From: Flavivirga eckloniae
GTDB lineage: Bacteria; Bacteroidota; Bacteroidia; Flavobacteriales; Flavobacteriaceae
Reading direction: 5' to 3'
DNA: 64,000 nucleotides
Assembly: GCF_002886045.1 (NCBI RefSeq)
Contig: NZ_CP025791.1
Location: 4,851,001-4,915,000 of the forward strand
The notes under the pieces are model-generated. The model ran no database searches and was not told where the DNA came from. It worked only from the letters and a program-made list of their open reading frames with translations. How positions within the stretch are numbered: the stretch's first letter is position 1; every line of letters starts with the position of its first letter. This document shows positions 1 through 64,000 of the stretch, in pieces. The position numbers and the translations under genes were made by a program.

Positions 1-471
1 TTTTTAATAAAAGGATTTACAGAAGATGTAAACGAAGTTATGCAACAAGCCAAGGTGTGTTTAGCGCCTATAAGGTTTGGAGCTGGTTTAAAAGGGAAGT
101 TGGTAGATGCCATGCTTAACGGTACGCCAAGTATAACGACTAGTATGGGAGCGGAAGGCATGTATGGTAATTTAAAGGCAAACGGATTTATAGAAGACGA
201 GCCGAAGCATTTTGCTAATAAGGCGGTTGAGTTATACGTAAATGATCACCTTTGGAGGGAAAAGCAACAAAACGGATTTCAAATTATAAAGAAACGTTTT
301 AATAAAAAGGCTTTTCAGGAAGCACTACAGCATCGTATAGAAGAAGCCATGGAAGCACTTCATAATAACAGGTTCAATAATTTTACAGGGCAAATGTTGC
401 AATATCACAGTATGCAAAGCACTAAGTTTATGAGCAAGTGGATTGAAGAAAAGAATAAAGCAATTGATTAG
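1..471 (+). CDS. Glycosyltransferase, GT4-like C-terminal fragment (5' end outside window)
   Basis: The frame is open from base 1, so the true start lies upstream; an internal ATG at 40 is not credible as a start because the family's conserved helix runs through it. The motif around GAGLKGKLVDAMLNGTPSI is the nucleotide-sugar binding region of GT-B glycosyltransferases (Glycos_transf_1 / GT4-type): a Lys in LKGK and a G-x-P-x-I turn, followed by GAEGM where an E-containing loop contacts the donor. The tail after about residue 90 is charged and helical. It probably transfers a sugar in surface polysaccharide synthesis; donor and acceptor cannot be told. The next gene starts 4 bp downstream, suggesting co-transcription. 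Confidence 0.75.
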   Translation, partial: FLIKGFTEDVNEVMQQAKVCLAPIRFGAGLKGKLVDAMLNGTPSITTSMGAEGMYGNLKANGFIEDEPKHFANKAVELYVNDHLWREKQQNGFQIIKKRFNKKAFQEALQHRIEEAMEALHNNRFNNFTGQMLQYHSMQSTKFMSKWIEEKNKAID

Positions 472-474
472 CAT

Positions 475-891
475 ATGAATAAAATAATCGTTTTTTTAAG
501 TTTTATAATGGTCTTATCTTGTAAAACTGGAAAAATAACAGAGATACAAGTAGAAAAGTTAGCAGAAACCACTAAAAGCTGGAATGGCGATACATTACCT
601 AATTATCCAACGGGGAACCCAAAAATTACGGTTTTAAAAATAACGATTCCGCCAAAAACGAAATTGCATAAGCATTACCACCCAGTTATTAATTCGGGTA
701 TTTTATTAAAAGGAGAATTAACAGTTGTTGATATAGATGATAACATTTTAGAGCTTAAAGAAGGCGATGTTATTGTAGAACTTGTAAATAAAATACATTA
801 CGGCATTAATAAAACCAATAAACCGGCAGTTATAGTGGTGTTTTATTCAGGAACTGAAGATTTGCCCATTACTGTTGTTGAAAAAGACTAG
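475..891 (+). CDS. Cupin-domain lipoprotein
   Basis: 138 residues. The N-terminus is a short hydrophobic signal ending in a lipobox-like LSC (Cys16), so the protein is probably lipidated and periplasmic or outer-membrane. Residues 50-135 read as a small single-domain cupin: motif 1 includes HKHYHPVINSGILLKGEL (a metal-binding HxH plus the G-containing beta turn), and motif 2 lies around EGDVIVELVNKIHYGIN with a further His. Metal and substrate cannot be assigned. It begins 4 bp after the glycosyltransferase stop. Confidence 0.72.
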   Translation: MNKIIVFLSFIMVLSCKTGKITEIQVEKLAETTKSWNGDTLPNYPTGNPKITVLKITIPPKTKLHKHYHPVINSGILLKGELTVVDIDDNILELKEGDVIVELVNKIHYGINKTNKPAVIVVFYSGTEDLPITVVEKD

Positions 892-920
892 TAGTGATAA
901 GCAAAACCAGTATAGTTTGG

Positions 921-1517
921 TTAATTTCTAAGATTTATTAAAAACCATCGTTGTAGCGTACCATCGTAAACCAGTTCTGCCGATCCTTGACCTGAAGTAG
1001 CTTCGAAACCACCACTTAATGTTATAATTCTATTTTGGGCAAGTGAAGATGTATGTTCATTTTCTAATCTAAAGTTTACAGAAGGAATGTTAAGTAGTAC
1101 TATATGTCTTCCGTCTGTACCACCTGCTATACCTGTAAACCGATAGCTATTGGTTCTTCCGGTTAACCTAAATACGGTCTTATCTTGATTTACTCCACTA
1201 ACTCCTAGATCATAGTCGTTAAATTCTTCATTAACTGGTCCATCGGTAACGGCTAATGAAATAATGCCGTAAGTTGCAGATCCATAAGCGTTAAGTGTAC
1301 CTGCTGTTAACCCGAGGTTCGTACCAACGATAACTTCGTTTATAGTTCCATTAGCATCCGCTCCCATTAATTTGGTAGAGGTAGAAGAATTCGTATCAAC
1401 TATCCTAACCGTTCCATTTACATGTAATGTATCTAATGGATTTGTTGTATTAATACCCACCTGAGAAAAGGAGATCGTAGGCAAAAGCACAAGTGCTAAA
1501 CAGTATAATATTTTCAT
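921..1517 (-). CDS. Secreted protein with VGINTTNP-type repeat head
   Basis: 198 residues. A Sec signal peptide (MKILYCLALVLLPTISFSQ) is followed directly by VGINTTNPLDTLHVNG, the signature start of a large group of Bacteroidota secreted proteins resembling phage tail-fibre or tail-spike heads. The rest is Thr/Gly/Asn rich with predicted beta strands and no catalytic motif. No T9SS tail is visible. It stands alone, divergent from nothing and convergent with the cupin gene. Function is unknown; a surface or structural role is inference only. Confidence 0.65.
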   Translation of the reverse strand: MKILYCLALVLLPTISFSQVGINTTNPLDTLHVNGTVRIVDTNSSTSTKLMGADANGTINEVIVGTNLGLTAGTLNAYGSATYGIISLAVTDGPVNEEFNDYDLGVSGVNQDKTVFRLTGRTNSYRFTGIAGGTDGRHIVLLNIPSVNFRLENEHTSSLAQNRIITLSGGFEATSGQGSAELVYDGTLQRWFLINLRN

Positions 1518-1646
1518 AGCAAAAAAGATTTACTGTTAGAGTGGGGCAAAACAATTAACCTTCAAATGAAGGAATAATATGATTCAAATGTAGTAAAATA
1601 TTTTCAAATACTAAAGTTTAAAAAATTGTATGGTATTGTAAATGTG

Positions 1647-2327
1647 TTATTTAAGTAAAATATTTGAGACTTTAAAAACTCCAGATGTAGCAGTTTCGGC
1701 AATAACGGTTAAGTTGTCTTTGCTATTTATAGCGGGTTTCGGATCGATAAAATAAGAGGGTGTATTTTGGGGTACATAGTGCATTAAACCGGCAGCAGGA
1801 TATACCTGCATAGACGTGCCGATAATGAGTAAAATATCGGCAGTTTCGCAAATAGAAATCGCTTTTTCAATCATAGGTACATCTTCACCAAACCAAACAA
1901 TATGTGGGCGTAATTGGTGTCCTTTTTTGCATGTATCGCCTAAAACCAAATCGGTTTTCCAGTCTTGAATGTCGCTTTCATCAACAGTGCTTCTTACTTT
2001 TAACAATTCACCATGTAAATGCACCACGTTGCTGCTTCCGGCACGTTCGTGCAGATCATCTACATTTTGCGTAACGATGGTCACTTTAAAATTGTTTTCA
2101 AGCTTAGCTAAATCATAATGAGCAGCATTGGGGGCCACTTCAAAAAGTTGTCTGCGTCGTTGATTATAAAAATCCAATACCAATTCCGGATTTGCCCTAA
2201 AACCTTCGGGAGTAGCCACTTCCATAACATCATGACCTTCCCATAAACCATCTGCATCTCTAAAGGTTTTAATACCGCTCTCGGCACTCATACCAGCTCC
2301 CGTAAGTACAACAATGTGTTTTTTCAT
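1647..2327 (-). CDS. cobB: Sir2-family NAD-dependent protein deacylase
   Basis: About 226 residues from the ATG at 2327; an upstream in-frame TTG/ATG would add a tail unlike the family, and MKKHIVVLTGAGMSAESG matches the usual sirtuin start. Visible motifs: GAGMSAESGIKTFRD (NAD binding), TQNVDDLHERAG, catalytic His in HLHGEL, and RPHIVWFGEDVP. The four zinc cysteines of typical sirtuins are not present (only one Cys in the GDTC region), as in a zinc-less bacterial subgroup. It removes acyl groups from protein lysines using NAD. Divergent from the TrmH gene, with an 80 bp shared promoter region. Confidence 0.9.
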   Translation of the reverse strand: MKKHIVVLTGAGMSAESGIKTFRDADGLWEGHDVMEVATPEGFRANPELVLDFYNQRRRQLFEVAPNAAHYDLAKLENNFKVTIVTQNVDDLHERAGSSNVVHLHGELLKVRSTVDESDIQDWKTDLVLGDTCKKGHQLRPHIVWFGEDVPMIEKAISICETADILLIIGTSMQVYPAAGLMHYVPQNTPSYFIDPKPAINSKDNLTVIAETATSGVFKVSNILLK

Positions 2328-2408
2328 TTTATAAAAATAGTCATTATTTGCATTTCTGTGAAGACAGGAATCCACAGTTTTTTCTTAAATTCGATATTTT
2401 ACCAAAAC

Positions 2409-3065
2409 ATGATAGACATAAAACTTTTAGAATATTTAGAAACTTATCTAACGGAAAATAGACAAGCACGTTTTGATGCTGTTTTGTCCCAACGTACTAA
2501 ATATTATACTGTAGCCACAGAAGATGTGTATCAATTACACAACACAAGCGCTGTAATACGCAGTTGTGATGTGTTTGGCATACAAGAAGTTAATATTGTA
2601 GAAGAACGCAATTCCAAACGTATTGATAGGGAAATAGCTATGGGCGCTCAAAAATGGGTGGATCTAAATCGATACCATACGGTAAAGGATTGTATTACAG
2701 GTTTAAAGCAAAAAGGATATCAAATAGTAGCCACTACGCCTCATGTAGATGATTGTGAATTACATGACTTTGATATTACTAAAAAATCATGCTTCTTCTT
2801 CGGAAGAGAAACCGAAGGGCTCTCTCAAGAGGTATTAGATGCTGCCGATTGTTATTTAAAAATACCCATGGTTGGATTTACAGAAAGTTTAAACATATCG
2901 GTATCTGCAGCAATTATTTTACAGCATGTTACTACCAAATTAAGACAAACTAATATCGATTGGAAACTAACGGAAAATGAGATGTTAGAAAAGCGTTTGG
3001 ACTGGGTTAAAAAAACAATAAAAAGTTACGATGAGATTGTTGAGCGCTTTTATAGTAAAAAATAA
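2409..3065 (+). CDS. trmH: TrmH-type tRNA 2'-O-ribose methyltransferase
   Basis: About 218 residues. I place the start at the ATG at 2409; an upstream open frame overlaps the sirtuin gene and has no family resemblance. SPOUT motifs are visible: NTSAVIRSCDVFGI (motif 1 region), FFFGRETEGLSQE (motif 2) and IPMVGFTESLNISVSAAIIL (motif 3, the knotted SAM site). The C-terminal extension with WVKKTIKSYDEIV is typical of TrmH, which makes Gm18 in tRNA. The exact target position is inferred from the family. Confidence 0.85.
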   Translation: MIDIKLLEYLETYLTENRQARFDAVLSQRTKYYTVATEDVYQLHNTSAVIRSCDVFGIQEVNIVEERNSKRIDREIAMGAQKWVDLNRYHTVKDCITGLKQKGYQIVATTPHVDDCELHDFDITKKSCFFFGRETEGLSQEVLDAADCYLKIPMVGFTESLNISVSAAIILQHVTTKLRQTNIDWKLTENEMLEKRLDWVKKTIKSYDEIVERFYSKK

Positions 3066-3106
3066 TTTTTGTAATTTTAGATTAATAACTAACAAACCAA
3101 CTAATA

Positions 3107-3637
3107 ATGATATATATAATTCTTTATGTAATTATTGCTATTGTTGCAATATTTATTCTTTTGGCGCTTATCGCACCTAAAAAGTATCAAGTAAATAGAA
3201 GCATAGTCATTAACAAATCACTTCCCAAAGTGTTTCAATACTTAAAGCATATAAAGAATCAGGATGAATGGTCTCCATGGAAAAAGAAAGACCCAGATAT
3301 GAAGCAGGAATTTATTGGTACAGATGGTGAAGTTGGATTTATAACTAAATGGGATGGCAATAAAGATGTAGGTTTGGGCGAACAGGAAATTACCAATATT
3401 GTTGAGAATGAGTGCGTAGAATCCAGATTACGGTTTTTTAAACCGTGGAAATCAGAATCGGATGCAGTTATAAAAGTTGAGGATGTAGGTGTAAACGCTA
3501 CAAAAGTGACTTGGGGGTTCTCTGGAGTTAATAAAGTACCGGTCAATATTTTTATGATGCTTTATGATGTAGATAAGCATGTTGGAAAGGATTTTGAGGA
3601 AGGGTTGGCCAGTTTAAAAAAGATATTGGAACATTAA
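3107..3637 (+). CDS. SRPBCC-fold protein with N-terminal membrane anchor
   Basis: 176 residues. Residues 4-24 form one strong transmembrane helix. The rest is a START/polyketide-cyclase-like SRPBCC domain: NRSIVINKSLPKVFQYLKHIKN, then WSPWKKKDPDM, TKWDGNKDVGLGEQEI and a C-terminal helix. Such proteins bind small hydrophobic ligands; no ligand can be assigned. The VOC gene follows after 11 bp, so the two are probably one transcription unit. Confidence 0.8.
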   Translation: MIYIILYVIIAIVAIFILLALIAPKKYQVNRSIVINKSLPKVFQYLKHIKNQDEWSPWKKKDPDMKQEFIGTDGEVGFITKWDGNKDVGLGEQEITNIVENECVESRLRFFKPWKSESDAVIKVEDVGVNATKVTWGFSGVNKVPVNIFMMLYDVDKHVGKDFEEGLASLKKILEH

Positions 3638-3648
3638 TTTATAGATTT

Positions 3649-4026
3649 ATGAAAAATAACATGGTAGGCTGGTTCGAAATTCCTGTAACGAATATGGATA
3701 GAGCCGCAGCATTTTACAATACAGTATTTAAAATAGAAGTACAAGTACAGGATTTTGGAGGCACTTTAATGGCATGGTTTCCTTTTGCTGAAGATAAACC
3801 GGGGGCTATGGGGTCTCTAATTTTAAACAAGGCTTACGAGCCTAGTGATACAAAAGGCGTATTGATATATTTTAATTCTGAAGATATTGAAAGCGAATTA
3901 AATAACGTAGAAGATGCCGGAGGGAAAGTGGTACAGGCTAAAACGCAGATTTCACCAGAGGTCGGCTATATGGGGGTTTTTGTTGATAGTGAAGGTAATA
4001 GAATAGCATTGCATTCCAGATCATAA
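3649..4026 (+). CDS. VOC (glyoxalase/bleomycin-resistance fold) family protein
   Basis: 125 residues, one full VOC module of two beta-alpha-beta-beta-beta halves. The start MVGWFEIPVTNMDRAAAFYNTVF and the end GVFVDSEGNRIALHS are characteristic of the family's small stand-alone members. Candidate metal-site residues are Glu8 and the C-terminal Glu/His pair, but the substrate is unknown. It lies directly behind the SRPBCC gene. Confidence 0.82.
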   Translation: MKNNMVGWFEIPVTNMDRAAAFYNTVFKIEVQVQDFGGTLMAWFPFAEDKPGAMGSLILNKAYEPSDTKGVLIYFNSEDIESELNNVEDAGGKVVQAKTQISPEVGYMGVFVDSEGNRIALHSRS

Positions 4027-4702
4027 AAATTTGTCATTCAGAGCGACTTGAGCTGAGCCTTTCGACTTCGCTTAATAAACTAAAGCCGAAGCAAACGAAC
4101 CAGCCTGCTGGCAGGGAATCTCTTAACATATTTCTATCGAATTTTTATTGCACATAAATACAAATCAGGCTTTTAGTCTATCTTAATTCAAACGAATCTT
4201 AATCTTTGTAAACTAACGTGAGTTCGATTTAAAAGCAGTCTAATTTTAACGATAAATACACTAAAAATGTTACTTGTCACTTTGAGTACTTCGGCTATGC
4301 TCAGCATAAACTAAAGTCGAAAGGTCATTAAAACCTATAATTTTAAATAGGTTTCGACTTTAGCCTGTCTTGAGCGGAGTTGAAAGGCTCAACCCGACAC
4401 TTGAATTAAATCACTGGCATTCAGTATAATAATATTATGGTTACGTCGAACTCACGTTAAACTATGTTTATTTATTTGTAAAACATGTTTTATGTATTAG
4501 TAAACTTTGTTTGTGATTCTATGGAGAGCTTTGATATGTTGAAAGTTTAATTTGTACTCATACAGAGAATAACAGCAAATAATCTTAAGACGTTTTATTT
4601 GTGTATTCGTGGCTAGGTATAAGTCGCTTTGAATGGTGTTTTTCTCGCTCGAGTTGGGGGGGGTGGTGAGATTCTTCGCTTTGCTCTGAATGACACCTAA
4701 GC
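4027..4702. repeat. Gene-free gap with degenerate inverted repeats
   Basis: No credible ORF. A 14 bp perfect inverted repeat (4214-4227 against 4446-4459, core TCGAACTCACGTTA) bounds about 246 bp. Inside it, CTAAAGTCGAAA and TTTCGACTTTAG (about 4308-4365) form a nested hairpin. Pieces resembling the widespread flavobacterial intergenic motif (GTCATTC..GAG..) occur at 4033, 4278 and 4680. An 8-G run lies near 4655. Confidence 0.6.
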
Positions 4703-5479
4703 TTAAATTCGTTTACTTCTACCTCGGCTTAGTAATTTGTATTCCTCGTAGCATTCGCTAATAGCATCGAGAATCTGTAGATCGTTAGCAGTTTGTATAA
4801 ACCCTTTGGAGTAATTACATTGGCTTACAATTTCATCTAAATCAACACGATCAACCTGTAATAAAACGGTTAGCATTTCCCTGTCGAACCGTGAAGCCAA
4901 TAGATTTCTAATTTCGTCGTCCTCTTTCATCTTTTTTAACTTTCGTAGTTCGTTTGGTTTTTTACCAAACATACGATGTAAAAAGTCGGCAGGATTAAAA
5001 ATAGAACCCAATACCTTGGTTATAGCTCCTTTAGATCCAGCTTCGTATCCTGTGCTAGGTAATCCGGAAATACTGTAACGGTAATTATTATTTGGAGCAG
5101 GTAGTTGTGCTATATCTACTTCTAAATATCCCGTAAGTTTTAATTGGTTTACAACCACTTCTTCCAGGGCTAAGGCTAATTCGGTTAATTCAATCTTAGA
5201 GCTTCCAAATTTTAACCAGTCGTTGGTAACCCTAACTTTTATGGACTTAAAACCCAAATAGGAAAAATGCAGAGTATCGTTTGTCTTAGCAGAGATTTCA
5301 AATTCCCCTTTTTTGTTTGTTGTAGTACCGATGACCTTATTAAGGTTAACGATATTAACGTTTTCCAAAGGCATATCATTGGATGAATTAATGACCACAC
5401 CTATAACTTTATTGGCTTCTTGGCTCATGCAAATAGCGGAAGTCAAAATAAAAGTAATAAAAAGTAGGTAATTTTTCAT
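4703..5479 (-). CDS. Carboxypeptidase-regulatory-like domain protein, exported
   Basis: 258 residues. A signal peptide (MKNYLLFITFILTSAICMSQ) precedes a CarboxypepD_reg-like beta-sandwich at about 25-110, seen in VIGVVINSSNDMPLENVNIV, TTTNKKGEFEI and LHFSYLGFKSI. This domain is the same one that heads TonB-dependent receptors, but no plug or barrel follows. The C-terminal half (about 150-258) is helical and charged, with no domain I recognise. Probably periplasmic or surface; role unknown. Confidence 0.7.
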   Translation of the reverse strand: MKNYLLFITFILTSAICMSQEANKVIGVVINSSNDMPLENVNIVNLNKVIGTTTNKKGEFEISAKTNDTLHFSYLGFKSIKVRVTNDWLKFGSSKIELTELALALEEVVVNQLKLTGYLEVDIAQLPAPNNNYRYSISGLPSTGYEAGSKGAITKVLGSIFNPADFLHRMFGKKPNELRKLKKMKEDDEIRNLLASRFDREMLTVLLQVDRVDLDEIVSQCNYSKGFIQTANDLQILDAISECYEEYKLLSRGRSKRI

Positions 5480-5757
5480 CTGTATATATCGTCATTAATT
5501 CAATAGCTAAAATACTAAACAAAATCGCAAAAGCTACAGTTTAGTCGCAATTTGACTAAAAATTAACAAAAAAGTTTAAAACAAATGTAAATTCTTAGGA
5601 TTTATTATTAGGAATGAAAATGTAATAAAAGCTTAAGCTTTATTGATTTTAGTATTGTATTAGTTAATTCTTCAAAAAAACAGATAGGAATCTAGTGTAT
5701 ATTGTTATCGGCGTTTCTATTTCAATAGTAGTAATCTTACGGTGTAAGAATTTTATT

Positions 5758-5765
5758 TATATTTG
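5758..5765 (+). promoter_or_regulatory. Bacteroidota -7 element (TATATTTG)
   Basis: Matches TAnnTTTG exactly. Transcription should begin near 5771, right at the first in-frame ATG, which argues that translation starts at the later ATG at 5825. Confidence 0.5.
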
Positions 5766-5824
5766 AATTGATGAAAATTATCATATTGTATCTATATACA
5801 TCTTTGCAATACATCAATGAATGT

Positions 5825-6310
5825 ATGGAATCAATTTCACAAATATCAATTGAAACTCTAATCTCTTACCATAAACAAGAAGGGATTGAAGAATTGACCT
5901 ATTTAACAATTCTATTTACTGTTATCATTGGAATAATTGGGTATTTGGGAACTGCTCAAAGGATAGAAAAAAGTGCTAGACTTTTAATTCTTCTTTTCTA
6001 CACCGGATTACATTTTGCGATGGTAATGTCATTTTTAGAATCAATGAAAATTCATAGTGCTCTTCATGAAGAAATTAGAATTTATGTTGAAGAAAATCCT
6101 TTAGTATTTTACAAAGGAGAAAAAAGTCCGCTTTTTAACGTTCTAAAAACAATAGAACCGCATAATTTAAATAACATGAGAATTGCTGGTTATTTATTGC
6201 TTGCTTTCGTGGTCTTGTCTATCCTTAGTGTAGGTGAAAATCGAATTCTTCATTGGTCATGGTTAGTTAAAAAAAGAAAGCCTAAAAAAAAGAAACCCCA
6301 AAACCAATGA
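5825..6310 (+). CDS. Small integral membrane protein of unknown function
   Basis: About 161 residues from the ATG at 5825; an in-frame ATG at 5771 is possible but coincides with the predicted transcription start. Three or so membrane helices are visible (about 30-50, 62-82 and 125-145 from this start), with a loop of about 40 residues rich in Glu and a strongly basic C-terminus (KKRKPKKKK). I do not recognise the family. Its stop overlaps the start of the DUF5995 gene (ATGA), so the two are translationally coupled. Confidence 0.65.
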   Translation: MESISQISIETLISYHKQEGIEELTYLTILFTVIIGIIGYLGTAQRIEKSARLLILLFYTGLHFAMVMSFLESMKIHSALHEEIRIYVEENPLVFYKGEKSPLFNVLKTIEPHNLNNMRIAGYLLLAFVVLSILSVGENRILHWSWLVKKRKPKKKKPQNQ

Positions 6311-7083
6311 CAGCAACAACCATAGACGAAGTTATAGAAAACCTAGAACAAATAATCCAACAGTCCATAAGTGAAGAAAGCACTTTTGGGTATTTCGCAG
6401 CCTTATACCAAAACGTAACCATAAATATAAAAGAAAAGCTTGGTAAAGGTTATTTTGATGATGATAAAAGAATGGAACAATTGGATGTTATTTTTGCCAA
6501 CAGATATTTAGATGCCTATTCAAACTATAAAGTAGAAAAAGAGATAACCAAGTCATGGGAAATAGCCTTTAAATCTTCAACAAATAGTATGTTAATCGTG
6601 TTGCAGCATTTATTATTGGGAATGAATGCCCATATAAATTTAGACTTAGGTATAGCAGCTTCTCAAGTAACAGACGATAAAACTATAGCATCCCTTGAAC
6701 CGGATTTTAATAGGATAAATGAATTGTTGGCTACATTGGTAGACGAGGTTCAAAAAGATTTAGCAGAAATCTGGCCTACTTTACTTAAAATCTTAAAGTT
6801 CTCAAAAAGAGTAGATGACTTTTTAATAGATTTTAGTATGAAATTCGCAAGGAACAAAGCTTGGGAATTCGCAAACGAATTGGTTAAGAGTAAAGAAGTG
6901 GAAAAGGAGAAGCTGATTGAGCTAAAGGACAATGAAGTATCAAAACTATCTGAAAAAATAATATATCCCGGTATTTTAGTAAAGCTGTTATTTATCATTA
7001 TAAGAATAGGTGAACGAGGTAAGCCTTCAGACAAAACCAGAGCATTGGAAAAGCTGGTTGAAGATAAATTAGATAATCTTTAA
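6307..7083 (+). CDS. DUF5995 family protein
   Basis: 258 residues, helical, soluble. The segment LQHLLLGMNAHINLDLGIA (about residues 98-116) with conserved His and Asn, preceded by FANRYLDAY and followed by DFNRINELLATL, is the signature I associate with DUF5995. No catalytic function is established for that family. Overlapping start with the upstream membrane-protein gene suggests the two products work together. Confidence 0.7.
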   Translation: MTATTIDEVIENLEQIIQQSISEESTFGYFAALYQNVTINIKEKLGKGYFDDDKRMEQLDVIFANRYLDAYSNYKVEKEITKSWEIAFKSSTNSMLIVLQHLLLGMNAHINLDLGIAASQVTDDKTIASLEPDFNRINELLATLVDEVQKDLAEIWPTLLKILKFSKRVDDFLIDFSMKFARNKAWEFANELVKSKEVEKEKLIELKDNEVSKLSEKIIYPGILVKLLFIIIRIGERGKPSDKTRALEKLVEDKLDNL

Positions 7084-7468
7084 CAAAGCAGTTTATATAC
7101 GATCTCTATCTTCGGTCGTCATAAGCTTACGGAGAAACTAAAGGAGGAATTCAATTCCAGACACAAAGTATAACATAGTTAATGGCAAAGTATAAATCTA
7201 CTAGGCACAGTTTTGCTTGCAAGAAACGTCATGTTGTGAAGTTAGCTTGCAATGATAAATCATAATTATTATTCAGAATTTTGAGGGTATATACAATTTG
7301 ATCAGTATATACACTTTTGTGACTTCTTTTACACCCTTTATTTTATTGAGTTTATTGCATATTTATACTTTGATTGGTGATGATTTTAAAAATCAATAAA
7401 AACTATTAATAATAGTATTATTTGGATTTAAGTTCAAATGCCAAAGGTTAATAAAATAAACATTTTAC
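7084..7468. other. Gene-free gap of about 385 bases
   Basis: AT-rich, no ORF of interest on either strand. It must hold the promoter for the fucosidase gene. I see no clear TAnnTTTG match near the start, and no strong terminator for the operon upstream. Confidence 0.4.
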
Positions 7469-9355
7469 ATGAAGTTTAGAAGACTATTTATTACAGCTAT
7501 TTTTTTGCTTTTAATTTTTAATGGAAATTCTCAAAAAAAGAATGACCCATACGGTAAAGATTGGGACGAGTTAACTCAACATAAAATTCCTGATTGGTTT
7601 CGCGATGCTAAGTTTGGTATTTATGCACATTTAGGTGTGTATTGTGTTCCGGCATACGAGAGTGAATGGTATCCAAGATATATGTATACAAAAGGACACA
7701 AGGTTCAGAAATATCATGAAGAAAAATACGGAAAATTATCAGAATTTGGTTATCATGATTTTATTCCCATGTTTAAGTTAGAAAACTTTAATGCAAAAGA
7801 ATGGGCTAAGTTATATAAGCGAGCAGGCGCAAAATTTGCGGGGCCGGTTGCCGAACATCATGATGGTTTTTCAATGTGGGACAGTAAAGTTAACCGTTGG
7901 AATGCCAAAGATATGGGGCCCAAACGAGATGTTGTGGGAGAACTAACAAAAGCTATTCGAAAGGAAGGTATGAAGGTGATTACTTCTTTTCACCACGGGT
8001 TCAATTTAGAAAGTTATTATGCAACCGTAGAAGGGACTCATACAGCTAACCCCGAATACGGAGATTTATATGGCAAGTTTGAGAATGAAGAAGAAGGCTA
8101 TGATCGTTGGTTAGCAAAATTGGAGGAAGTGATAGATAAATACAAGCCAGACCAAATATGGTTTGATTGGGGATTGAGAGTTGTACCCTTAGAATATCGT
8201 CGAAAATTTGCTTCCTATTATTATTCAAAAGAAAAAGAGTGGGATAAGGAATTAATCATTACTCGAAAATTAGACCAACTTCCAGATGGTGTAGGTGTAT
8301 TAGACTACGAAGGAGGAAGCGCTAGAGATTTAACCCCTTATTTATGGCAAACCGATCAATCAACAGGAGGGCATATTTGGTCATGGCGTGATGGCATTCA
8401 TATCCGTTCAGCCCGTTCTGTGTTACATGAGCTCATTACAGTTGTTAGTAAAAATGGTGTTTTGTTATTGAATATATGTCCAGCTGCAGATGGTTCTATT
8501 CCTGGAGGTCAAAAGGAAATGCTCTATGAAATAGGAGACTGGTTAAAAGTTAATGGAGAAGCTATATATGGAACTAGGCCATGGAGAGTACGCGGGGAAG
8601 GACCTGATTTGTTTGGTAGATATGGCTACTATATGTTTCATGCAACAGCTAGGCAGAAAAGTAAAATGAATGTTCACTTTACACAAAAGGATGGGAATTT
8701 ATACGCTATCTGTTTAAATTGGCCAGGTGAAGGTTTTACTTTTGATAAAATTCAGGTTAAAAAACATTCTGAGAAATCAAAGGTTACGCTTTTAGGACAT
8801 GGAAATGTTGATTATACAGTAGATGGAGAAGATTTAACTATAAACCCATTTTCTTCTATTAAAGAGAAAGATATGCCGTTTAAACATGCTTATGTATTAA
8901 AACTTGAAGGTTTTGATTTAGAGGCCGAGCCTTTTTCTAAGCTTGAAGTTTTACACTTAAACGCTAATAATGCTACAACTACGGGGCGAATTATAGTTCG
9001 AAAAGGTAACAAGAAAAAAGATGGAAGTTATGAGCGTAACCGCTTATATAAATGGGATAACGCACGGGATAAGGCTTTTTGGCTAGTAAATGTAAAAGTA
9101 CCTGGTAAATATATTGTTAGAGGAGAATTGGCTACACGCTTTAGGGCAGCTCGTATGGTTTTAGATAACGGTGAAGATACTTTGAAATTTAGCACCATAC
9201 CAAGTCAAAATTATGGAGAAGGTTTTTTGAAAGATTATGGCGTGATTAATTTTAGTAAAACTGGTATTCAAAAGGTGGAGTTAAGATTAGAAGATTTAAA
9301 TGACTTCCCTGGAATTCAGGCTTTTTGGCAATTGGAGCTGGCTCCGCTAGATTAA
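7469..9355 (+). CDS. GH29 alpha-L-fucosidase
   Basis: 628 residues with a Sec signal (first 22 residues). The catalytic barrel spans about 40-370: DWFRDAKFGIYAHLGVYCVP, EHHDGFSMWDS (His130, His131) and DQIWFDWG, where Asp233 is the expected nucleophile. The acid/base residue cannot be placed with confidence, as is usual for GH29. The C-terminal 220 residues are beta-rich, as in GH29 accessory domains. It should remove terminal alpha-L-fucose in the periplasm or outside the cell. No susCD pair is next to it, so it is not in a classical PUL here. Confidence 0.88.
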   Translation: MKFRRLFITAIFLLLIFNGNSQKKNDPYGKDWDELTQHKIPDWFRDAKFGIYAHLGVYCVPAYESEWYPRYMYTKGHKVQKYHEEKYGKLSEFGYHDFIPMFKLENFNAKEWAKLYKRAGAKFAGPVAEHHDGFSMWDSKVNRWNAKDMGPKRDVVGELTKAIRKEGMKVITSFHHGFNLESYYATVEGTHTANPEYGDLYGKFENEEEGYDRWLAKLEEVIDKYKPDQIWFDWGLRVVPLEYRRKFASYYYSKEKEWDKELIITRKLDQLPDGVGVLDYEGGSARDLTPYLWQTDQSTGGHIWSWRDGIHIRSARSVLHELITVVSKNGVLLLNICPAADGSIPGGQKEMLYEIGDWLKVNGEAIYGTRPWRVRGEGPDLFGRYGYYMFHATARQKSKMNVHFTQKDGNLYAICLNWPGEGFTFDKIQVKKHSEKSKVTLLGHGNVDYTVDGEDLTINPFSSIKEKDMPFKHAYVLKLEGFDLEAEPFSKLEVLHLNANNATTTGRIIVRKGNKKKDGSYERNRLYKWDNARDKAFWLVNVKVPGKYIVRGELATRFRAARMVLDNGEDTLKFSTIPSQNYGEGFLKDYGVINFSKTGIQKVELRLEDLNDFPGIQAFWQLELAPLD

Positions 9356-9679
9356 ATGTAAACCAAATAAAGTCTTTAAAAAAGCATATTCAAAGCATAT
9401 TTTAAGCTTATCGAAACCGATAATAATTTATAATTGTTATCGGTTTTGTTTGTTAAGCTCAATCTGCCAAGCCTAACTATTATACCTTTCTATTCTTTAT
9501 GGATGTATTTGAGTATTAAAAACAGGTATTACCCTTTTAATTGGCGGTAATAATAATAAAACATGATAAAATGTCACTGTTAAACATGGTTTAGGTGACA
9601 TAATGTCTTGTTTTTTGTATTGGTATTTGTTTTGCTTATTGAATTAGTGTAAATAAAAATTAATTTAAATATTAAAAAT
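9356..9679. other. Intergenic gap with one terminator
   Basis: 324 bases without a gene. It holds the terminator at 9414-9450 and AT-rich leader sequence for the Hsp20 gene. No other structure was found. Confidence 0.4.
9414..9450 (+). terminator. Rho-independent terminator after GH29
   Basis: Perfect 10 bp stem AAACCGATAA / TTATCGGTTT (9414-9423 with 9437-9446) followed by a T-rich tail. Confidence 0.75.
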
Positions 9680-10117
9680 ATGACACTTGTAAGATATCAA
9701 AACCAATTTCCGGGCTTGTTGGACAGATTGTTTAATTCTGATTTTGACAGCTTTAACAGAAGCAATTTTTCTAATACAAATACAACACTACCATCGGTAA
9801 ACATTAAAGAAGATGTAGATTCATTTTTTGTTGAAGTGGCTGCTCCTGGATTCGAAAAATCGGATTTCAATATTGAAGTTAACAATGATTTGCTAACCAT
9901 TTCTTCTGAGAAGAAAACAACGAATACTCCTAAAGATAACGAGCGTGTTTCTAGACAGGAGTTTAGTTATCAGTCGTTCAAGCGTTCATTTACGCTACCA
10001 GAGTTAGTTGATGATGAAAAAATCTCGGCTAAGTATGAGAATGGTATCTTATCTGTTAGTATTCCTAAAAAAGAAGAAGCAAAACCTAAACCAGTAAAGT
10101 TAATAGAGATTAAATAG
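9680..10117 (+). CDS. Hsp20 / alpha-crystallin small heat-shock protein
   Basis: 145 residues. The alpha-crystallin domain runs from about 38 to 130: LPSVNIKEDVDSFFVEVAAPGF, DFNIEVNNDLLTISSEKK, SYQSFKRSFTLPE and the ENGILSVSIPK strand. A C-terminal I-x-I/V-like tail (PVKLIEIK) is the usual oligomer contact. It is an ATP-independent holdase chaperone in the cytoplasm. Single gene; heat induction is inferred from the family, as I see no CIRCE element upstream. Confidence 0.93.
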   Translation: MTLVRYQNQFPGLLDRLFNSDFDSFNRSNFSNTNTTLPSVNIKEDVDSFFVEVAAPGFEKSDFNIEVNNDLLTISSEKKTTNTPKDNERVSRQEFSYQSFKRSFTLPELVDDEKISAKYENGILSVSIPKKEEAKPKPVKLIEIK

Positions 10118-10146
10118 TACAAATAATTTAGATAGATGTTTAATAA

Positions 10147-10190
10147 AGAGTTAGCTAATGGTTTTTAATCGTTAGCTAACTCTTGCTTTA
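10147..10190. terminator. Bidirectional hairpin terminator between hsp20 and GH31
   Basis: Perfect 12 bp stem AGAGTTAGCTAA / TTAGCTAACTCT (10147-10158 with 10172-10183) between two convergent genes. Confidence 0.65.
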
Positions 10191-10221
10191 TATATCAAAG
10201 TCTTAATTATTATACCCTACT

Positions 10222-12816
10222 TTATAATTTTACAACTTTGGTTTTACCTTTAAAGGTTACTTTTTGTCCTTTCGATTCTCCTGCCTTTTTTACGATAAAG
10301 CTTTGCGGTGTTTTCTTTAGGTCAATGTAGTTGCCTTCTTTTTTTCTTATTGTTAATTTTGAAGTGTTGTCATTGTATGAGAAAATAAATTCAGCATACG
10401 CTCCTTTAAGATAGTCATTAGAAAGGTTATCGTCTTGATATAATACGAATTCTGCATTAGCACCTTCATATATCACGATTTCAATAGGCTTGTCAAGCTT
10501 CTGGGTCGAATATTGAACCTTAGGGCCTAAAGGCAAAATGGTACCTGCTTTTACATATAATGGAAGCTTATTTAATGGTGCATCAGCACTGATTTCCTTT
10601 CCTCCGGAAATAACTTTATTTGTCCAGAAATCAAACCATGTTCCTTCTGGTAAATAAACTGTTCTGTTTCTAGCTTTGTATTCGGTAACAGGGCAAACCA
10701 TGATATTATCACCAAATAAAAATTGATTACCAATATCCCATGCATTTTTATCATTTGGGAATGAATAAGCCAAGGGCGTCATCATAGAACCATTGTTTTT
10801 TGTAACGTTCCAGGCGGTGGAATAAATATAGGGCATAAGTTGATATCTAAGGTTTATAAAATCCCTTGCAGTTGTTTCAAATGCTTTGCCATAGCGCCAT
10901 ATCTCGGTGTCTGATACATAACCATGAATACGGAATAAAGGACAAAACGTGCCATACTGAAACCATCGGGTTAATAGTTCTTTATATTCCTCACTTTTAT
11001 ATTGGTCTTTAAAAGTGCTTCCATTTAAGGACTTGCCATCTCGGAAAAAACCACCTATATCTGTTGTCCAATACGGGATCCCCGCCATACAAAAATTAAG
11101 ACCAGCAGGTATTTGTTCTGCAAATTGCTCCCATGTAGCAGCTACATCTCCAGACCATGACGCAGCGCTGTATCGTTGCTGACCCGTAAAGGCAGAACGT
11201 GTTAAGTTGAATACTCTTTGATTGGGAAAGTGTTTCATTTTTCCTTCATATGCGGCTTTATTTACCACTAACGAGTATGAATTGGTTACTTCATCCCAGC
11301 TTCCAGCATGAGTTTGTGTCCAATCATGCGGAGGATCTTGGGGTTCTGTACCGTCTAGCCAAATAGCGTCAACGCCTATATTGTACATGGAGTCTCTTAG
11401 CACGTTAGCAAAGCCCTCTGCTACTTTTGGATTGTAAAAATCGAGATAATATATGTCGCGTGTGCTTCGTTTATGAACGAGTTTATGTTCTTCTAAACCA
11501 TATCTGGTAAGTAGTTCTTTGTCTTTGGCTTCTGGCCATACAGATACCATTAAATTTAAGTTTAAACTTTCAAGCTCATCACACATGGCTTTAGGGTTTG
11601 GGTAGGTTTCAGGATTCCATGATGGTCCTTTGGTGCCTTCTCGCCAATAGTGCCAATCCTGTACAATATTGTCTAACGGAATATTTCTCTTACGATACTC
11701 TCTTGCGTTTTCAAGCAATTCCTCTTGATTGTGATATCTTTCGCGACATTGCCAAAAACCAAAAGCCCATTTTGGAAACATTGGTGCTTTTCCTGTTAAC
11801 TCTCTGTAACCATCGAGAATATCTGTAGGGGTTTCTCCATATACAAAATAGTAATCAATAGCTTTTCCTTTTTTACTTGCAAAAGTCGTTTTGTTAAAGT
11901 CTGGCCCGTTAACAAATAATCGTCCTTTTGTTTGTGAATTAGAATTTTGTAAGACCACCTTATAGGTTTTTCCTTTTTCCAAATTGATTTTCCCTACATG
12001 GCAATCTGGAACCCAAATGGTAGTATAATTAATAATAGGTTTGTCGTTTATAGTTAATAAAACAGGACCATCTCTACGGTTTTTTTCAGGGTTTGGGCTT
12101 TCTACATAGAAAGCATATTCCCCTGTTGTATTTGCTGTAAACTCAGCTTCACGAATGTTGTTTTCTTCATCTATAGTTTTAGAAAATGATATTTCCTGCT
12201 CGGGATGATTAAAGTCTGTAATACTGTTATTGTTCCATAAAATACCGTAGTGATTTGTTGATACTAGAAAAGGAATGGCTATCTCTTGATTGTATTGTCG
12301 TAGTTGAATTGGAGTATTTTTCCAATTTAATATCCCACTTTGAAACTGACCTAATCCGTAAAAAGCCTCATCTCCAGAAGAGAACCCCTGATAAATAGCA
12401 TTTGATGAAGGGGCTTCTGTTAATTTATGCCCTCCTTTTAGTTCAGATAGCAAGGCTTTACCGTTAGTATCAACAAATCGAATTACTCCCGATTTGTCTA
12501 TATATAAAACAACTTTTTTGGTTTTAACGATGGTAGTACCATTGTCTTCGCTTACATCGAATTGGATGTTCTCGGCATTCTTGATAATCGAGAGATTATC
12601 TAATAATGGTTTGTAATCTTTGTGTTTACTTTTTACAACATGAATAAGCTCATCATTAATAACTTCAATGTTATAAAAAATGCCATTTCTGTTTAATACA
12701 ATTTCGTTAGTTGCTTTTTTTTGAGCTGCCCCGAGTTGACAAAAAAACAGGACGAGTATTAGAATATGTATTCTTTTTATAATTGAATTATTTTTTAATG
12801 AAACTCTTTTTTTCAT
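10222..12816 (-). CDS. GH31 alpha-xylosidase/alpha-glucosidase with inserted PA14-like domain
   Basis: About 864 residues from the ATG at 12816 (an upstream ATG at 12849 would put a charged tail before the signal peptide). Order: signal sequence, GH31 N-terminal beta domain, a PA14-like insert at about 225-310 (GEYAFYVESPN, GPVLLTINDK, GRLFVNGPDF), then the catalytic barrel from about 340. The nucleophile is Asp488 in WLDGTEP, and the acid/base is about Asp557 in SWSGD. A PA14 insert at this place is known from xyloglucan alpha-xylosidases of Bacteroidetes and Cellvibrio, so alpha-xylosidase is my preferred call. Periplasmic. Confidence 0.85.
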   Translation of the reverse strand: MKKRVSLKNNSIIKRIHILILVLFFCQLGAAQKKATNEIVLNRNGIFYNIEVINDELIHVVKSKHKDYKPLLDNLSIIKNAENIQFDVSEDNGTTIVKTKKVVLYIDKSGVIRFVDTNGKALLSELKGGHKLTEAPSSNAIYQGFSSGDEAFYGLGQFQSGILNWKNTPIQLRQYNQEIAIPFLVSTNHYGILWNNNSITDFNHPEQEISFSKTIDEENNIREAEFTANTTGEYAFYVESPNPEKNRRDGPVLLTINDKPIINYTTIWVPDCHVGKINLEKGKTYKVVLQNSNSQTKGRLFVNGPDFNKTTFASKKGKAIDYYFVYGETPTDILDGYRELTGKAPMFPKWAFGFWQCRERYHNQEELLENAREYRKRNIPLDNIVQDWHYWREGTKGPSWNPETYPNPKAMCDELESLNLNLMVSVWPEAKDKELLTRYGLEEHKLVHKRSTRDIYYLDFYNPKVAEGFANVLRDSMYNIGVDAIWLDGTEPQDPPHDWTQTHAGSWDEVTNSYSLVVNKAAYEGKMKHFPNQRVFNLTRSAFTGQQRYSAASWSGDVAATWEQFAEQIPAGLNFCMAGIPYWTTDIGGFFRDGKSLNGSTFKDQYKSEEYKELLTRWFQYGTFCPLFRIHGYVSDTEIWRYGKAFETTARDFINLRYQLMPYIYSTAWNVTKNNGSMMTPLAYSFPNDKNAWDIGNQFLFGDNIMVCPVTEYKARNRTVYLPEGTWFDFWTNKVISGGKEISADAPLNKLPLYVKAGTILPLGPKVQYSTQKLDKPIEIVIYEGANAEFVLYQDDNLSNDYLKGAYAEFIFSYNDNTSKLTIRKKEGNYIDLKKTPQSFIVKKAGESKGQKVTFKGKTKVVKL

Positions 12817-13074
12817 ATTTAGAATAGTTTTTGTGAGTAATATTAACACCTTAATTGGTATTATGCCTCCTTAAATTGTTCTAAATGGTGCTATAATTAA
12901 ATCAAAATTAGGCGAACAGTTCTGTTTAGTGCAAAATTGTAAAACCAATAGGGATAAAAGTTTACTTGGGGTCGAATGAGAATAATTAATAGAGTTGACA
13001 GCAGAATTATATTGCAAAGAAGATATTATTTATACGCTAAGAATAGCTTCTTATATTTATATTTGAAATGATAA

Positions 13075-13410
13075 GCCATAAATGGTTCTCAAAACGAAGC
13101 AACATTGGGCAGTGACAGAATATGTCATTTAGTAGATGGAAAAAGAAAGGTCTTGGTAAAAGAGAAAATTATTAATATTAAAGATGGTGAATATTATATC
13201 TATGATGTTTACGATTGGGAAGATTTTCCTTTAAAAAAGATGAACAATACATTTGGAGTAAAAGTTAATGCCCAAGGCAAAACAACAATTTACCAAATTA
13301 CAGAATACAGACTAAAACCACGTTTTTTAACCTGGATCATGAAGGGTGAAATGAGATCTCAAGCAAGAACGGCATTAATCTCTTACAAGCATTATATGGA
13401 AACCGGATAA
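13075..13410 (+). pseudogene. N-terminally truncated SRPBCC / polyketide-cyclase-like gene remnant
   Basis: The frame opens after tandem stops at 13069-13074 and encodes about 111 residues matching only the back two thirds of a SRPBCC protein (GSDRICHL, KEKIINIKDGEYY, YDWEDFPLKKM, KHYMETG). The first 40 or so residues expected for the family (the initial strand and first helices) are missing, and the only start is a TTG at 13105 inside the conserved part. A short unrelated ATG frame at 13068 stops after 15 codons. Probably a decayed gene; a short functional form is possible. Confidence 0.6.
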
Positions 13411-13485
13411 AAAAATACAGAACAAGCTATCATTAAGAAGAAGTATAAATCCTATTAAAGCTATCTTTCTGTTGTTTTAGCATTG

Positions 13486-13521
13486 CAGCATATACATTTT
13501 AAACATAAAATGTATATGCTG
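13486..13521 (-). terminator. 15 bp perfect hairpin after deaD
   Basis: CAGCATATACATTTT pairs with AAAATGTATATGCTG (13486-13500 with 13507-13521). It lies just past the deaD stop. No T-run follows on the deaD strand, so it may stabilise the 3' end rather than terminate. Confidence 0.5.
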
Positions 13522-13532
13522 TAGCATTACTA

Positions 13533-15335
13533 CTAACGTCTAGAACGTCTAGGGCTAAATGAATTAGAATTGCCAGAGTCTGAACGTCTTGGTTTCGAAG
13601 AGCTGTCGGAACGACGTCTGTCACCTCTATTTCCAGAATCAGATCTTCTTCCATCACGTTTTCCGCCTCCTTTTCTGTCATCACGTCTTTTACTGCCTCG
13701 GTTTCTGTCGTTACGCCTTCTGCCTCCTCCTCGATTTTCAGAAACTTCAACGTTAACAAAACGTCCATTATGTTTAAAGTCGGTAAAGAATTCCAGTACT
13801 TTATCTTTTAATTCATTTTCGGTATTAAAGAAAGAGAAACTATCTTTTACTTCAACTTTAAAAACGTCGTCTCTACCAAGTTGCAACTGTTCTTTTAGGA
13901 AGTCTTTTAGTTTCATCCAATCATAACCATCTTTGCCACCAACATTTATAAAGTAACGTGTAGATTTACCACCAAAATCACGTCCGCTATCCTTACTATC
14001 GCTAGAGCTTTCAGAAACATTTAAGTTTCTGGATTTTTGATAATAATTGTAGAAACGCGTAAATTCAACAGAGAAAAACTTCTTGATCAATTCATCTTTA
14101 TCGGTATCCTCAAACAATTCGTTGATGCTTGATAAATGTCTATCAATTTCATGATTGATCTCTGTATTATGTATTTTATTGGCAAGCGACATTAATTGTA
14201 CCTGACAAATTTCCGATCCGTCCGGAATATCTTTTTTCTCGAACTTACGTTTAATAATACGCTCAATACTTTTTATTTTACGTACTTCGCTTTTAGAAAC
14301 AATCACCATAGAAACCCCTGTTTTTCCAGCACGCCCCGTACGTCCCGAACGGTGTGTGTAAGTTTCGATTTCGTCTGGTAATTGGTAGTTTATTACGTGA
14401 GTTATATCATCAACATCAATACCACGTGCAGCAACATCGGTAGCTACTAACATTTGTATTTGTTTGTTTCTAAACGATTTCATGACCAAATCACGTTGAT
14501 TCTGACTTAAATCACCATGTAAGGCACCAGCACTATATCCATCTTCAATAAGTTGTTCGGCTACTTTTTGAGTATCGCGTTTGGTCCTGCAAAAGACTAC
14601 CGAGAAAATATCCGGATTGGCATCAGACAAGCGTTTTAAAGCCTGGTAACGATCTCTGGCATTTACTAAAAAGTATTCGTGGGATACATTTGTAGTACTT
14701 TCGTTTTTGTTTCCAACAGTTATTTCCTGTGGGTTGTGCATAAAGTTTTTGGCAATAGCCGCAACTTCTCTTGGCATGGTTGCAGAAAACAACCACGTAC
14801 TTTTATCTTCTGGTGTATGCGAAAGTATATCTGTTATATCTTCTTTAAAGCCCATGTTTAGCATTTCGTCGGCTTCATCTAAAACAGCATATTGAATTTT
14901 AGAAATATCAACCATACGTCTGCTAATCATATCTTTCATACGACCAGGCGTGGCTACAATAATTTGTGCTCCTCTTTTAACAGATCTGGCTTGATCTGTA
15001 ATGCTGGATCCGCCATAAATGGCTACGACGTTAAGACCTTTACAGTACTTGCCATATTGGCTCATTTCGTTGGCTATTTGCAAGCAAAGCTCGCGAGTAG
15101 GCGATAAAATTAAACCTTGGGTTGTTTGGCTATTGATATCAATTTTTTGTAGCATAGGGAAACCGAAAGCTGCCGTTTTACCGGTTCCGGTTTGCGCTAA
15201 GGCTACTAAATCGCCTTCTGAATTTAATAAAATTGGAATAGCTTTGTCTTGTACTTCACTGGGTTTTACGAAACCTAAGTCCGTAATAGCTTGTAATAGG
15301 TCGTCATTAAGACCTAAATCTTGGAATGTGCTCAT
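13533..15335 (-). CDS. deaD: DEAD-box ATP-dependent RNA helicase (DeaD/CsdA type)
   Basis: 600 residues. Q motif (FQDLGLNDDLLQAITDLGF), motif I AQTGTGKT, Ia PTRELCLQ, motif II DEAD, motif III SAT, and motif VI HRSGRTGRAG give a complete RecA1-RecA2 core (about 1-370). A dimerisation-like helical region follows, then a DbpA-type RNA-binding domain at about 460-535 (RYFINVGGKDGYDW, DVFKVEVKDSFSFF), then an Arg/Gly/Ser/Asp tail typical of RNA-binding disorder. It unwinds structured RNA in ribosome assembly and mRNA decay, often in the cold. The predicted leader of about 107 nt fits post-transcriptional control. Confidence 0.95.
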   Translation of the reverse strand: MSTFQDLGLNDDLLQAITDLGFVKPSEVQDKAIPILLNSEGDLVALAQTGTGKTAAFGFPMLQKIDINSQTTQGLILSPTRELCLQIANEMSQYGKYCKGLNVVAIYGGSSITDQARSVKRGAQIIVATPGRMKDMISRRMVDISKIQYAVLDEADEMLNMGFKEDITDILSHTPEDKSTWLFSATMPREVAAIAKNFMHNPQEITVGNKNESTTNVSHEYFLVNARDRYQALKRLSDANPDIFSVVFCRTKRDTQKVAEQLIEDGYSAGALHGDLSQNQRDLVMKSFRNKQIQMLVATDVAARGIDVDDITHVINYQLPDEIETYTHRSGRTGRAGKTGVSMVIVSKSEVRKIKSIERIIKRKFEKKDIPDGSEICQVQLMSLANKIHNTEINHEIDRHLSSINELFEDTDKDELIKKFFSVEFTRFYNYYQKSRNLNVSESSSDSKDSGRDFGGKSTRYFINVGGKDGYDWMKLKDFLKEQLQLGRDDVFKVEVKDSFSFFNTENELKDKVLEFFTDFKHNGRFVNVEVSENRGGGRRRNDRNRGSKRRDDRKGGGKRDGRRSDSGNRGDRRRSDSSSKPRRSDSGNSNSFSPRRSRR

Positions 15336-15447
15336 TCTTGTAAAATGTATGCGATTATGTTATGTAGTGTTACATAAAGAAGCGAATCGACATACTTAAA
15401 CCTAAAACTTCTAGCAACACATCCTCTCCCTGAGGAATATAAAGCGG

Positions 15448-15455
15448 CAAAGATA
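15448..15455 (-). promoter_or_regulatory. -7 element TATCTTTG upstream of deaD
   Basis: Reverse strand reads TATCTTTG, an exact TAnnTTTG. It predicts a start near 15442 and an untranslated leader of about 107 nt. Confidence 0.55.
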
Positions 15456-15613
15456 CAATTTTATTTGACTTGTCATTCCCTCTAAGGAGGGAATCTTTTA
15501 AATTGAAGGTGTGCTGTACTATTAAACGGTATTATTACCCTGTGGACAGTTCTTAACGATCATTTTAGAGTATTAAATTGCTCCGAGTAGAATAGAGTGA
15601 CTGAGTAACCGAC

Positions 15614-15643
15614 ATAAAAAAATCCCGAAGATTCGGGATTTTC
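15614..15643 (-). terminator. Terminator of the lipoprotein gene at 15661
   Basis: Stem AATCCCGAA / TTCGGGATT (15621-15629 with 15632-15640). On the reverse strand it is followed by TTTTTTTA, a classical rho-independent terminator. The 325-base gap around it (15336-15660) also holds a GTCATTCC..GGAGGGAATC repeat near 15471. Confidence 0.8.
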
Positions 15644-15660
15644 ATCAGAAGAATTAAAAA

Positions 15661-16176
15661 CTAAATACATTCTCTTTCATAGTTTGTAGCTTCTGTATCA
15701 TTTGTTGGTGTTTCACCTTTGGTGAAAGACGTGTCTGATATAATCGTTAATTTATAGTCGCCATCAAAACCAGCACTTAAACCCCAATCTCTGGCAACAG
15801 CAAGATTGTAAATACCGGTTTCAGAAATATTAATGTTAGCAATAGATACGTTTTCATTTTGGGTGGTACACCCGTAATAAGTAAGTTTACCTTGAGTGAG
15901 TAAGTTTGGACCACCAAACTCACCAAAATCGGCAGACAGATCTAATGAAACAACAGATTTACCCGTAATATTTTCAACACTTATAGATATTCTGCTCCCT
16001 TCTTTAAATTCGAATTGATAAATATCTTCGCAGGTTTCAGACAAATCGCAATTCCATGTGTCTGTGGTTTCGAATAATGTTATGCCTGGATCTATTGGAG
16101 CATCATCGTTTTTGGAGCAATTAGCAAAAAGGATTACCGATAATACTATTAAAGTTTGTTTAATTTGTGTTCTCAT
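15661..16176 (-). CDS. Hypothetical lipoprotein, beta-rich
   Basis: 171 residues. Lipoprotein signal ending in FANCSKNDD (Cys20, with charged residues after it as in surface-exposed flavobacterial lipoproteins). The body is beta-rich, with Cys pairs (NCDLSETCED, GCTT, RECI) that may form disulfides in the periplasm. The IYNLAVARDWGLSAGFDGDYKLTI stretch recalls the C-terminal strands of pre-peptidase-type beta domains, but the match is weak. Function unknown. Confidence 0.6.
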   Translation of the reverse strand: MRTQIKQTLIVLSVILFANCSKNDDAPIDPGITLFETTDTWNCDLSETCEDIYQFEFKEGSRISISVENITGKSVVSLDLSADFGEFGGPNLLTQGKLTYYGCTTQNENVSIANINISETGIYNLAVARDWGLSAGFDGDYKLTIISDTSFTKGETPTNDTEATNYERECI

Positions 16177-16494
16177 GACTGGATTAATTAATGATTTACA
16201 CGCTTATATCAATAAGGTCATGAGAATGTTACCCATTTTGGGCAAAAAAATATTTTTTTTGAATTTTTATTAGTGAAACTCTATTTTGAAAAGTTGCCAA
16301 GCAAAGCATTCAAAATAGCAAGTAGAACTAATCCCGCTTCCTGTGCTGAACTTGTTTCAGTATCTGGCGGGATCTTAGGCCTAAGATATCGAAGCTAGCT
16401 TCGGAATTTATAAATAATATTTTCAATTGAATGCCTTGTGCGCTTGCCCCGAGGATCATTTATTGTAAATCGTTGCTTTTAAAGGGGAGCTTGT
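16177..16494. repeat. Intergenic nested inverted repeats
   Basis: No gene. AAGCATTCAAAAT near 16303 has an imperfect partner ATTTTCAATTGAATGCCTT near 16420. Inside sit ATCCCGC / GCGGGAT (about 16331 with 16367) around a GTGCTGAACTTGTTTCAG motif, and the palindrome CTTAGGCCTAAG. Confidence 0.5.
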
Positions 16495-17727
16495 TTAGGC
16501 TCTTAAATTTTTAATTCGCTCCAACAACGTAGGGTGCGAATAGTGCATAAAAACATAAGCGGGATGCGGTGTTAAATTACTCAAACTGTTTTTAGATAAT
16601 TTTTTAAGCGATGTAATTAAAGGTTCACCTTTGTAGGTATTTTTAGCATAGTCGTCTGCCTGATATTCAAACTTTCTGGAAAATACGTTCATGATTAAAC
16701 CTGTAATTTCAGAAATAGGGGAGTACAGCAAACCAAAGGCAATTAGCCCAATATGGAAACTAGGGATCTCAACCCCCAAAGCATTTGATAATAAAGGATT
16801 GGATATAAAAAGCGATAAGATAAAAAGTGTTAAACCGGTTAATAAAATTGAAGCAAACAAATTGAAAATAATATGTTTCTTTTTATAATGGCCTACTTCG
16901 TGCGCCAGTACAGCAACAATTTCTTCATCGTCTAGGTCATTAATTAAAGTATCGTATAATGTTACACGCTTTTCGCTACCAAACCCGGAAAAATAAGCAT
17001 TGGCTTTTGTACTGCGTTTTGAGCCATCGATTACAAAAATTTTGTCTAGTTTAAAACCAACTGTTTGTGCGTATTCAGATATTTTGTCTCGTAAACTACC
17101 AGCTTCTAAAGGTGTTTGTTTATTGAATAGCGGTACAATAAGTTTAGAGTAAAACATATTCATAAACAAAGTAAATAAGGCAACAAGTCCCCAGGCGTAT
17201 AGCCAAAAATGCGTTCCTGTAACCTGATAAAACCAAATAATAAGCGCTAAAATACCACCACCAACAATAGCCATCATGAGCCAGCCCTTTATTTTGTCGA
17301 GTATGAATGTTTTACGGGTCGTTTTATTAAATCCGAATTTTTCTTCAATAACAAAAGTACTGTAATAGGAAAAAGGAATAGAAACAACATCACTGCCGAT
17401 CATTATAATTCCGAAGAAAATAAGCGCAATAATAATGGCATTGTCGCTGTAGCTTCTGGCAATATTATCTACAAATTCAAACCCATCAAAAAGTAAAAAT
17501 CCTAAAGTTAAAAGCATAGAAAATACAGACGTTACAATACCAAATTTATAATTTGTTGCTTTGTAATTCTGTGATTTTTCATATTCGGTTTCATCATACA
17601 CATCTTGTAAATCTTCAGGAAGTTTATCTTTAAAGTGTTTTGCATTTAAAGCGTCCAAAATTTTATCGATTATAAAGTTGATAATCAATATGGCAATGAT
17701 GATGTAGAATAATGTTGTTGATGTCAT
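16495..17727 (-). CDS. M48 family membrane metalloprotease (Ste24/CAAX-protease-like)
   Basis: 410 residues, about the usual length for Ste24-like proteases. Several membrane helices lie before and around the active site. The zinc motif HEVGH is at 276-280, and the third ligand is the Glu in FEYQADDYA about 60 residues later. The soluble KRSTKANAYFSGFG and RVTLYDTL stretches before the site are conserved in the family. It cleaves membrane or prenyl-like substrates in eukaryotes; the bacterial role is probably membrane protein quality control (inference). Confidence 0.92.
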   Translation of the reverse strand: MTSTTLFYIIIAILIINFIIDKILDALNAKHFKDKLPEDLQDVYDETEYEKSQNYKATNYKFGIVTSVFSMLLTLGFLLFDGFEFVDNIARSYSDNAIIIALIFFGIIMIGSDVVSIPFSYYSTFVIEEKFGFNKTTRKTFILDKIKGWLMMAIVGGGILALIIWFYQVTGTHFWLYAWGLVALFTLFMNMFYSKLIVPLFNKQTPLEAGSLRDKISEYAQTVGFKLDKIFVIDGSKRSTKANAYFSGFGSEKRVTLYDTLINDLDDEEIVAVLAHEVGHYKKKHIIFNLFASILLTGLTLFILSLFISNPLLSNALGVEIPSFHIGLIAFGLLYSPISEITGLIMNVFSRKFEYQADDYAKNTYKGEPLITSLKKLSKNSLSNLTPHPAYVFMHYSHPTLLERIKNLRA

Positions 17728-17910
17728 ATTATATTTTTGCTGTCATTCTGAGGAGCAAAGCGACGTGAGAATCTGTTTATTGTAACTTCAATTTTACAAA
17801 TTACTACGCGCTATTGCTTTACATTCTTGATGACATTATTATTTAAATTTCAAAACCCCAAAATTACTCAATTGGATTTTGTTATTTGTATTTTGATTAT
17901 TGCAAAATTT

Positions 17911-18711
17911 TCAAAGAAAATTTCGTTGTCTTTTGGCTTCAAAAATAAGGATTCCTGCTGCAACAGACACGTTCATGGAGTCTATTTCACCTTGCATGGG
18001 AATAATAATGTTTTGTGTTGAGTTTTTGAGCCAGTCATGACTCAATCCGGTAGCTTCTGTGCCAACAACAATAGCAGCAGATTTTGTAAAGTCTTGGGTA
18101 TGGTAATTAACAGACGCTTGTAAGGCGGCGCAGTAAATATTAATGTTTTTTTCTTTTAAAAAGGCAATAATATCAGAAGTCGTGCCTGTAGTAATTTGAT
18201 TTGTAAACAGACAACCTACACTAGACCTTATAATATTGGGGTTGTATAAATCCGTTTTTGGATTAGCGATTATAACAGCATCCACATGAGCCGCATCGGC
18301 AGTTCTTAAAATAGCACCGATATTTCCAGGTTTTTCGGGTGCCTCAGCAACTAAAACTAAAGGGGTTTCAGTATTAAATTTTAAATTGGAGATGCTATGG
18401 TTTTTACTTTTGGCTACAGCCAGAACACCTTCAGTAGTATCACGATAAGCTAATTTTTGGTATACCTCTTTGGAAATTTCAATAACGTTAATGCGTTTAT
18501 TCGTTAAGTCGTTTAGTTGTTTCAAAGAAAATAATTCGGGATATATTAAAAGCGTTTCTAATTCATATTCGCCTTTTAAGGCTAATGAGATTTCACGTTT
18601 TCCTTCAATTAAAAATGTGTCGCTTTTTTTACGCTCGCGTGATTTGTCTTTTAATTGTGCGAGTTGTCGAATAAAAGGATTTTGCGTACTGGTTATTAAT
18701 GTTGTGGACAA
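17911..18711 (-). CDS. SpoU-type RNA 2'-O-methyltransferase
   Basis: 266 residues from a TTG start. An N-terminal substrate-binding part of about 100 residues (NPFIRQLAQLKDKSRERKKS, FLIEGKREISLAL) resembles L30e-like domains of rRNA methylases. The SPOUT domain shows EKPGNIGAILRTADAAHVDAV, VVGTEATGLSHDWL and IIPMQGEIDSMNVSVAAGIL. The target nucleotide is unknown; 23S rRNA is likely by analogy with RlmB-like enzymes. Confidence 0.85.
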   Translation of the reverse strand: MSTTLITSTQNPFIRQLAQLKDKSRERKKSDTFLIEGKREISLALKGEYELETLLIYPELFSLKQLNDLTNKRINVIEISKEVYQKLAYRDTTEGVLAVAKSKNHSISNLKFNTETPLVLVAEAPEKPGNIGAILRTADAAHVDAVIIANPKTDLYNPNIIRSSVGCLFTNQITTGTTSDIIAFLKEKNINIYCAALQASVNYHTQDFTKSAAIVVGTEATGLSHDWLKNSTQNIIIPMQGEIDSMNVSVAAGILIFEAKRQRNFL

Positions 18712-18750
18712 TTATTTAGCTAATTTTGTTTAGACAAATTTACTATAAAA

Positions 18751-20481
18751 ATGGTACAACGATTACTATTCTTTCTTTTCATTTTTTCATCTTTTTCTGT
18801 TTACTCTCAGATTCAAGGGCCGCCACCGGGCATTCTTGATTATTATAAATGTGATCCGGAAGGTGATGGTGTCGAAGTATTTGATTTAGCGAGTCATTTT
18901 TTATTTCCATTTAATGTCTCTGGAGAAGAGGCTTCTAATTATAATCCTTTAACTTTTTATCTAACAGAAGAAGATAGAAATAATGGCGTTAACCCGATAG
19001 CTGATCCTTCAAATTATGTGAATATATCTAATCCACAAAAAATTTATTTCAGAACATATGCTATAAACCCAGGTGCTTATGTTTACCTTGAAGGAGGTGA
19101 GTTTATTCATGCTTCACAAATTCCTTCACCAAACTTGAAAAACACATTGATTTTATGTGACGATAATGGTAATGGTTTTAATACTTTTAATCTATCAAAA
19201 AGCAGAGAAGAGATTTTAGCAGGACTTGATTCAGGTATTTATAATTTAAATTATTACGAAACATTAGTTGATGCCGAAAATGAAGTTAATAGGATTACTA
19301 ATGTAACTTCTTATAATAATAGTACTAACCCTCAAAAGGTTTATGTTAGAGTTTTAAATAGGTTTGATGAAACTTGCTATAGTATTGTTGAGTTAGATTT
19401 GAAAGTTCAAGGTATTTGTCAGGATTTGGAAGTCTTTTTATTGCCTTTATTACCACCAAGACCTGGATTTATAAATGAATATCGCTTGTATGTAAATAAT
19501 CTAAGAGACGATTCCAGCATATCGGGTAGAATTCAATTTAACTATGACTCTTTTTTAGAATTAATAAGTGTTACAGAAGTAGGGGCAGGAAAAACTATAA
19601 CTAATATTTCTAATGGTTTTTTTCTGGATATAGATAATTTAAGCCCCAATAACTCCACGTATGTCTCTATAAATATAAAAACACCAATCTCTGTACCATT
19701 AGGAACAGTTTTGGTTAGCGAGGCTGTATATTTAGGAACAGACTATAATTTGAATAACAATTATTCTAGATCGACTCAAACAGTAGTAGGTTCATACGAT
19801 CCAAACGATATTACAGAGTCTCATGGTCCAGATATTCTTTACAGTGATTTTAGTAATGATGATTATTTGTATTATAGGGTCAGATTTCAAAATGTTGGAA
19901 CTGCAGATGCTATAAATGTATCTATTAATAATATATTAAATGCTAAATTAGATAAGTCTACCATTCAAATGCTAACCGCAAGCCATTATCATGTTTTTAC
20001 AAGAACAGATAATCAACTAAACTGGAAATTTGATAATATTCATTTGCCAAGTGAAGATATGGACGAGCCCAATAGTCATGGTTACGTATATTACAAAATA
20101 AAACCTTTGGCAGGCTACAGTATTGGTGATATTATTCCAAATACAGCAGAAATTTACTTTGATTTTAATCCAGCTGTTGTAACCAATACATTCAACACAG
20201 AGTTTACTACAACTCTTAGCAGTAAAAGGTTTAATAAGGCTGATTTTTCAATCTCACCTAATCCTGCAACAGAAATGGTTGAACTAAAGTTTAATAAAAT
20301 TGCTACTAATGAAGTACATGTAAATGTTTACAACATTCAAGGAAAGCTGATATTAAACACCAACGATACTTTACAAAATAATGCCATACACATAAATGTT
20401 GCTTCTTTAGAAAGTGGTATGTATTTTTTAAAGATTGGTGATGGGAAAAATGAAGTTACCCAAAAATTAGTTATAAAATAG
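18751..20481 (+). CDS. T9SS-secreted protein with DUF11-like repeats and type A sorting domain
   Basis: 576 residues. Signal peptide (about 1-20), a region of about 200 residues with paired cysteines and repeated YNxLTFY / LNYYETLVDAENE blocks, a conserved GSYDPNDITESHG segment at about 350, then a beta-sandwich (YRVRFQNVGTADAINVSI ... TAEIYFDFNPAVVTN) common in flavobacterial surface proteins. The C-terminal 75 residues (FSISPNPATEMVELKF ... GMYFLKI ... QKLVIK) are a type A sorting domain that directs export through the type IX secretion system. Probably cell-surface or released; ligand unknown. Confidence 0.85.
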   Translation: MVQRLLFFLFIFSSFSVYSQIQGPPPGILDYYKCDPEGDGVEVFDLASHFLFPFNVSGEEASNYNPLTFYLTEEDRNNGVNPIADPSNYVNISNPQKIYFRTYAINPGAYVYLEGGEFIHASQIPSPNLKNTLILCDDNGNGFNTFNLSKSREEILAGLDSGIYNLNYYETLVDAENEVNRITNVTSYNNSTNPQKVYVRVLNRFDETCYSIVELDLKVQGICQDLEVFLLPLLPPRPGFINEYRLYVNNLRDDSSISGRIQFNYDSFLELISVTEVGAGKTITNISNGFFLDIDNLSPNNSTYVSINIKTPISVPLGTVLVSEAVYLGTDYNLNNNYSRSTQTVVGSYDPNDITESHGPDILYSDFSNDDYLYYRVRFQNVGTADAINVSINNILNAKLDKSTIQMLTASHYHVFTRTDNQLNWKFDNIHLPSEDMDEPNSHGYVYYKIKPLAGYSIGDIIPNTAEIYFDFNPAVVTNTFNTEFTTTLSSKRFNKADFSISPNPATEMVELKFNKIATNEVHVNVYNIQGKLILNTNDTLQNNAIHINVASLESGMYFLKIGDGKNEVTQKLVIK

Positions 20482-20991
20482 GTAAACATAAAAACACCCT
20501 TAAAAACTGGGCTATTTTCATTCAGAGTGGCTTATGCTGAGCCTTTCGGCTACGTTCCAAGATAAACTAGAACCTGCCTGCGGCGGCTACGGAGTATTCA
20601 CAAATATGGCTGCATATTAAATAATAGTTTTACACAGATAGACACTAATTTCACGAATTATCACAAATGGTTCTAAATATAGATTGTTTACAAATAAGTA
20701 ATTAGAGTTTGCTTATTTGTAAATAAATATACAGAAATACAATAGAATTAAATCGGGTTTGGATTTGTTAAACAGACTGAAAGTCTGATTCGTGATTATG
20801 AATAGTATGGAGATCCATCCATCATATTGAGGTTTTATTCGTGTAAATTTGTGTCATTCGTGGCTTGATTAAAAAGATGTGGGTACACCGTAGCTGCAGC
20901 AGGCAGGGCTTCTGAATGACACATAAAAATAAGACCTTCTTTTATTGTAATGTACTATCTTCGCGCCCGACTTAATTCAAAATAATATAAA
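20482..20991. repeat. Gene-free gap with intergenic repeat pieces
   Basis: 510 bases, no credible ORF. Contains pieces of the dispersed motif: CATTCAGAGTGGC..GCTGAGCCTTTCGGC at about 20520-20555, CTGCCTGCGGCGG near 20575, and CAGCAGGCAGGGC..TGAATGACAC at about 20897-20922. TACTATCTTCGC at about 20950 may be a weak -7 element for the following gene. Confidence 0.45.
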
Positions 20992-21786
20992 ATGAAAAAT
21001 TTATTTCTAGTAGCAAGCTTAGTTTTGTTAGTTTCCTGTAAAAAGAATACTAAGGAAACCGTTAACTATTCCGAAGAACAATTAGATGTAACAACTAGTG
21101 TTTATCCGGAAAATATATCAAAAGTATTTAATGCCCATGGCGGTATAGATGCGTGGAATAAGATGCAATCTCTGGTGTTTACAATGCCTAAATCGAGTGG
21201 AGACGAAATTACCACAACCGACTTAAAGGATAGAAGATCCCTTATTGAAATGCCAAAGCACACTCTTGGTTTTAACGGAAAAGATGTTTGGTTACATTCT
21301 AAAGACACTACAACTTATAAAGGTTATAATGCCAGGTTTTACTATAATTTAATGTTCTACTTTTATGCGATGCCTTTTATTTTGGCAGATGATGGGATTA
21401 TTTATAACGAAGCCAAGCCATTAGAGTTTGAAGGTAAAACATACCCAGGTATTAAAATTGCGTATGAAAGTGGTGTAGGGGAGTCTCCAGACGATGAATA
21501 TGTGTTGTACTACGATCCCGAAACTTATAAAATGACCTGGTTGAGTTATACCGTTACATTCTTTTCAAAAGAAAAGAGTAAAACATTTAAATTTATAAAG
21601 TATAGTAATTGGCAAACTGTTGAGGGGCTGTTATTACCGGAAACGTTAACTTGGTATAAATACGAAAACAACTTGCCAACTACACCTCACGACGAGGGCG
21701 TAAAGTTTACAAACATTAAGCTTTCAACCGAAAAACCAAGCGACGATCTTTTTAAAGTTCCAGAAAATGCAACGCTTATAGAGTAA
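20992..21786 (+). CDS. DUF6503-like lipoprotein
   Basis: 264 residues with a lipoprotein signal (LVLLVSCKKN, Cys16). AHGGIDAWNKMQSLVFTM is the signature start of a Bacteroidota family I associate with DUF6503. The body is a beta-rich fold with repeated Tyr/Trp pairs (YKMTWLSYTVTFF, LTWYKYENN), resembling LolA/LolB-type lipid-binding shells in strand pattern. That resemblance is inference. Convergent with the DUF3810 gene, with only 2 bp between stops. Confidence 0.65.
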   Translation: MKNLFLVASLVLLVSCKKNTKETVNYSEEQLDVTTSVYPENISKVFNAHGGIDAWNKMQSLVFTMPKSSGDEITTTDLKDRRSLIEMPKHTLGFNGKDVWLHSKDTTTYKGYNARFYYNLMFYFYAMPFILADDGIIYNEAKPLEFEGKTYPGIKIAYESGVGESPDDEYVLYYDPETYKMTWLSYTVTFFSKEKSKTFKFIKYSNWQTVEGLLLPETLTWYKYENNLPTTPHDEGVKFTNIKLSTEKPSDDLFKVPENATLIE

Positions 21787-21788
21787 CC

Positions 21789-22856
21789 TTATAAGCTTTT
21801 GGTTTCAAAATAATTAACCAATAAAGCTACGACATAGCTATAACTCTCCAAGCCTTTATTTTGATTGTTGGCTTTTAAAAAGTTACTATAAAACAATTTA
21901 AATAAAGGCTCGGCGGGGTTTTCATGAGCTTCCCAAAACTTACGAACCTCTACGTAGTTTTTCAAAATACCCTTGTTAACATCTACTACCATGTCTTCGT
22001 ATAAACATGGATCTCGTCTAAAGATTTCATTTAAGCAAAAACGCAGCCCAAAAGTATACCCTGTATATCTAAAATAGATATCATCATGATTTATAGCAGC
22101 CATGCATCCAATAAAGTTAGCTTCATTTTCGGCAGCATAGCCCAATTGGTGCGCTATTTCATGAGATGCTGTGGTTGGAAACTTATAAATAGGAATTAAT
22201 CCGTCAACCTGAGCTTCGTTGGTAAACGGATTTAAATAACCACTAAAACCCATATAAGTCAAGGGATAACTGTATAAGGATTTTTTTATGCTCTTCGGGT
22301 TGTATTCCAAATGCGGAAAAATCTGTTTTAAATTTTCATAACCCGCAGGAGCCATACTTAGTACTTCACTTTTTCTAAAAGGTAAATCAGCTTTAATCGT
22401 ATCATTTTTAGTAATTTTTAAATGAAGTGCATTCGATTTTTCAAGTAACTTTTCAGTAACAGCAACCAATTGTTCTGTAGTATAATCATTCGCAATACCC
22501 AAACTTTTATGTAATGGCAGACGGTAGTAATTAAAACCCCAAAACAAATGAAAAGCAAAGTACATTACTGCGATAGCAGACAGCACATCAATAAACCATT
22601 GTTTGGTGTCCTTTCTTAGTCTTTTTCTATTTTTATAAAACCATCGAATAATATAAATAGCAGAAAGCGTATAGATTAAATCGCCAAACGAAAAAGGCAT
22701 CCAACCCAGCATATATCTAAACATTTTCGAAATAAAAGGATACATTCCATTGCTGTAAAAACGTTCTGTGAACTCAGGGTAGTAAGATAGCCATGTAATC
22801 AATAAATATTGTGGAATTAGCGATAACGCCAGTAAGGTCTTTTTCTTTTTCAACAT
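21789..22856 (-). CDS. DUF3810 family membrane protein with HEIAH zinc motif
   Basis: About 355 residues from the ATG at 22856; the longer frame from 22958 adds an unrelated tail. Three membrane helices at the N-terminus (about 5-25, 45-65, 85-110) are followed by a soluble domain with TTASHEIAHQLGYAAENEAN (His-Glu-x-x-His plus downstream Glu), as in gluzincin peptidases. DUF3810 proteins have this motif, but no substrate is established. Divergent from pepD. Confidence 0.85.
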   Translation of the reverse strand: MLKKKKTLLALSLIPQYLLITWLSYYPEFTERFYSNGMYPFISKMFRYMLGWMPFSFGDLIYTLSAIYIIRWFYKNRKRLRKDTKQWFIDVLSAIAVMYFAFHLFWGFNYYRLPLHKSLGIANDYTTEQLVAVTEKLLEKSNALHLKITKNDTIKADLPFRKSEVLSMAPAGYENLKQIFPHLEYNPKSIKKSLYSYPLTYMGFSGYLNPFTNEAQVDGLIPIYKFPTTASHEIAHQLGYAAENEANFIGCMAAINHDDIYFRYTGYTFGLRFCLNEIFRRDPCLYEDMVVDVNKGILKNYVEVRKFWEAHENPAEPLFKLFYSNFLKANNQNKGLESYSYVVALLVNYFETKSL

Positions 22857-23074
22857 ATACCAAAAATAGTAAAAATTAGTACCCATTGGTAGTTGTTTTT
22901 TTATAAAGGTCTGTTCCTGCTTTACACTATATCTTTTTAAAATATCTATAACTACCAAAGCAACTTTAGGGCAAGATGTGGCAATCTGCTAAAAAAATAC
23001 TAACGGTTTTGCTTTTATTTTAAAAAGGATGCCGTTTCAATCAGGAGTAGCTGCCAATGTCAGAGCAATTTTGC

Positions 23075-23082
23075 TACCTTTG
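23075..23082 (+). promoter_or_regulatory. -7 element TACCTTTG for pepD
   Basis: Exact TAnnTTTG, 22 bases before the pepD ATG at 23104. It supports that start over the longer open frame. Confidence 0.6.
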
Positions 23083-23103
23083 CACAACTTTATAAATAAT
23101 ACT

Positions 23104-24564
23104 ATGAGTACAGAGATAAGACAACTTCAACCCCAACAACTTTGGAATAAATTTGCAGATATTAATGTTATACCTCGCGGTTCTAAAAAAGAGGCCCGTA
23201 TTATCGCATTCATGAAAGAATTTGGTAAAAATCTGGGTCTGGAAACCATTGAGGATGAAGTTGGAAATGTTATTATAAAGAAGCCAGCAACACCGGGTAT
23301 GGAAAATAGAACGACCGTAGTTATGCAGTCGCATTTAGATATGGTGCACCAGAAAAACAGCGATACCGAGTTCGATTTCGATACTCAAGGCATCGATATG
23401 TTTATAGATGGTGATTGGGTACGTGCAAAAGGTACAACCCTTGGAGCAGATAATGGCTTAGGTGTTGCTACTATTATGGCTATATTGGAAAGTACTGATA
23501 TTGAGCACCCAGCTATTGAAGCTTTATTTACTATTGATGAAGAAACTGGGATGACTGGAGCTATGGGCTTAAAAGGTGGTTTGCTCACAGGAGGTATTCT
23601 TTTAAATTTAGATACCGAAGAAGACGATGAAATAGGTGTAGGCTGTGCCGGTGGTGTGGACATTACAGCAACTAGAAGTTACAACGAAGAAGAAACTCCA
23701 GAATTTAAAATTGGGTATAGTATTGAAGTTAAAGGTTTACAGGGTGGACATTCGGGAATGCAAATTCACGAAGGTTTAGGCAATGCCAATAAAATAATGA
23801 ACCGTGTGCTGTTTGATGGTTTTGAAAACTACGGACTAAGAATCTCTGAAATAAACGGTGGTGGTTTACGTAATGCGATTCCAAGGGAAAGTAAGACCGT
23901 TGTTGCTATTGATGCTGTACATGAAGATGCTTTTTTATTAGAAATGGCTCTGGTTTCCAACACCATTAAAAAGGAACTTAAAACCATGGAGCCAGATTTA
24001 GAAATTAGTATTTCTAAAGTAGATACACCAAAGCTTATTATGGACCTGGGTGTGCAAGAAGGGGTGACAAGAGCAATATATGCAGCAATTAATGGTGTGT
24101 ATCGTATGAGTGCGGATATTCCAGATTTGGTGGAAACCTCCAATAATATAGCACGTGTTATAATAAAAGACGGTGCTATTAAAATAATGTGTTTAACACG
24201 TTCGTCGGTAGAGAGTTCTAAAATGGACTTAGCGAATACACTTCGAGCTACTTTCGAGTTAACGGGTTGTGAAGTGGAACTTTCGGGAGATTACCCGGGA
24301 TGGACACCAAATATGGACTCGGCCATTTTAAAGGTGATGACAAAACTTTACGAAGATTTAAATGGCGAAAAACCTCATGTGGCGGCTTGTCATGCTGGTT
24401 TGGAATGTGGTATTCTTGGCACTAATTATCCAGAAATGGATATGATAAGTTTTGGTCCTAATATTAAAGGAGCACACTCACCAGACGAGCGCGCTCAAAT
24501 TTCATCAGCTCAAAAATATTGGAAATTTGTATTGGAGATATTGAAGGAGATTCCTGTTAAATAA
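23104..24564 (+). CDS. pepD: Aminoacyl-histidine dipeptidase (M20 family)
   Basis: 486 residues, the normal PepD length. Zinc-site motifs: MQSHLDMVHQK (first His and Asp), TTLGADNGLGVA (bridging Asp), IDEETGMTGAMGLKGG (catalytic Glu) and the GLECGILG / FGPNIKGAHSPDER segments near the end. It hydrolyses dipeptides such as carnosine-type Xaa-His in the cytoplasm. Its last 25 codons (AQKYWKFVLEILKEIPVK) and the sequence after its stop are the source or sibling of the repeats scattered through the following 8 kb. Confidence 0.95.
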   Translation: MSTEIRQLQPQQLWNKFADINVIPRGSKKEARIIAFMKEFGKNLGLETIEDEVGNVIIKKPATPGMENRTTVVMQSHLDMVHQKNSDTEFDFDTQGIDMFIDGDWVRAKGTTLGADNGLGVATIMAILESTDIEHPAIEALFTIDEETGMTGAMGLKGGLLTGGILLNLDTEEDDEIGVGCAGGVDITATRSYNEEETPEFKIGYSIEVKGLQGGHSGMQIHEGLGNANKIMNRVLFDGFENYGLRISEINGGGLRNAIPRESKTVVAIDAVHEDAFLLEMALVSNTIKKELKTMEPDLEISISKVDTPKLIMDLGVQEGVTRAIYAAINGVYRMSADIPDLVETSNNIARVIIKDGAIKIMCLTRSSVESSKMDLANTLRATFELTGCEVELSGDYPGWTPNMDSAILKVMTKLYEDLNGEKPHVAACHAGLECGILGTNYPEMDMISFGPNIKGAHSPDERAQISSAQKYWKFVLEILKEIPVK

Positions 24565-24680
24565 GGTTGGTTGAAACGGAATATTTTGTTTAACGGTCTC
24601 GTGTATGAGTAGTAGCGGTGTTCTACTCAAAAACCTTTCGGTTTTGCACTGACCTTTGGTTTATATTTATACTTTCAATT
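24510..24680 (+). repeat. Array repeat, native copy (pepD 3' end plus terminator region)
   Basis: Last codons of pepD, its stop, the TTGAAACGGAA motif (24571-24581), GTTTAAC (24589-24595), and a GTGTATGAGTAG..CTACTC hairpin with AAAACC..GGTTTT stem. The same order recurs in copies 2 and 5, and the pepD-tail part in copy 1. It lacks the upstream promoter part found in copies 1-6. Its end overlaps the 3' end of the next gene. Confidence 0.8.
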
Positions 24681-25329
24681 TAAAACCTCCTAAAAGGAAT
24701 TTATATGGAATTGCTCTCATAAGCCTTCCTCTTACTTTTATTTTATTTCCATATAAATCTAAATATCCTTTTGCTGCAAACATAGCATGGCTTTTAGTCC
24801 AAAGAATCATACCAATATCTTCTTTAGCTCTTTTTCTGAATTTCCCGCCAAAAGAAGGTGTAACATGATTTTCTAACCCTAAAAGTTCATAGACACTAGG
24901 TGTATGGGTGCCATCGTTTAGGGTCTCCAAAGCTAGTTCAAAATCTTCTGGATAAATCGTTCTTCCTAATCTAGAATTATAATCTCCTTCTTTCGCAATC
25001 ATTTTACACATTGAAGCATAACATATATGTGCAAACTCTCTATACTTATTATAAAGTTCTATTGAAGCACCATCTTCTTCATAGTCTCCAAGAATAAAAC
25101 TCGCATCTTTTTTTACAAGTGCCAGTTCATTATTAGTGAACGAAATTTGGGCGCTATTTTTTAAGGTTACTTCATAAATACCGTCATTAGAGGTATAACT
25201 AATAGCTTCTTCACCATAAGTGTACATTGCTGCTTTAATAATGGCAATTGAAGCACAGTTACCTTCACGTTCTCCTTCAAAGTCTTTACCCTGATAAAAA
25301 GCTGTAAAAATAAATTGATTCTTTTTCAT
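24667..25329 (-). CDS. Hypothetical protein, possibly papain-fold (array module A)
   Basis: 220 residues, no signal peptide. I do not recognise a named family. EREGNCASIAIIKAAM (Cys25 at the head of a helix) and TKSHAMFAAKGYLDLYGN (His181, then Asp/Asn) have the order and spacing of a Cys-His-Asn papain-like peptidase, so a cysteine-peptidase or transglutaminase-like fold is a reasonable hypothesis, not a call. The last codons lie inside the array repeat. Its promoter is in repeat copy 1, about 55 bases upstream of the ATG. Confidence 0.6.
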   Translation of the reverse strand: MKKNQFIFTAFYQGKDFEGEREGNCASIAIIKAAMYTYGEEAISYTSNDGIYEVTLKNSAQISFTNNELALVKKDASFILGDYEEDGASIELYNKYREFAHICYASMCKMIAKEGDYNSRLGRTIYPEDFELALETLNDGTHTPSVYELLGLENHVTPSFGGKFRKRAKEDIGMILWTKSHAMFAAKGYLDLYGNKIKVRGRLMRAIPYKFLLGGFKLKV

Positions 25330-25380
25330 GTTATTTATTGCTTTAATTGTGTTATAATTTTTGTCGTTTAAATTACTGGC

Positions 25381-25616
25381 AATGCAAAGATAAGGTTCCG
25401 TTTCAATGAACTTTATCTTTTGTTAAACTAATATATACGAAATTTTTTACAAAATCAAATAGGAGAATTATATTTAGAATACAGGATTATACCCAGAACT
25501 TTCGAGTGAGCATAAACCATATGAATATACTCAAAAATATTGGAAGTTTGTATTGGCGATTTTTGAAGGAGGTTCCTGTTAAGTAAAATTAGTTGAAACG
25601 GAATGTTTCGTTTAAC
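25381..25616 (-). repeat. Array repeat copy 1
   Basis: Begins AATGCAAAGATAAGG, whose reverse strand carries TATCTTTG (25385-25392), a -7 promoter for module A. An internal deletion removes the central hairpin. It then runs through the TTAGAATACAGG segment to a pepD-tail copy (about 25530-25583) and ends at GTTTAAC. TTCCGTTTCAA (25396-25406) is the exact complement of TTGAAACGGAA (25593-25603). Confidence 0.8.
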
Positions 25617-25755
25617 GTGTTTGTATAAGATTAGTTGCGTGTTTAAGCACCTAATTTAGAAATACAAACCGAATAGAAAACCTGTAAGTATTTTCTTTTG
25701 TAAGTAATCTAGACTAACAATAAATTGTATACGGTGTTACCCAACGTTTTTTTTA
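25617..25755. repeat. Variant left-end element of array
   Basis: After copy 1 the usual GTGTATGAGTAG module is replaced by a different sequence of about 130 bases, from TGTTTGTATAAG to TTGTATACGGTGTTACCCAACG. It ends in ACCCAAC (25739-25745), complementary to GTTGGGT at 26311-26317. This looks like a second subtype of the same kind of junction. Confidence 0.55.
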
Positions 25756-26298
25756 TTATTCATACAGTTCGTTAATATTAATATTCTTTTCGTCTTTCAG
25801 ATAATTTCTTACAAGATTATTATAGCATTCTAGATTGTCATAAACCTGACAACCAAGTTCGAAGTTTTCTATTCCGTATTTCTTAACATTTTTCGATAAA
25901 TTTCCTGAACCAACAAGTCCACCAGAAAAATACTTAATCTCCTTATTTTTTAAATCAGCTTTAAATCGGTTTGTTATTTTTTCGCAATCCAATTCGTGAT
26001 ATTCAGAAAGTCGGTTTTGGATTTGTTCACTTTCGTAGATTTGAGCAATTAAGTATAGATTTAGAACTAAACAAATTCCAAATGCTCCAATCATTATTTT
26101 GGTCATTAAATTCCGCCAATTTTTATTGAAATAGTATAGTCCAACGCATAAAATTCCAATTCCAAAAAATACTTTAGCGTATTCCAATTCGCCAGGATTA
26201 AAGCTTGTCTCATTATAAGCATTGTACTTGTTATAAATAGACAATCCAAATGCTGAAATTCCTAAAATCAGAAGTATGTATTTTGTTCTAACGTTCAA
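25756..26298 (-). CDS. Hypothetical membrane protein (array module B)
   Basis: About 180 residues. The start is TTG at 26298; a TGA lies four codons upstream in frame, so no longer form exists. Membrane helices at about 7-24, 43-62 and 68-88, then a soluble tail with several Lys/Asn and two Cys (DCEKITNRF, ELGCQVYDNLECYNN). Family not recognised. The promoter TATCTTTG at 26322-26329 (reverse) predicts a leader under 20 nt. Flanked by the inverted repeat TTACCCAAC / GTTGGGTAA. Confidence 0.6.
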   Translation of the reverse strand: MNVRTKYILLILGISAFGLSIYNKYNAYNETSFNPGELEYAKVFFGIGILCVGLYYFNKNWRNLMTKIMIGAFGICLVLNLYLIAQIYESEQIQNRLSEYHELDCEKITNRFKADLKNKEIKYFSGGLVGSGNLSKNVKKYGIENFELGCQVYDNLECYNNLVRNYLKDEKNININELYE

Positions 26299-26317
26299 TT
26301 TTTTTCAAATGTTGGGT

Positions 26318-26689
26318 AATGCAAAGATAAAGTTCCTTTTCAATACTGAAACGAGTTCAGCACAAGTGAGCTTTATGAGTTGTTAAACGAAGGTAGACGA
26401 AATTTTTCACAAAACTAAGTAGGAGAATTATATTTAGAATACAGATTATACCAATAACTTTCGGGTGAGCATAAATCGTATGAATACGCTCAAGAATATT
26501 GGAAGCTTGTATAGGAGATTTTGAAGGAGATTTCTTTTAAGTAAAATTGGTTGAAACGGAATGTTTCATTTAACGGTATCGTGTATGAGTAGCGGTGTTC
26601 TACTCAAAAACCTTTCGGTTTTGCACTGACCTTTGGTTTATATTTATACTTTCGTTTTATAACCTAAACCGCTGTTACTTATACACAAT
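26318..26689 (-). repeat. Array repeat copy 2 (most complete)
   Basis: Order: AATGCAAAGATAAAG promoter block, CAATACTGAAACGAGTTCAG hairpin, GTTAAACGAA, TTAGAATACAG, pepD tail, TTGAAACGGAA, then GTGTATGAGTAGCGGT paired with ACCGCTGTTACTTATACAC (imperfect inverted repeat bounding about 105 bases). Reverse strand TATCTTTG at 26322-26329. Confidence 0.85.
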
Positions 26690-26702
26690 TTTAGGTGCAG
26701 CC

Positions 26703-27662
26703 TTATTCATATTTCTTTCTTTTCTCATCGATAAAATCTGCGGAAATGTAATAAATGTTTAATTCACCGTTGTCTGAAGTTTGATGCTTTTTTCTAATTT
26801 TCTCTAAGTTCTCGTTTGCTTGAGATGGATATTCACTGTTAATACGGTTACTAGAAAAAATAAAAAACTTCCCGTCTAAAGTCACATATGGGCACATTTC
26901 GTGAGCTTCTGAATTTATAGGTTCGCCTAAATTCTCAGGTTTTGTCCAATCTTCTCCAATTTTATAACTTATGTACAAATCTCCCTGTCCAAGACTATTG
27001 TTATAACCTCGGAATATAATATAATCCTCCTTAGGTGAAACAAAAGGATCTCCCTCTCCATTTTTACTGTTTAATGTATTCGAAAGTTTTTCCGCTTTAT
27101 AGTTGCCCTCGGTGTTAACGGCTCTATACATATCACCTGTGTCCCAAATGTTAAAGTAAATATCTCCTTTTTTTGTTATTGAGCTGTAATATGCACCTTG
27201 CATTCCTAAATCAAGATATTTTGGCTCGCTCCAAGTAGAGTTTTGTTTCTCAACATACCAAATATTGGTTTTTCCCGATGAGTCTGTTTTATTTAAAGGG
27301 CGTTCCGAGGTGAAATATAATTTGTCTCCTTTTGGAGAAAACAAAGGGTCGTATTCTGAAAATTCCCCTGAAAATTTTGTTATTCTAGCTTTTGTCCATT
27401 TACCATTATCATCCAGCTTTGTATGACATATAATTCCTTTCTCGGGAGTATTAGTTGTAAAGAAAAATTCTTTCCCGTCAGGTGAAAATGTTCCATTGTA
27501 TTCATCAAGGGAGCTAGAAATAAGCTCAGGGGACAATAGAATTGGAGTTTTTGTAGGCTTCATATCCATATATATGCCATTCACTTCATCTTCTATTTGG
27601 TTTTTACAACTTGAAATTGACATTAAAAGGGATAATGCAATTACGATTTTTATGCTCTTCAT
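26703..27662 (-). CDS. PD40 beta-propeller lipoprotein (array module C)
   Basis: About 319 residues from the ATG at 27662; the frame continues upstream into the repeat, giving a spurious extension. Lipoprotein signal ends in SISSCKNQ. The body holds PD40/TolB-like propeller blades: FSPDGKEFFFTTN, FSPKGDKLYFTSERP, VSPKEDYIIFRG and VTLDGKFFIFSSNR. Propellers of this type bind proteins or glycans at the surface. It is homologous to the C-terminal part of the ankyrin-PD40 protein of module G. Bounded by TTAGGTG / CACCTAA. Confidence 0.8.
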   Translation of the reverse strand: MKSIKIVIALSLLMSISSCKNQIEDEVNGIYMDMKPTKTPILLSPELISSSLDEYNGTFSPDGKEFFFTTNTPEKGIICHTKLDDNGKWTKARITKFSGEFSEYDPLFSPKGDKLYFTSERPLNKTDSSGKTNIWYVEKQNSTWSEPKYLDLGMQGAYYSSITKKGDIYFNIWDTGDMYRAVNTEGNYKAEKLSNTLNSKNGEGDPFVSPKEDYIIFRGYNNSLGQGDLYISYKIGEDWTKPENLGEPINSEAHEMCPYVTLDGKFFIFSSNRINSEYPSQANENLEKIRKKHQTSDNGELNIYYISADFIDEKRKKYE

Positions 27663-27683
27663 AGGTGATTTTCGGTTACACCT

Positions 27684-27739
27684 AATGCAAAAGATAAAGT
27701 TCCGTTTCAATACAGAAACGAGTTCAGCACAAGTGAACA
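27684..27739 (-). repeat. Array repeat copy 3 (truncated)
   Basis: Only the promoter/hairpin block: AATGCAAAAGATAAAG through CAGCACAAGTGAAC. The reverse-strand -7 element has one extra T (TATCTTTTG). The pepD tail is absent and module D follows at once. Confidence 0.75.
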
Positions 27740-27758
27740 TTGTTCTCAGCAGTTTTCA

Positions 27759-28265
27759 TTATTCTATTCTTTTAATTTTTGTCGAATCTTTGGATTTCCA
27801 AGAAATCCCTCCATTGTACGATTCCTGTTGTACAACTGTATATTCATCTTTTTTTATATCAATGTACTTTAATCGTTGAAGATAATCAGTTTTACGAGAC
27901 CCCCCAATTCTAAGAGTGTAAAGCGATTTTCCTTCAGCTATCCATAAATATTTAGAATATCCGCCTGAATTAAATACATATGTTTCTTCCCAAATATTGG
28001 AGGCAGGATTAACATATCCATGAGACCGATAAGAAAATGTTGTGTCTGACATCACAAAAGTTTGTGTAAGTACACATCCTTCGATATCAAGCTTAGTTAT
28101 GAGCCGTCCAATATAAACTTCAACACTATCTTTAATGGTGTATTCCTCCCATTCCCCCAAGAATGGATAGACCACTTTATGAGCATCCGAATTGCAACTG
28201 CTACTTTGGCTATAGGCCATAATTGTTTGACTCAACAAAATGTATAAAATTATTTTCACTTTCAT
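27759..28265 (-). CDS. Exported hypothetical protein (array module D)
   Basis: 168 residues. Signal peptide with cleavage near MAYSQ. The mature part opens with HKVVYPFLGEWEEYTIKD and continues in beta strands (VLTQTFVMSDTTFSYRSHGY, WEETYVFNSGGYSKYLWIAEG). This is the pattern of DUF1579-like lipocalin-style proteins, which often start FLGxWxG; I regard it as a weak match. Bounded by the 8 bp inverted repeat TTCTCAGC (27743) / GCTGAGAA (28303). Promoter in copy 4. Confidence 0.6.
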   Translation of the reverse strand: MKVKIILYILLSQTIMAYSQSSSCNSDAHKVVYPFLGEWEEYTIKDSVEVYIGRLITKLDIEGCVLTQTFVMSDTTFSYRSHGYVNPASNIWEETYVFNSGGYSKYLWIAEGKSLYTLRIGGSRKTDYLQRLKYIDIKKDEYTVVQQESYNGGISWKSKDSTKIKRIE

Positions 28266-28308
28266 AATCGATTATTTATTCACTTTGACATCATGTTCAA
28301 TTGCTGAG

Positions 28309-28478
28309 AATGCAAAGATAAAGTTCCGTTTCAATACTGAAACGAGTTCAGCACAAGTGAGCTTTATCGGTTGTTAAACGAAGGTAGGCGAAATTTTTTG
28401 CAAAATCAAGTAGGGGAATTATATTTAGAATACAGGATTATACCAAGAACCTTCGGGTGAGCATAAACCATATAAACA
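28309..28478 (-). repeat. Array repeat copy 4 (no pepD tail)
   Basis: Promoter block (reverse TATCTTTG at 28313-28320), hairpin, GTTAAACGAA, the TTAGAATACAGG segment, and GTGAGCATAAACC, then it ends before the pepD tail. The boundary repeat TGTCTTT of the next module begins at 28479. Confidence 0.8.
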
Positions 28479-28502
28479 TGTCTTTTAGTACTTTTCTAAG
28501 GC

Positions 28503-29651
28503 CTATTTTATATTTTTTCTCTTCATTCCAAAAAGAAACCTTATTGTATTATTTGGACGAATAAATAAATGATAAACGAGAAAAGTAATGGCGAAACATA
28601 TAATTAATAAAAACAAAAGCTTTAAAGAAATATTGTCTTTAGTTCTTACTACATAAAAACCTACAATTACAATTACTGTTTGATGTAAAATATAAAAGGG
28701 GTACACAGCAGTATTCATATAATTTAAGAGTTTACTACTTTTATTTAAATATTTTTTACCATAACCTAAAAAGGTGAATACCCACATCCAAGAATTAAAA
28801 TTTATAATACCAATAAAAAGATAGGTTTGGGGTTTTTCAATCCAGTTATCCCAAACGTCAAATGGTTCCCAACTATTCCATCTTAAGATATTAATTATTA
28901 AGATTGACAAAAAAGCAAAACTTAAGAATAAATGTCTTTTTGTTTCAATAATTGTCATTATTTGTTGAAATCTAAAAAGTAGTAATCCTGCAATAATGAA
29001 AAATATAAAAAATGAATGCCTTCCCCAATCATTTATTAAATCATATGTAGTTTTATAATAAAAAGATAGAAATGTGCAAGGAAGAATTGCTATTAAAATG
29101 AACACAAATATGGAAACGGGTTCTTTGAAAAAAGAACTTAAAGCTTTAGTTATTCGATTGTTTTTCTTTAATAATAAGAATAATGGAATTGATAGGATAT
29201 TATAACAAAATAAATAGGGGATAAACCATAAATGTAACCAGTGAAAATTTCCATTTGGCCACCATTTAAACTCTAAAAAAGATTGATAAAATTCAAAGTA
29301 GCTTTGGTCAATCCCTTCTAATTTTCGTTCAAAATATATTTGGGGAGCTACAAGGATAAAAGTCCAAATAATTGTAGGGATTATTAAACGTATAAATCGT
29401 TGAATAGTGAATGCTTTCCAATTTAATCGTAGCATAAGAATATAAGAGATGTATCCCGAAACAAAGAATAGCAAAGGCATTCTAAAAGATGCCATCCAAT
29501 AGTTAATTTCTAAAAGCACATTACTTGTTTCTTTATTTTTGATATGCCAACCCCATTCAGCCACAAAAACCATAAAAACGTGATAAATAAACATCATTAT
29601 AATGGCTATAACTCTTAAAAAATCAATGTAATAATATCGTGCTGTTTTCAT
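28503..29651 (-). CDS. Acyltransferase-3 family membrane protein (array module E)
   Basis: About 382 residues from the ATG at 29651. About ten membrane helices. N-terminal YYIDFLRVIAIIMMFIYHVF carries the conserved Arg and His of the AT3 (OpgC/OafA-type) family, and SFRMPLLFFVSGY follows as expected. These enzymes move acyl groups (acetyl, succinyl) onto extracytoplasmic sugars or lipids. It shares a module with the LytTR gene 88 bp upstream, probably as one transcript. Confidence 0.82.
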   Translation of the reverse strand: MKTARYYYIDFLRVIAIIMMFIYHVFMVFVAEWGWHIKNKETSNVLLEINYWMASFRMPLLFFVSGYISYILMLRLNWKAFTIQRFIRLIIPTIIWTFILVAPQIYFERKLEGIDQSYFEFYQSFLEFKWWPNGNFHWLHLWFIPYLFCYNILSIPLFLLLKKNNRITKALSSFFKEPVSIFVFILIAILPCTFLSFYYKTTYDLINDWGRHSFFIFFIIAGLLLFRFQQIMTIIETKRHLFLSFAFLSILIINILRWNSWEPFDVWDNWIEKPQTYLFIGIINFNSWMWVFTFLGYGKKYLNKSSKLLNYMNTAVYPFYILHQTVIVIVGFYVVRTKDNISLKLLFLLIICFAITFLVYHLFIRPNNTIRFLFGMKRKNIK

Positions 29652-29739
29652 TTCTTGTTTTTTCAACAAAAATAGATTTACAACAATACATAATTTGTTT
29701 TTTGTGATGAAAGACAAGGTTTTGTGACTATAAACAAGA

Positions 29740-30621
29740 CTATGAAATATTTTTCATTGTCTTGTTAAAAATCTTAATCATATTTCTTGAAACGGGCACA
29801 ACAGATTCATTAATTTGAAGTTGGTAACCTTGTGCGTTTCCATTGATTTTATTTACGTAATTACAATTAATTAAATAAGAACGATGGGTTTTAATAATGT
29901 TTGGATATGTTTTTAAAAGAGCATCTAAACTTTTTAATGTAGTTCTTATTAGTTTTTTCTTTGGTTTTTCTTTATCAAAATATATTTCTATGTAATTACC
30001 TTCTGATTTAGCATATATAAATTGATTAATATCAAATTCAAAACCTTCTATGTTTACAATATCTGTTTTTAGTTTAACTAAAGTTATTTTCTCATTAATA
30101 AAGTTATTTAATATCGTTGCATTATTGATATGTTTACTATTTAATAAATTAAAATTTATAGGAATTAGAATAACAACAAATAATGTGCCCACTAAAAATG
30201 TATTTGTTATTTCTTCAAACAAATATTGCCAAGACCAATTATTAAGGTTGTCGTAAATAATATCTCTAATCAAAAATTGAACTAAACCTATAATAAAGAA
30301 AATAAAGAAAATAAAAAGTATTTCTTTTAAAATATTCCAATTGTCTTCTTTTTTTAATTTTCCTAAAATGAATGCTATACTATAAATAACAATGGGAGGA
30401 GTTAATGCATGAATTATTGATATCCAGAAATAATTCATTTTATGTTCTGAATATTCAACATTGAAAGGCTTAAATGCAAAATTGAAAAAGAAAGTCATAA
30501 AAAAAAACAGAGCAACTATTATCTTAAGGCTTTTTCCTTTATAATAAAAAGGATAAGGTTGTAATAGAAAATGTGTGATTTTATTTTTCAAATTTGAAGT
30601 GTAACTCGTTTTTTTAGGCAT
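29740..30621 (-). CDS. Membrane-anchored LytTR-domain regulator (array module F)
   Basis: About 293 residues from the ATG at 30621. Four membrane helices (about 27-150) are followed by a LytTR DNA-binding domain at about 200-293 (QFIYAKSEGNYIEIYF, RTTLKSLDALL, IIKTHRSYLINCNYVNKI, VPVSRNMIKIF). The membrane part replaces the usual receiver domain, as in MHYT-like or DUF LytTR proteins of Bacteroidota. Likely controls its own operon with the acyltransferase. The -7 element in copy 5 is so close that the leader would be only a few bases; the alternative is translation from within the repeat. Confidence 0.8.
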   Translation of the reverse strand: MPKKTSYTSNLKNKITHFLLQPYPFYYKGKSLKIIVALFFFMTFFFNFAFKPFNVEYSEHKMNYFWISIIHALTPPIVIYSIAFILGKLKKEDNWNILKEILFIFFIFFIIGLVQFLIRDIIYDNLNNWSWQYLFEEITNTFLVGTLFVVILIPINFNLLNSKHINNATILNNFINEKITLVKLKTDIVNIEGFEFDINQFIYAKSEGNYIEIYFDKEKPKKKLIRTTLKSLDALLKTYPNIIKTHRSYLINCNYVNKINGNAQGYQLQINESVVPVSRNMIKIFNKTMKNIS

Positions 30622-30628
30622 TAAAGAC

Positions 30629-30990
30629 AATGCAAAGATAAAGTTCCGTTTCAATACTGAAACGAGTCCAGCACAAGCGGGCTTTATCAACTGTTGAACG
30701 AAGTTAGGTGAAATCTTTTATAAAATCAAGTAGGAGAATTATATTTAGAATACAGGATTATATCAAGAACCTTAGGGTGAGTATAAAACATATGTATATA
30801 CTCAAAAATATTGGAAGTTTGTATTGGAGATTCCTGTTAAGTAAAATTGGTTGAAACGGAATGTTTCGTTTAACGGTATCGTGTATGAGTAGAAGCAGTG
30901 TTTTGCTCAAAAACCTTTTGGTTTTGCACTGACCTTTGGTTTATATTTATGCTTTTTCTCTATGATTTAAACCACTGTTAATTATGTGCG
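30629..30990 (-). repeat. Array repeat copy 5
   Basis: Full order as in copy 2, with a 12-base deletion inside the pepD tail. TTCCGTTTCAA (30644-30654) is complementary to TTGAAACGGAA (30851-30861). Reverse TATCTTTG at 30633-30640. Terminator hairpins AAAACC..GGTTTT around 30911-30924. Confidence 0.85.
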
Positions 30991-30993
30991 CAG

Positions 30994-32385
30994 TTATCTG
31001 TTTCTTTCTTTTATTTCATTAATTATTTCTGTACTCACCCAATAAATATCCTGATTCCTTGTATAAAACAAATATTTTCCATCTTTAGTCACAACAGGAC
31101 AATATTCATAATATTGTGTATTTATTTCCTTCCCCATATTGACTGCTTTTGTCCATGAACCATTCGAGTCCTTAAAACTTATGTATAAATCTCCACGTCC
31201 ATAACTATCATCTTCTCTTGTAGAACAAAAAATGATATAAGATTCATCTGGAGATATAAAAACATCCGCTTCATAAGCTTCTGTATTTATTGAATTGTCA
31301 AGAGCCACAGGCTTTTGAAATTCACCATCAATAAATTTTGAGTAGTAGATATCGTGGTTGGTTTCTTTACCTTTTTCAGTAGCATGCCCATCTGATGAAA
31401 AATACATGGTTCCATCATGTGTAAACGAAATATAATATTCATCTCCATTCGTGTTAATATTTGTCCCAGTATTAATGGGTTCAGACCATCCGTTCTTATC
31501 CTTTTGGACATACCAAATGTCAACATCTTTAGGTTCTCCCAAACCATCCAAGGCTCTTTTCGAGATGAAGTATAATCTGTTTTCATCGTTAGATAAAAAT
31601 GGGTCATTGAAACCATAGCGATCATGAGAGAGTATTGTTTTTGGCTTAGACCATTTATCTCCTATAAGTTTTGAATATCGGATTTCACTTTTCCCGTCCG
31701 TATCCACACCAAAATAAAATTCTGTGCCATTTGAATTAAAATATGAACCAAATTCCTGTTCTTCGGTAGAAATAAAGTTCGGTGCGAATAGTTTTGGTGT
31801 TAACCCAGGATCGGGTTGCCCCATATATTTTCCTTTCATTTCAATAGAGCGAACCTTATTCTGATCTGCTCCCAATAAAAGTAAAAACTTAGAGATTTCT
31901 TTTGCATTCAATCTTTGTGAAATTTCCAAGGCTGTACTTCCCCTTTCATTTGTGCAATTGATATCAATACCACTACTAACTAATTTTTTAATAAATGTAC
32001 TGTCTTTCCTTGTCACTGCCTTTTCCATAAGCGACCCTCCGTATTTGTCTATCCAGTCATTATTGGGTTGTAATTCAAGTAACAAGTCAAAATATTCTTC
32101 GTTACCAAAATGAACTGCGATATGCATTGGGATTTTTTTCTGGAAATCTTCCCCATTGATGTTTATTTCTTTTTGAACCAGGAAATCAAAGACTTCTTTT
32201 TGCTTACAGGCAACGGCCCAATGTAATAAAGACCTACCGCGATTATCCTTTACATCTATTGCGTTATTTATTAACATACTATCCAATCTCACCAAATTAC
32301 CTTGGCAAACTGTTCTATGTATGTTTTGTGCAGATACACTTAGACCGGTCAAGGAAAAAACGAGAATAAATAATGTTTTTTTCAT
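30994..32385 (-). CDS. Ankyrin-repeat / PD40 propeller fusion protein (array module G)
   Basis: 463 residues. Signal peptide (to SVSAQ), then about five ankyrin repeats at 30-175 (DNRGRSLLHWAVACKQKEVF, DFQKKIPMHIAVHFGNEEYF, NERGSTALEISQRLNAKEIS), then PD40 blades at about 200-455 (FNDPFLSNDENRLYFISKR, ISFTHDGTMYFSSD, ISPDESYIIFCSTR, VTKDGKYLFYTRN). Both halves are protein-binding scaffolds; an exported ankyrin protein is unusual. Adjacent modules C and G share the PD40 part. Confidence 0.82.
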   Translation of the reverse strand: MKKTLFILVFSLTGLSVSAQNIHRTVCQGNLVRLDSMLINNAIDVKDNRGRSLLHWAVACKQKEVFDFLVQKEININGEDFQKKIPMHIAVHFGNEEYFDLLLELQPNNDWIDKYGGSLMEKAVTRKDSTFIKKLVSSGIDINCTNERGSTALEISQRLNAKEISKFLLLLGADQNKVRSIEMKGKYMGQPDPGLTPKLFAPNFISTEEQEFGSYFNSNGTEFYFGVDTDGKSEIRYSKLIGDKWSKPKTILSHDRYGFNDPFLSNDENRLYFISKRALDGLGEPKDVDIWYVQKDKNGWSEPINTGTNINTNGDEYYISFTHDGTMYFSSDGHATEKGKETNHDIYYSKFIDGEFQKPVALDNSINTEAYEADVFISPDESYIIFCSTREDDSYGRGDLYISFKDSNGSWTKAVNMGKEINTQYYEYCPVVTKDGKYLFYTRNQDIYWVSTEIINEIKERNR

Positions 32386-32403
32386 TTTGCTTTAATTGCT
32401 GAT

Positions 32404-32510
32404 AATGTAAAGATAAAATACCGTTTTAATGCTGAAACGATTTCAGCACAAGCGAACTTTATAGATTGTTAAACGAAGTTAGGTGAAATCTTTTACAAAA
32501 TCAACAAGAT
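32404..32510 (-). repeat. Array repeat copy 6 (distal end)
   Basis: AATGTAAAGATAAAAT, hairpin, GTTAAACGAAGTTAGGTGAAAT, then it ends just before yidD. Reverse -7 element is TATCTTTA, one base off consensus. This marks the far border of the array. Confidence 0.75.
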
Positions 32511-32520
32511 AAAATAATAC

Positions 32521-32745
32521 TTAAGGCACGGGGTCATGTCCTGAACCTCCCCAGGGATGGCAACTAAAAATACGTTTTATAGCTAACCAGCCACCTTTAA
32601 ATAAACCGTGTCTTTGTAAAGCTTCTTTAGAATAGTGGGAGCATGTTGGTTGATATCTACAGGTTGCAGGCGTTAATGGTGATATAAGTATTTGATATAC
32701 TTTTATCAAAAACAAAAACGGTGCTGTTAGTAGTTTTTTTAGCAT
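32521..32745 (-). CDS. yidD: Membrane protein insertion efficiency factor
   Basis: 74 residues, the full family length. [24 protein letters not shown] and [17 protein letters not shown] are the two YidD signatures with three conserved Cys. It acts at the inner membrane with YidC. Usually found with rnpA/yidC, but often alone in Flavobacteriaceae as here. The array ends 10 bases before its stop. Confidence 0.93.
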
Positions 32746-32940
32746 TATTCTTATTCCCTCGAAGGAGGGAATCTTATTAATTATAGTTCCAATGTATCAC
32801 TTCGATTCCTTTCATCAATCAAACTTCGATATTTCTTTTACCAAGTTTAATATAGACTTTGAGTAATCTTTTTTAATCGAACTTCAAACAATGAGATTCC
32901 TGCCTTACTGAAACAAGTTCAGCACATGTCGCAGGAACTT

Positions 32941-34422
32941 TTAATTAACCGAAAACGTAGTACCATCTTTACCATCCTTAAGCTGAATACCAACTTCGGC
33001 TAATTCGTCTCGGATTTTATCAGATAAAGCAAAGTCTTTATTCGCTCTGGCTTCTTGTCTTAGTTTAATTAATATATCAACGGCTCCGGATAGTTTATCC
33101 GTTCCTGAATCACTTTTAGAAGCATTTTCAAGACCTAATACATCAAAAACAAAAATATTGATGGTAGTCTTAAAAAGATTTAAATCTTCGGCAGACAATG
33201 TTTCTGAGCCTTCCTTAATTTGATTGATGTATTTAGAAGCTTCAAATAAATGCGAAATTAAAATAGGTGAATTAAAATCATCATTCATAGCATCATAGCA
33301 CTTCTGTTTCCAGGTGTTTACATCTATTGTAGACGTTTCAGAAGCTTTTAAGCCATCTAACAAATTAACAGCATCCATTAATCTGTAAAAGCCTTTTTCG
33401 CTAGCTAATAAACCATCATCAGTTAAATCTAAAACACTTCGATAAGACGATTGTGCATTAAAAAACCTAATCACACTAGGGCCGTAAGCTTTACTAAAGA
33501 ATTTATTATTCCCAGATAATAATTCGTCTGGATTCACTGTGTTTCCAGTTGTTTTAGACATACGCTGTCCGTTAAGCTCTAACATATTGGCATGCATCCA
33601 ATAGTTTACAGGCGATTTTCCTTTAGCAGCTTCATTTTGAGCAATTTCACATTCGTGGTGCGGGAATTTTAAATCCATACCGCCACCGTGAATATCAAAT
33701 TGTTCGCCTAAGTACTTAGTACTCATAGCTGTACACTCTAAGTGCCAACCCGGGAAACCATCGCTCCAGGGAGATGGCCAACGCATAATATGTTGTGGTT
33801 CAGCTTTTTTCCAAAGTGCAAAATCCTGAGGATTCTTTTTATCGCTTTGTCCGTCTAGCTCTCGGGTATTATGAATTAAATCGTCAAGTTTACGCTTGCT
33901 TAATTTTCCGTAGTCGTTTGTTTCATTGAATTTATGCACATCAAAGTAAACAGAACCATTTACTTCGTAAGCGAAACCATTATCAATAATACTTTTTATA
34001 AGCTCGATTTGCTCTATAATATGACCTGTGGCTGTAGGCTCTATACTAGGCGGTAAAAAATTGAAGGTATTTAGAATGTTGTGAAAATCAACGGTATAGC
34101 GCTGCACAACTTCCATAGGTTCAATTTGCTCTAAACGCGCTTTTTTAGTGATTTTATCTTCACCGGCATCGGCATCATTTTCTAAATGACCAGCGTCTGT
34201 AATATTTCTAACGTAGCGTACTTTATAACCTAAATGTTTTAGATATCTAAATATCATATCGAAAGACATAAAAGTTCTTACGTTACCTAAGTGTACATTA
34301 CTGTAAACGGTTGGACCACACACATACATACCTACATAACCTTCGTTAATTGGTTTGAATGTTTCTTTTTCTCCAGTAAGTGAATTGTATATTTTAATTT
34401 GTTGATGCTGAAAAAGGTGCAT
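32941..34422 (-). CDS. cysS: Cysteinyl-tRNA synthetase
   Basis: 493 residues. Class I motifs: [16 protein letters not shown] (HIGH-type) and [10 protein letters not shown] (KMSKS-type). Zinc ligands in YVCGPT, LECTAM and [16 protein letters not shown]-like helical C-terminal domain. It charges tRNA-Cys in the cytoplasm. A GGAGGGAATC repeat piece sits downstream near 32763. Confidence 0.96.
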
Positions 34423-34456
34423 AAGCTAATATTGTATTTTGTTAAGTTGCTTGGCG

Positions 34457-34819
34457 TTAAGCTTTCAAAAAATGATTTTTTAGAGCATTAATCTTATTGG
34501 TTATTGATTCCACCTCTAATCTAATATTTTTATAGCTTTCTTCAGAAATAAAATTAAATTCTTTTGAAATTATTGATTGATTTAATAGTTCTAAGGTAGA
34601 ACTATATGCTATTGTCATGAAGTGTGCCTTATTTTTATTTGCAAGCCTCACCGTTCCCTCAGCAATATTTGAGGAAACCGAAACAGAGCTTCTTCTCATT
34701 TGGGAGACTAATCCAAATTTTTCTTCATTTGGGTATAAATCTGTTATTTTATAAGTGTTAACAGCTAGCTGAATGGCCTCTTTCCAAACTTCTAGTTTTT
34801 CAAATGAGTAAATATGCAT
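34457..34819 (-). CDS. Four-helix-bundle protein (23S rRNA intervening-sequence protein type)
   Basis: About 120 residues from the ATG at 34819. SFEKLEVWKEAIQLAVNTYKIT and SQMRRSSVSVSSNIAEGTVR are the hallmark of the S23/IVP-like four-helix-bundle family (TIGR02436). The function is unknown; many copies are mobile and inserted between housekeeping genes, here between cysS and folE. Confidence 0.88.
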   Translation of the reverse strand: MHIYSFEKLEVWKEAIQLAVNTYKITDLYPNEEKFGLVSQMRRSSVSVSSNIAEGTVRLANKNKAHFMTIAYSSTLELLNQSIISKEFNFISEESYKNIRLEVESITNKINALKNHFLKA

Positions 34820-34857
34820 GAATAGGGTTAATTGGCAGTTTAACAACAAGCAAAGAA

Positions 34858-35535
34858 CTAGAATTTTGTATCTAATTTTATATAGTCTAAAAATTCTCTA
34901 CGAGTTGCTTCTTCTTTAAATTTACCCCCAAATTCTGAAGTTACCGTACTACTTTCAATATCTCTTATGCCTCTGGAATTAACACACAAATGTTTTGCAT
35001 CTACCACACAAGCAACATCTTGAGTTCCTAAAACCTCCTGAAGTTCTTTTACTACTTGTATGGTTAATCGTTCTTGAACTTGCGGACGTTTAGCAAAATA
35101 ATCGACTATACGATTCATTTTAGATAGCCCGACAACAGTTCCGTTAGAGATATAGGCGATATGCGCTTTTCCAACTATAGGCAATAAATGGTGCTCACAG
35201 GTTGAATAAACAGTAATGTTTTTCTCAACAAGCATTTCACCATACTTATATTTATTTTCAAATGTGGAAGCGCTTGGTTTTCTTTTCGGATCCAGTCCAC
35301 CAAAAATTTCATTAACAAACATTTTGGCAACACGGTTTGGTGTACCATTCAAACTATCATCGGTTAAGTCAAGACCTAACGTTTCCATAATATGACGCAC
35401 ATCATCCTTAATAATGTCTATTTTTTCTTCGTTAGAAAGTTTAAAGGCATCATTTCGTAATGGTGTATTTGAAGAAGTTCCTATATGGTCATCTCCTAAA
35501 GAATCGAATTGTTCGATGTTATTTTCAATTTTCAT
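34858..35535 (-). CDS. folE: GTP cyclohydrolase I
   Basis: 225 residues. Zinc and active-site motifs STCEHHLLPIVGKAHIAY, GLSKMNRIVDYFAKRPQVQERL and CVVDAKHLCVNSRGI are complete. It makes 7,8-dihydroneopterin triphosphate, the first step towards tetrahydrofolate; folP lies at 51 kb. A good -7 element is upstream. Confidence 0.96.
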   Translation of the reverse strand: MKIENNIEQFDSLGDDHIGTSSNTPLRNDAFKLSNEEKIDIIKDDVRHIMETLGLDLTDDSLNGTPNRVAKMFVNEIFGGLDPKRKPSASTFENKYKYGEMLVEKNITVYSTCEHHLLPIVGKAHIAYISNGTVVGLSKMNRIVDYFAKRPQVQERLTIQVVKELQEVLGTQDVACVVDAKHLCVNSRGIRDIESSTVTSEFGGKFKEEATRREFLDYIKLDTKF

Positions 35536-35920
35536 TTAGCTAAAAAGTGATGTTTTTGATCTGCAAAGATAAGTAAAACACTTTTGTTATGTTTTGTCTT
35601 AACAAACAATTAATTATTGGGAATTCTATGATAATATAAATCAAGGTTGCCTTTAAGTTTTATGTTCAATTTTTACCTAAACATGAGGAGTTTTCAGCAA
35701 AAAATCAAATAGTTGGTCTTTGTTTTGGGCAATTAATTACATTAAAAATCAAAAAAAAAGGTTGTCTTAAAAGTTATTGTAATTCAATATTGTCAGATGG
35801 AATTTGTCGAAACCGATATTGATTATCTGGTAATTTAAAAATATTTCGACAAACTCGATATGACGTTGAACTTACTTTTGAGACAACCTCTTTACGAAAT
35901 TTCTTGAGCTATATGTGATT
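35536..35920. repeat. Gap with MITE-like inverted-repeat element (35759-35889)
   Basis: AGGTTGTCTTAAAAG (35759-35773) and CTTTTGAGACAACCT (35875-35889) are a 15 bp inverted repeat with one mismatch. Inside, AATTTGTCGAAAC and ATTTCGACAAACTC form a second stem. The outer ends resemble IS terminal repeats known from Bacteroidota. It also overlaps what should be the porin gene's 3' flank and may act as a terminator. Confidence 0.65.
35564..35571 (-). promoter_or_regulatory. -7 element TATCTTTG for folE
   Basis: Reverse strand exact TAnnTTTG, about 29 bases before the folE ATG, the same octamer as in the array repeats. Confidence 0.55.
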
Positions 35921-37462
35921 CTAAATATTAAAGCTTAAGGACAAAGTTATATTTGAGTTTGAATTGTCTATACTGGCTTCAGGAGCATTATCAAATTCTA
36001 AACGGTATAGTTCATTTCTAAACGACCTTTCTGAATGATCGTATGTAATATCCAATTTGGTATTTCCAAAGTTATAACCAACTCCAAAAGAGTAGCCATT
36101 TAAATCGCCAATAGTAAAGCCATCTTTATACGGGCTTTCTTCAAGACGGTATCCGCCTCTAAAACTAAATTGTTCATGTTTATATTCACCACCAATTCTA
36201 TAAGTAGCAGCATCTGTTAGTCTATTGCTTATAATGTTATTCTGTTCGGCAAAATAGGTGTCTGTTGTAGGTCTAAACTTTGTTTTGCTGTAATCTTTAC
36301 GAGAATAATCGAAACTAATAAGACCACGCTTTCCAAAAACATAAGCAAAACTTCCTGTGATTTTAGCCGGGGTTTGTAGTTTGTATTGCGGAAGAACATT
36401 TACAACGTCTGGATTGATAACCTGTACTTCATTAGATCCTCCCTCGTCTCTTACAGTAGCTAGGAATTGTGTGGTTTCTTCTTCAATAGTGTACCAGATA
36501 GGGGAGTTGTATGTAAGTCCAAGTCTAACTGCACTAGTTAGTTTTAAAATGCCTCCTAATTGGAAAGAAAACCCATTACCGGTAGTAGATAAATTATTTC
36601 TAAATTCCACGCTGTTGACAATAGATCCTGCGTTGTTATTATCTTCAAATAGCAAAGTAGAGCGTTCGTAGTTGATAAAATGAGAATTTAAGTTTACTCC
36701 TAAATATAAATTGTCTTTATATTGGGTTGCTAAATTAAATGTGATTTTACCATTATATCCTGTTGAAGCATAGGTATAATCATGATCAAAATTTCCAGGG
36801 CTTATATTAGAAGTGTATACTGTATTTGCATTATCATCGTTTTCTGGTTCAAGAATGAATGACTCATAACCTAAAAATGCTTGTTGATGGGAAAAACCGT
36901 TAAAAAAACCTATGTCTTGATAAGCATCACTTAGAGACTCTTCTGGTAAAGCAGATATTTGATCTAATCGTTTACCATTTGCATGATCGTAAAAGTAACT
37001 AGCTATCGAATTGTTAAAATTAGGGTCATTATCTGTGTTTGTGCCTCTGGCTATCCAATTTATGTCATGGTCGCTGGTTTTTTCGTAAGAAATACCAATT
37101 GAAAACTTTCTCCATGGAGAATTGGTATTGCTGGCAAATACAAAAGCAAACCCACCTTGGTCTATATTGAAATTAGAATCGTTGGTGCTATTTAACCCAT
37201 TATAGTATTGCGTATCGCTATTAGATTCTGAATTCGATAAAGTGAAAGAGGCATGACTTCTGCTAAAAACAGCAGAGCCAGCAGGATTTAAACTTAATCC
37301 GCTCAAATCTCCACCCAGTGCTCCAAAAGCTCCGCTTAATGCCCTAAAACGAGCTGTTCCCTGTATATTATCCTGGGAGAATCTTAAGGCATCTGTAATA
37401 TCTTGAGCATAAATTGTAGACATAGATAGCACACCTATGAACAGTAAATGTAACTTTTTCAT
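35921..37462 (-). CDS. OmpP1/FadL-family outer membrane protein
   Basis: 513 residues, signal peptide to TIYAQ. FRALSGAFGALGGDLSGLSLNPAGSAVF is the FadL/TodX hatch-start signature, followed by alternating amphipathic strands to a C-terminal aromatic strand (NITLSLSFNI). It probably moves hydrophobic molecules across the outer membrane; substrate unknown. The next gene upstream is in the same direction 30 bp away, so they may be one operon. Confidence 0.85.
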   Translation of the reverse strand: MKKLHLLFIGVLSMSTIYAQDITDALRFSQDNIQGTARFRALSGAFGALGGDLSGLSLNPAGSAVFSRSHASFTLSNSESNSDTQYYNGLNSTNDSNFNIDQGGFAFVFASNTNSPWRKFSIGISYEKTSDHDINWIARGTNTDNDPNFNNSIASYFYDHANGKRLDQISALPEESLSDAYQDIGFFNGFSHQQAFLGYESFILEPENDDNANTVYTSNISPGNFDHDYTYASTGYNGKITFNLATQYKDNLYLGVNLNSHFINYERSTLLFEDNNNAGSIVNSVEFRNNLSTTGNGFSFQLGGILKLTSAVRLGLTYNSPIWYTIEEETTQFLATVRDEGGSNEVQVINPDVVNVLPQYKLQTPAKITGSFAYVFGKRGLISFDYSRKDYSKTKFRPTTDTYFAEQNNIISNRLTDAATYRIGGEYKHEQFSFRGGYRLEESPYKDGFTIGDLNGYSFGVGYNFGNTKLDITYDHSERSFRNELYRLEFDNAPEASIDNSNSNITLSLSFNI

Positions 37463-37492
37463 ATAGACTAGTATTTTTTTTCTTTTATAATT

Positions 37493-38656
37493 TTAACGAC
37501 GTCTTCCTCCACTTGATGAACGAGAGCTTCTGCTACTTCCACTATAGCTTCTGCCACCGGATGATCTAGATGCAGAACTCGATCTAGAGCTTCTGCTTGG
37601 TGTATAACCTGAGCTTCTAGACGAAGAAGATGATCTTCTGTAAGTATTGCTACTAGAACTTCTGTTTGTACTTGAAGGTTGTTGTCTGTAAACAGTACTC
37701 GAACTTCGTCTTGCAGTTGGAGTAGATGACCTTCTAACAGAATTAGCTGAAGGTGTTCTGGAAGTTACTGTTCTTCTTTGTGTAGTTGGATATCTGCGGG
37801 TTTCGCTAGAATTGTAATTTCTGGAGCTATAATTTCTGGAATTGTTAACTCTGGCTGATGCGCCCGTACTGCTTCTTCTTGCAGTGTTATATCTTGAAGT
37901 AGCAGTACCTCTACCTGAATTACGTGTAGCAGTACTACGTCTGGATGTACTTAAGTTATTTCTACTTATACCTCTTGTTGTTCTATTAGATGCATAATAA
38001 CTACCCCTTCTACCGGTATTATATGAAAAACCTCTTCTGCTATATCTGTTATTGGCATAGTAGCGATTACCATATCGATAGCCTGTATTGTAATAAGGAT
38101 ACCCCCAATTGTTATAAAATCCACCACCATAAAAAGGAGGGCACCAGAAAGGATCGTAAAAGCCCCAGTTGTTCCATCTGTTGTTCCATCCCCAGTTGTT
38201 CCATCCCCAGCCAAATCCTACATTCCAGCCATTATTCCATCCCCAATTGTTCCAACCGTTGTCTACATAGTTTATGGTAACTGTATTGCTATCCTGTCCC
38301 CAACCGGCATGGCCTTGGTAATTGTTGGGTATGGTGTCATTTTCAACATAATTATTTCCTTCGTATGAATCTATATCGGTAAAAATAGCATCATCAGAAA
38401 AAAGATTTTCGGCTTCTAAAGACTTATTTTTAAAGTGATTTTGATAGAATTTACTATTAGAATTGTTTGGAACTTCAACAACCGTTTGACTTTGAGGCGG
38501 AGCGGTTTCAACACCTACTTGTCTCTTTGTACTGCCATAAATACCGTCATCATCTGCACCTACGTATTGGTAAGAGCCACAAGAGGCTAAACCAAATAGC
38601 AAACCTAAAATGGCAACAAATGATACTTTCCCTTTTAAGTAGTTTATATATTGCAT
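37493..38656 (-). CDS. Low-complexity lipoprotein with Trp/Asn/Gly and Arg/Ser tracts
   Basis: 387 residues. Lipobox in [10 protein letters not shown]. Residues about 125-190 are a GWNNWGWNN-type aromatic tract with many Tyr/Trp; residues about 195-387 are almost only Arg, Ser, Thr, Asn and Tyr, ending in basic [10 protein letters not shown]. No fold is recognisable. The pattern suggests a disordered, positively charged surface protein, perhaps binding nucleic acid or acidic polysaccharide (inference). Divergent from proS. Confidence 0.65.
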
Positions 38657-38755
38657 ATCTCTAGAATTTTATTGTTGAACATAACAAAAATAGTTAGTTT
38701 TGTTGAACTATTTTTTTATTTAACAAAGTCACAATATTTGTGCCAAAAAAATGAT

Positions 38756-40234
38756 ATGAGTAAAAAACTTACTAGTAGAGCGGAAGATTATTCGAAATGG
38801 TATAACGAATTAGTTGTAAAAGCAGATCTTGCTGAGAACTCGGCAGTTAGAGGTTGCATGGTGATAAAACCCTATGGTTATGCTATTTGGGAAAAAATGC
38901 AGGCAGAGTTAGACAGGATGTTTAAGGAAACAGGGCACCAGAACGCTTATTTTCCATTATTTGTACCTAAAAGTTTATTTGAAGCAGAAGAAAAAAATGC
39001 AGAAGGATTTGCTAAAGAGTGTGCAATTGTAACCCATTATAGATTACAGAACGATCCGGATAAGAAAGGAAAATTACGAGTTGATCCTGAAGCAAAACTA
39101 GAAGAAGAATTAATAGTTCGACCTACAAGTGAAGCTATCATATGGAATACATATAGAGGATGGATTCAATCGTATAGGGATTTACCTCTTTTAATAAACC
39201 AATGGGCCAATGTGGTACGTTGGGAAATGCGAACACGTTTATTTTTACGTACAGCAGAGTTTTTATGGCAAGAAGGCCATACGGCACACGAAACGAAGGA
39301 AGAGGCTTTAACAGAAGCTAAGCTGATGAACAATGTTTATGCAACGTTTGTTGAAAACTTTATGGCTATACCTGTAATACAAGGTGTAAAAACAGAGAGT
39401 GAGCGTTTTGCCGGGGCAGAGGAAACTTACTGTATTGAAGCTTTAATGCAGGATGGAAAAGCATTGCAGGCAGGAACATCTCATTTTCTTGGTCAGAACT
39501 TTGCAAAAGCTTTCGATGTTAAATATGCTAATAAAGAAGGCAAGCAAGATTATGTTTGGGCTACATCCTGGGGTGTTTCTACACGTTTAATGGGGGCTTT
39601 AATTATGACCCACAGTGATGATAACGGATTGGTTTTACCTCCAAACTTAGCACCAAATCAAGTTGTTATAGTGCCAATATATAAGAGTGAAGAAGATTTA
39701 AATGCAATTACAGAAGTTGCTAATAGTATTTCAAGCGATTTAAGAGGGAAAAATATATCGGTAAAATTTGATAATAGGACAACCCACAGACCGGGGGCTA
39801 AATTTGCACAGCATGAATTACAAGGTGTACCATTACGTATAGCTATCGGACCTAAGGATTTGGAGAATGGTACTGCAGAGATAGCTCGTAGAGATACCTT
39901 GACTAAGCAAACGGTTAATCTAAATGATTTAACAGACACCATTGAAGGTTTATTAAAAGAAATTCAAGAAACATTATTTAAAAAAGCTTTAGATTTTAGA
40001 AATTTACATATTACTGAAGTAGATACTTTCGATGAATTTAAGGATGTTTTAGAAACAAAAACAGGATTTATTTCTGCGCATTGGGATGGAACAAATGAGA
40101 CTGAAGAAAAAATAAAAGAACTAACAAAAGCTACCATTCGTTGTATTCCTTTAGATATGAATGAAGTAGAAGGGGTATGTGTGTACTCTGGAAAACCTTC
40201 TAAGGGTAGGGTGTTATTTGCAAAAGCATATTAA
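38756..40234 (+). CDS. proS: Prolyl-tRNA synthetase (archaeal/eukaryotic type, short form)
   Basis: 492 residues from the ATG at 38756; the longer open frame overlaps the divergent gene's start. Class II motifs: [38 protein letters not shown] and [19 protein letters not shown]. No bacterial editing (INS) domain is present between motifs 2 and 3, and the C-terminal zinc-like domain ends in AKAY, as in ProS type 3. It charges tRNA-Pro. Confidence 0.95.
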
Positions 40235-40267
40235 TTGAAATTTTTTTCAAAAAAAATTGTTTAGCTA

Positions 40268-40297
40268 TTGTGACATTTAAAAATAGTTGTATTTTTG
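40268..40297 (+). promoter_or_regulatory. Bacteroidota promoter P1 upstream of tRNA-Glu
   Basis: TTG (40268-40270), 19 bases, TATTTTTG (40290-40297): the full TTG-N19-TAnnTTTG consensus. Confidence 0.65.
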
Positions 40298-40346
40298 CAT
40301 CCGCAATGGGAACATTGCAGGTTATTTGAAAGAATTTTTAAAAGTG

Positions 40347-40376
40347 TTGCAAGTTTAAATATAATGTTTATATTTG
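40347..40376 (+). promoter_or_regulatory. Bacteroidota promoter P2 upstream of tRNA-Glu
   Basis: TTG (40347-40349), 19 bases, TATATTTG (40369-40376). Start predicted near 40383, 12 bases before the mature tRNA. Two tandem promoters would suit a tRNA-rpsT transcript. Confidence 0.7.
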
Positions 40377-40394
40377 CGCTCTCAAAAAACAAAT

Positions 40395-40466
40395 GGCCCG
40401 TTCGTCTATCGGCTAGGACGCCAGGTTTTCATCCTGGTAAGAGGGGTTCGATTCCCCTACGGGCTA
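40395..40466 (+). tRNA. tRNA-Glu (anticodon TTC)
   Basis: 72-base cloverleaf. Acceptor GGCCCGT / ACGGGCT (with a terminal G-T pair), anticodon stem CCAGG / CCTGG with loop TTTTCAT giving TTC, and T arm GGGGTTCGATTCCCC. CCA is not encoded. rpsT follows 26 bp downstream. Confidence 0.95.
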
Positions 40467-40492
40467 CAATATTTTAATAATAAAAAGAACAA

Positions 40493-40744
40493 ATGGCAAA
40501 TCATAAGTCAGCGTTAAAAAGAATTAGAAGTAACGAATCTAAGCGTTTATTAAATAAGTACCAGCACAAAACGACTCGTAACGCTATTAAAAAGTTACGT
40601 GAGTTAACTGACAAGAAAGAAGCTGAGACTTTATTTCCTTCAGTAGTATCTATGTTAGATAAACTAGCTAAGAAAAATGTTATTCACGCTAACAAAGCTG
40701 CAAACCTTAAATCTGGTTTAGCTAAACATGTTGCTGCACTTTAA
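40493..40744 (+). CDS. rpsT: 30S ribosomal protein S20
   Basis: 83 residues. [23 protein letters not shown] and the helical, Lys-rich body ending [11 protein letters not shown] are diagnostic. It binds 16S rRNA early in assembly. Probably co-transcribed with tRNA-Glu and ended by the terminator at 40769. Confidence 0.97.
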
Positions 40745-40768
40745 TTAAAATTAAAGTTTAAAATATTT

Positions 40769-40800
40769 AAAAGCTTCTCAGAAATGAGAGGCTTTTTTTA
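40769..40800 (+). terminator. Terminator after rpsT
   Basis: Stem AAAGCTTCTCA / TGAGAGGCTTT with a GAAA loop and one mismatch, followed by a run of T. The gap from here to 41048 holds a -7 element at 41012 and nothing else I can see. Confidence 0.75.
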
Positions 40801-41011
40801 TGGTACAACTTTTTTAAGTTGTAATTGCTTTAAATAATTTAGAGTTTTATAGAGTTAGATATAAACTGAATTTCTTGAAAACATCATAAAAATGAGGGAT
40901 CATTTTGTGGTTTTTCATATTGTTTTTTTCTTGTAAAAGAAAATGTTCAAAACTGATTGGTATAATTACACAAAATCTTGCAAAAGTATTAGTATTTGAT
41001 TTGTAAAAATA

Positions 41012-41019
41012 TAAATTTG
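41012..41019 (+). promoter_or_regulatory. -7 element TAAATTTG
   Basis: Exact TAnnTTTG, predicting transcription from about 41025 and supporting a TTG start at 41049. Confidence 0.5.
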
Positions 41020-41048
41020 CAAATCTAACAAGTCAAAAATCAAATCCT

Positions 41049-41411
41049 TTGGAAAATAAAAAAGCAATTAAATTAATCGATAAAATTCTAGATAATCTTG
41101 ACGAAACAGGTATCAATACGGATACTTTAATCGACGATATTAAAGAATTAAGAACGTATGCTTTAGAGGAGCAAATACCATTAGTCGTAAAGGTTCTTAG
41201 GTTTACTTACGAGCATATAGAAAAGTACAATTCATTCATGATTCCTATTTTGGACGATGAGCCTACAGGCGAAGAGGAGCTTATTGAAGAAAGAGAAGAA
41301 GACTCTCCTGTAGATAGTCTTAAGTATTTACTATCTCTTATGAAAAACTTGAATAACAAAATAAACATATCGGACTTAAAAGAATATAGAAACCTTTTAA
41401 TGACGTATTAA
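41049..41411 (+). CDS. Conserved hypothetical cytoplasmic protein
   Basis: 120 residues, TTG start. All helical and acidic in the middle (GEEELIEEREED). No signal, no membrane helix. The C-terminal half (VDSLKYLLSLMKNLNNKINISDLKEYRNLL) resembles a helical hairpin. Not recognised. Position between rpsT and rho and its own promoter and terminator mark it as a monocistronic gene. Confidence 0.6.
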   Translation: MENKKAIKLIDKILDNLDETGINTDTLIDDIKELRTYALEEQIPLVVKVLRFTYEHIEKYNSFMIPILDDEPTGEEELIEEREEDSPVDSLKYLLSLMKNLNNKINISDLKEYRNLLMTY

Positions 41412-41451
41412 TATAGAAATAAGAAGATAGTTTTCGAGAAACGATATCAAA

Positions 41452-41487
41452 AAAGCCTTAACATATTTCTGTTAAGGCTTTTTTTTA
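41452..41487. terminator. Bidirectional terminator between 41049 gene and rho
   Basis: Perfect 9 bp stem AGCCTTAAC / GTTAAGGCT (41455-41463 with 41472-41480), T-run after it and A-run before it, so it can act on both strands. Confidence 0.85.
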
Positions 41488-41518
41488 AGTTTAAGTCTAG
41501 TTTAGTTAAGTATGAATG

Positions 41519-43198
41519 CTAGCCATTCATAGAGATTAAAAACTCTTCGTTATTTCTTGTTTGTTTAAAACGCTCGTTAATAAATTCCATAGCTTCAACT
41601 GGGTTCATATCTGCAAGGTACTTACGCATTACCCACATACGTTGAATGGTATTTTCATCCAATAAAATATCATCACGACGTGTACTGGATGATGTAAGAT
41701 CGATAGCAGGGAAAATTCTACGGTTAGATATTTTTCTATCTAATTGTAACTCCATATTACCAGTTCCTTTAAATTCTTCGAAGATCACTTCGTCCATTTT
41801 AGAACCAGTTTCTGTTAATGCCGTAGCAATAATAGTTAAAGATCCTCCATTTTCGATATTTCTCGCAGCACCAAAGAATCGTTTTGGTTTGTGTAGCGCA
41901 TTAGCATCTACACCACCACTTAGTATTTTACCCGATGCTGGTTGAACTGTATTGTAAGCTCTTGCTAAACGTGTAATAGAATCTAAAAGAATAACGACAT
42001 CATGACCACATTCAACTAATCTCTTAGCTTTTTCTAACACGATGTTCGCGATTTTTACATGCTCATGAGCTTCTTTATCGAAGGTAGAGGCAATAACTTC
42101 ACCACGTACATTACGCTGCATATCTGTTACCTCCTCAGGACGCTCATCAATTAGTAAAATCATTTGATATACTTCAGGATGGTTTGCTGCAATAGCATTT
42201 GCAACATCCTTTAATAACATGGTTTTTCCTGTTTTTGGCTGCGATACGATCATACCACGTTGCCCTTTTCCTATAGGAGAGAACAAATCCATTATTCTGG
42301 TAGAAATTGTGCTTTGCTTTTCGGCAATGTCAAATTTCTGTTGCGGAAACAATGGTGTTAAATGTTCAAAAGAGACTCTGTCTCTAACCACATTAGGATT
42401 TTGTCCATTAATTTTACTGACTTTAATTAATGGAAAATATTTTTCACCTTCTTTAGGAGGTCTTACATGACCAAGAACGGTATCTCCTGTTTTTAAACCA
42501 AACAATCTAATTTGTGATTGAGAAACATAAATATCATCTGGTGATGACAGATAGTTATAATCAGAAGAACGTAAAAAACCATAACCATCTTGCATGATAT
42601 CTAAAACGCCTTCACTTTCTATAATGGCATCAAATTCGAAATCAGGTTCTCTGTAACGGTTTCTTCCATCTTTGTTTCCAGTCTCAACATTACCATTTTT
42701 TTGGTTTTGGTTACGATGTTGGTTTTTTTGTTGATTATCTCGTCTTTGATGAGATTTTTGCTGGTTATCGTTTTGGTTTTTTGGTTTTTGGTTATTATCC
42801 TGTTTCTGGTTATTGTCCTGTTTTTGCTCTTCCTTATTTTGTTTAGTAGGAGTATCAGGTTTAGGAGTATTAGCCTTTTCCGGGATTTCAGCTTTTTGTT
42901 CTGTCGAAGCTTTTGCTTCGTTCTGTTTAGGTGTGTTTTTTGCTGGCGTGTTTTTAGTAGGTTTTTGAACACGCTGTCTTGGTTTTCTCGCTGGTTTATT
43001 TTCTGTTTTCTTTTCCGTAGTTTCTTCGGTGGGCGAAACAGCAGCTTTTACTGCCTTTGGATCGGCAGCTTGTTGATCTAGTATCTGATAAACTAAATCT
43101 AATTTTTTTAATGAACGGTATTTGGGAACGTTCAATTTTTTGGCGATCTCTTGTAAGTCAGAGAGCTTCTTTTCTTTTAATTGCGAAATTTCAAACAT
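41519..43198 (-). CDS. rho: Transcription termination factor Rho
   Basis: 559 residues, long for Rho. N-terminal Rho_N helix (residues 1-45), then a low-complexity insert of about 130 residues rich in Lys, Gln, Asn and Pro (about 45-175), then the cold-shock RNA-binding domain ([20 protein letters not shown]), then the ATPase core: Walker [12 protein letters not shown], Walker [18 protein letters not shown]- and R-loops. Disordered inserts in this place are known in Bacteroidota and Actinobacteria and increase RNA binding. Confidence 0.96.
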
Positions 43199-43393
43199 TT
43201 ATTGTTTAATTGAATATATGTATAATACAAATTTTGAGTAATTCTGAAAAACGATCTCTTATTTCTGAAGAATTAACGACTTGTAATAGCGGTCGTTGAG
43301 AATTATTAGTGCAATTATACAACTTTATTTTAATTTTTAGAGGTATTTTTTTAAAAGAAACTGTTATTTTTGCTTTCAAGTTTATAAAATGAT

Positions 43394-43804
43394 ATGCTAC
43401 AACGTATTCAAACAATATATCTATTAATGGCAGCAGGAGCCTCTGCTGGATTGGTTTTTGTTTTTCATTTATGGAAAACAAATGAAGGTGTTAGTGTATT
43501 TGCTAAAGATAATATGCTATACTTAGGATTGTTCTTAGGTTCAGCAATATTATCGATAATAGCTATTTTTATGTACAAAAACAGGAAGTCTCAGTTTGTA
43601 TTGGGACGACTTAACATCATATTAAACTTTATTTTACTAGGATTTTTTGTATATCTATCTCTAAATTTATCTGGAGAAACGGCGGTTTCTGAGAAAGGTA
43701 TTGGGATGTTTCTTCCTATTGTTTCTATCGTGTTTTTGGCATTAGCCAATAAAGCCATCAAAAAGGATGAAGATCTTGTAAAATCTGTAGATCGATTGCG
43801 ATAA
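43394..43804 (+). CDS. DUF4293 family membrane protein
   Basis: 136 residues, four membrane helices (about 6-24, 44-62, 73-92, 105-122) starting MLQRIQTIYLLMAAGASAG, the DUF4293 signature. Usually next to rho in flavobacteria, as here. Function unknown. Confidence 0.85.
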   Translation: MLQRIQTIYLLMAAGASAGLVFVFHLWKTNEGVSVFAKDNMLYLGLFLGSAILSIIAIFMYKNRKSQFVLGRLNIILNFILLGFFVYLSLNLSGETAVSEKGIGMFLPIVSIVFLALANKAIKKDEDLVKSVDRLR

Positions 43805-43836
43805 ACCTAACATCTTAGTAGTATTAGTGCGTTAAA

Positions 43837-43866
43837 AACCCAAAGTGAAAGCTTTGGGTTTTTTTA
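43837..43866 (+). terminator. Terminator after DUF4293
   Basis: Stem AACCCAAAG / CTTTGGGTT (43837-43845 with 43852-43860), then TTTTTT. Confidence 0.85.
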
Positions 43867-43990
43867 TAAGCCTCCCCTAATCCCTACAAAGGAGGGAAAC
43901 ATTCAACCCTATAAAATATAAGTGAAACATGATATATCGAAGCAGTGGGGTAGTCCTTCCCTTTGGGAAGGATTTAGGAAGGGCTTAACG
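43867..43990. repeat. Inverted intergenic repeat
   Basis: ATAAGCCTCCCCTAATCCC at about 43867 pairs imperfectly with GGAAGGATTTAGGAAGGGCTTA at about 43966-43987; the inner GGAGGGA and TCCCTTTGGGA are further palindromic. It covers the 3' end of the phosphodiesterase gene. Confidence 0.55.
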
Positions 43991-44479
43991 TTTATTAAAT
44001 TCAATAACCTCTAAATTGTCAATCTTACTACCATCTATAGTAAAACGAAGCATGGTACGTATTTTATGGAAACCGTGTTTACCAACAGCTCCAGGATTCA
44101 TGTGCAATACCCCCAGTTTTTTATCTGCCATTACTTTTAATATATGCGAATGCCCACAAATAAAAAGTTTGGGTGGATTTTGTCGTATTTCGTCACGAAC
44201 TCTCATATTGTAAGCATTAGGGTATCCACCAATGTGTGTTATCCAAACATCAACGTCTTCGCACATAAACCGATTATTTTCCGGGAATTCCGCTCTTGCT
44301 TTACTGTCATCGATATTTCCATAAACAGCACGTAAGGGTTTTAACCTTTTTATGGCATCAGTTACCATTAAGTCGCCAATATCGCCTGCATGCCAAACTT
44401 CATCTACTTGTTTAACATATTTTAAAATGTCGTTGTCTATGTAACTATGTGTATCAGAGAGTAATAATATTTTAATCAT
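43985..44479 (-). CDS. YfcE/MJ0936-type metallophosphoesterase
   Basis: 164 residues. Calcineurin-like motifs LLSDTHSY, HAGDIGD, VYGNID, ICGHSHI and MNPGAVG are in order and complete, giving the two-metal site. A phosphodiesterase acting on small cyclic or diester substrates; the natural substrate is not known. Divergent from truA. Confidence 0.9.
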   Translation of the reverse strand: MIKILLLSDTHSYIDNDILKYVKQVDEVWHAGDIGDLMVTDAIKRLKPLRAVYGNIDDSKARAEFPENNRFMCEDVDVWITHIGGYPNAYNMRVRDEIRQNPPKLFICGHSHILKVMADKKLGVLHMNPGAVGKHGFHKIRTMLRFTIDGSKIDNLEVIEFNKR

Positions 44480-44545
44480 AATTGGTTTAAAAATCTTTTA
44501 ATATATAATTAAGATTCGTGTATTCGCAGGAATAACAAAACTATC

Positions 44546-44553
44546 TATCTTTG
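44546..44553 (+). promoter_or_regulatory. -7 element TATCTTTG upstream of truA
   Basis: Exact TAnnTTTG about 100 bases before truA, giving a moderately long leader. Confidence 0.5.
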
Positions 44554-44654
44554 CATACCATATGTTGTGTAAAATTAATATAAGAAAACAGCGTTTTTAT
44601 AACTGTTGATTTAAATAATGTATGGTATTCATATAACAAAAGTATTAAATCAGA

Positions 44655-45404
44655 TTGAGGTATTTTATAGAACTTTCCTATAACGGTGGCGCGTATCATG
44701 GATGGCAAAACCAGCCAAAAGATATATCGGTACAAGAAGTTATAGAAAAAGCACTGTCTATGCTTTTAAAAGATGCGATTGCTATTATGGGAGCAGGGCG
44801 TACAGATACAGGTGTTCATGCTTCTCAAATGTTTGCCCATTTTAATACCCAAGTTGCTTTTAATGAAACGGATTTGGTTTTTAAATTGAATTCTTTTCTA
44901 CCAAAAGATATTGCTATTCGCGATATTTTTAAAGTAAAGGACGAAGCCCATGCCAGATTCGATGCCATAAGCAGGACTTATTTATATAGAATAGCGTTAA
45001 AAAAAGATGTGTTTTCGTTTAACAATACTTTTTTTGTGAAGCAAAATTTGGATGTTGACAAGATGAATGAGGCTTCAGAAATTCTATTGAAGTATAAAGA
45101 TTTTCAATGCTTTTCAAAAAGTAATACCGATGTAAAAACGTATTATTGTGATATAATGAAGGCTGTATGGACACTTGAAAATAATGAGCTTCATTTTGTC
45201 ATAAAAGCAGATCGGTTTTTACGTAATATGGTTCGTGCAATTGTAGGTACTATGATTAATATAGGCTTAGGTAAAATAGATGTAGAAGATTTGCACACTA
45301 TAATAAAGTCTAAAAATAGGAGTGAAGCTGGATTTTCGGTGCCTGCACATGGATTATATTTAAAACAAGTAGAATATCCTAACGATATAAAAATACATGA
45401 GTAA
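44655..45404 (+). CDS. truA: tRNA pseudouridine synthase A
   Basis: 249 residues. The start is TTG at 44655, giving the usual MRYFIELSYNGGAYHGWQ. Catalytic Asp in GAGRTDTGVHA, then FHARFDA-like AHARFDAISRTYLYRI and the C-terminal FLRNMVRAIVGTMI. It forms pseudouridine at 38-40 in the anticodon arm. The 3' end overlaps the ABC gene by 8 bp. Confidence 0.95.
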   Translation: MRYFIELSYNGGAYHGWQNQPKDISVQEVIEKALSMLLKDAIAIMGAGRTDTGVHASQMFAHFNTQVAFNETDLVFKLNSFLPKDIAIRDIFKVKDEAHARFDAISRTYLYRIALKKDVFSFNNTFFVKQNLDVDKMNEASEILLKYKDFQCFSKSNTDVKTYYCDIMKAVWTLENNELHFVIKADRFLRNMVRAIVGTMINIGLGKIDVEDLHTIIKSKNRSEAGFSVPAHGLYLKQVEYPNDIKIHE

Positions 45405-47166
45405 AAAACAAGATAAAATATTTGATATTGCCTTATTTAAGCGCCTTTTTCAATATATAAAACCCTATAAATTTGTTTTTTCGGTGTTGGTGCTTTTGGT
45501 AATTTTATTGGCAGTTTTTAGTGCGGCAACACCTCATGTAACGCGACTGGCAATAGATGATAGTATTGCGGGAGATAACCCAAAAGAGTTTCTCTTTTAC
45601 ATTACGATCATGTTTGCAATTTTAATTTTGCAAACCATATTTCAGCTAGCATTTATTTATTACGCTGCATGGTTGGGGCAAACTTTGGTAGTAGATGTAC
45701 GTATAAAGTTGTTCGATCACTTACTGCGTTTTAAAATGAAATATTACGATAACTCTTCTGTAGGCGTGCTCATTACAAGAGCTGTAACGGATATGGAGCG
45801 TATCGCCGATATTTTCGGGCAGGGTTTATTCATGATCTTTAGGGATTTATTAACCATGGCTGTAGTTTTTGGAGTTATGGTGTATACCAATTGGAGATTA
45901 AGCTTAATCGTATTTATTATGTTGCCTGTTCTGTTATACGCAACCCGTGTTTTTCAAAAGTATATGAAAAAGGCTTTTGAAGAAGTTAGAACCGAGGTTT
46001 CCAATTTGAATTCCTTTGTACAAGAACGATTAACCGGTATGAAGATTCTACAATTATTTACCCGAGAAACTGTAGAATATGAGAACTTCAAAAAAATTAA
46101 TGCTAGACATAAAAAAGGCTGGCTTAAAACCGTTTGGTATAACTCCATTTTCTTTCCATTGGCAGATTTATCATCGTCGGTAACCATAGGTTTGGTTGCT
46201 TGGTATGGTGGATTAAATGTAGTGCTGGAGGGTAAGGTTACAGAAGGAGTTTTAGTAGCATTCATTATGTACGTTCCTATGTTGTTTAGACCATTGCGTC
46301 AAATAGCAGATAAGTTTAATACACTACAAATGGGAATGGTGGCTGCTAATAGAGTATTTAAAGTTATTGATACAACTTCACAAATTGACGATACGGGAAC
46401 TCATGTTGCAGAGCATTTTAAAGGCCATTTAAAATTCGATAATGTATTTTTTAGCTACGTAGAAGATGAAGAAGTATTAAAAGGAGTTTCTTTTGATGTC
46501 AATGCAGGGGAAACCGTGGCTATTGTTGGAGCAACAGGAGCCGGAAAATCGACTATCATTAACTTATTAAATCGTTTTTATGAAATCAAGGATGGTGTTA
46601 TTTGTGTAGACGACATCGATATTAGGGAAGTAACCTTGGCATCTCTGCGTACCCAAATAGCAGTAGTATTACAAGATGTGTTTTTATTTGCAGACACTAT
46701 TTTAAACAATATAACCTTAAACCATCCAGAGATTACCGAAGCTCAAGTACACCAGGCAGCAAAAGAAATTGGTATTCACGACTTTATAATGAGCTTGCCA
46801 AATGGTTATCATTACAATGTAAAAGAAAGAGGAGTCATGTTATCCTCAGGTCAGCGCCAGCTTATATCATTTTTAAGAGCCTATGTAACCAATCCAAGTA
46901 TATTGGTTTTAGATGAAGCCACATCCTCTGTCGATTCATATTCAGAACAACTCATTCAAAATGCTACAGATAAAATAACTAAAGGTAGAACATCAATAGT
47001 TATTGCTCACCGATTGGCAACCGTTAAAAAGGCCGATAAAATTATTGTCATGGATGCTGGTAATATTGTAGAACAAGGAACACATAAAGAGTTACTTAAA
47101 AAAGAAAACGGGTATTATAAAAACTTGTATGAAGTTCAATTTTTACAGGAGGAAGAAGTTATATAG
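45397..47166 (+). CDS. ABC exporter, fused membrane and ATPase domains (MsbA/LmrA-like)
   Basis: 589 residues. Six-helix membrane domain (about 20-310, with YAAWLGQTLVVDVRIKLFDH coupling region), ATPase at about 345-580: Walker A GATGAGKST, Q-loop LQDVF, signature LSSGQRQL, Walker B ILVLDEAT, H-loop IAHRL. A homodimeric half-exporter, most likely for lipids or drugs across the inner membrane. Coupled to truA. Confidence 0.92.
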   Translation: MSKKQDKIFDIALFKRLFQYIKPYKFVFSVLVLLVILLAVFSAATPHVTRLAIDDSIAGDNPKEFLFYITIMFAILILQTIFQLAFIYYAAWLGQTLVVDVRIKLFDHLLRFKMKYYDNSSVGVLITRAVTDMERIADIFGQGLFMIFRDLLTMAVVFGVMVYTNWRLSLIVFIMLPVLLYATRVFQKYMKKAFEEVRTEVSNLNSFVQERLTGMKILQLFTRETVEYENFKKINARHKKGWLKTVWYNSIFFPLADLSSSVTIGLVAWYGGLNVVLEGKVTEGVLVAFIMYVPMLFRPLRQIADKFNTLQMGMVAANRVFKVIDTTSQIDDTGTHVAEHFKGHLKFDNVFFSYVEDEEVLKGVSFDVNAGETVAIVGATGAGKSTIINLLNRFYEIKDGVICVDDIDIREVTLASLRTQIAVVLQDVFLFADTILNNITLNHPEITEAQVHQAAKEIGIHDFIMSLPNGYHYNVKERGVMLSSGQRQLISFLRAYVTNPSILVLDEATSSVDSYSEQLIQNATDKITKGRTSIVIAHRLATVKKADKIIVMDAGNIVEQGTHKELLKKENGYYKNLYEVQFLQEEEVI

Positions 47167-47436
47167 TTTAGCTTAATTAGTGATAATTACCAGTCCAGTA
47201 TTAATAAAAATACATAATACATTTTTAGCACATTATATGCTTTGAAGCTTACACAATCGACTATCAATGTGATTTTGAGAACCTGTCATATTTCTCTAAA
47301 ACTTTTTTCAGACTAAATGGTGATAAAAACCTATTGATTATAGAAAAAAATACCGCAAGCAGTGTGTTTAATTAGCTCTATTGTGCTTATTTTGTAGTAA
47401 GGCATCACTAAAAATTTTTAAAGACCAAATTATATC

Positions 47437-49074
47437 ATGTATTTAAGAACAATTAAGTTACTCCTGGCATTTGTTATTAGTTTTTCTATTTACGGACAAA
47501 ATGCACCCGATAATTTTAAGAATCCTATTTTATCCGGTTTTTACCCAGACCCCTCTATATGTCGTGTAGGTGATACCTATTACATGGTTAATTCCAGCTT
47601 CGAATGGTTTCCCGGATTGCCGATTCATGAAAGTAAAGATTTGGTTAATTGGAAACTTATTGGACATGGTTTATCTCGACCAACTCAAATAGATTATAAA
47701 GATGGTTTAAGAAATTCTAATGGAATTTTTGCACCAACCATTCGCTATCGTGAAGGAAAGTTTTACATTATCTGTACCATGGTAGGAGGTAAGGGGAATT
47801 TTATTATTACAGCCGAACATCCTGCCGAATCATGGTCTGACCCGATATGGATTAAAGATGCTCCCGGAATTGATCCTTCTCTTTTTTGGGATGATGACGG
47901 TAGATGCTATTACACCGGAGCAGGTGTGATTGACGGAACCAGTGGAGATTGGCCAGGAAAGAATGGTATTTGGATGCAGGAGATTAACCCGGATAAGGGT
48001 GAACTTATAGGGGAGAAAAAGCAGCTTACTTTTGGGCACGCTTCCAATGCGCGTTGGGCGGAAGGACCACATTTATTTAAAATTAATGGTGAATACTTGT
48101 TATTAATTGGAGAAGGTGGGACTGGAGAATACCACTCGGTAACCGTTTTTAATAGTAAAAATCTTTGGGGTCCTTATATTCCTAATCATGCTAATCCTGT
48201 TATGACACACCGCCATTTGAGCGATACATATGCTATAGGACAAACAGGTCATGCCGATTTGGTACAAACCCAAAATGGAGATTGGTGGAGCGTTATGCTA
48301 GCCAAACGAAAAGTAGATGGATATATAACATTGGCTCGTGAAACGTTTTTGGCAAAGGTTAAAATGACCGAACAAGAATCGGGGATAACACCAATTTTTA
48401 ATCCAGGTAAAGGCTTGTTGCAATTTGAACAAAAGCGTCCGGATTTGCCATGGACTCCTGTAGCTAAAAAACCAACACAAGAAGATTTTAATAATGAAGA
48501 ATTACCACTCGACTGGAATTTTTTAAGAACTCCCAAAACAAATTGGTACACCATTAAAAAAGGATATCTAGGTTTAAAACTACGACCTCAAACTTTAGAA
48601 GAACTAAAAAATCCTTCATTTATAGGTAGACGAACGTTGTACCATAATTATGAGGCTGCTACTAAAGTTCATTTTAAGACTAAAAAAGCTAACGAAAGTG
48701 CAGGATTGGCTATTTATCGTCGAAACGGAAATAGTTTTCAATTGTTAAAACAAAAGGATCAGCTGGTTTTAATAAAAGTCTATCAAAAAGATAATGTAGG
48801 AGATATTACCCCAAAAGAAATGGCAAGGGTTCCTTACAAAGGTGATTCCGTAATATTTCATGTAAAAGTAGAAGGTGTAAAGGCACAATTTAGTTATGGA
48901 ACTTCTTTATCTGATTTAAAACAAATTGGAGACATTCAAGATTATGCCATACTTTCCGATGAAATTGCACAACGATTTAACGGGGTTTATATTGGGGTGT
49001 ATGCGACTTCTTCTGGTGAAGAAAGTAAACGAACCTCAAACTTTGATTGGTTTTCTATGAAGGAAATTAATTGA
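47437..49074 (+). CDS. GH43 glycosidase (beta-xylosidase / arabinofuranosidase type)
   Basis: 545 residues, signal peptide to SIYGQ. Five-bladed catalytic domain with GFYPDPS (Asp38, general base), PGIDPSLFWDDDG (Asp146, pKa modulator) and RWAEGPHLF (Glu209, general acid). The C-terminal 200 residues form a beta-sandwich (GH43_C2 / DUF1349-like) that completes the site in xylosidases. It acts on xylose- or arabinose-containing chains. Stands alone, with 270 bases of upstream gap and no SusC/D genes. Confidence 0.9.
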   Translation: MYLRTIKLLLAFVISFSIYGQNAPDNFKNPILSGFYPDPSICRVGDTYYMVNSSFEWFPGLPIHESKDLVNWKLIGHGLSRPTQIDYKDGLRNSNGIFAPTIRYREGKFYIICTMVGGKGNFIITAEHPAESWSDPIWIKDAPGIDPSLFWDDDGRCYYTGAGVIDGTSGDWPGKNGIWMQEINPDKGELIGEKKQLTFGHASNARWAEGPHLFKINGEYLLLIGEGGTGEYHSVTVFNSKNLWGPYIPNHANPVMTHRHLSDTYAIGQTGHADLVQTQNGDWWSVMLAKRKVDGYITLARETFLAKVKMTEQESGITPIFNPGKGLLQFEQKRPDLPWTPVAKKPTQEDFNNEELPLDWNFLRTPKTNWYTIKKGYLGLKLRPQTLEELKNPSFIGRRTLYHNYEAATKVHFKTKKANESAGLAIYRRNGNSFQLLKQKDQLVLIKVYQKDNVGDITPKEMARVPYKGDSVIFHVKVEGVKAQFSYGTSLSDLKQIGDIQDYAILSDEIAQRFNGVYIGVYATSSGEESKRTSNFDWFSMKEIN

Positions 49075-49102
49075 CGTTACATTAAATAATAATTATGACA
49101 CA

Positions 49103-49885
49103 TTACGCCGCTTTATGAGCGGCATTAATGGCATCTAAAGTACCATTAAGGTACATTACAATACCAGCTAAAACACTAAATATTAAAAATAAAACAACAA
49201 GAATTAATAAAAATAAAATGGTTTTTAGTACAATACTTTTAAAACTTAATTTGAAGAGGCGCTTAAAACCATAAGCATAGTATAAAATTTGTATCCCTAT
49301 AAATGCAAGTCCCATTACACCAAAATTAATTCCAAAAAAAGCAGCAGTTATAATTAGTATAGAGCTTACCATTGAAATGTGAGCGGACAAATACATGTTT
49401 GTTACCAAATGCTCGGTGTAATTGTATTTCTTATAATTGAAAAAAATAATTTTTGAAATCAGGGCATAACCTGGAACTATAAGCATATATAAGATCGATT
49501 GGTATTCCTGAGTAAAACTCATATTCTTTTTTTGAAATTCTTCAGCACCTTCACGAACAAGAAAACCCATATCCAATAATTCAGGAAAAAACTTATTCAA
49601 AACAAACATTTGAAAACCAGATAGTGTAAGCGCAATGGCAAAATAGTTAATAACATTAACATACTTTTTTCGAGTACCACCAATATAGCTTTCTATAACG
49701 GTTTCTGGTTCTGTAAAAAGCTTTATAAACGTTTGCAAAAACCTGTTGTCGTAGTCAAAATATGTTTTGGCAAAATGCTTGAGCAGATTTTTTAAAGTAA
49801 GCCTGTTCTTTATTACTCTGGCTCCACAAGCTCCACAAAAATTAATGTCAACAGGTAAATCGTTATTGCAGTTCTTACAAAGCAT
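49103..49885 (-). CDS. DUF3667-type membrane protein with zinc ribbon
   Basis: 260 residues. N-terminal zinc ribbon CKNCNNDLPVDINFCGACG (two CxxC pairs), a short linker with TYFDYDNRFLQTFIKLFTEPE typical of DUF3667, then four or five membrane helices (about 85-250). Unknown function. Overlaps the cdaA stop by one base, so it is probably downstream in the same transcript. Confidence 0.8.
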   Translation of the reverse strand: MLCKNCNNDLPVDINFCGACGARVIKNRLTLKNLLKHFAKTYFDYDNRFLQTFIKLFTEPETVIESYIGGTRKKYVNVINYFAIALTLSGFQMFVLNKFFPELLDMGFLVREGAEEFQKKNMSFTQEYQSILYMLIVPGYALISKIIFFNYKKYNYTEHLVTNMYLSAHISMVSSILIITAAFFGINFGVMGLAFIGIQILYYAYGFKRLFKLSFKSIVLKTILFLLILVVLFLIFSVLAGIVMYLNGTLDAINAAHKAA

Positions 49886-50670
49886 TACGATAAATCTTCT
49901 TTAATCAAGGAATTAAGTTGGTTTGTATCTTTAAAAACAACAAACTCTCCATCTTTAAAATAGGAAATATGCCCAGTTTCTTCACTTACAACAAGAGCTA
50001 GTGCATCTGTTTTTTCGGTAACTCCAATAGCAGCTCTATGACGAAGCCCAAAACGCTGCGGAATAGTTTTTTCGTTATTTACAGGTAAAATAACACGCGT
50101 TGCTTTTACAATGTTATTGCTAACTATAATCGCACCATCGTGTAACGGGCTATTTTTAAAAAAAATACTTTCAATTATGGGTTGGGTTACCTTGATATTC
50201 ATTTCATCTCCCGACGAGGATAAAAAATCCAGACTATTATTACGTTCAAAAACGATTAAGGCACCGGTTTTAGACATAGACATTTTGTGACAAGCCGAAA
50301 CGATGGCATTGATATCGGTTTCATCGGTTGTTTCAGTTTTTAAAAATTTAAGCTGCTTTATAAACTTACGTCGCCTACTAAAGTTGGTCGAGCCTACCAT
50401 TAATAAAAACTTACGAATTTCTGGCTGGAATACAACAATCAAAGCGATAATCCCAACCTTCATAAAACCACCAAAAATCCCGGTAAGAAGTTCCATGTTT
50501 AAGAAGTCGGTTAACCTCCAAACCAAGTATATAATGATAATTCCAAGAAATATATTGATGGCTACCGTACCCTTTACAAGTTTGTAAACATAGTAGAGTA
50601 GGAGTGCCACCAAGATGACATCTATAACATCAACTACAGTAAATTTTAAAAGATCTTTAAATATTTCCAA
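49885..50670 (-). CDS. cdaA: Diadenylate cyclase CdaA
   Basis: 261 residues from a TTG start; no in-frame ATG lies upstream. Three N-terminal membrane helices (about 13-80), then the DAC domain with LHDGAIIV and GLRHRAAIGVTEKTDALALVVSEETG, the two catalytic motifs. It makes c-di-AMP from two ATP, controlling potassium, osmotic balance and cell wall. folP and cdaA are next to each other in many Bacteroidota. Confidence 0.93.
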   Translation of the reverse strand: MEIFKDLLKFTVVDVIDVILVALLLYYVYKLVKGTVAINIFLGIIIIYLVWRLTDFLNMELLTGIFGGFMKVGIIALIVVFQPEIRKFLLMVGSTNFSRRRKFIKQLKFLKTETTDETDINAIVSACHKMSMSKTGALIVFERNNSLDFLSSSGDEMNIKVTQPIIESIFFKNSPLHDGAIIVSNNIVKATRVILPVNNEKTIPQRFGLRHRAAIGVTEKTDALALVVSEETGHISYFKDGEFVVFKDTNQLNSLIKEDLS

Positions 50671-50705
50671 GTGATATGGGTTTTGGTAAAATTAAGAAAA
50701 TATGA

Positions 50706-51377
50706 TTAATAAGAAATACCTTCGTGATTTGATATTTTAATATGCTTACTTTTTATTTCAGATAAAATAGATTTAATTGAAATATAATCTTGAAAAGTTA
50801 AATCCTTTTCAAGTGCTAGAAATATTTCATAATCTTTTGATTTTGAAACCAATGAATCTTTGATAGTGTTTAATAAAGAAGATTTATCGGTATTAAATAC
50901 GCCATCATCAATAGTAATAACACTTATATCATCTATATCAAAAACGACCAAATTAACAATGTTGGCTTCATTACTTTCATCAATGCTAGCACTATCGCTA
51001 TCATGGTATACAACATCTGTAAATTCAATAAATCCTAAATTCTTTCTACTAACATCGTTACAGGTGAAGTAATTTTTAGCATTTTTATTTTTATGACTTG
51101 AATTCCGTTTTTTGTCCTGAAGATATTTTATATGCGGAATAGCCTGTTCAAGAGTCAAACGCTTGTCAACATTAACTAACCAGTTTGTTGTGCTAATTAG
51201 GTTTTTTCTGTTTAGTTCCACACTATTTTTTTGCGTTTCATCATAGAACAAATAGGCAGCAGATACATCATTTATTTCGGTTATTTCAGAATGACTTATT
51301 TCAGGAAGCTGCACCACTTTTTCTTTTCCACAGGAAAAAAACAAACTAATAATAAACAAGAAAATAATATGTTTCAT
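50706..51377 (-). CDS. Hypothetical lipoprotein between folP and cdaA
   Basis: 223 residues. Lipoprotein signal (LFFSCGKEK, Cys16). A mature domain of mixed alpha/beta with HIKYLQDKKRN, two strands VVFDIDDISVITIDDG and a helical C-terminus (LNTIKDSL, YISIKSILSEI). The ending recalls ExbD-like periplasmic domains (KSILSEIKSKHIKISNH), weakly. It is 5 bp from folP and 35 bp from cdaA, so all three are co-directional. Function unknown. Confidence 0.55.
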   Translation of the reverse strand: MKHIIFLFIISLFFSCGKEKVVQLPEISHSEITEINDVSAAYLFYDETQKNSVELNRKNLISTTNWLVNVDKRLTLEQAIPHIKYLQDKKRNSSHKNKNAKNYFTCNDVSRKNLGFIEFTDVVYHDSDSASIDESNEANIVNLVVFDIDDISVITIDDGVFNTDKSSLLNTIKDSLVSKSKDYEIFLALEKDLTFQDYISIKSILSEIKSKHIKISNHEGISY

Positions 51378-51382
51378 AACTT

Positions 51383-52210
51383 CTAACTTCTAACTACAGA
51401 TTCAACCAGTTTAATACATTCCATAGCCTCTTTTACATCATGAACCCTTAAAATAGAAGCGTTCTTCTGCAGCGCTACAGTGTTTAAAACACTTGTGCCA
51501 TTAAGAGATGCTTTAGCAGAAGTTTCCAGTGCTTTATAAATCATGGATTTTCTGGAAATGCCAACTAATACAGGTTTTTCTATCATTTTAAAGTGTTCAA
51601 GTTTATTTAGCAATTCATAATTCTGTTCCAAGGTTTTGGCAAAACCGAATCCCGGGTCAACAATAACATCAACAATACCCAATTGCCTTGCAGCAGCAAT
51701 ACGTTCAGAAAAGTAATAGAGTATTTCTTTAAGCATATCGTCGTAATCGGTTTGTTGCTGCATGGTTTGCGGTGTTCCTTTCATGTGCATCATAATATAA
51801 GGCACCCGCAAGTCTGCAATAGTTTGAAGCATATTATGGTCTAATTTTCCCGCCGAAATATCGTTAATTAAGGTCGCACCAGCATCAATGCATTGCTTGG
51901 CAACATGACTTCTAAACGTATCGATAGAAAGTAAAGTGTCCGGAAATTCTTTTAAAATTAAATCAACAATAGGTAAGATTCTTTTTAGCTCATCGGTCTC
52001 GCTTACATGATCGGCATTAGGGCGCGAGCTGTAAGCACCAACATCAATAAAAGTAGCGCCCTCTTGGAGCATTAATTCCACATGCTTTAAAATATCAAGG
52101 TTGCTTTTGTGTTGTCCACCATCATAAAAAGAATCTGGTGTTATGTTAAGGATTCCCATTACTTTGGGTGATGTTAAATCGATAAGTTTTCCTTTACAAT
52201 TAATTGTCAT
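51383..52210 (-). CDS. folP: Dihydropteroate synthase
   Basis: 275 residues. GILNITPDSFYDGG, GATFIDVGAYSSRP, SIDTFRS, LINDISAG and MHMKGTP cover the pterin and pABA sites. It joins pABA to dihydropterin pyrophosphate, the target of sulfonamides. With folE at 35 kb it gives two steps of folate synthesis in this window. Confidence 0.96.
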   Translation of the reverse strand: MTINCKGKLIDLTSPKVMGILNITPDSFYDGGQHKSNLDILKHVELMLQEGATFIDVGAYSSRPNADHVSETDELKRILPIVDLILKEFPDTLLSIDTFRSHVAKQCIDAGATLINDISAGKLDHNMLQTIADLRVPYIMMHMKGTPQTMQQQTDYDDMLKEILYYFSERIAAARQLGIVDVIVDPGFGFAKTLEQNYELLNKLEHFKMIEKPVLVGISRKSMIYKALETSAKASLNGTSVLNTVALQKNASILRVHDVKEAMECIKLVESVVRS

Positions 52211-52315
52211 TTATACCTTTTTCTATGGTGTTTATACTAACTTTAAAACTTTAAACCTGAAACTTTGACGGTTAAACTTTTTTATGCGAAATTTACGCAA
52301 AATACATTTTAATTC

Positions 52316-52855
52316 ATGCAAGATACTTCAAAACAATATGACGCGGTAATCGATACGTGTAAAAGTTTATTTATTAAAAAAATGTCGGATTATGGAAGTG
52401 CTTGGCGCATATTGCGTTTACCCTCACTAACCGACCAGATTTTTATTAAAGCACAGCGTATTAGAGGACTTCAGGAAAATGATGTTAGAAAGGTAGACGA
52501 AGGCGAAGTAAGTGAATTTATAGGTATTATAAACTACTGCATCATGGCTTTGATTCAGTTGGAAAAAGGGGTTGTGGAGCAGCCGGATTTAACTACAGAA
52601 GCTGCTACCGAATTATATGAAAAACAAGTAGACACGACCAAGAAGCTTATGCAGGATAAAAACCATGATTATGGTGAGGCATGGCGTGATATGCGAGTAA
52701 GTAGTTTAACCGATTTGATTTTGCAAAAACTATTACGAGTAAAGCAAATTGAAGATAATGCAGGCAAAACATTGGTGAGTGAAGGTATAGATGCTAATTA
52801 TCAGGATATGATTAATTATGCCATTTTTGCGTTAATTCATTTAAATGAACAATAA
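52316..52855 (+). CDS. DUF1599 protein, internal tandem duplication
   Basis: 179 residues built from two related halves: KMSDYGSAWRILRLPSLTDQI (about 22-42) and KNHDYGEAWRDMRVSSLTDLI (about 107-127), each followed by a helix ending in INYCIMALIQLE / INYAIFALIHLN. This is the DUF1599 architecture. The Asp/Tyr/Arg pattern resembles small nucleotide-binding helical proteins, but no activity is known. Divergent from folP. Confidence 0.88.
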   Translation: MQDTSKQYDAVIDTCKSLFIKKMSDYGSAWRILRLPSLTDQIFIKAQRIRGLQENDVRKVDEGEVSEFIGIINYCIMALIQLEKGVVEQPDLTTEAATELYEKQVDTTKKLMQDKNHDYGEAWRDMRVSSLTDLILQKLLRVKQIEDNAGKTLVSEGIDANYQDMINYAIFALIHLNEQ

Positions 52856-52860
52856 CTTTT

Positions 52861-52927
52861 AATTCCTGCGCAGGCAGGAATCTTATTAATTAAAACTTAT
52901 ATGTGTATTTCTGCCTGCGCAGGAATT
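52861..52927. repeat. 17 bp perfect inverted repeat
   Basis: AATTCCTGCGCAGGCAG (52861-52877) and CTGCCTGCGCAGGAATT (52911-52927), itself containing the palindrome CCTGCGCAGG, around an AT-rich loop with no T-run. A member of the dispersed intergenic repeat class. Confidence 0.7.
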
Positions 52928-52938
52928 AAAAGAAAATT

Positions 52939-54249
52939 ATGAAAATTTTTGTTAGCATATCAAGAGTATTCGTTGGTGTTTTATTTATCATATCTGGATT
53001 AATAAAACTTAACGACCCTTTAGGGTTTTCGTATAAATTACAAGAGTATTTTAGCGCCGATGTTTTAAATATCACTTTTTTAGAGCCGTATGCATTAATG
53101 ATTTCGGTTTTAGTCGTTGTTTTTGAAGTTGTTTTAGGTGTGTTTTTGCTTATAGGCTATAAGCCTAAGTTTACCATTTGGAGTTTGCTGTTAATGATCG
53201 TGTTTTTTACATTTTTAACATTTTATTCGGCTTATTTTGAAAAAGTAAAAGACTGTGGTTGTTTTGGAGATGCTTTAAAACTAACCCCCTGGGAAAGTTT
53301 TTATAAGGATCTGATTTTGTTATTCTTTATACTGATTCTATTTTTTGGAATAAAGCATATAAAACCAATATTTAATAAGTTGGTCACAACAGTTATTGCT
53401 TTATTAGGCTTTATATTTAGTCTTTGGTTGGGTTATCACGTGTTGGAGCATTTACCGGTTAAAGATTTTAGAGGCTATAAAATTGGAGCAAACATTCAGG
53501 AAAACATGAGCATTCCAGAAGATGCCGCAAAACCAATTATAGATTACGCATGGAAGTTTAATATTGGTGGCGAAGAGAAAATAATTACTACAAATGGCTC
53601 ATACCCAACTGTAGAAGGTGATTTTGTAAGTGTGGAGACTAAAGTGATTAAAGAAGGTTATCAACCTCCAATCTATGACTTTTCAATAGAAAGCGCCGAA
53701 GAAGATTTAACACAACACTTTTTAGCAGAAGAAAACCTTATTGTAATTGTATCTTATAGTTTGGAAAAAATTGAAAGAGGAGGTGCTTTAAAATTAAAAG
53801 CTTTACAAGACGATGCTATTAAGCAAGGCTATAGGTTAATTGGTTTAACTGCTTCTGGCGAGGAAGCCAAGCAACGTATAAAAGAAGCTTACAATATTGA
53901 TTTTGAGTTTTATCTGTGTGATGAAAAAGCCCTTAAAACGGTTGTACGTTCCAATCCGGGAGTTTTAGAACTGGATAACGGTACCGTAAAACAGAAAGTA
54001 CATTGGAACGATATTCACAAATTAGAGTTGCCAAAGGTAGAAAGAAGGCCAGAGCCAGAAGTTGAAGAAGAAACTGTGGCCTATTTTATAAACGATCAAG
54101 CTGCCACTGAAGATGATGTTGATGCTTTGAATGAAGAAAACATAGAAAGTGTCAATGTGGTGAAGGATTCTTTACGGTTGAGCGAACTATATGCCAGAGA
54201 CAGTATTCTTTATACCAGTATTATCGACGTTAAACTAAAAGTAGAATAA
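52939..54249 (+). CDS. BT_3928-like protein: DoxX/MauE membrane domain plus thioredoxin-like domain
   Basis: 436 residues. Four membrane helices (about 5-25, 48-68, 75-95, 118-138) in a DoxX/MauE-like arrangement, with the conserved DCGCFGDALKLTPWESF between helices 3 and 4. A periplasmic part of about 180 residues follows with a thioredoxin-like LIVIVSYSLEK segment but no CxxC, then an acidic tail (PEPEVEEETVAYFIND). Likely a membrane redox or assembly factor. It precedes a permease and a TlpA thioredoxin in the same direction. Confidence 0.85.
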   Translation: MKIFVSISRVFVGVLFIISGLIKLNDPLGFSYKLQEYFSADVLNITFLEPYALMISVLVVVFEVVLGVFLLIGYKPKFTIWSLLLMIVFFTFLTFYSAYFEKVKDCGCFGDALKLTPWESFYKDLILLFFILILFFGIKHIKPIFNKLVTTVIALLGFIFSLWLGYHVLEHLPVKDFRGYKIGANIQENMSIPEDAAKPIIDYAWKFNIGGEEKIITTNGSYPTVEGDFVSVETKVIKEGYQPPIYDFSIESAEEDLTQHFLAEENLIVIVSYSLEKIERGGALKLKALQDDAIKQGYRLIGLTASGEEAKQRIKEAYNIDFEFYLCDEKALKTVVRSNPGVLELDNGTVKQKVHWNDIHKLELPKVERRPEPEVEEETVAYFINDQAATEDDVDALNEENIESVNVVKDSLRLSELYARDSILYTSIIDVKLKVE

Positions 54250-54255
54250 ACATAT

Positions 54256-55332
54256 TTGATAAGCTACTTACTAAATAAAACCTCATACGCCTTACTCACA
54301 TTATTTGGAGTGGTGACTGTTATTTTCTTTTTATTTAATGTTCTTCCCGGTGACCCGGCGCAAATGATGTTGGGACAGAATGAAGACAGTGAACAATTGG
54401 CAATTGTAAAACAAAAATATGGTTTCGATAAACCTGTAAGTACTCAGTATTTGTATTATTTAAACGATTTGTTGCCCATTTCATTTCATTCAAAAAATCA
54501 AGACGATTATACCTTTCTGAGCAAAGGAAAGTATCAAGCCACAAGACTGTTTTCTATAGGAAACACAACAGTGGTTTTAAAGTTTCCATATTTGCGGGAA
54601 TCATTTACAAAACAAGGTAAAAAAGTAAGTGAGGTGTTGGGGGAAACGTTACCAAACACCTTTGTATTAGCAGTAACAGCCATTATAATAGCCATGATTT
54701 TAGGTGTTTTATTGGGAATAGTTTCTGCACTTTTTAAAGATCGATGGTTAGATAAATTCATTCAGATATTCAGTACTTTAGGTATGAGCATCCCCTCATT
54801 TTTTAGTGCCATTTTATTTGCCTGGTTTTTTGGGTATATACTGCATGAGTACACAAATTTAGAAATGACAGGCAGTTTATACGAATTGGACGATTTTGGG
54901 GAAGCTATGCACATAAAATGGAAAAACTTAATACTGCCAGCTACAGTACTGGGTATTCGTCCATTAGCAGTAGTTATTCAGCTTATGCGGAATTCCTTGT
55001 TAGAAGTGTTTAATCAGGATTATATTCGCACCGCCCGTGCTAAGGGACTAAGTGAATTTCAAATTATAAGAAAGCATGCTGTTAAGAATGCATTAAACCC
55101 TGTAGTTACAGCAATATCTGGTTGGTTTGCATCTATGTTGGCAGGAGCTGTTTTTGTAGAGTATATTTTTGGCTGGAATGGTTTGGGAAAAGAAATTGTA
55201 AACGCACTAAACACATTAGATCTGCCTGTAATTATGGGATCGGTACTAATTATAGCCCTGCTTTTTATAATCATAAATATTTTGGTAGACTTAATTTATG
55301 TATGGTTAGATCCAAAAGTGAAGCTGCAATAA
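54256..55332 (+). CDS. ABC permease of DppB/OppB type
   Basis: 358 residues, TTG start. The first helix leads into FNVLPGDPAQMMLGQ, the diagnostic DppB/OppB turn. A periplasmic insert of about 70 residues follows, then five helices with the coupling motif QDYIRTARAKGLSEFQII and EYIFGWNGLGKEIVNAL. It should be one half of a peptide or nickel importer, yet no second permease, ATPase or binding protein is in the window. It sits between two redox genes. Confidence 0.9.
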   Translation: MISYLLNKTSYALLTLFGVVTVIFFLFNVLPGDPAQMMLGQNEDSEQLAIVKQKYGFDKPVSTQYLYYLNDLLPISFHSKNQDDYTFLSKGKYQATRLFSIGNTTVVLKFPYLRESFTKQGKKVSEVLGETLPNTFVLAVTAIIIAMILGVLLGIVSALFKDRWLDKFIQIFSTLGMSIPSFFSAILFAWFFGYILHEYTNLEMTGSLYELDDFGEAMHIKWKNLILPATVLGIRPLAVVIQLMRNSLLEVFNQDYIRTARAKGLSEFQIIRKHAVKNALNPVVTAISGWFASMLAGAVFVEYIFGWNGLGKEIVNALNTLDLPVIMGSVLIIALLFIIINILVDLIYVWLDPKVKLQ

Positions 55333-55342
55333 CGCATTTATA

Positions 55343-55834
55343 ATGAAGACGAATTACCTCTTAGTACTATTATTGATCGGCTTTTTTAGCTGTAATAGTA
55401 ATGATCCTGTACAATTTTCAACCGAAGCATTGAACGACACCTTTATATCATTGCAAGGCAATGAAGTAACTTTTCAAAGTATTTTAGAAAAGCATAAAGG
55501 AAAAACCATAGTTATTGATATATGGGCATCCTGGTGTAAAGATTGTATTGAAGGAATGCCTAAGTTAAAAGCATTACAAACGGAATATAAAGACGTGTCG
55601 TATGTGTTTTTATCAATGGATAGAGGGGAAGCATCTTGGAAGAAAGGGATTGAAAAGTATGATGTTGCAGGCGATCATTATTATATGCAAAATGGAGAGG
55701 ATTGTCCTTTTGCAGATTTTGTAGATATTAGTTGGATTCCCAGATATATGGTCATAAATAAAGCCAGCGAAATCGTTGTATTTGATGTTATTGAATCTGA
55801 TGACGAAAATCTTATAGAAGCTATTAAAAATTAA
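55343..55834 (+). CDS. TlpA-type thioredoxin-like lipoprotein
   Basis: 163 residues. Lipobox FFSCNSN (Cys17), then the thioredoxin fold: IVIDIWASWCKDCIEGMPKLKAL with the CxxC site (Cys-Lys-Asp-Cys) and cis-Pro in SWIPRYM. A periplasmic, membrane-attached disulfide reductase, perhaps for cytochrome c or secreted proteins. Last gene of the run from 52939. Confidence 0.9.
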   Translation: MKTNYLLVLLLIGFFSCNSNDPVQFSTEALNDTFISLQGNEVTFQSILEKHKGKTIVIDIWASWCKDCIEGMPKLKALQTEYKDVSYVFLSMDRGEASWKKGIEKYDVAGDHYYMQNGEDCPFADFVDISWIPRYMVINKASEIVVFDVIESDDENLIEAIKN

Positions 55835-55918
55835 GTATTTTAGCGGCGTAATTTTCAAAATATTGAACAAAATTTAATTTACGTTTTTCTCCTGTAAAGG
55901 AAAATTTAAACTAAGCTT

Positions 55919-56668
55919 ATGAGAAAAAATATTGTAGCAGGAAACTGGAAGATGAATAATGATTTATCGCAAACAGGATCATTAATTGAAGCGTTAAAGG
56001 GTAAAACTAAAACATCGAATGCCGAGGTTATGGTTGCACCAACATTTACTAATTTGTACCAAGCTTCTGAAGCGTTAAAAGGAGAAGGTATTGAAGTGAT
56101 AGCGCAAAACGTACACTTTGCAGAAAATGGAGCTTACACAGGTGAGATTAGCGCAAGTATGCTTAAGAGTGTAGGTGTAGAAACGGTAATTTTAGGACAT
56201 AGCGAACGTCGTGAATATTTTAACGAAACAGACGAGATGTTAGCTAAAAAAGTAGATGCTGTTCTAGCAAATAACTTACGCGTTATTTTTTGTTTTGGAG
56301 AGGTGTTAGAAGATAGAAAATCGGGCAACCAAGAAGTTATAGTAGAAGGTCAGATAAAAAATGCTTTATTTCACTTAAAAGCTTCAGCTTTTAAAAATAT
56401 TGTATTGGCTTACGAGCCAGTTTGGGCAATTGGTACAGGAGAAACAGCTAGTCCTGAGCAAGCACAAGATATGCATGCATTTATAAGAAAAACGTTAACA
56501 GATAAATATGGTAGTGAAGTAGCTGACGCTGTTTCTATACTTTATGGAGGAAGTGTTAAGCCAGGCAATGCACAAGAGATTTTCTCTAAACCAGACGTAG
56601 ATGGCGGTTTAATAGGAGGAGCTTCGCTTAATGCAGACGACTTTTTTGCTATTGTAAACGCTTTTTAA
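55919..56668 (+). CDS. tpiA: Triosephosphate isomerase
   Basis: 249 residues. GNWKMNN (catalytic Lys), ILGHSERR (catalytic His), AYEPVWAIGTG (catalytic Glu and loop 6) and YGGSVKPGN complete the active site. A dimeric glycolytic enzyme in the cytoplasm. Followed by a strong terminator. Confidence 0.98.
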   Translation: MRKNIVAGNWKMNNDLSQTGSLIEALKGKTKTSNAEVMVAPTFTNLYQASEALKGEGIEVIAQNVHFAENGAYTGEISASMLKSVGVETVILGHSERREYFNETDEMLAKKVDAVLANNLRVIFCFGEVLEDRKSGNQEVIVEGQIKNALFHLKASAFKNIVLAYEPVWAIGTGETASPEQAQDMHAFIRKTLTDKYGSEVADAVSILYGGSVKPGNAQEIFSKPDVDGGLIGGASLNADDFFAIVNAF

Positions 56669-56695
56669 ACAGCCTTTTAATAGATACATTTTTTA

Positions 56696-56747
56696 GTAAG
56701 GGTATTCCGTGATTTTTAATTGATCATGGAATACCCTTACTTTTTTG
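56696..56747 (+). terminator. Strong terminator after tpiA
   Basis: 18 bp stem GTAAGGGTATTCCGTGAT / ATCATGGAATACCCTTAC with one mismatch, then TTTTTTG. Confidence 0.9.
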
Positions 56748-56777
56748 TGTAAAAGAACAAGTTTTGGTATTTACTTC

Positions 56778-56785
56778 TATCTTTG
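56778..56785 (+). promoter_or_regulatory. -7 element TATCTTTG for prmA
   Basis: Exact TAnnTTTG. The in-frame TTG at 56783 lies inside it, which excludes that codon as a start and points to the ATG at 56804. Confidence 0.6.
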
Positions 56786-56803
56786 CAGTCGAAAAAGTCG
56801 ACT

Positions 56804-57643
56804 ATGGCAAACATTATTTATTTAGGTTACGAGTTTAAAGTAAATCCCATTGAACCTGGAGTAGAAATACTCGTTGCAGAACTGGGATATTCGGGGTTTG
56901 AGAGTTTTGTAGAAACTCAGGAAGGTGTAACTGCATACATTCAAAAAGAAGATTGGAACCCAACAATACTGGATGATATTCAAATTTTAGATTCAGAAGA
57001 ATTTGAAATCAATTTTACTTTTAGCGAGATCGAACAGACCAATTGGAACCAGGAATGGGAAAAGAATTTTAATCCTATCGTAGTTGATAATATATGTACG
57101 GTTCGTGCACCATTTCATGAACAACCTAATACAAAGTTCGATATTATTATCGAACCAAAAATGAGCTTTGGTACCGGACATCATGAAACTACGCATATGA
57201 TGATTCAACACATACTAAACAACGATTTTACAGATAAATCTGTTTTAGATATGGGCTGTGGTACAGGAGTGCTAGCTATTTTAACAGAGATGAAAGGGGC
57301 AAGATCTATTGATGCCGTAGATTATGACAACTGGTGTTATTTAAACAGTATAGAGAACGTAAATCGTAATAATTGTAAACACATAACGGTTATAGAAGGC
57401 GATGCTTCGGTTTTAAAAAACAAAACATACGATATAATTATTGCCAATATTAACCGAAATATTTTAATACAAGATATGGAGACTTACGCATCTTGTTTAA
57501 ACAAAAAAGGGACTTTGTTTTTAAGCGGTTTTTATAACGACGATATTCCTGTTATAAAAAAAATATGCAATACAAACAATCTTGAACTTCAATCTCAATT
57601 AGAGCGAAATAATTGGGTAGCTTTAGAGTTTAAAAAAGAATAG
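56804..57643 (+). CDS. prmA: Ribosomal protein L11 methyltransferase
   Basis: About 279 residues. N-terminal substrate domain, then the SAM domain with KMSFGTGHHETTHMM, VLDMGCGTGVLAI, VDYDNWCYLNSIENVNRN and IIIANINRNIL (the NPPY-like NINR motif). It trimethylates lysines in L11. Single gene with its own promoter. Confidence 0.95.
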   Translation: MANIIYLGYEFKVNPIEPGVEILVAELGYSGFESFVETQEGVTAYIQKEDWNPTILDDIQILDSEEFEINFTFSEIEQTNWNQEWEKNFNPIVVDNICTVRAPFHEQPNTKFDIIIEPKMSFGTGHHETTHMMIQHILNNDFTDKSVLDMGCGTGVLAILTEMKGARSIDAVDYDNWCYLNSIENVNRNNCKHITVIEGDASVLKNKTYDIIIANINRNILIQDMETYASCLNKKGTLFLSGFYNDDIPVIKKICNTNNLELQSQLERNNWVALEFKKE

Positions 57644-57864
57644 TTTTTTTGAAGTGTTTTTAGTAAAACATTGATTTTCATAGTAATAACCTGTTATTAT
57701 GCGGGGAAACCACATAATTATTCTGTTTTAAATGATTATATTTATATAGAAATAAATTTATTTTAAAGCACATTTTTTTCAGTACCCTTATCGAATGCTG
57801 AGACTGAAAAACTTATGCACCAGTTTCCGGAAGCTTTTATTTATTAATTAAAAACTTAAAAATC

Positions 57865-58749
57865 ATGGAAAAATTTAAAATATTTTTAGTCGCTATTTTA
57901 TTGTCCCCTTTTTTATTTCAATCATGTCAAAAAGAGGATGTCACTACCGATAATAATTCTCAAATAGAAGAAGAAGCTACCACAGATAAATTAAAAGTAA
58001 CAGATGAGATGTTACAAAAACTATCTGATTTTTATCTGAATACAGACGGTGTAAAGGTTGTCGATTTTTTATTACCAGATGGTACAACCACACCTATGAT
58101 TCAGGTAGAAGAAGATCTTATGTTTACGGAGGAACAAATTATGCAGTTAGATTTTAATAGAGTACGAAGTAAAGGTAGTAGTGAAACAGAACGTAACTAC
58201 CATACCAATAATTTGGTGTCTCAAGGGAAAAATATAAGCATCATTGGTTTCACCGGTGGTGGCGGATATGGCTTGAGTCCAAAAGAACAAAATGCATTAC
58301 AGATGGCTGTAAATAATTATAACTCATTAAGTGGCGTTTCAATTTCTTTTACGTTAACTTTTGGTACAAACTACGGACCTAAGGACATGGTTGTTTACAA
58401 TAACCCATTTCAATTTGGCTCTGGAGGATCTGCCGGTTTTCCATCTGCTAGTGGAAACCCCTATAAGTTTGTTCAAATATTCGGTTTAAACAGTTTTAAT
58501 GTTGATGTTATAGAACATGTAATTACGCATGAAATAGGACATTCGGTTGGGTTTAGACATACAGATTGGCAAACAAGACAAAGTTGTGGCCAAAATATAA
58601 ATGAAGGACTGGCTGGAGTAGGCGCAAATGCAATTCCTGGAACATCAGCAGGTTATAATCCGAATTCAATTATGTTGGCTTGTTTCAATTCTTCTGTAGA
58701 TGGAGAATTTGATGCCGATGACATTATTGGACTACAGTATATGTACTAG
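57865..58749 (+). CDS. M57-type (dual-action HEIGH) zinc metalloprotease lipoprotein
   Basis: 294 residues. Lipobox LFQSCQKED (Cys21). A propeptide-like region to about 110, then a protease domain with VITHEIGHSVGFRHTDW (His-Glu-x-x-His-x-x-Gly-x-x-His, a metzincin motif) and a downstream SIMLAC Met turn. This matches the HEIGH peptidase group of Bacteroidota. Probably surface exposed and active on host or environmental protein. Confidence 0.88.
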   Translation: MEKFKIFLVAILLSPFLFQSCQKEDVTTDNNSQIEEEATTDKLKVTDEMLQKLSDFYLNTDGVKVVDFLLPDGTTTPMIQVEEDLMFTEEQIMQLDFNRVRSKGSSETERNYHTNNLVSQGKNISIIGFTGGGGYGLSPKEQNALQMAVNNYNSLSGVSISFTLTFGTNYGPKDMVVYNNPFQFGSGGSAGFPSASGNPYKFVQIFGLNSFNVDVIEHVITHEIGHSVGFRHTDWQTRQSCGQNINEGLAGVGANAIPGTSAGYNPNSIMLACFNSSVDGEFDADDIIGLQYMY

Positions 58750-58780
58750 TATTCTCGATAAAAATAGCTTTATATTTAAA

Positions 58781-58810
58781 AAGGACACCTTTTTTGGTGT
58801 CCTTTTGTTT
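58781..58810 (+). terminator. Terminator after M57 protease
   Basis: 9 bp perfect stem AAGGACACC / GGTGTCCTT (58781-58789 with 58796-58804), then a T-rich tail. Confidence 0.85.
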
Positions 58811-58851
58811 TTGTTTTAAAAAAATAAATTATTTTAGTTAAAAATTAAAAA

Positions 58852-59127
58852 ATGAGCACTAAAGAAAAAGCATCAGAAGAATTATTACTTGAGGAAGAAA
58901 TAGTCACTCAACGTGAAATAGTACTATTTAATGACGATGTTAATACGTTCGATCATGTTATAGAAACACTTATTTATGCTTGTGAACATACTTCAGAGCA
59001 GGCAGAACAATGCTCGTTAATAGTTCATTACAAAGGAAAGTGTACTGTTAAAACAGGACCTTACGAAGATTTAAAACCTCGCTGTTCTATGCTTCTTGAT
59101 GCAGGGTTAAGCGCCGAAATCGTTTAA
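58852..59127 (+). CDS. clpS: ClpS adaptor of the ClpAP protease
   Basis: 91 residues. VLFNDDVNTFDHVIETL and the GKCTVKTGPYEDLKPR segment form the ClpS domain that binds N-degron residues and feeds them to ClpA. N-terminal extension of about 20 acidic residues is normal. Convergent with the sulfur genes, 3 bp from the HMA gene stop. Confidence 0.93.
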   Translation: MSTKEKASEELLLEEEIVTQREIVLFNDDVNTFDHVIETLIYACEHTSEQAEQCSLIVHYKGKCTVKTGPYEDLKPRCSMLLDAGLSAEIV

Positions 59128-59130
59128 GCA

Positions 59131-59400
59131 TTAACCATTCATTCTACCGATTGCGCAACTAACAAAAGATTTTGCTTTTGTTGTTAATGCATTTTTTTCT
59201 CCAACAGTCGGGTAACCAATTTTATGCAATAATTGTTTAGCCTCAGTAAACACGTTGTCGTTTTCATAAGAAAAAGAAACGGTATGGTCTTCATTGCTAA
59301 TTGAGACATCACTTATGTTTTCTAGTTCCGATAATTTACTGATAATTGTATTGGCACAGCCACCACATTTAAGGTTTTGTATTTCTAAAGTTGTTTTCAT
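59131..59400 (-). CDS. HMA-domain metal-binding protein
   Basis: 89 residues from the ATG at 59400; the longer frame overlaps the upstream gene out of phase. One HMA ferredoxin-like domain with LKCGGCANTI (Cys-x-x-Cys, in a Leu-Lys-Cys variant of the MxCxxC motif) and an extra C-terminal Cys (FVSCAIGRMNG). Probably a copper or other soft-metal chaperone, last gene of the sulfur operon. Its start lies 2 bp before the stop of the previous gene. Confidence 0.85.
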   Translation of the reverse strand: MKTTLEIQNLKCGGCANTIISKLSELENISDVSISNEDHTVSFSYENDNVFTEAKQLLHKIGYPTVGEKNALTTKAKSFVSCAIGRMNG

Positions 59401-59401
59401 T

Positions 59402-60811
59402 TTATAACGTTGATGGACAAACAAACGCAGTTGTTGGTAAATCTGTTTTTTTAATAGCTGCAAAGCCTCCGGCAATATCTATAACATCAAACCCTCTTGC
59501 TTTTAAAATAGATGCTGCGATAACTGAACGATATCCGCCAGCACAATGCAGATGATACGTTTTGGTTTTATCTATAGCATTCATGTTGTCATTAATATAA
59601 TCTAAGGCAAAATGCTGCACAGAATCGCCTTCCAAGTGCTCTGATTTATATTCACCGTCTTTTCTAACGTCAAGGGTGGTTATATCGCCACTTTTAAAGC
59701 GGTTACTAAACTCATCTACTGAAATAGATTCTATGGTTTCAATATCCTTACCGGCATCTTTCCATGCTTGAATACCTCCTTTTAAATAGCCAAGAGTATT
59801 ATCGTAGCCAACACGAGATAATCTGGTAACAGTTTCTTTTTCTTTTCCTTCTGGTGTTATTAATAGAATAGGTTGTTTTAAATCAGTAATTAAAGCACCT
59901 ACCCACGGCGCAAATCCACCATTAATTCCAATAAAAACAGAGTTCGGAATATGTTCTTTTACAAATTCCTTTTCGTTTCTAACATCTAGTACCAAAGCAT
60001 CCTCTTGGTTTGCAATCGCTTCAAAGTCTTCAGGTGTTAATTCGGTATCGCCTTTTTGTAGAACCGCTTCAAAATTATCATAGCCAGATTTGTTCATCAT
60101 GGCATTTTTTGCAAAATATTGAGGCGGAGGTGGAATACCATCTAAAACGTCTTCTATAAACTCTTCTTTGGTCATATCTGCTCTTAAAGCATAATTTGTT
60201 TTTTTCTGATCTCCCAAAAGACCAACCGTTTCTTTGCTTAAATTTTTACCACAAGCAGAGCCCGCACCATGTGCTGGATATACAATAATATTATCGGCTA
60301 ATGGCATAATTTTGTTTCGTAAAGAATCATATAACATACCAGCCAAATCTTCTTTCGTTAAATCGGATTTAATTGCCAAATCCGGGCGTCCTACATCTCC
60401 TAAAAACAAAGTGTCTCCACTAAAAATGGCATGATTGTTTCCGTTTTCGTCAATTAAAAGAAATGTAGATGATTCCAAAGTATGTCCTGGTGTGTGTAAT
60501 ACTTTAATGGTAATATTTCCTATTTTAAAGGTTTCATTATCTGTTGCTATATGGGCGTCGTAAGCGGTTTCTGCTCCAGGACCAAAAACAATAGTTGCTC
60601 CTGTTTTTTTAGCTAAATCAACATGACCAGAAACAAAATCGGCATGAAAATGGGTTTCAAAAATATACTTGATTTTGGCATTTTCTTTCTCGGCCTTATC
60701 AACATATTGTTGCGTTTCACGTAAAGGATCAATAATGGCTACTTCTCCATTAGATTCAATATAATAAGCTCCTTGAGCTAAGCACCCTGTATAAATTTGT
60801 TCTATTTTCAT
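59402..60811 (-). CDS. Persulfide dioxygenase-like MBL protein with two rhodanese domains
   Basis: 469 residues from the ATG at 60811. MBL domain (1-250): THFHADFVSGH metal motif, HTPGHTLESS and GAGSACG. First rhodanese (about 265-360, ALVLDVRNEKEFVKEHIP) lacks the active Cys (loop TPEGKEKE), so it looks inactive. Second rhodanese (about 370-455) has the active Cys in YHLHCAGGYRS. The usual job is oxidising glutathione or other persulfide to sulfite and moving sulfane sulfur. Upstream TauE would export sulfite. Confidence 0.9.
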   Translation of the reverse strand: MKIEQIYTGCLAQGAYYIESNGEVAIIDPLRETQQYVDKAEKENAKIKYIFETHFHADFVSGHVDLAKKTGATIVFGPGAETAYDAHIATDNETFKIGNITIKVLHTPGHTLESSTFLLIDENGNNHAIFSGDTLFLGDVGRPDLAIKSDLTKEDLAGMLYDSLRNKIMPLADNIIVYPAHGAGSACGKNLSKETVGLLGDQKKTNYALRADMTKEEFIEDVLDGIPPPPQYFAKNAMMNKSGYDNFEAVLQKGDTELTPEDFEAIANQEDALVLDVRNEKEFVKEHIPNSVFIGINGGFAPWVGALITDLKQPILLITPEGKEKETVTRLSRVGYDNTLGYLKGGIQAWKDAGKDIETIESISVDEFSNRFKSGDITTLDVRKDGEYKSEHLEGDSVQHFALDYINDNMNAIDKTKTYHLHCAGGYRSVIAASILKARGFDVIDIAGGFAAIKKTDLPTTAFVCPSTL

Positions 60812-60906
60812 CAATCTATTTTTTGTATTTCTAATTAGACAGAATCTCTTTTAAATTAAGACATTCCAAAATTACGAAACCTAAACGATTCGTTTTGTGA
60901 CTAAAG

Positions 60907-61701
60907 TCACATAGCACTTTCTTTATAAATAATATAAACAGCCATTATTAAAACAAAAATGCCAAAGCTTTTTTTAAGTTTCTTTCCACTTATAAATTTT
61001 GATAGAAATACACCTATAATAATTCCTATTATGGAAATAAGTGTAAAGAAAAGGAGAAATGGCCATTCAATTTCTAATGTTTGAACATCTCCAATAAAGC
61101 CAATTAGAGAATTAATGGTTACAATAATTAATGAAGTTCCTACGGCTTTTTTCATTGGAATATTTGCCCAAACTACCAGCGCGGGCACATATAAAAATCC
61201 GCCGCCAGCACCAATAATACCGGTTACTGTTCCAATAATTAAACCTTGAATAAATGTTTTATAATATGGTTGAGAAGGTAATGTTGTACCGTTCTTTTTT
61301 TCCTTTTTTATCATGGAAAAGGAGGCGAGTACCATAATTATGGCAAAAAATATCATAATCCCCATTTCTTTGGTAAGCGTATATTCACCAAAACTAAAAA
61401 GGGTATCAGGAATGCCTGGTACTAGATAGCGTCTGGATAAATAAACAGCAATAAATGATGGGAACGAAAATGCCAACCCTGTTTTAAAATCTACTAATCC
61501 TTTTTTATGTTTTTGATACGTGCCTACCATAGAGGACGTGCCTACTACAAAAAGCGAGTATGCCGTTGCAACAACGGGATTATAACCCAGAAGATATACT
61601 AATAAAGGCACAGTGAGTATAGAGCCACCGCCGCCAATTAGACCTAAAACGAGCCCGACAATTAATGCGCCAATATATCCTAAGAGTAATGTGGTATCCA
61701 T
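60907..61701 (-). CDS. TauE/SafE-type sulfite exporter
   Basis: 264 residues, seven to eight membrane helices. GLIGGGGSILTVPLLVYLLG and IGAGGGFLYVPALVVWANIP, the two glycine-rich inverted repeats, mark the TauE family. Shares its start with the stop of the DUF6691 gene by one base, so translation is coupled. Transported anion (sulfite, thiosulfate or sulfoacetate) inferred from context. Confidence 0.88.
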   Translation of the reverse strand: MDTTLLLGYIGALIVGLVLGLIGGGGSILTVPLLVYLLGYNPVVATAYSLFVVGTSSMVGTYQKHKKGLVDFKTGLAFSFPSFIAVYLSRRYLVPGIPDTLFSFGEYTLTKEMGIMIFFAIIMVLASFSMIKKEKKNGTTLPSQPYYKTFIQGLIIGTVTGIIGAGGGFLYVPALVVWANIPMKKAVGTSLIIVTINSLIGFIGDVQTLEIEWPFLLFFTLISIIGIIIGVFLSKFISGKKLKKSFGIFVLIMAVYIIYKESAM

Positions 61702-62114
61702 TAATGAGGAAGTTTATCTTTTAAAACACCGTAAATAAATGTACCTAAAAGGGCCGCTACAATAACTATAATCATACTATATACACCAGTACCTAGTAAT
61801 ATGTACATAGGTCCAGGACAAGCACCAATAAGCGCCCAGCCCAGCCCAAAAATAGTACCTCCAATAATGTATCTTGTAATTCCTTTTTCTTTTTTAGGAA
61901 CAAAAATATCGGCGCCTTTAATACTTTTTATAATACCTTTTTTTGAAATTTGAAGAAATAAGACTCCAGTAGCGATGGCTGTTCCTATAATGCCATACAT
62001 ATGAAACGATTGAAAACGAAACATCTCATATATTCTGTACCACGAAACGGCTTCAGATTTTACCAGAACAATGCCAAAGAAAATCCCTACTAATAAAAAT
62101 TTTAAATATTTCAT
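61701..62114 (-). CDS. DUF6691-type half of YeeE/YedE thiosulfate transporter
   Basis: 137 residues, about four membrane helices. GWALIGACPGPMYILLGTG carries the conserved Cys of the YeeE family. A small half-protein that pairs with the next gene; together they match one YeeE/YedE. Start 3 bp after the upstream stop. Confidence 0.85.
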   Translation of the reverse strand: MKYLKFLLVGIFFGIVLVKSEAVSWYRIYEMFRFQSFHMYGIIGTAIATGVLFLQISKKGIIKSIKGADIFVPKKEKGITRYIIGGTIFGLGWALIGACPGPMYILLGTGVYSMIIVIVAALLGTFIYGVLKDKLPH

Positions 62115-62117
62115 ATC

Positions 62118-62675
62118 TTAAAAAATTAGAGGTAAAATAAAATTAGTCATAATTAGTCCGCCAATAAAAAAGCCAATAACAGCAATTAAGGATGGCTTTT
62201 GCAAACTACTAAGCCCTGTTATAGCATGTCCGGATGTGCAACCACCAGCATAACGTGTACCAAAGCCAACTAGTAAACCTCCTAAAATTAAAAGAAGTAA
62301 CCCTTTTGTAGAGGTTAAAGCTTCTATACTATACATTTCATTAGGGACTAGCGTAGTGCCTGAATCTTCAAACCCCATATTTTGAAGTTCTACAATGGTT
62401 GTTGGATTTAAATCAGTTGCACTATCGTTTGATAAATATTCTGTTGCTATAAAACCACCAATTATGGCGCCTAGAACAACCATTAGGTTCCATTTTTGTT
62501 CTTTCCAATTAAAGTTAAAAAAAGTGGCAGCTTTTCCTGCTCCCATAATGGAGCACATAGTCCTTAAATTAGAAGACATACCAAATGTTTTACCAAAATA
62601 GAGTAGTAATGCCATAACTAAGGCAATGAGTGGTCCAGTAATATACCACGGCCAGGGGTTTAAAATGTATTCCAT
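62118..62675 (-). CDS. YeeE/YedE family half-transporter
   Basis: 185 residues, about five membrane helices. GGLLVGFGTRYAGGCTSGHAITGLSS has the conserved GCTSGH cysteine that binds thiosulfate in YeeE. First gene of the operon 62675 to 59131; the regulator gene is 150 bp upstream in the same direction. Confidence 0.88.
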   Translation of the reverse strand: MEYILNPWPWYITGPLIALVMALLLYFGKTFGMSSNLRTMCSIMGAGKAATFFNFNWKEQKWNLMVVLGAIIGGFIATEYLSNDSATDLNPTTIVELQNMGFEDSGTTLVPNEMYSIEALTSTKGLLLLILGGLLVGFGTRYAGGCTSGHAITGLSSLQKPSLIAVIGFFIGGLIMTNFILPLIF

Positions 62676-62829
62676 ACTTGTTTTATTAATTGCAAATGTA
62701 AGATTAAGGGTAAGGTTATTATGTAATAAATGTTACGTAAGTAATGTGTTAATGATATTTTGAGTTTGGTGAGATTATTAATATCCAAAACCTGCTAACT
62801 AAGGCAAGCCGATAATAATTGATTTTATA

Positions 62830-63459
62830 TTATAAAACTTCAATCTTATTTCTGCTGAGTTTTATTTTCTTTTCGTTTTCAAATTGCTTTAAAAGTCGAG
62901 AAATAACAACACGCGAGGTATGTAAATCTTCAGCAATATCTTGATGCTTTACAATAATGGTATTAGACGTGTGAAGTTTAACCTTATTAATTAAATATTT
63001 GTAGAGGCGTTCATCCATTTTCATGAAAGCAAGATTATCTATGGCTTCCAACATTTCATCAAACCGTGTTTGATAGCTTTCCAATATAAAATTGCGCCAA
63101 CTTTCATTATTATGAAACCATTTTTGCATTTTTTGAACAGGTACCATAATAAGGCTGGAATCTTTTTCAGCTACAGCTCTAATTTTACTTTTAAAAGTAC
63201 CCATACAACAGGTAAGCGACATGGTACAGGTTTCTCCAGCTTCTAAGAAATAGATAAGTAATTCGTTACCTTCATTATCTTCTCGAAGTATTTTTATGTT
63301 CCCACTCAATAAAAGAGGTATATATTGTAGTGGTTGGTTGATATCTATAATAATATCATCTTTCGAAAATGTTTTTATAGAACCAACTTTTTCGATTTCA
63401 TTTATTAAGGCATCATCGAAAATATGTCCGAACTTTTGATATAGTAACTCCTTTTCCAT
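62830..63459 (-). CDS. Crp/Fnr family regulator with a cysteine cluster
   Basis: About 209 residues from the ATG at 63459 (a TTG two codons earlier is less likely). Cyclic-nucleotide-like sensor domain (about 25-110), dimer helix, and C-terminal winged HTH (IAEDLHTSRVVISRLLKQFENE). The sensor contains EAGETCTMSLTCCM with three cysteines, not usual in Crp. Located next to a persulfide and sulfite module, so it probably controls it, perhaps by a cysteine switch. Not FNR: no N-terminal Fe-S cysteines. Confidence 0.85.
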   Translation of the reverse strand: MEKELLYQKFGHIFDDALINEIEKVGSIKTFSKDDIIIDINQPLQYIPLLLSGNIKILREDNEGNELLIYFLEAGETCTMSLTCCMGTFKSKIRAVAEKDSSLIMVPVQKMQKWFHNNESWRNFILESYQTRFDEMLEAIDNLAFMKMDERLYKYLINKVKLHTSNTIIVKHQDIAEDLHTSRVVISRLLKQFENEKKIKLSRNKIEVL

Positions 63460-63520
63460 AGTCAAAAATAATGAATTACAAATTTGGAATAAAAATTTGG
63501 TGATGTTTTAATAAAAATAC

Positions 63521-63528
63521 TATATTTG
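63521..63528 (+). promoter_or_regulatory. -7 element TATATTTG for tRNA-Arg
   Basis: Exact TAnnTTTG, with a TTG 21 bases upstream. Transcription should start just before the tRNA. Confidence 0.55.
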
Positions 63529-63541
63529 CACCCACAAAAAA

Positions 63542-63615
63542 GGCCTCGTGGCGCAACTGAATAGCGCACTTGATTACGGCTCAAGAGGTTACAGGTTTGA
63601 ATCCTGTCGAGGTCA
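63542..63615 (+). tRNA. tRNA-Arg (anticodon ACG)
   Basis: 74-base cloverleaf. Acceptor GGCCTCG / CGAGGTC with one G-T pair, anticodon stem CTTGA / TCAAG with loop TTACGGC giving ACG, T loop TTTGAAT. No encoded CCA. Confidence 0.94.
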
Positions 63616-63620
63616 CAAGA

Positions 63621-63660
63621 AAAAACCCTATCTGATTGAATGATAGGGTTTTGTTTTTTT
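63621..63660 (+). terminator. Terminator after tRNA-Arg
   Basis: 9 bp perfect stem AACCCTATC / GATAGGGTT (63624-63632 with 63642-63650), then TTG and a T-run. Confidence 0.85.
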
Positions 63661-63682
63661 TAAACTAATGTTTAGTCCATAA

Positions 63683-63934
63683 TTTGATGAGTTTAAGAGA
63701 TTTTCTGAGGATAATCTTTTTAGCCCTAGTAAGGAGAACTTTGATTTTAATCGTCAAATAAACGTAGGAAGTTTTGAGACCAATAGATAGCGAATTGAAA
63801 GTATAATAGTTCCTGCCCTGCAATTTTTTAAATACTGGAAAACAAAGTATAAAGGAGCTGAAATAGTAACATATCAAGAGAGGGAGTGGAGGTTTATACC
63901 TAATTTAGAAGGAAAAAATAGAATAATCTTCTAA
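63683..63934 (+). pseudogene. Decayed fragment resembling an AbiGi-type abortive-infection protein
   Basis: One frame reads through about 80 codons with a TAG at 63788 and a final TAA at 63932, with no start codon in a credible place. The stretch PALQFFKYWKTKYKG ... TYQEREWRFIPNL resembles the conserved YDEREWRYVP segment I associate with AbiGi antitoxin-like proteins. The 70-codon frame on the other strand over the same bases is a shadow. Position just after a tRNA fits a former island. Low certainty. Confidence 0.35.
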
Positions 63935-64000
63935 GACAATGATGATTTTAATTTAATTAAGTCAAGAAAATTGAATTAAAGCAATCATATAGCATAGTAG

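Follow-up and report, generated by a model that had tools for sequence, protein, structure and literature searches.

The pepD-yidD interval of the window, by which we mean the whole 64,000-nucleotide stretch of the Flavivirga eckloniae genome analyzed here, contains six gene cassettes, each lying behind a copy of a promoter-like platform. This interval is quite probably a tandem row of six platforms loaded with integron-type cassettes that were captured by a tyrosine recombinase of Bacteroidota, with scars left by duplication. Integron-like gene capture relying on a different recombinase appears to be widespread in this phylum.

In the mechanism that we propose, the platform would be a short promoter-like insertion element, and a cassette would comprise a single gene or a gene pair carrying an attC-like DNA hairpin at its 3′ end. 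A Bacteroidota tyrosine recombinase would recombine the hairpin either with an attI site beside its own gene or with a platform, and in the latter case the captured gene would land directly behind the promoter. One loaded platform at pepD-yidD would have been tandemly duplicated with breakpoints in the yidD and pepD 3′ ends, so that repeated gene ends would have been left behind, and the duplicated platforms would have come to hold different cassettes. What we infer is that recombination takes place, that the promoters are active, that platforms serve as recombination sites, and that the duplication happened in this order. The features of the interval are collected in Table 1.

Table 1. Features of the pepD-yidD interval (positions in the window)
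Feature	Coordinates	Strand	Basis or detail
pepD, left flank	23029..24564	+	M20 peptidase (Pfam); native 3′ end 24509-24564
attC-like site remnant (R′ half), cassette 1, beside pepD	24565..24666	-	R″ half missing
g1, cassette 1, 220 aa	24667..25329	-	without Pfam family
Platform 1, promoter-like, with insertion point	25383..25461	-	cassette 1 starts TT at 25382
Scar 1, apparent decayed yidD 3′ end fused to pepD 3′ end	25462..25600	.	repeat search, self-BLAST, shuffles
attC-like site, cassette 2	25614..25746	-	covariance model R1, 91.8 bits, E 7.8e-16
g2, cassette 2, 180 aa	25756..26298	-	whole cassette 25614-26319
Platform 2, then yidD/pepD scar	26320..26571	.	yidD part not significant in copy 2
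attC-like site, cassette 3, divergent subtype	26572..26700	-	R1 38.5 bits, E 1.6e-5
g3, cassette 3, PD40 beta-propeller protein	26703..27662	-	Pfam; cassette start 27685
Platform 3, truncated, 52-nt core only	27686..27741	-	repeat search
g4, cassette 4, 168 aa	27759..28265	-	cassette start 28310, R″ at 27751
Platform 4 with yidD scar, without pepD part	28311..28480	.	repeat search, shuffles
g5, second gene of cassette 5, acyltransferase 3	28503..29651	-	Pfam
g6, first gene of cassette 5, LytTR domain protein	29740..30621	-	Pfam; cassette start 30630
Platform 5, then yidD/pepD scar	30631..30871	.	repeat search, self-BLAST, shuffles
Decayed attC-like site, cassette 6	30872..31003	-	R1 12.6 bits, E 1.6, not significant
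g7, cassette 6, ankyrin + PD40	30994..32385	-	Pfam; cassette start 32405
Native platform beside yidD	32406..32520	-	repeat search, platform comparison
yidD, right flank	32521..32745	-	Pfam

An earlier, sequence-only reading of this DNA had described seven leftward genes in six modules, which the list of open reading frames bears out. The six repeat positions that it gave (25381, 26318, 27684, 28309, 30629, and 32404) lie within 1 nt of the 5′ ends of the cassettes (25382, 26319, 27685, 28310, 30630, and 32405), and its notion of cassette-like modules is supported. Three of the listed reading frames began inside the repeat, the likely true ATGs being at 27662 (g3), 30621 (g6), and 29651 (g5). 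A PADLOC search matched g7 alone, and weakly (PDC-M72A 47.9 bits, ankyrin 18.9).

Overlooked in that reading, the stretch that separates the repeat from the gene is an attC-like hairpin. Only two hairpins in the window reach significant R1 scores, that of g2 and, more weakly, that of g3, the sites of cassettes 1, 4, 5, and 6 being lost or decayed. By eye, the remnant in cassette 1 is the same as the 3′ half of the g3 site and the decayed site of cassette 6 aligns with the g3 site; no hairpin was seen in the g4 cassette. The complementarity between cassette start and R″ is 9/9 for both g2 and g4, 8/9 for g3 (p 0.0035), only 7/9 for cassette 5 (g5g6; p 0.39), and 6/9 for g7 (p 0.53). The integron end rule is clear in three of the six window cassettes (g2, g3, and g4) and fails in g1, g5g6, and g7.

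The platforms are parts of a composite repeat. A repeat search returned a 168-nt family with five copies (25355, 26315, 28306, 30626, and 32401; 65-89% to the reference), to which the 52-nt core adds a copy at 27690; identity among the repeats is roughly 75-90%, and the best pair reached E 2e-109 in self-BLAST. Each platform ends in TTTATCTTTGCA|TT or a close variant, with the insertion point, TTTGCA|TT, at this end, and platform 1 (C1:4876380-4876458) is 85% identical to a dispersed platform of another genome (G001). Copies of the pepD 3′ end begin at 24509 (native), 25530, 26489, and 30801; that such pieces occur only in copies 1, 2, and 5 was correctly noted before, as was the agreement of the native end with copy 5, claimed over about 150 bases and found by self-BLAST to be 85% over 167 columns (89% over 181 for copy 2). 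A likeness to the 3′ end of yidD, in decayed form, is seen in the middle of the repeat and had escaped notice. When copy 5 was compared with seven yidD ends, at most 6 of 500 shuffles scored as high for four of them (own, G002, G009, and G004), which was not so for the other three; copies 1 and 4 match some of those ends, the likeness being weak overall, and copy 2, one of the four copies, matches none. Because the same scar pattern is present at another locus in two species (G002 and G005), where the 3′ end of a different gene is repeated, and because the pepD piece found no match elsewhere in its own genome (40 of 49 candidates scored) and only native pepD among the matches listed for 11 congeners, the pepD/yidD pieces look, on sequence grounds, like by-products of tandem duplication.

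The composite repeat could instead be a gene-less promoter cassette that alternates with payload cassettes and once captured the pepD and yidD ends, an account to which we give a fairly small chance. It would start with TTAAACGAA behind the payload hairpin and end in a mini-hairpin, GTTTAAC ... AAAGATAAAGTTC / GAACTTTATCTTT GCA|TT. Behind g2 and g7, TTAAACGAA is indeed complementary (9/9, by eye) to TTCGTTTAA upstream of the mini-hairpin, which holds in copies 2, 4, and native, copies 1 and 5 differing. The attC model also matches one platform weakly (16.7 bits, E 0.25), and gene-less promoter cassettes are known in Vibrio (PMC11014356). However, the mini-hairpin, which ends in A|TT, has no significant model score, the pepD/yidD composite is unmatched elsewhere in its own genome or among the congener matches listed, and at other loci the repeat carries the end of another gene.

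Platforms loaded with cassettes, the reading that we favor, gain weight from relatives, whose sequences contain a covarying hairpin family, arrays obeying a cassette rule, and a linked recombinase. One-way hairpin arrays there comprise 143 sites in six regions, mostly with single-gene cassettes, and the array of G025 has 46 hairpins over 68 kb. The start/R″ rule held at 6/6 in 96 of 130 adjacent pairs versus 2.8 expected; not counted among the 130 pairs are G077, whose two stretches have a single site each, and any pair that is separated by more than 4 kb or has unparsed ends. In an alignment of 66 of 68 non-redundant hairpins, chosen from 123, 97.2% of cells were paired, and 8 of 16 pairs showed two-sided change and none one-sided change. 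Covariation was 0.265 versus 0.054 when shuffled, with 0 of 500 shuffles as high, although these shuffles ignore kinship; one slid control equaled the hairpin structure in pair types (12), but not in paired cells or covariation. The R box consensus of attC sites is RYYYAAC/GTTRRRY. In our hairpins, the AAC/GTT pairs are kept in 62-65 of the 66 rows, with variation at the outer bases and departures from RYYY in many rows. The g2 spacer was matched in at least 164 of 249 genomes of the family, a lower bound since three candidates were scored per genome; two further genome searches scored 150 candidates per genome each, and their counts are also lower bounds. The sole Rfam match, to a xanthine riboswitch, stayed below threshold (25.8 bits, cut-off 36), and the hairpins thus match no Rfam family. 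Homologs of g2 adjoin hairpins in G273 (locus L135, 39.5%) and G003 (L195, 54%); a pattern search of genome contigs yielded no relatives of g1.

These observations bear on an improbable history, in which one leftward gene unit was tandemly duplicated long ago and the copies were diversified as homologous recombination across the repeats brought in foreign DNA, with no site-specific recombination. Repeats of such identity could serve homologous exchange, three of six cassettes lack the end rule, and the genome itself lacks an intact recombinase of this kind, but the end rule in g2, g3, and g4, the covarying hairpin, and the g2 homologs beside hairpins in arrays all argue against it.

The sequence-only reading had proposed a search for a recombinase co-occurring with the repeat, and a tyrosine recombinase is indeed linked to such cassettes in relatives. 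It stands at the 5′ array end in four of the six regions (G025, G196, G192, and G273), with none at the examined array end of G190 and a contig too short to tell in G206. Next to it, a G|TT junction is readable before the first cassette, the attI being read by eye only. Around 80 recombinase loci, 40 hairpins lie nearby, 38 of them downstream on the same strand, in 12 loci, and the recombinase reads in the cassette direction in 12 of 13 loci. A recombinase match was present in 36 of 57 hairpin genomes versus 63 of 239 genomes without a hairpin match, a p of 2.8e-7 that is rough because few candidates were scored per genome (11 in one search), ordinary Xer proteins may pass the recombinase threshold, and the genomes are related. 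Conversely, 21 of the 57 hairpin genomes gave no recombinase match, and 63 of 99 recombinase genomes no hairpin match.

The enzyme lacks the additional domain of IntI (about 42 residues): GLRxxE and HxLRH are spaced by 91-92 residues versus 133-134 in IntI, and residues 185-245 of IntI4 face 18 recombinase residues. TIGR02249 scored these recombinases at 197-211 bits (cut-off 265), with the best stretch ending at profile position 178-179 and second stretches of such proteins starting at about 239-246. The same profile matched in 39 of 40 relatives, never over its cut-off, and also in all 14 control genomes, and is therefore uninformative alone. A 100/100 branch of the recombinase tree splits array-linked rows from IntI; the tree kept 75 of 87 rows (dropped were short rows, those in which the motif came too early, and four long, odd ones), with long proteins cut to their last 330 residues and 43 of the 75 rows unlabelled. 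Since some unlabelled rows lie among the array-linked ones, the latter are apart from IntI and are not an exclusive clade. Residues R, K, H-R, H, and Y, which we take to be catalytic, are invariant across the alignment (9/9 recombinase rows). Three of four array-linked recombinases have an N-terminal extension of about 95 residues; Pfam searches of three N-termini returned nothing for two and only sub-threshold matches for the third, the best being ThiI ferredoxin-like at 18.2 bits (cut-off 25). A HARP-like domain was considered for this region and found no support. A Foldseek search of the PDB with the predicted Winogradskyella ursingii recombinase (pLDDT 82.7, pTM 0.54) ranked XerA first, and because IntI4 scores close behind, the search does not separate the two.

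The window itself had been read as free of a recombinase, and this stands for the array-linked kind (profile search of 264 six-frame pieces of more than 50 aa, without a hit at E ≤ 10). Weak tblastn matches near 14.3 kb, with a best E of 0.06, fall within an open reading frame that reads as a DEAD-box helicase. At E ≤ 1e-30, the genome contains no intact recombinase of this kind, the only match being a 140-aa fragment located 21.6 kb beyond the right end of the window (C1:4936646-4937065). Because the recombinase gene is reduced to a fragment in this strain, the window array is probably frozen, its own enzyme having ceased to move it. We also considered and rejected a tRNA attachment site, the two tRNAs of the window lying at 40.4 and 63.5 kb, away from the array.

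As the sequence-only reading anticipated, pepD-yidD is a variable site. Orthologs of pepD occur in 47 of 60 relatives, and instead of the same genes in the same order, relatives have the site empty, singly loaded, or differently loaded. With tblastn (1e-3), none of the seven window genes was found in the sequence following pepD in 17 genomes, 11 of them congeners; 12 of these 17 stretches reached yidD. The pepD-yidD gap ranges from about 25 bp (G011) and 47 bp (G007) up to 13.5 kb (G017), and yidD is not within 18.5 kb of pepD in G003; no tandem array was found at pepD-yidD itself in the relatives examined. Platforms are dispersed through the genus and carry different genes, with matches in 11 of 12 genomes, own included; these counts are of matches, some being two pieces of one platform, and 7 of the 12 in the own genome (G000) lie within the window array. 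By eye, one platform locus carries three different genes in G000, G001, and G008. A hairpin lies directly behind the gene in 3 of 12 platform loci (L101, L102, and L114), L111 being borderline, and model R1 found none in 8 of the 12. Platform junctions read A|TT, whereas those of attI and hairpins read G|TT. The sequence-only reading likened the pepD 3′ end to an attachment site. That a recombinase reuses this gene end as a module boundary, for which four pepD-end copies in register (native included) could be cited, is scarcely credible and largely refuted: the insertion point is TTTGCA|TT, the site that belongs to the cassettes is a hairpin downstream of the gene, platforms and hairpins are where the boundaries lie, copies 3 and 4 bound modules without a pepD end, and platforms elsewhere hold genes without pepD sequence.

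Somewhat more tentatively than for the locus itself, we favor the view that Bacteroidota have an integron system of their own, with a XerA-like recombinase lacking the IntI domain and arrays across the phylum, and that the promoter platform of one genus was spread and amplified. The XerA-like recombinase may have reached fold-specific cassette recombination independently of IntI. In that genus, an insertion site would have become a promoter-bearing platform, spread behind housekeeping genes, and been tandemly amplified; if true, many cassettes would thus be first in line for expression. Provided that the arrays work, a large phylum has a gene-capture system missed by IntI-based searches, and the IntI insertion is dispensable in some integron-like recombinases. 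This insertion is described as essential for integron function in PMC8138268. The IntegronFinder 2.0 survey (PMC9024848) gives one complete integron in Bacteroidetes, in Salinibacter ruber M1, and cites an earlier survey with only In0 elements there. In the open-licence literature, we found no report of such a system.

Like chromosomal integrons (superintegrons; IntI, attI, and attC), the arrays are one-way and mostly of single-gene cassettes, with a 3′ hairpin with paired AAC/GTT ends, a cassette start complementary to R″, a tyrosine recombinase at the 5′ end, a G|TT junction, and clusters without recombinase. Unlike them, they have a recombinase without the IntI additional domain, split from IntI in the tree, carrying an N-terminal extension (3/4) and reading in the cassette direction (12/13 loci). 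The attG sites and delta-attI cassettes of mobile integrons are reportedly the subject of work by Loot in 2024. PMC12901181 offers parallels in cassettes at secondary sites away from intI and in attI-like sequence repeated between cassettes, whereas here a conserved, promoter-like platform is the secondary site; it recurs at several loci of a genome and was apparently duplicated with host-gene scars. Gene-less promoter cassettes of Vibrio superintegrons (PMC11014356) are similar in that internal promoters could allow expression of distant cassettes, but here the promoter-like stretch, of putative activity, lies within the platform. In sequence and fold searches alike, the lowest E-values went to XerA-type recombinases (PDB 5hxy and 4a8e; NCBIfam NF040815), and IntI4 (2a3v) followed closely; in contrast to the XerA type, the recombinases described here are linked to cassette arrays, and most have an extra N-terminal region.

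Between pepD and yidD, the sequence-only reading had placed seven leftward genes in six modules; the gene layout bears this out, and the six positions proposed fall on the six cassette starts, at most 1 nt off. On the minus strand, a complete module comprises, in order, a platform (a promoter-like insertion site ahead of each cassette), a TT, one or two genes, a hairpin site where preserved, and a scar in which a decayed yidD 3' end is joined to the pepD 3' end. The platform carries a stretch, TTGATTTTG ... TAACTTCG, which we take to resemble Bacteroidetes promoters, and ends in GGAACTTTATCTTTGCA or a close variant, with the cassette TT immediately after. Most platforms of the array also contain a dispersed, REP-like palindromic element around CTGAAACGAGTTCAGCAC.

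Features of the array, its flanks and the genome holding the window (G000, contig C1); plain positions are window coordinates
Feature	Position	Strand	Remark
pepD	ends 24564	+	left flank
yidD	32521-32745	-	right flank
REP-like palindrome around CTGAAACGAGTTCAGCAC	32906-32929; G000 C1:1121051, 3114234, 5006929		dispersed
Recombinase fragment	G000 4936646-4937065	same direction as main array	140 aa, past main array
Transposase-like ORFs	L182:4356-5537 and 13315-14496		393 aa each; 334-aa ORFs adjoin them

The spacer at 25596-25750 was matched at E<=1e-3 in at least 164 of 249 same-family genomes (three candidates scored per genome). With a profile, 143 sites were located in six regions (G025, G192, G190, G196, G273 and G206), in a single orientation within each region and mostly 0.4 to 3 kb apart; G025 holds 46 sites across 68 kb, and a seventh genome, G077, just one in each of two stretches. 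When 66 sites were aligned as a hairpin, 97.2% of cells were paired, versus 22 to 39% in slid controls; 8 of 16 pairs showed two-sided changes and none a one-sided change, and the covariation score was 0.265 against a control maximum of 0.054. Because G-U pairs are absent, a hairpin working as DNA would fit better than an RNA fold. Furthermore, the six variable bases at the cassette start were exactly those predicted by the flank of the cassette's own site in 96 of 130 adjacent pairs (2.8 when shuffled), a match across arrays that is the signature of integron cassettes. Within the window, this rule was obeyed by g2 (9/9), g4 (9/9) and g3 (8/9, p 0.0035), and the match was not above shuffles for g5g6 (7/9), g7 (6/9) and g1 (5/9). 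R1, a covariance model of the attC-like hairpin, scored the g2 site at 91.8 bits, the g3 site at 38.5 bits and the g7 site at 12.6 bits, the last below significance. Relatives of g2 sit between two hairpin sites in G273 (39.5% identity) and next to a 44-bit site in G003 (54% identity).

Four of the six arrays have a tyrosine recombinase of 305 to 396 aa at their 5' end, and a G|TT junction can be made out by eye between this gene and the next one; the array end examined in G190 showed no recombinase, and in G206 the contig measures 5.8 kb. The nearest NCBIfam model for all four was NF040815 (XerA / integron integrase), with scores of 214-241 bits against a cut-off of 220, and the IntI model gave 197-211 bits, under its cut-off of 265, the best stretch stopping at profile position 178-179. 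Where IntI4 (2A3V) has 61 residues, the array recombinase has 18. The GLRxxE-to-HxLRH spacing is 91-92 residues in array-linked enzymes, and 133-134 in ten proteins of IntI type that the same scan supplied. When 75 rows were placed in a tree, a 100/100 branch separated 10 IntI from 22 array-linked rows, among which unlabelled Xer-like rows also fall. Scanning 80 recombinase loci of the genome_contigs collection with R1 yielded 40 hairpins in 13 loci (e.g., Winogradskyella ursingii, 4; Seonamhaeicola aphaedonensis, 7; Algibacter onchidii, 7; Zunongwangia mangrovi, 1; Algoriphagus ornithinivorans, 2; Flavobacterium aciduliphilum, 1; Rufibacter, 2) and none in the other 67, many of which are short or carry other Xer-like proteins or IntI. 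Thirty-eight hairpins were downstream of the recombinase on its strand, and two, at L236, upstream on the opposite strand. Across 296 Bacteroidota genomes, with few candidates scored per genome, hairpins were found in 57, the recombinase (E<=1e-55) in 99 and both in 36 (Fisher p 2.8e-7, treating genomes as independent despite their kinship). Outside the family, the recombinase of three genomes, G315, G323 and G445, is directed away from the array, like intI of classical integrons.

Array-linked recombinases at L133, L123, L134 and L139 carry an N-terminal region of ~75-95 residues, which some of those outside the family (G315, G323, G445) lack; it had no match in Pfam, and its fold is bbabbab in the predicted model of a related recombinase. 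In the attI region of L140, L142, L146 and L150, the stretch that separates the recombinase from the G|TT point shows, by eye, a short palindrome of varying sequence.

The integron surveys consulted report little for Bacteroidota: one complete integron in PMC9024848, a listing among integron-bearing phyla in PMC8618304 and PMC9668308, intI in the Bacteroidetes/Chlorobi group in PMC2426708, where selection was on the IntI domain or patch, and no mention of 'bacteroid' in the main text of PMC8352920. PMC8138268 describes the IntI insertion as incompletely conserved in its integron-like subgroup, yet essential for function; PMC12901181, PMC12690207 and PMC11014356 were also compared. Searches of open-licence papers, preprints excluded, turned up no description of a Bacteroidota cassette system lacking IntI. 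That annotators had already met related proteins is clear from the NCBI family name, 'site-specific tyrosine recombinase/integron integrase'.

G000 itself, whose single contig of 5.67 Mb carries the window at C1:4851001-4915000, gave at least 45 R1 matches at E<=0.05 with 150 of 5047 candidates scored. From a point 373 bp beyond the right edge of the window, the main array extends to 4933139, and the degraded recombinase fragment follows it. The window array is thus ~32 kb from a decayed integron of the same kind. Array and fragment together span G000:C1:4915373-4937065 (L182, L183), and two near-identical ORFs, helix-turn-helix transposase-like by eye, lie within.

Platforms are not confined to pepD. 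Of 12 genus genomes, G000 included, ten have 2-12 matches to the 87-nt platform of G001, G011 has one and G010 none; judged by eye, those inspected sit behind apparent core genes, msrA and htpG among them. Beside a glyA-like ORF, the same platform carries three different genes in G000, G001 and G008 (by eye), with an 82.7-bit hairpin directly 3' of the gene in G001. Among 12 platform loci, a clear hairpin directly follows the gene at L101, L102 and L114, a borderline one (26.4 bits) occurs at L111, and R1 found none at eight. Further tandem rows comprise four platforms in 8 kb (G005), three in 4 kb (G002) and two in 1.5 kb (G003). The repeat in the rows of G002 and G005 reaches at least 100 nt upstream, covering a terminator-like hairpin and the end of the upstream gene, which reads as one and the same gene (95.3% identity over 214 nt in G002); repeated gene ends thus go with platform duplication and are not peculiar to pepD.

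Under the mechanism that we propose, the recombinase would act on the hairpin and thereby move cassettes, the platform would serve as a secondary insertion site bearing a promoter, and the row would have arisen by tandem duplication of a loaded platform. We infer the enzyme and promoter activities, that recombination takes place at the platform, and in which order duplication and loading occurred. One puzzle is that the platform junction reads A|TT, as opposed to G|TT at attI and the hairpin. Alternatively, the composite repeat could itself be a gene-less promoter cassette, an explanation kept alive by the platform being a near-perfect inverted repeat and by TTCGTTTAA, upstream in three platform copies, being complementary to TTAAACGAA behind payload hairpins.

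In relatives, the pepD-yidD gap is smallest in G011 (~25 bp) and G007 (47 bp). G001 and G008 each have 0.56 kb; G002, G005, G006 and G028 (another genus) have 1.0-1.5 kb and, by eye, one leftward gene. The gap measures 4.4 kb in G004, 7-8 kb in both G010 and G009, and 13.5 kb in G017; in G003, yidD was not met within 18.5 kb of pepD. Using tblastn at 1e-3, none of g1-g7 was found in 17 stretches of relatives (yidD reached in 12; that of G024 spans 3.2 kb). G002 offers a clean singly loaded site: pepD end, GTTTAAC, gene, platform, yidD. In G001 and G008 (L059 and L061), the interval holds a small GIY-YIG-like ORF (by eye) with repeats like GTCATTACGAGGAAGAGG on both sides, an insert of another type at this site. 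In G009, G003 and G017 (L062, L060 and L070), the interval has, in place of cassettes, rightward operons identified by eye from ORFs and carrying a sigma/anti-sigma-like pair and SusC/SusD-like genes, and the site is therefore a more general insertion hotspot.
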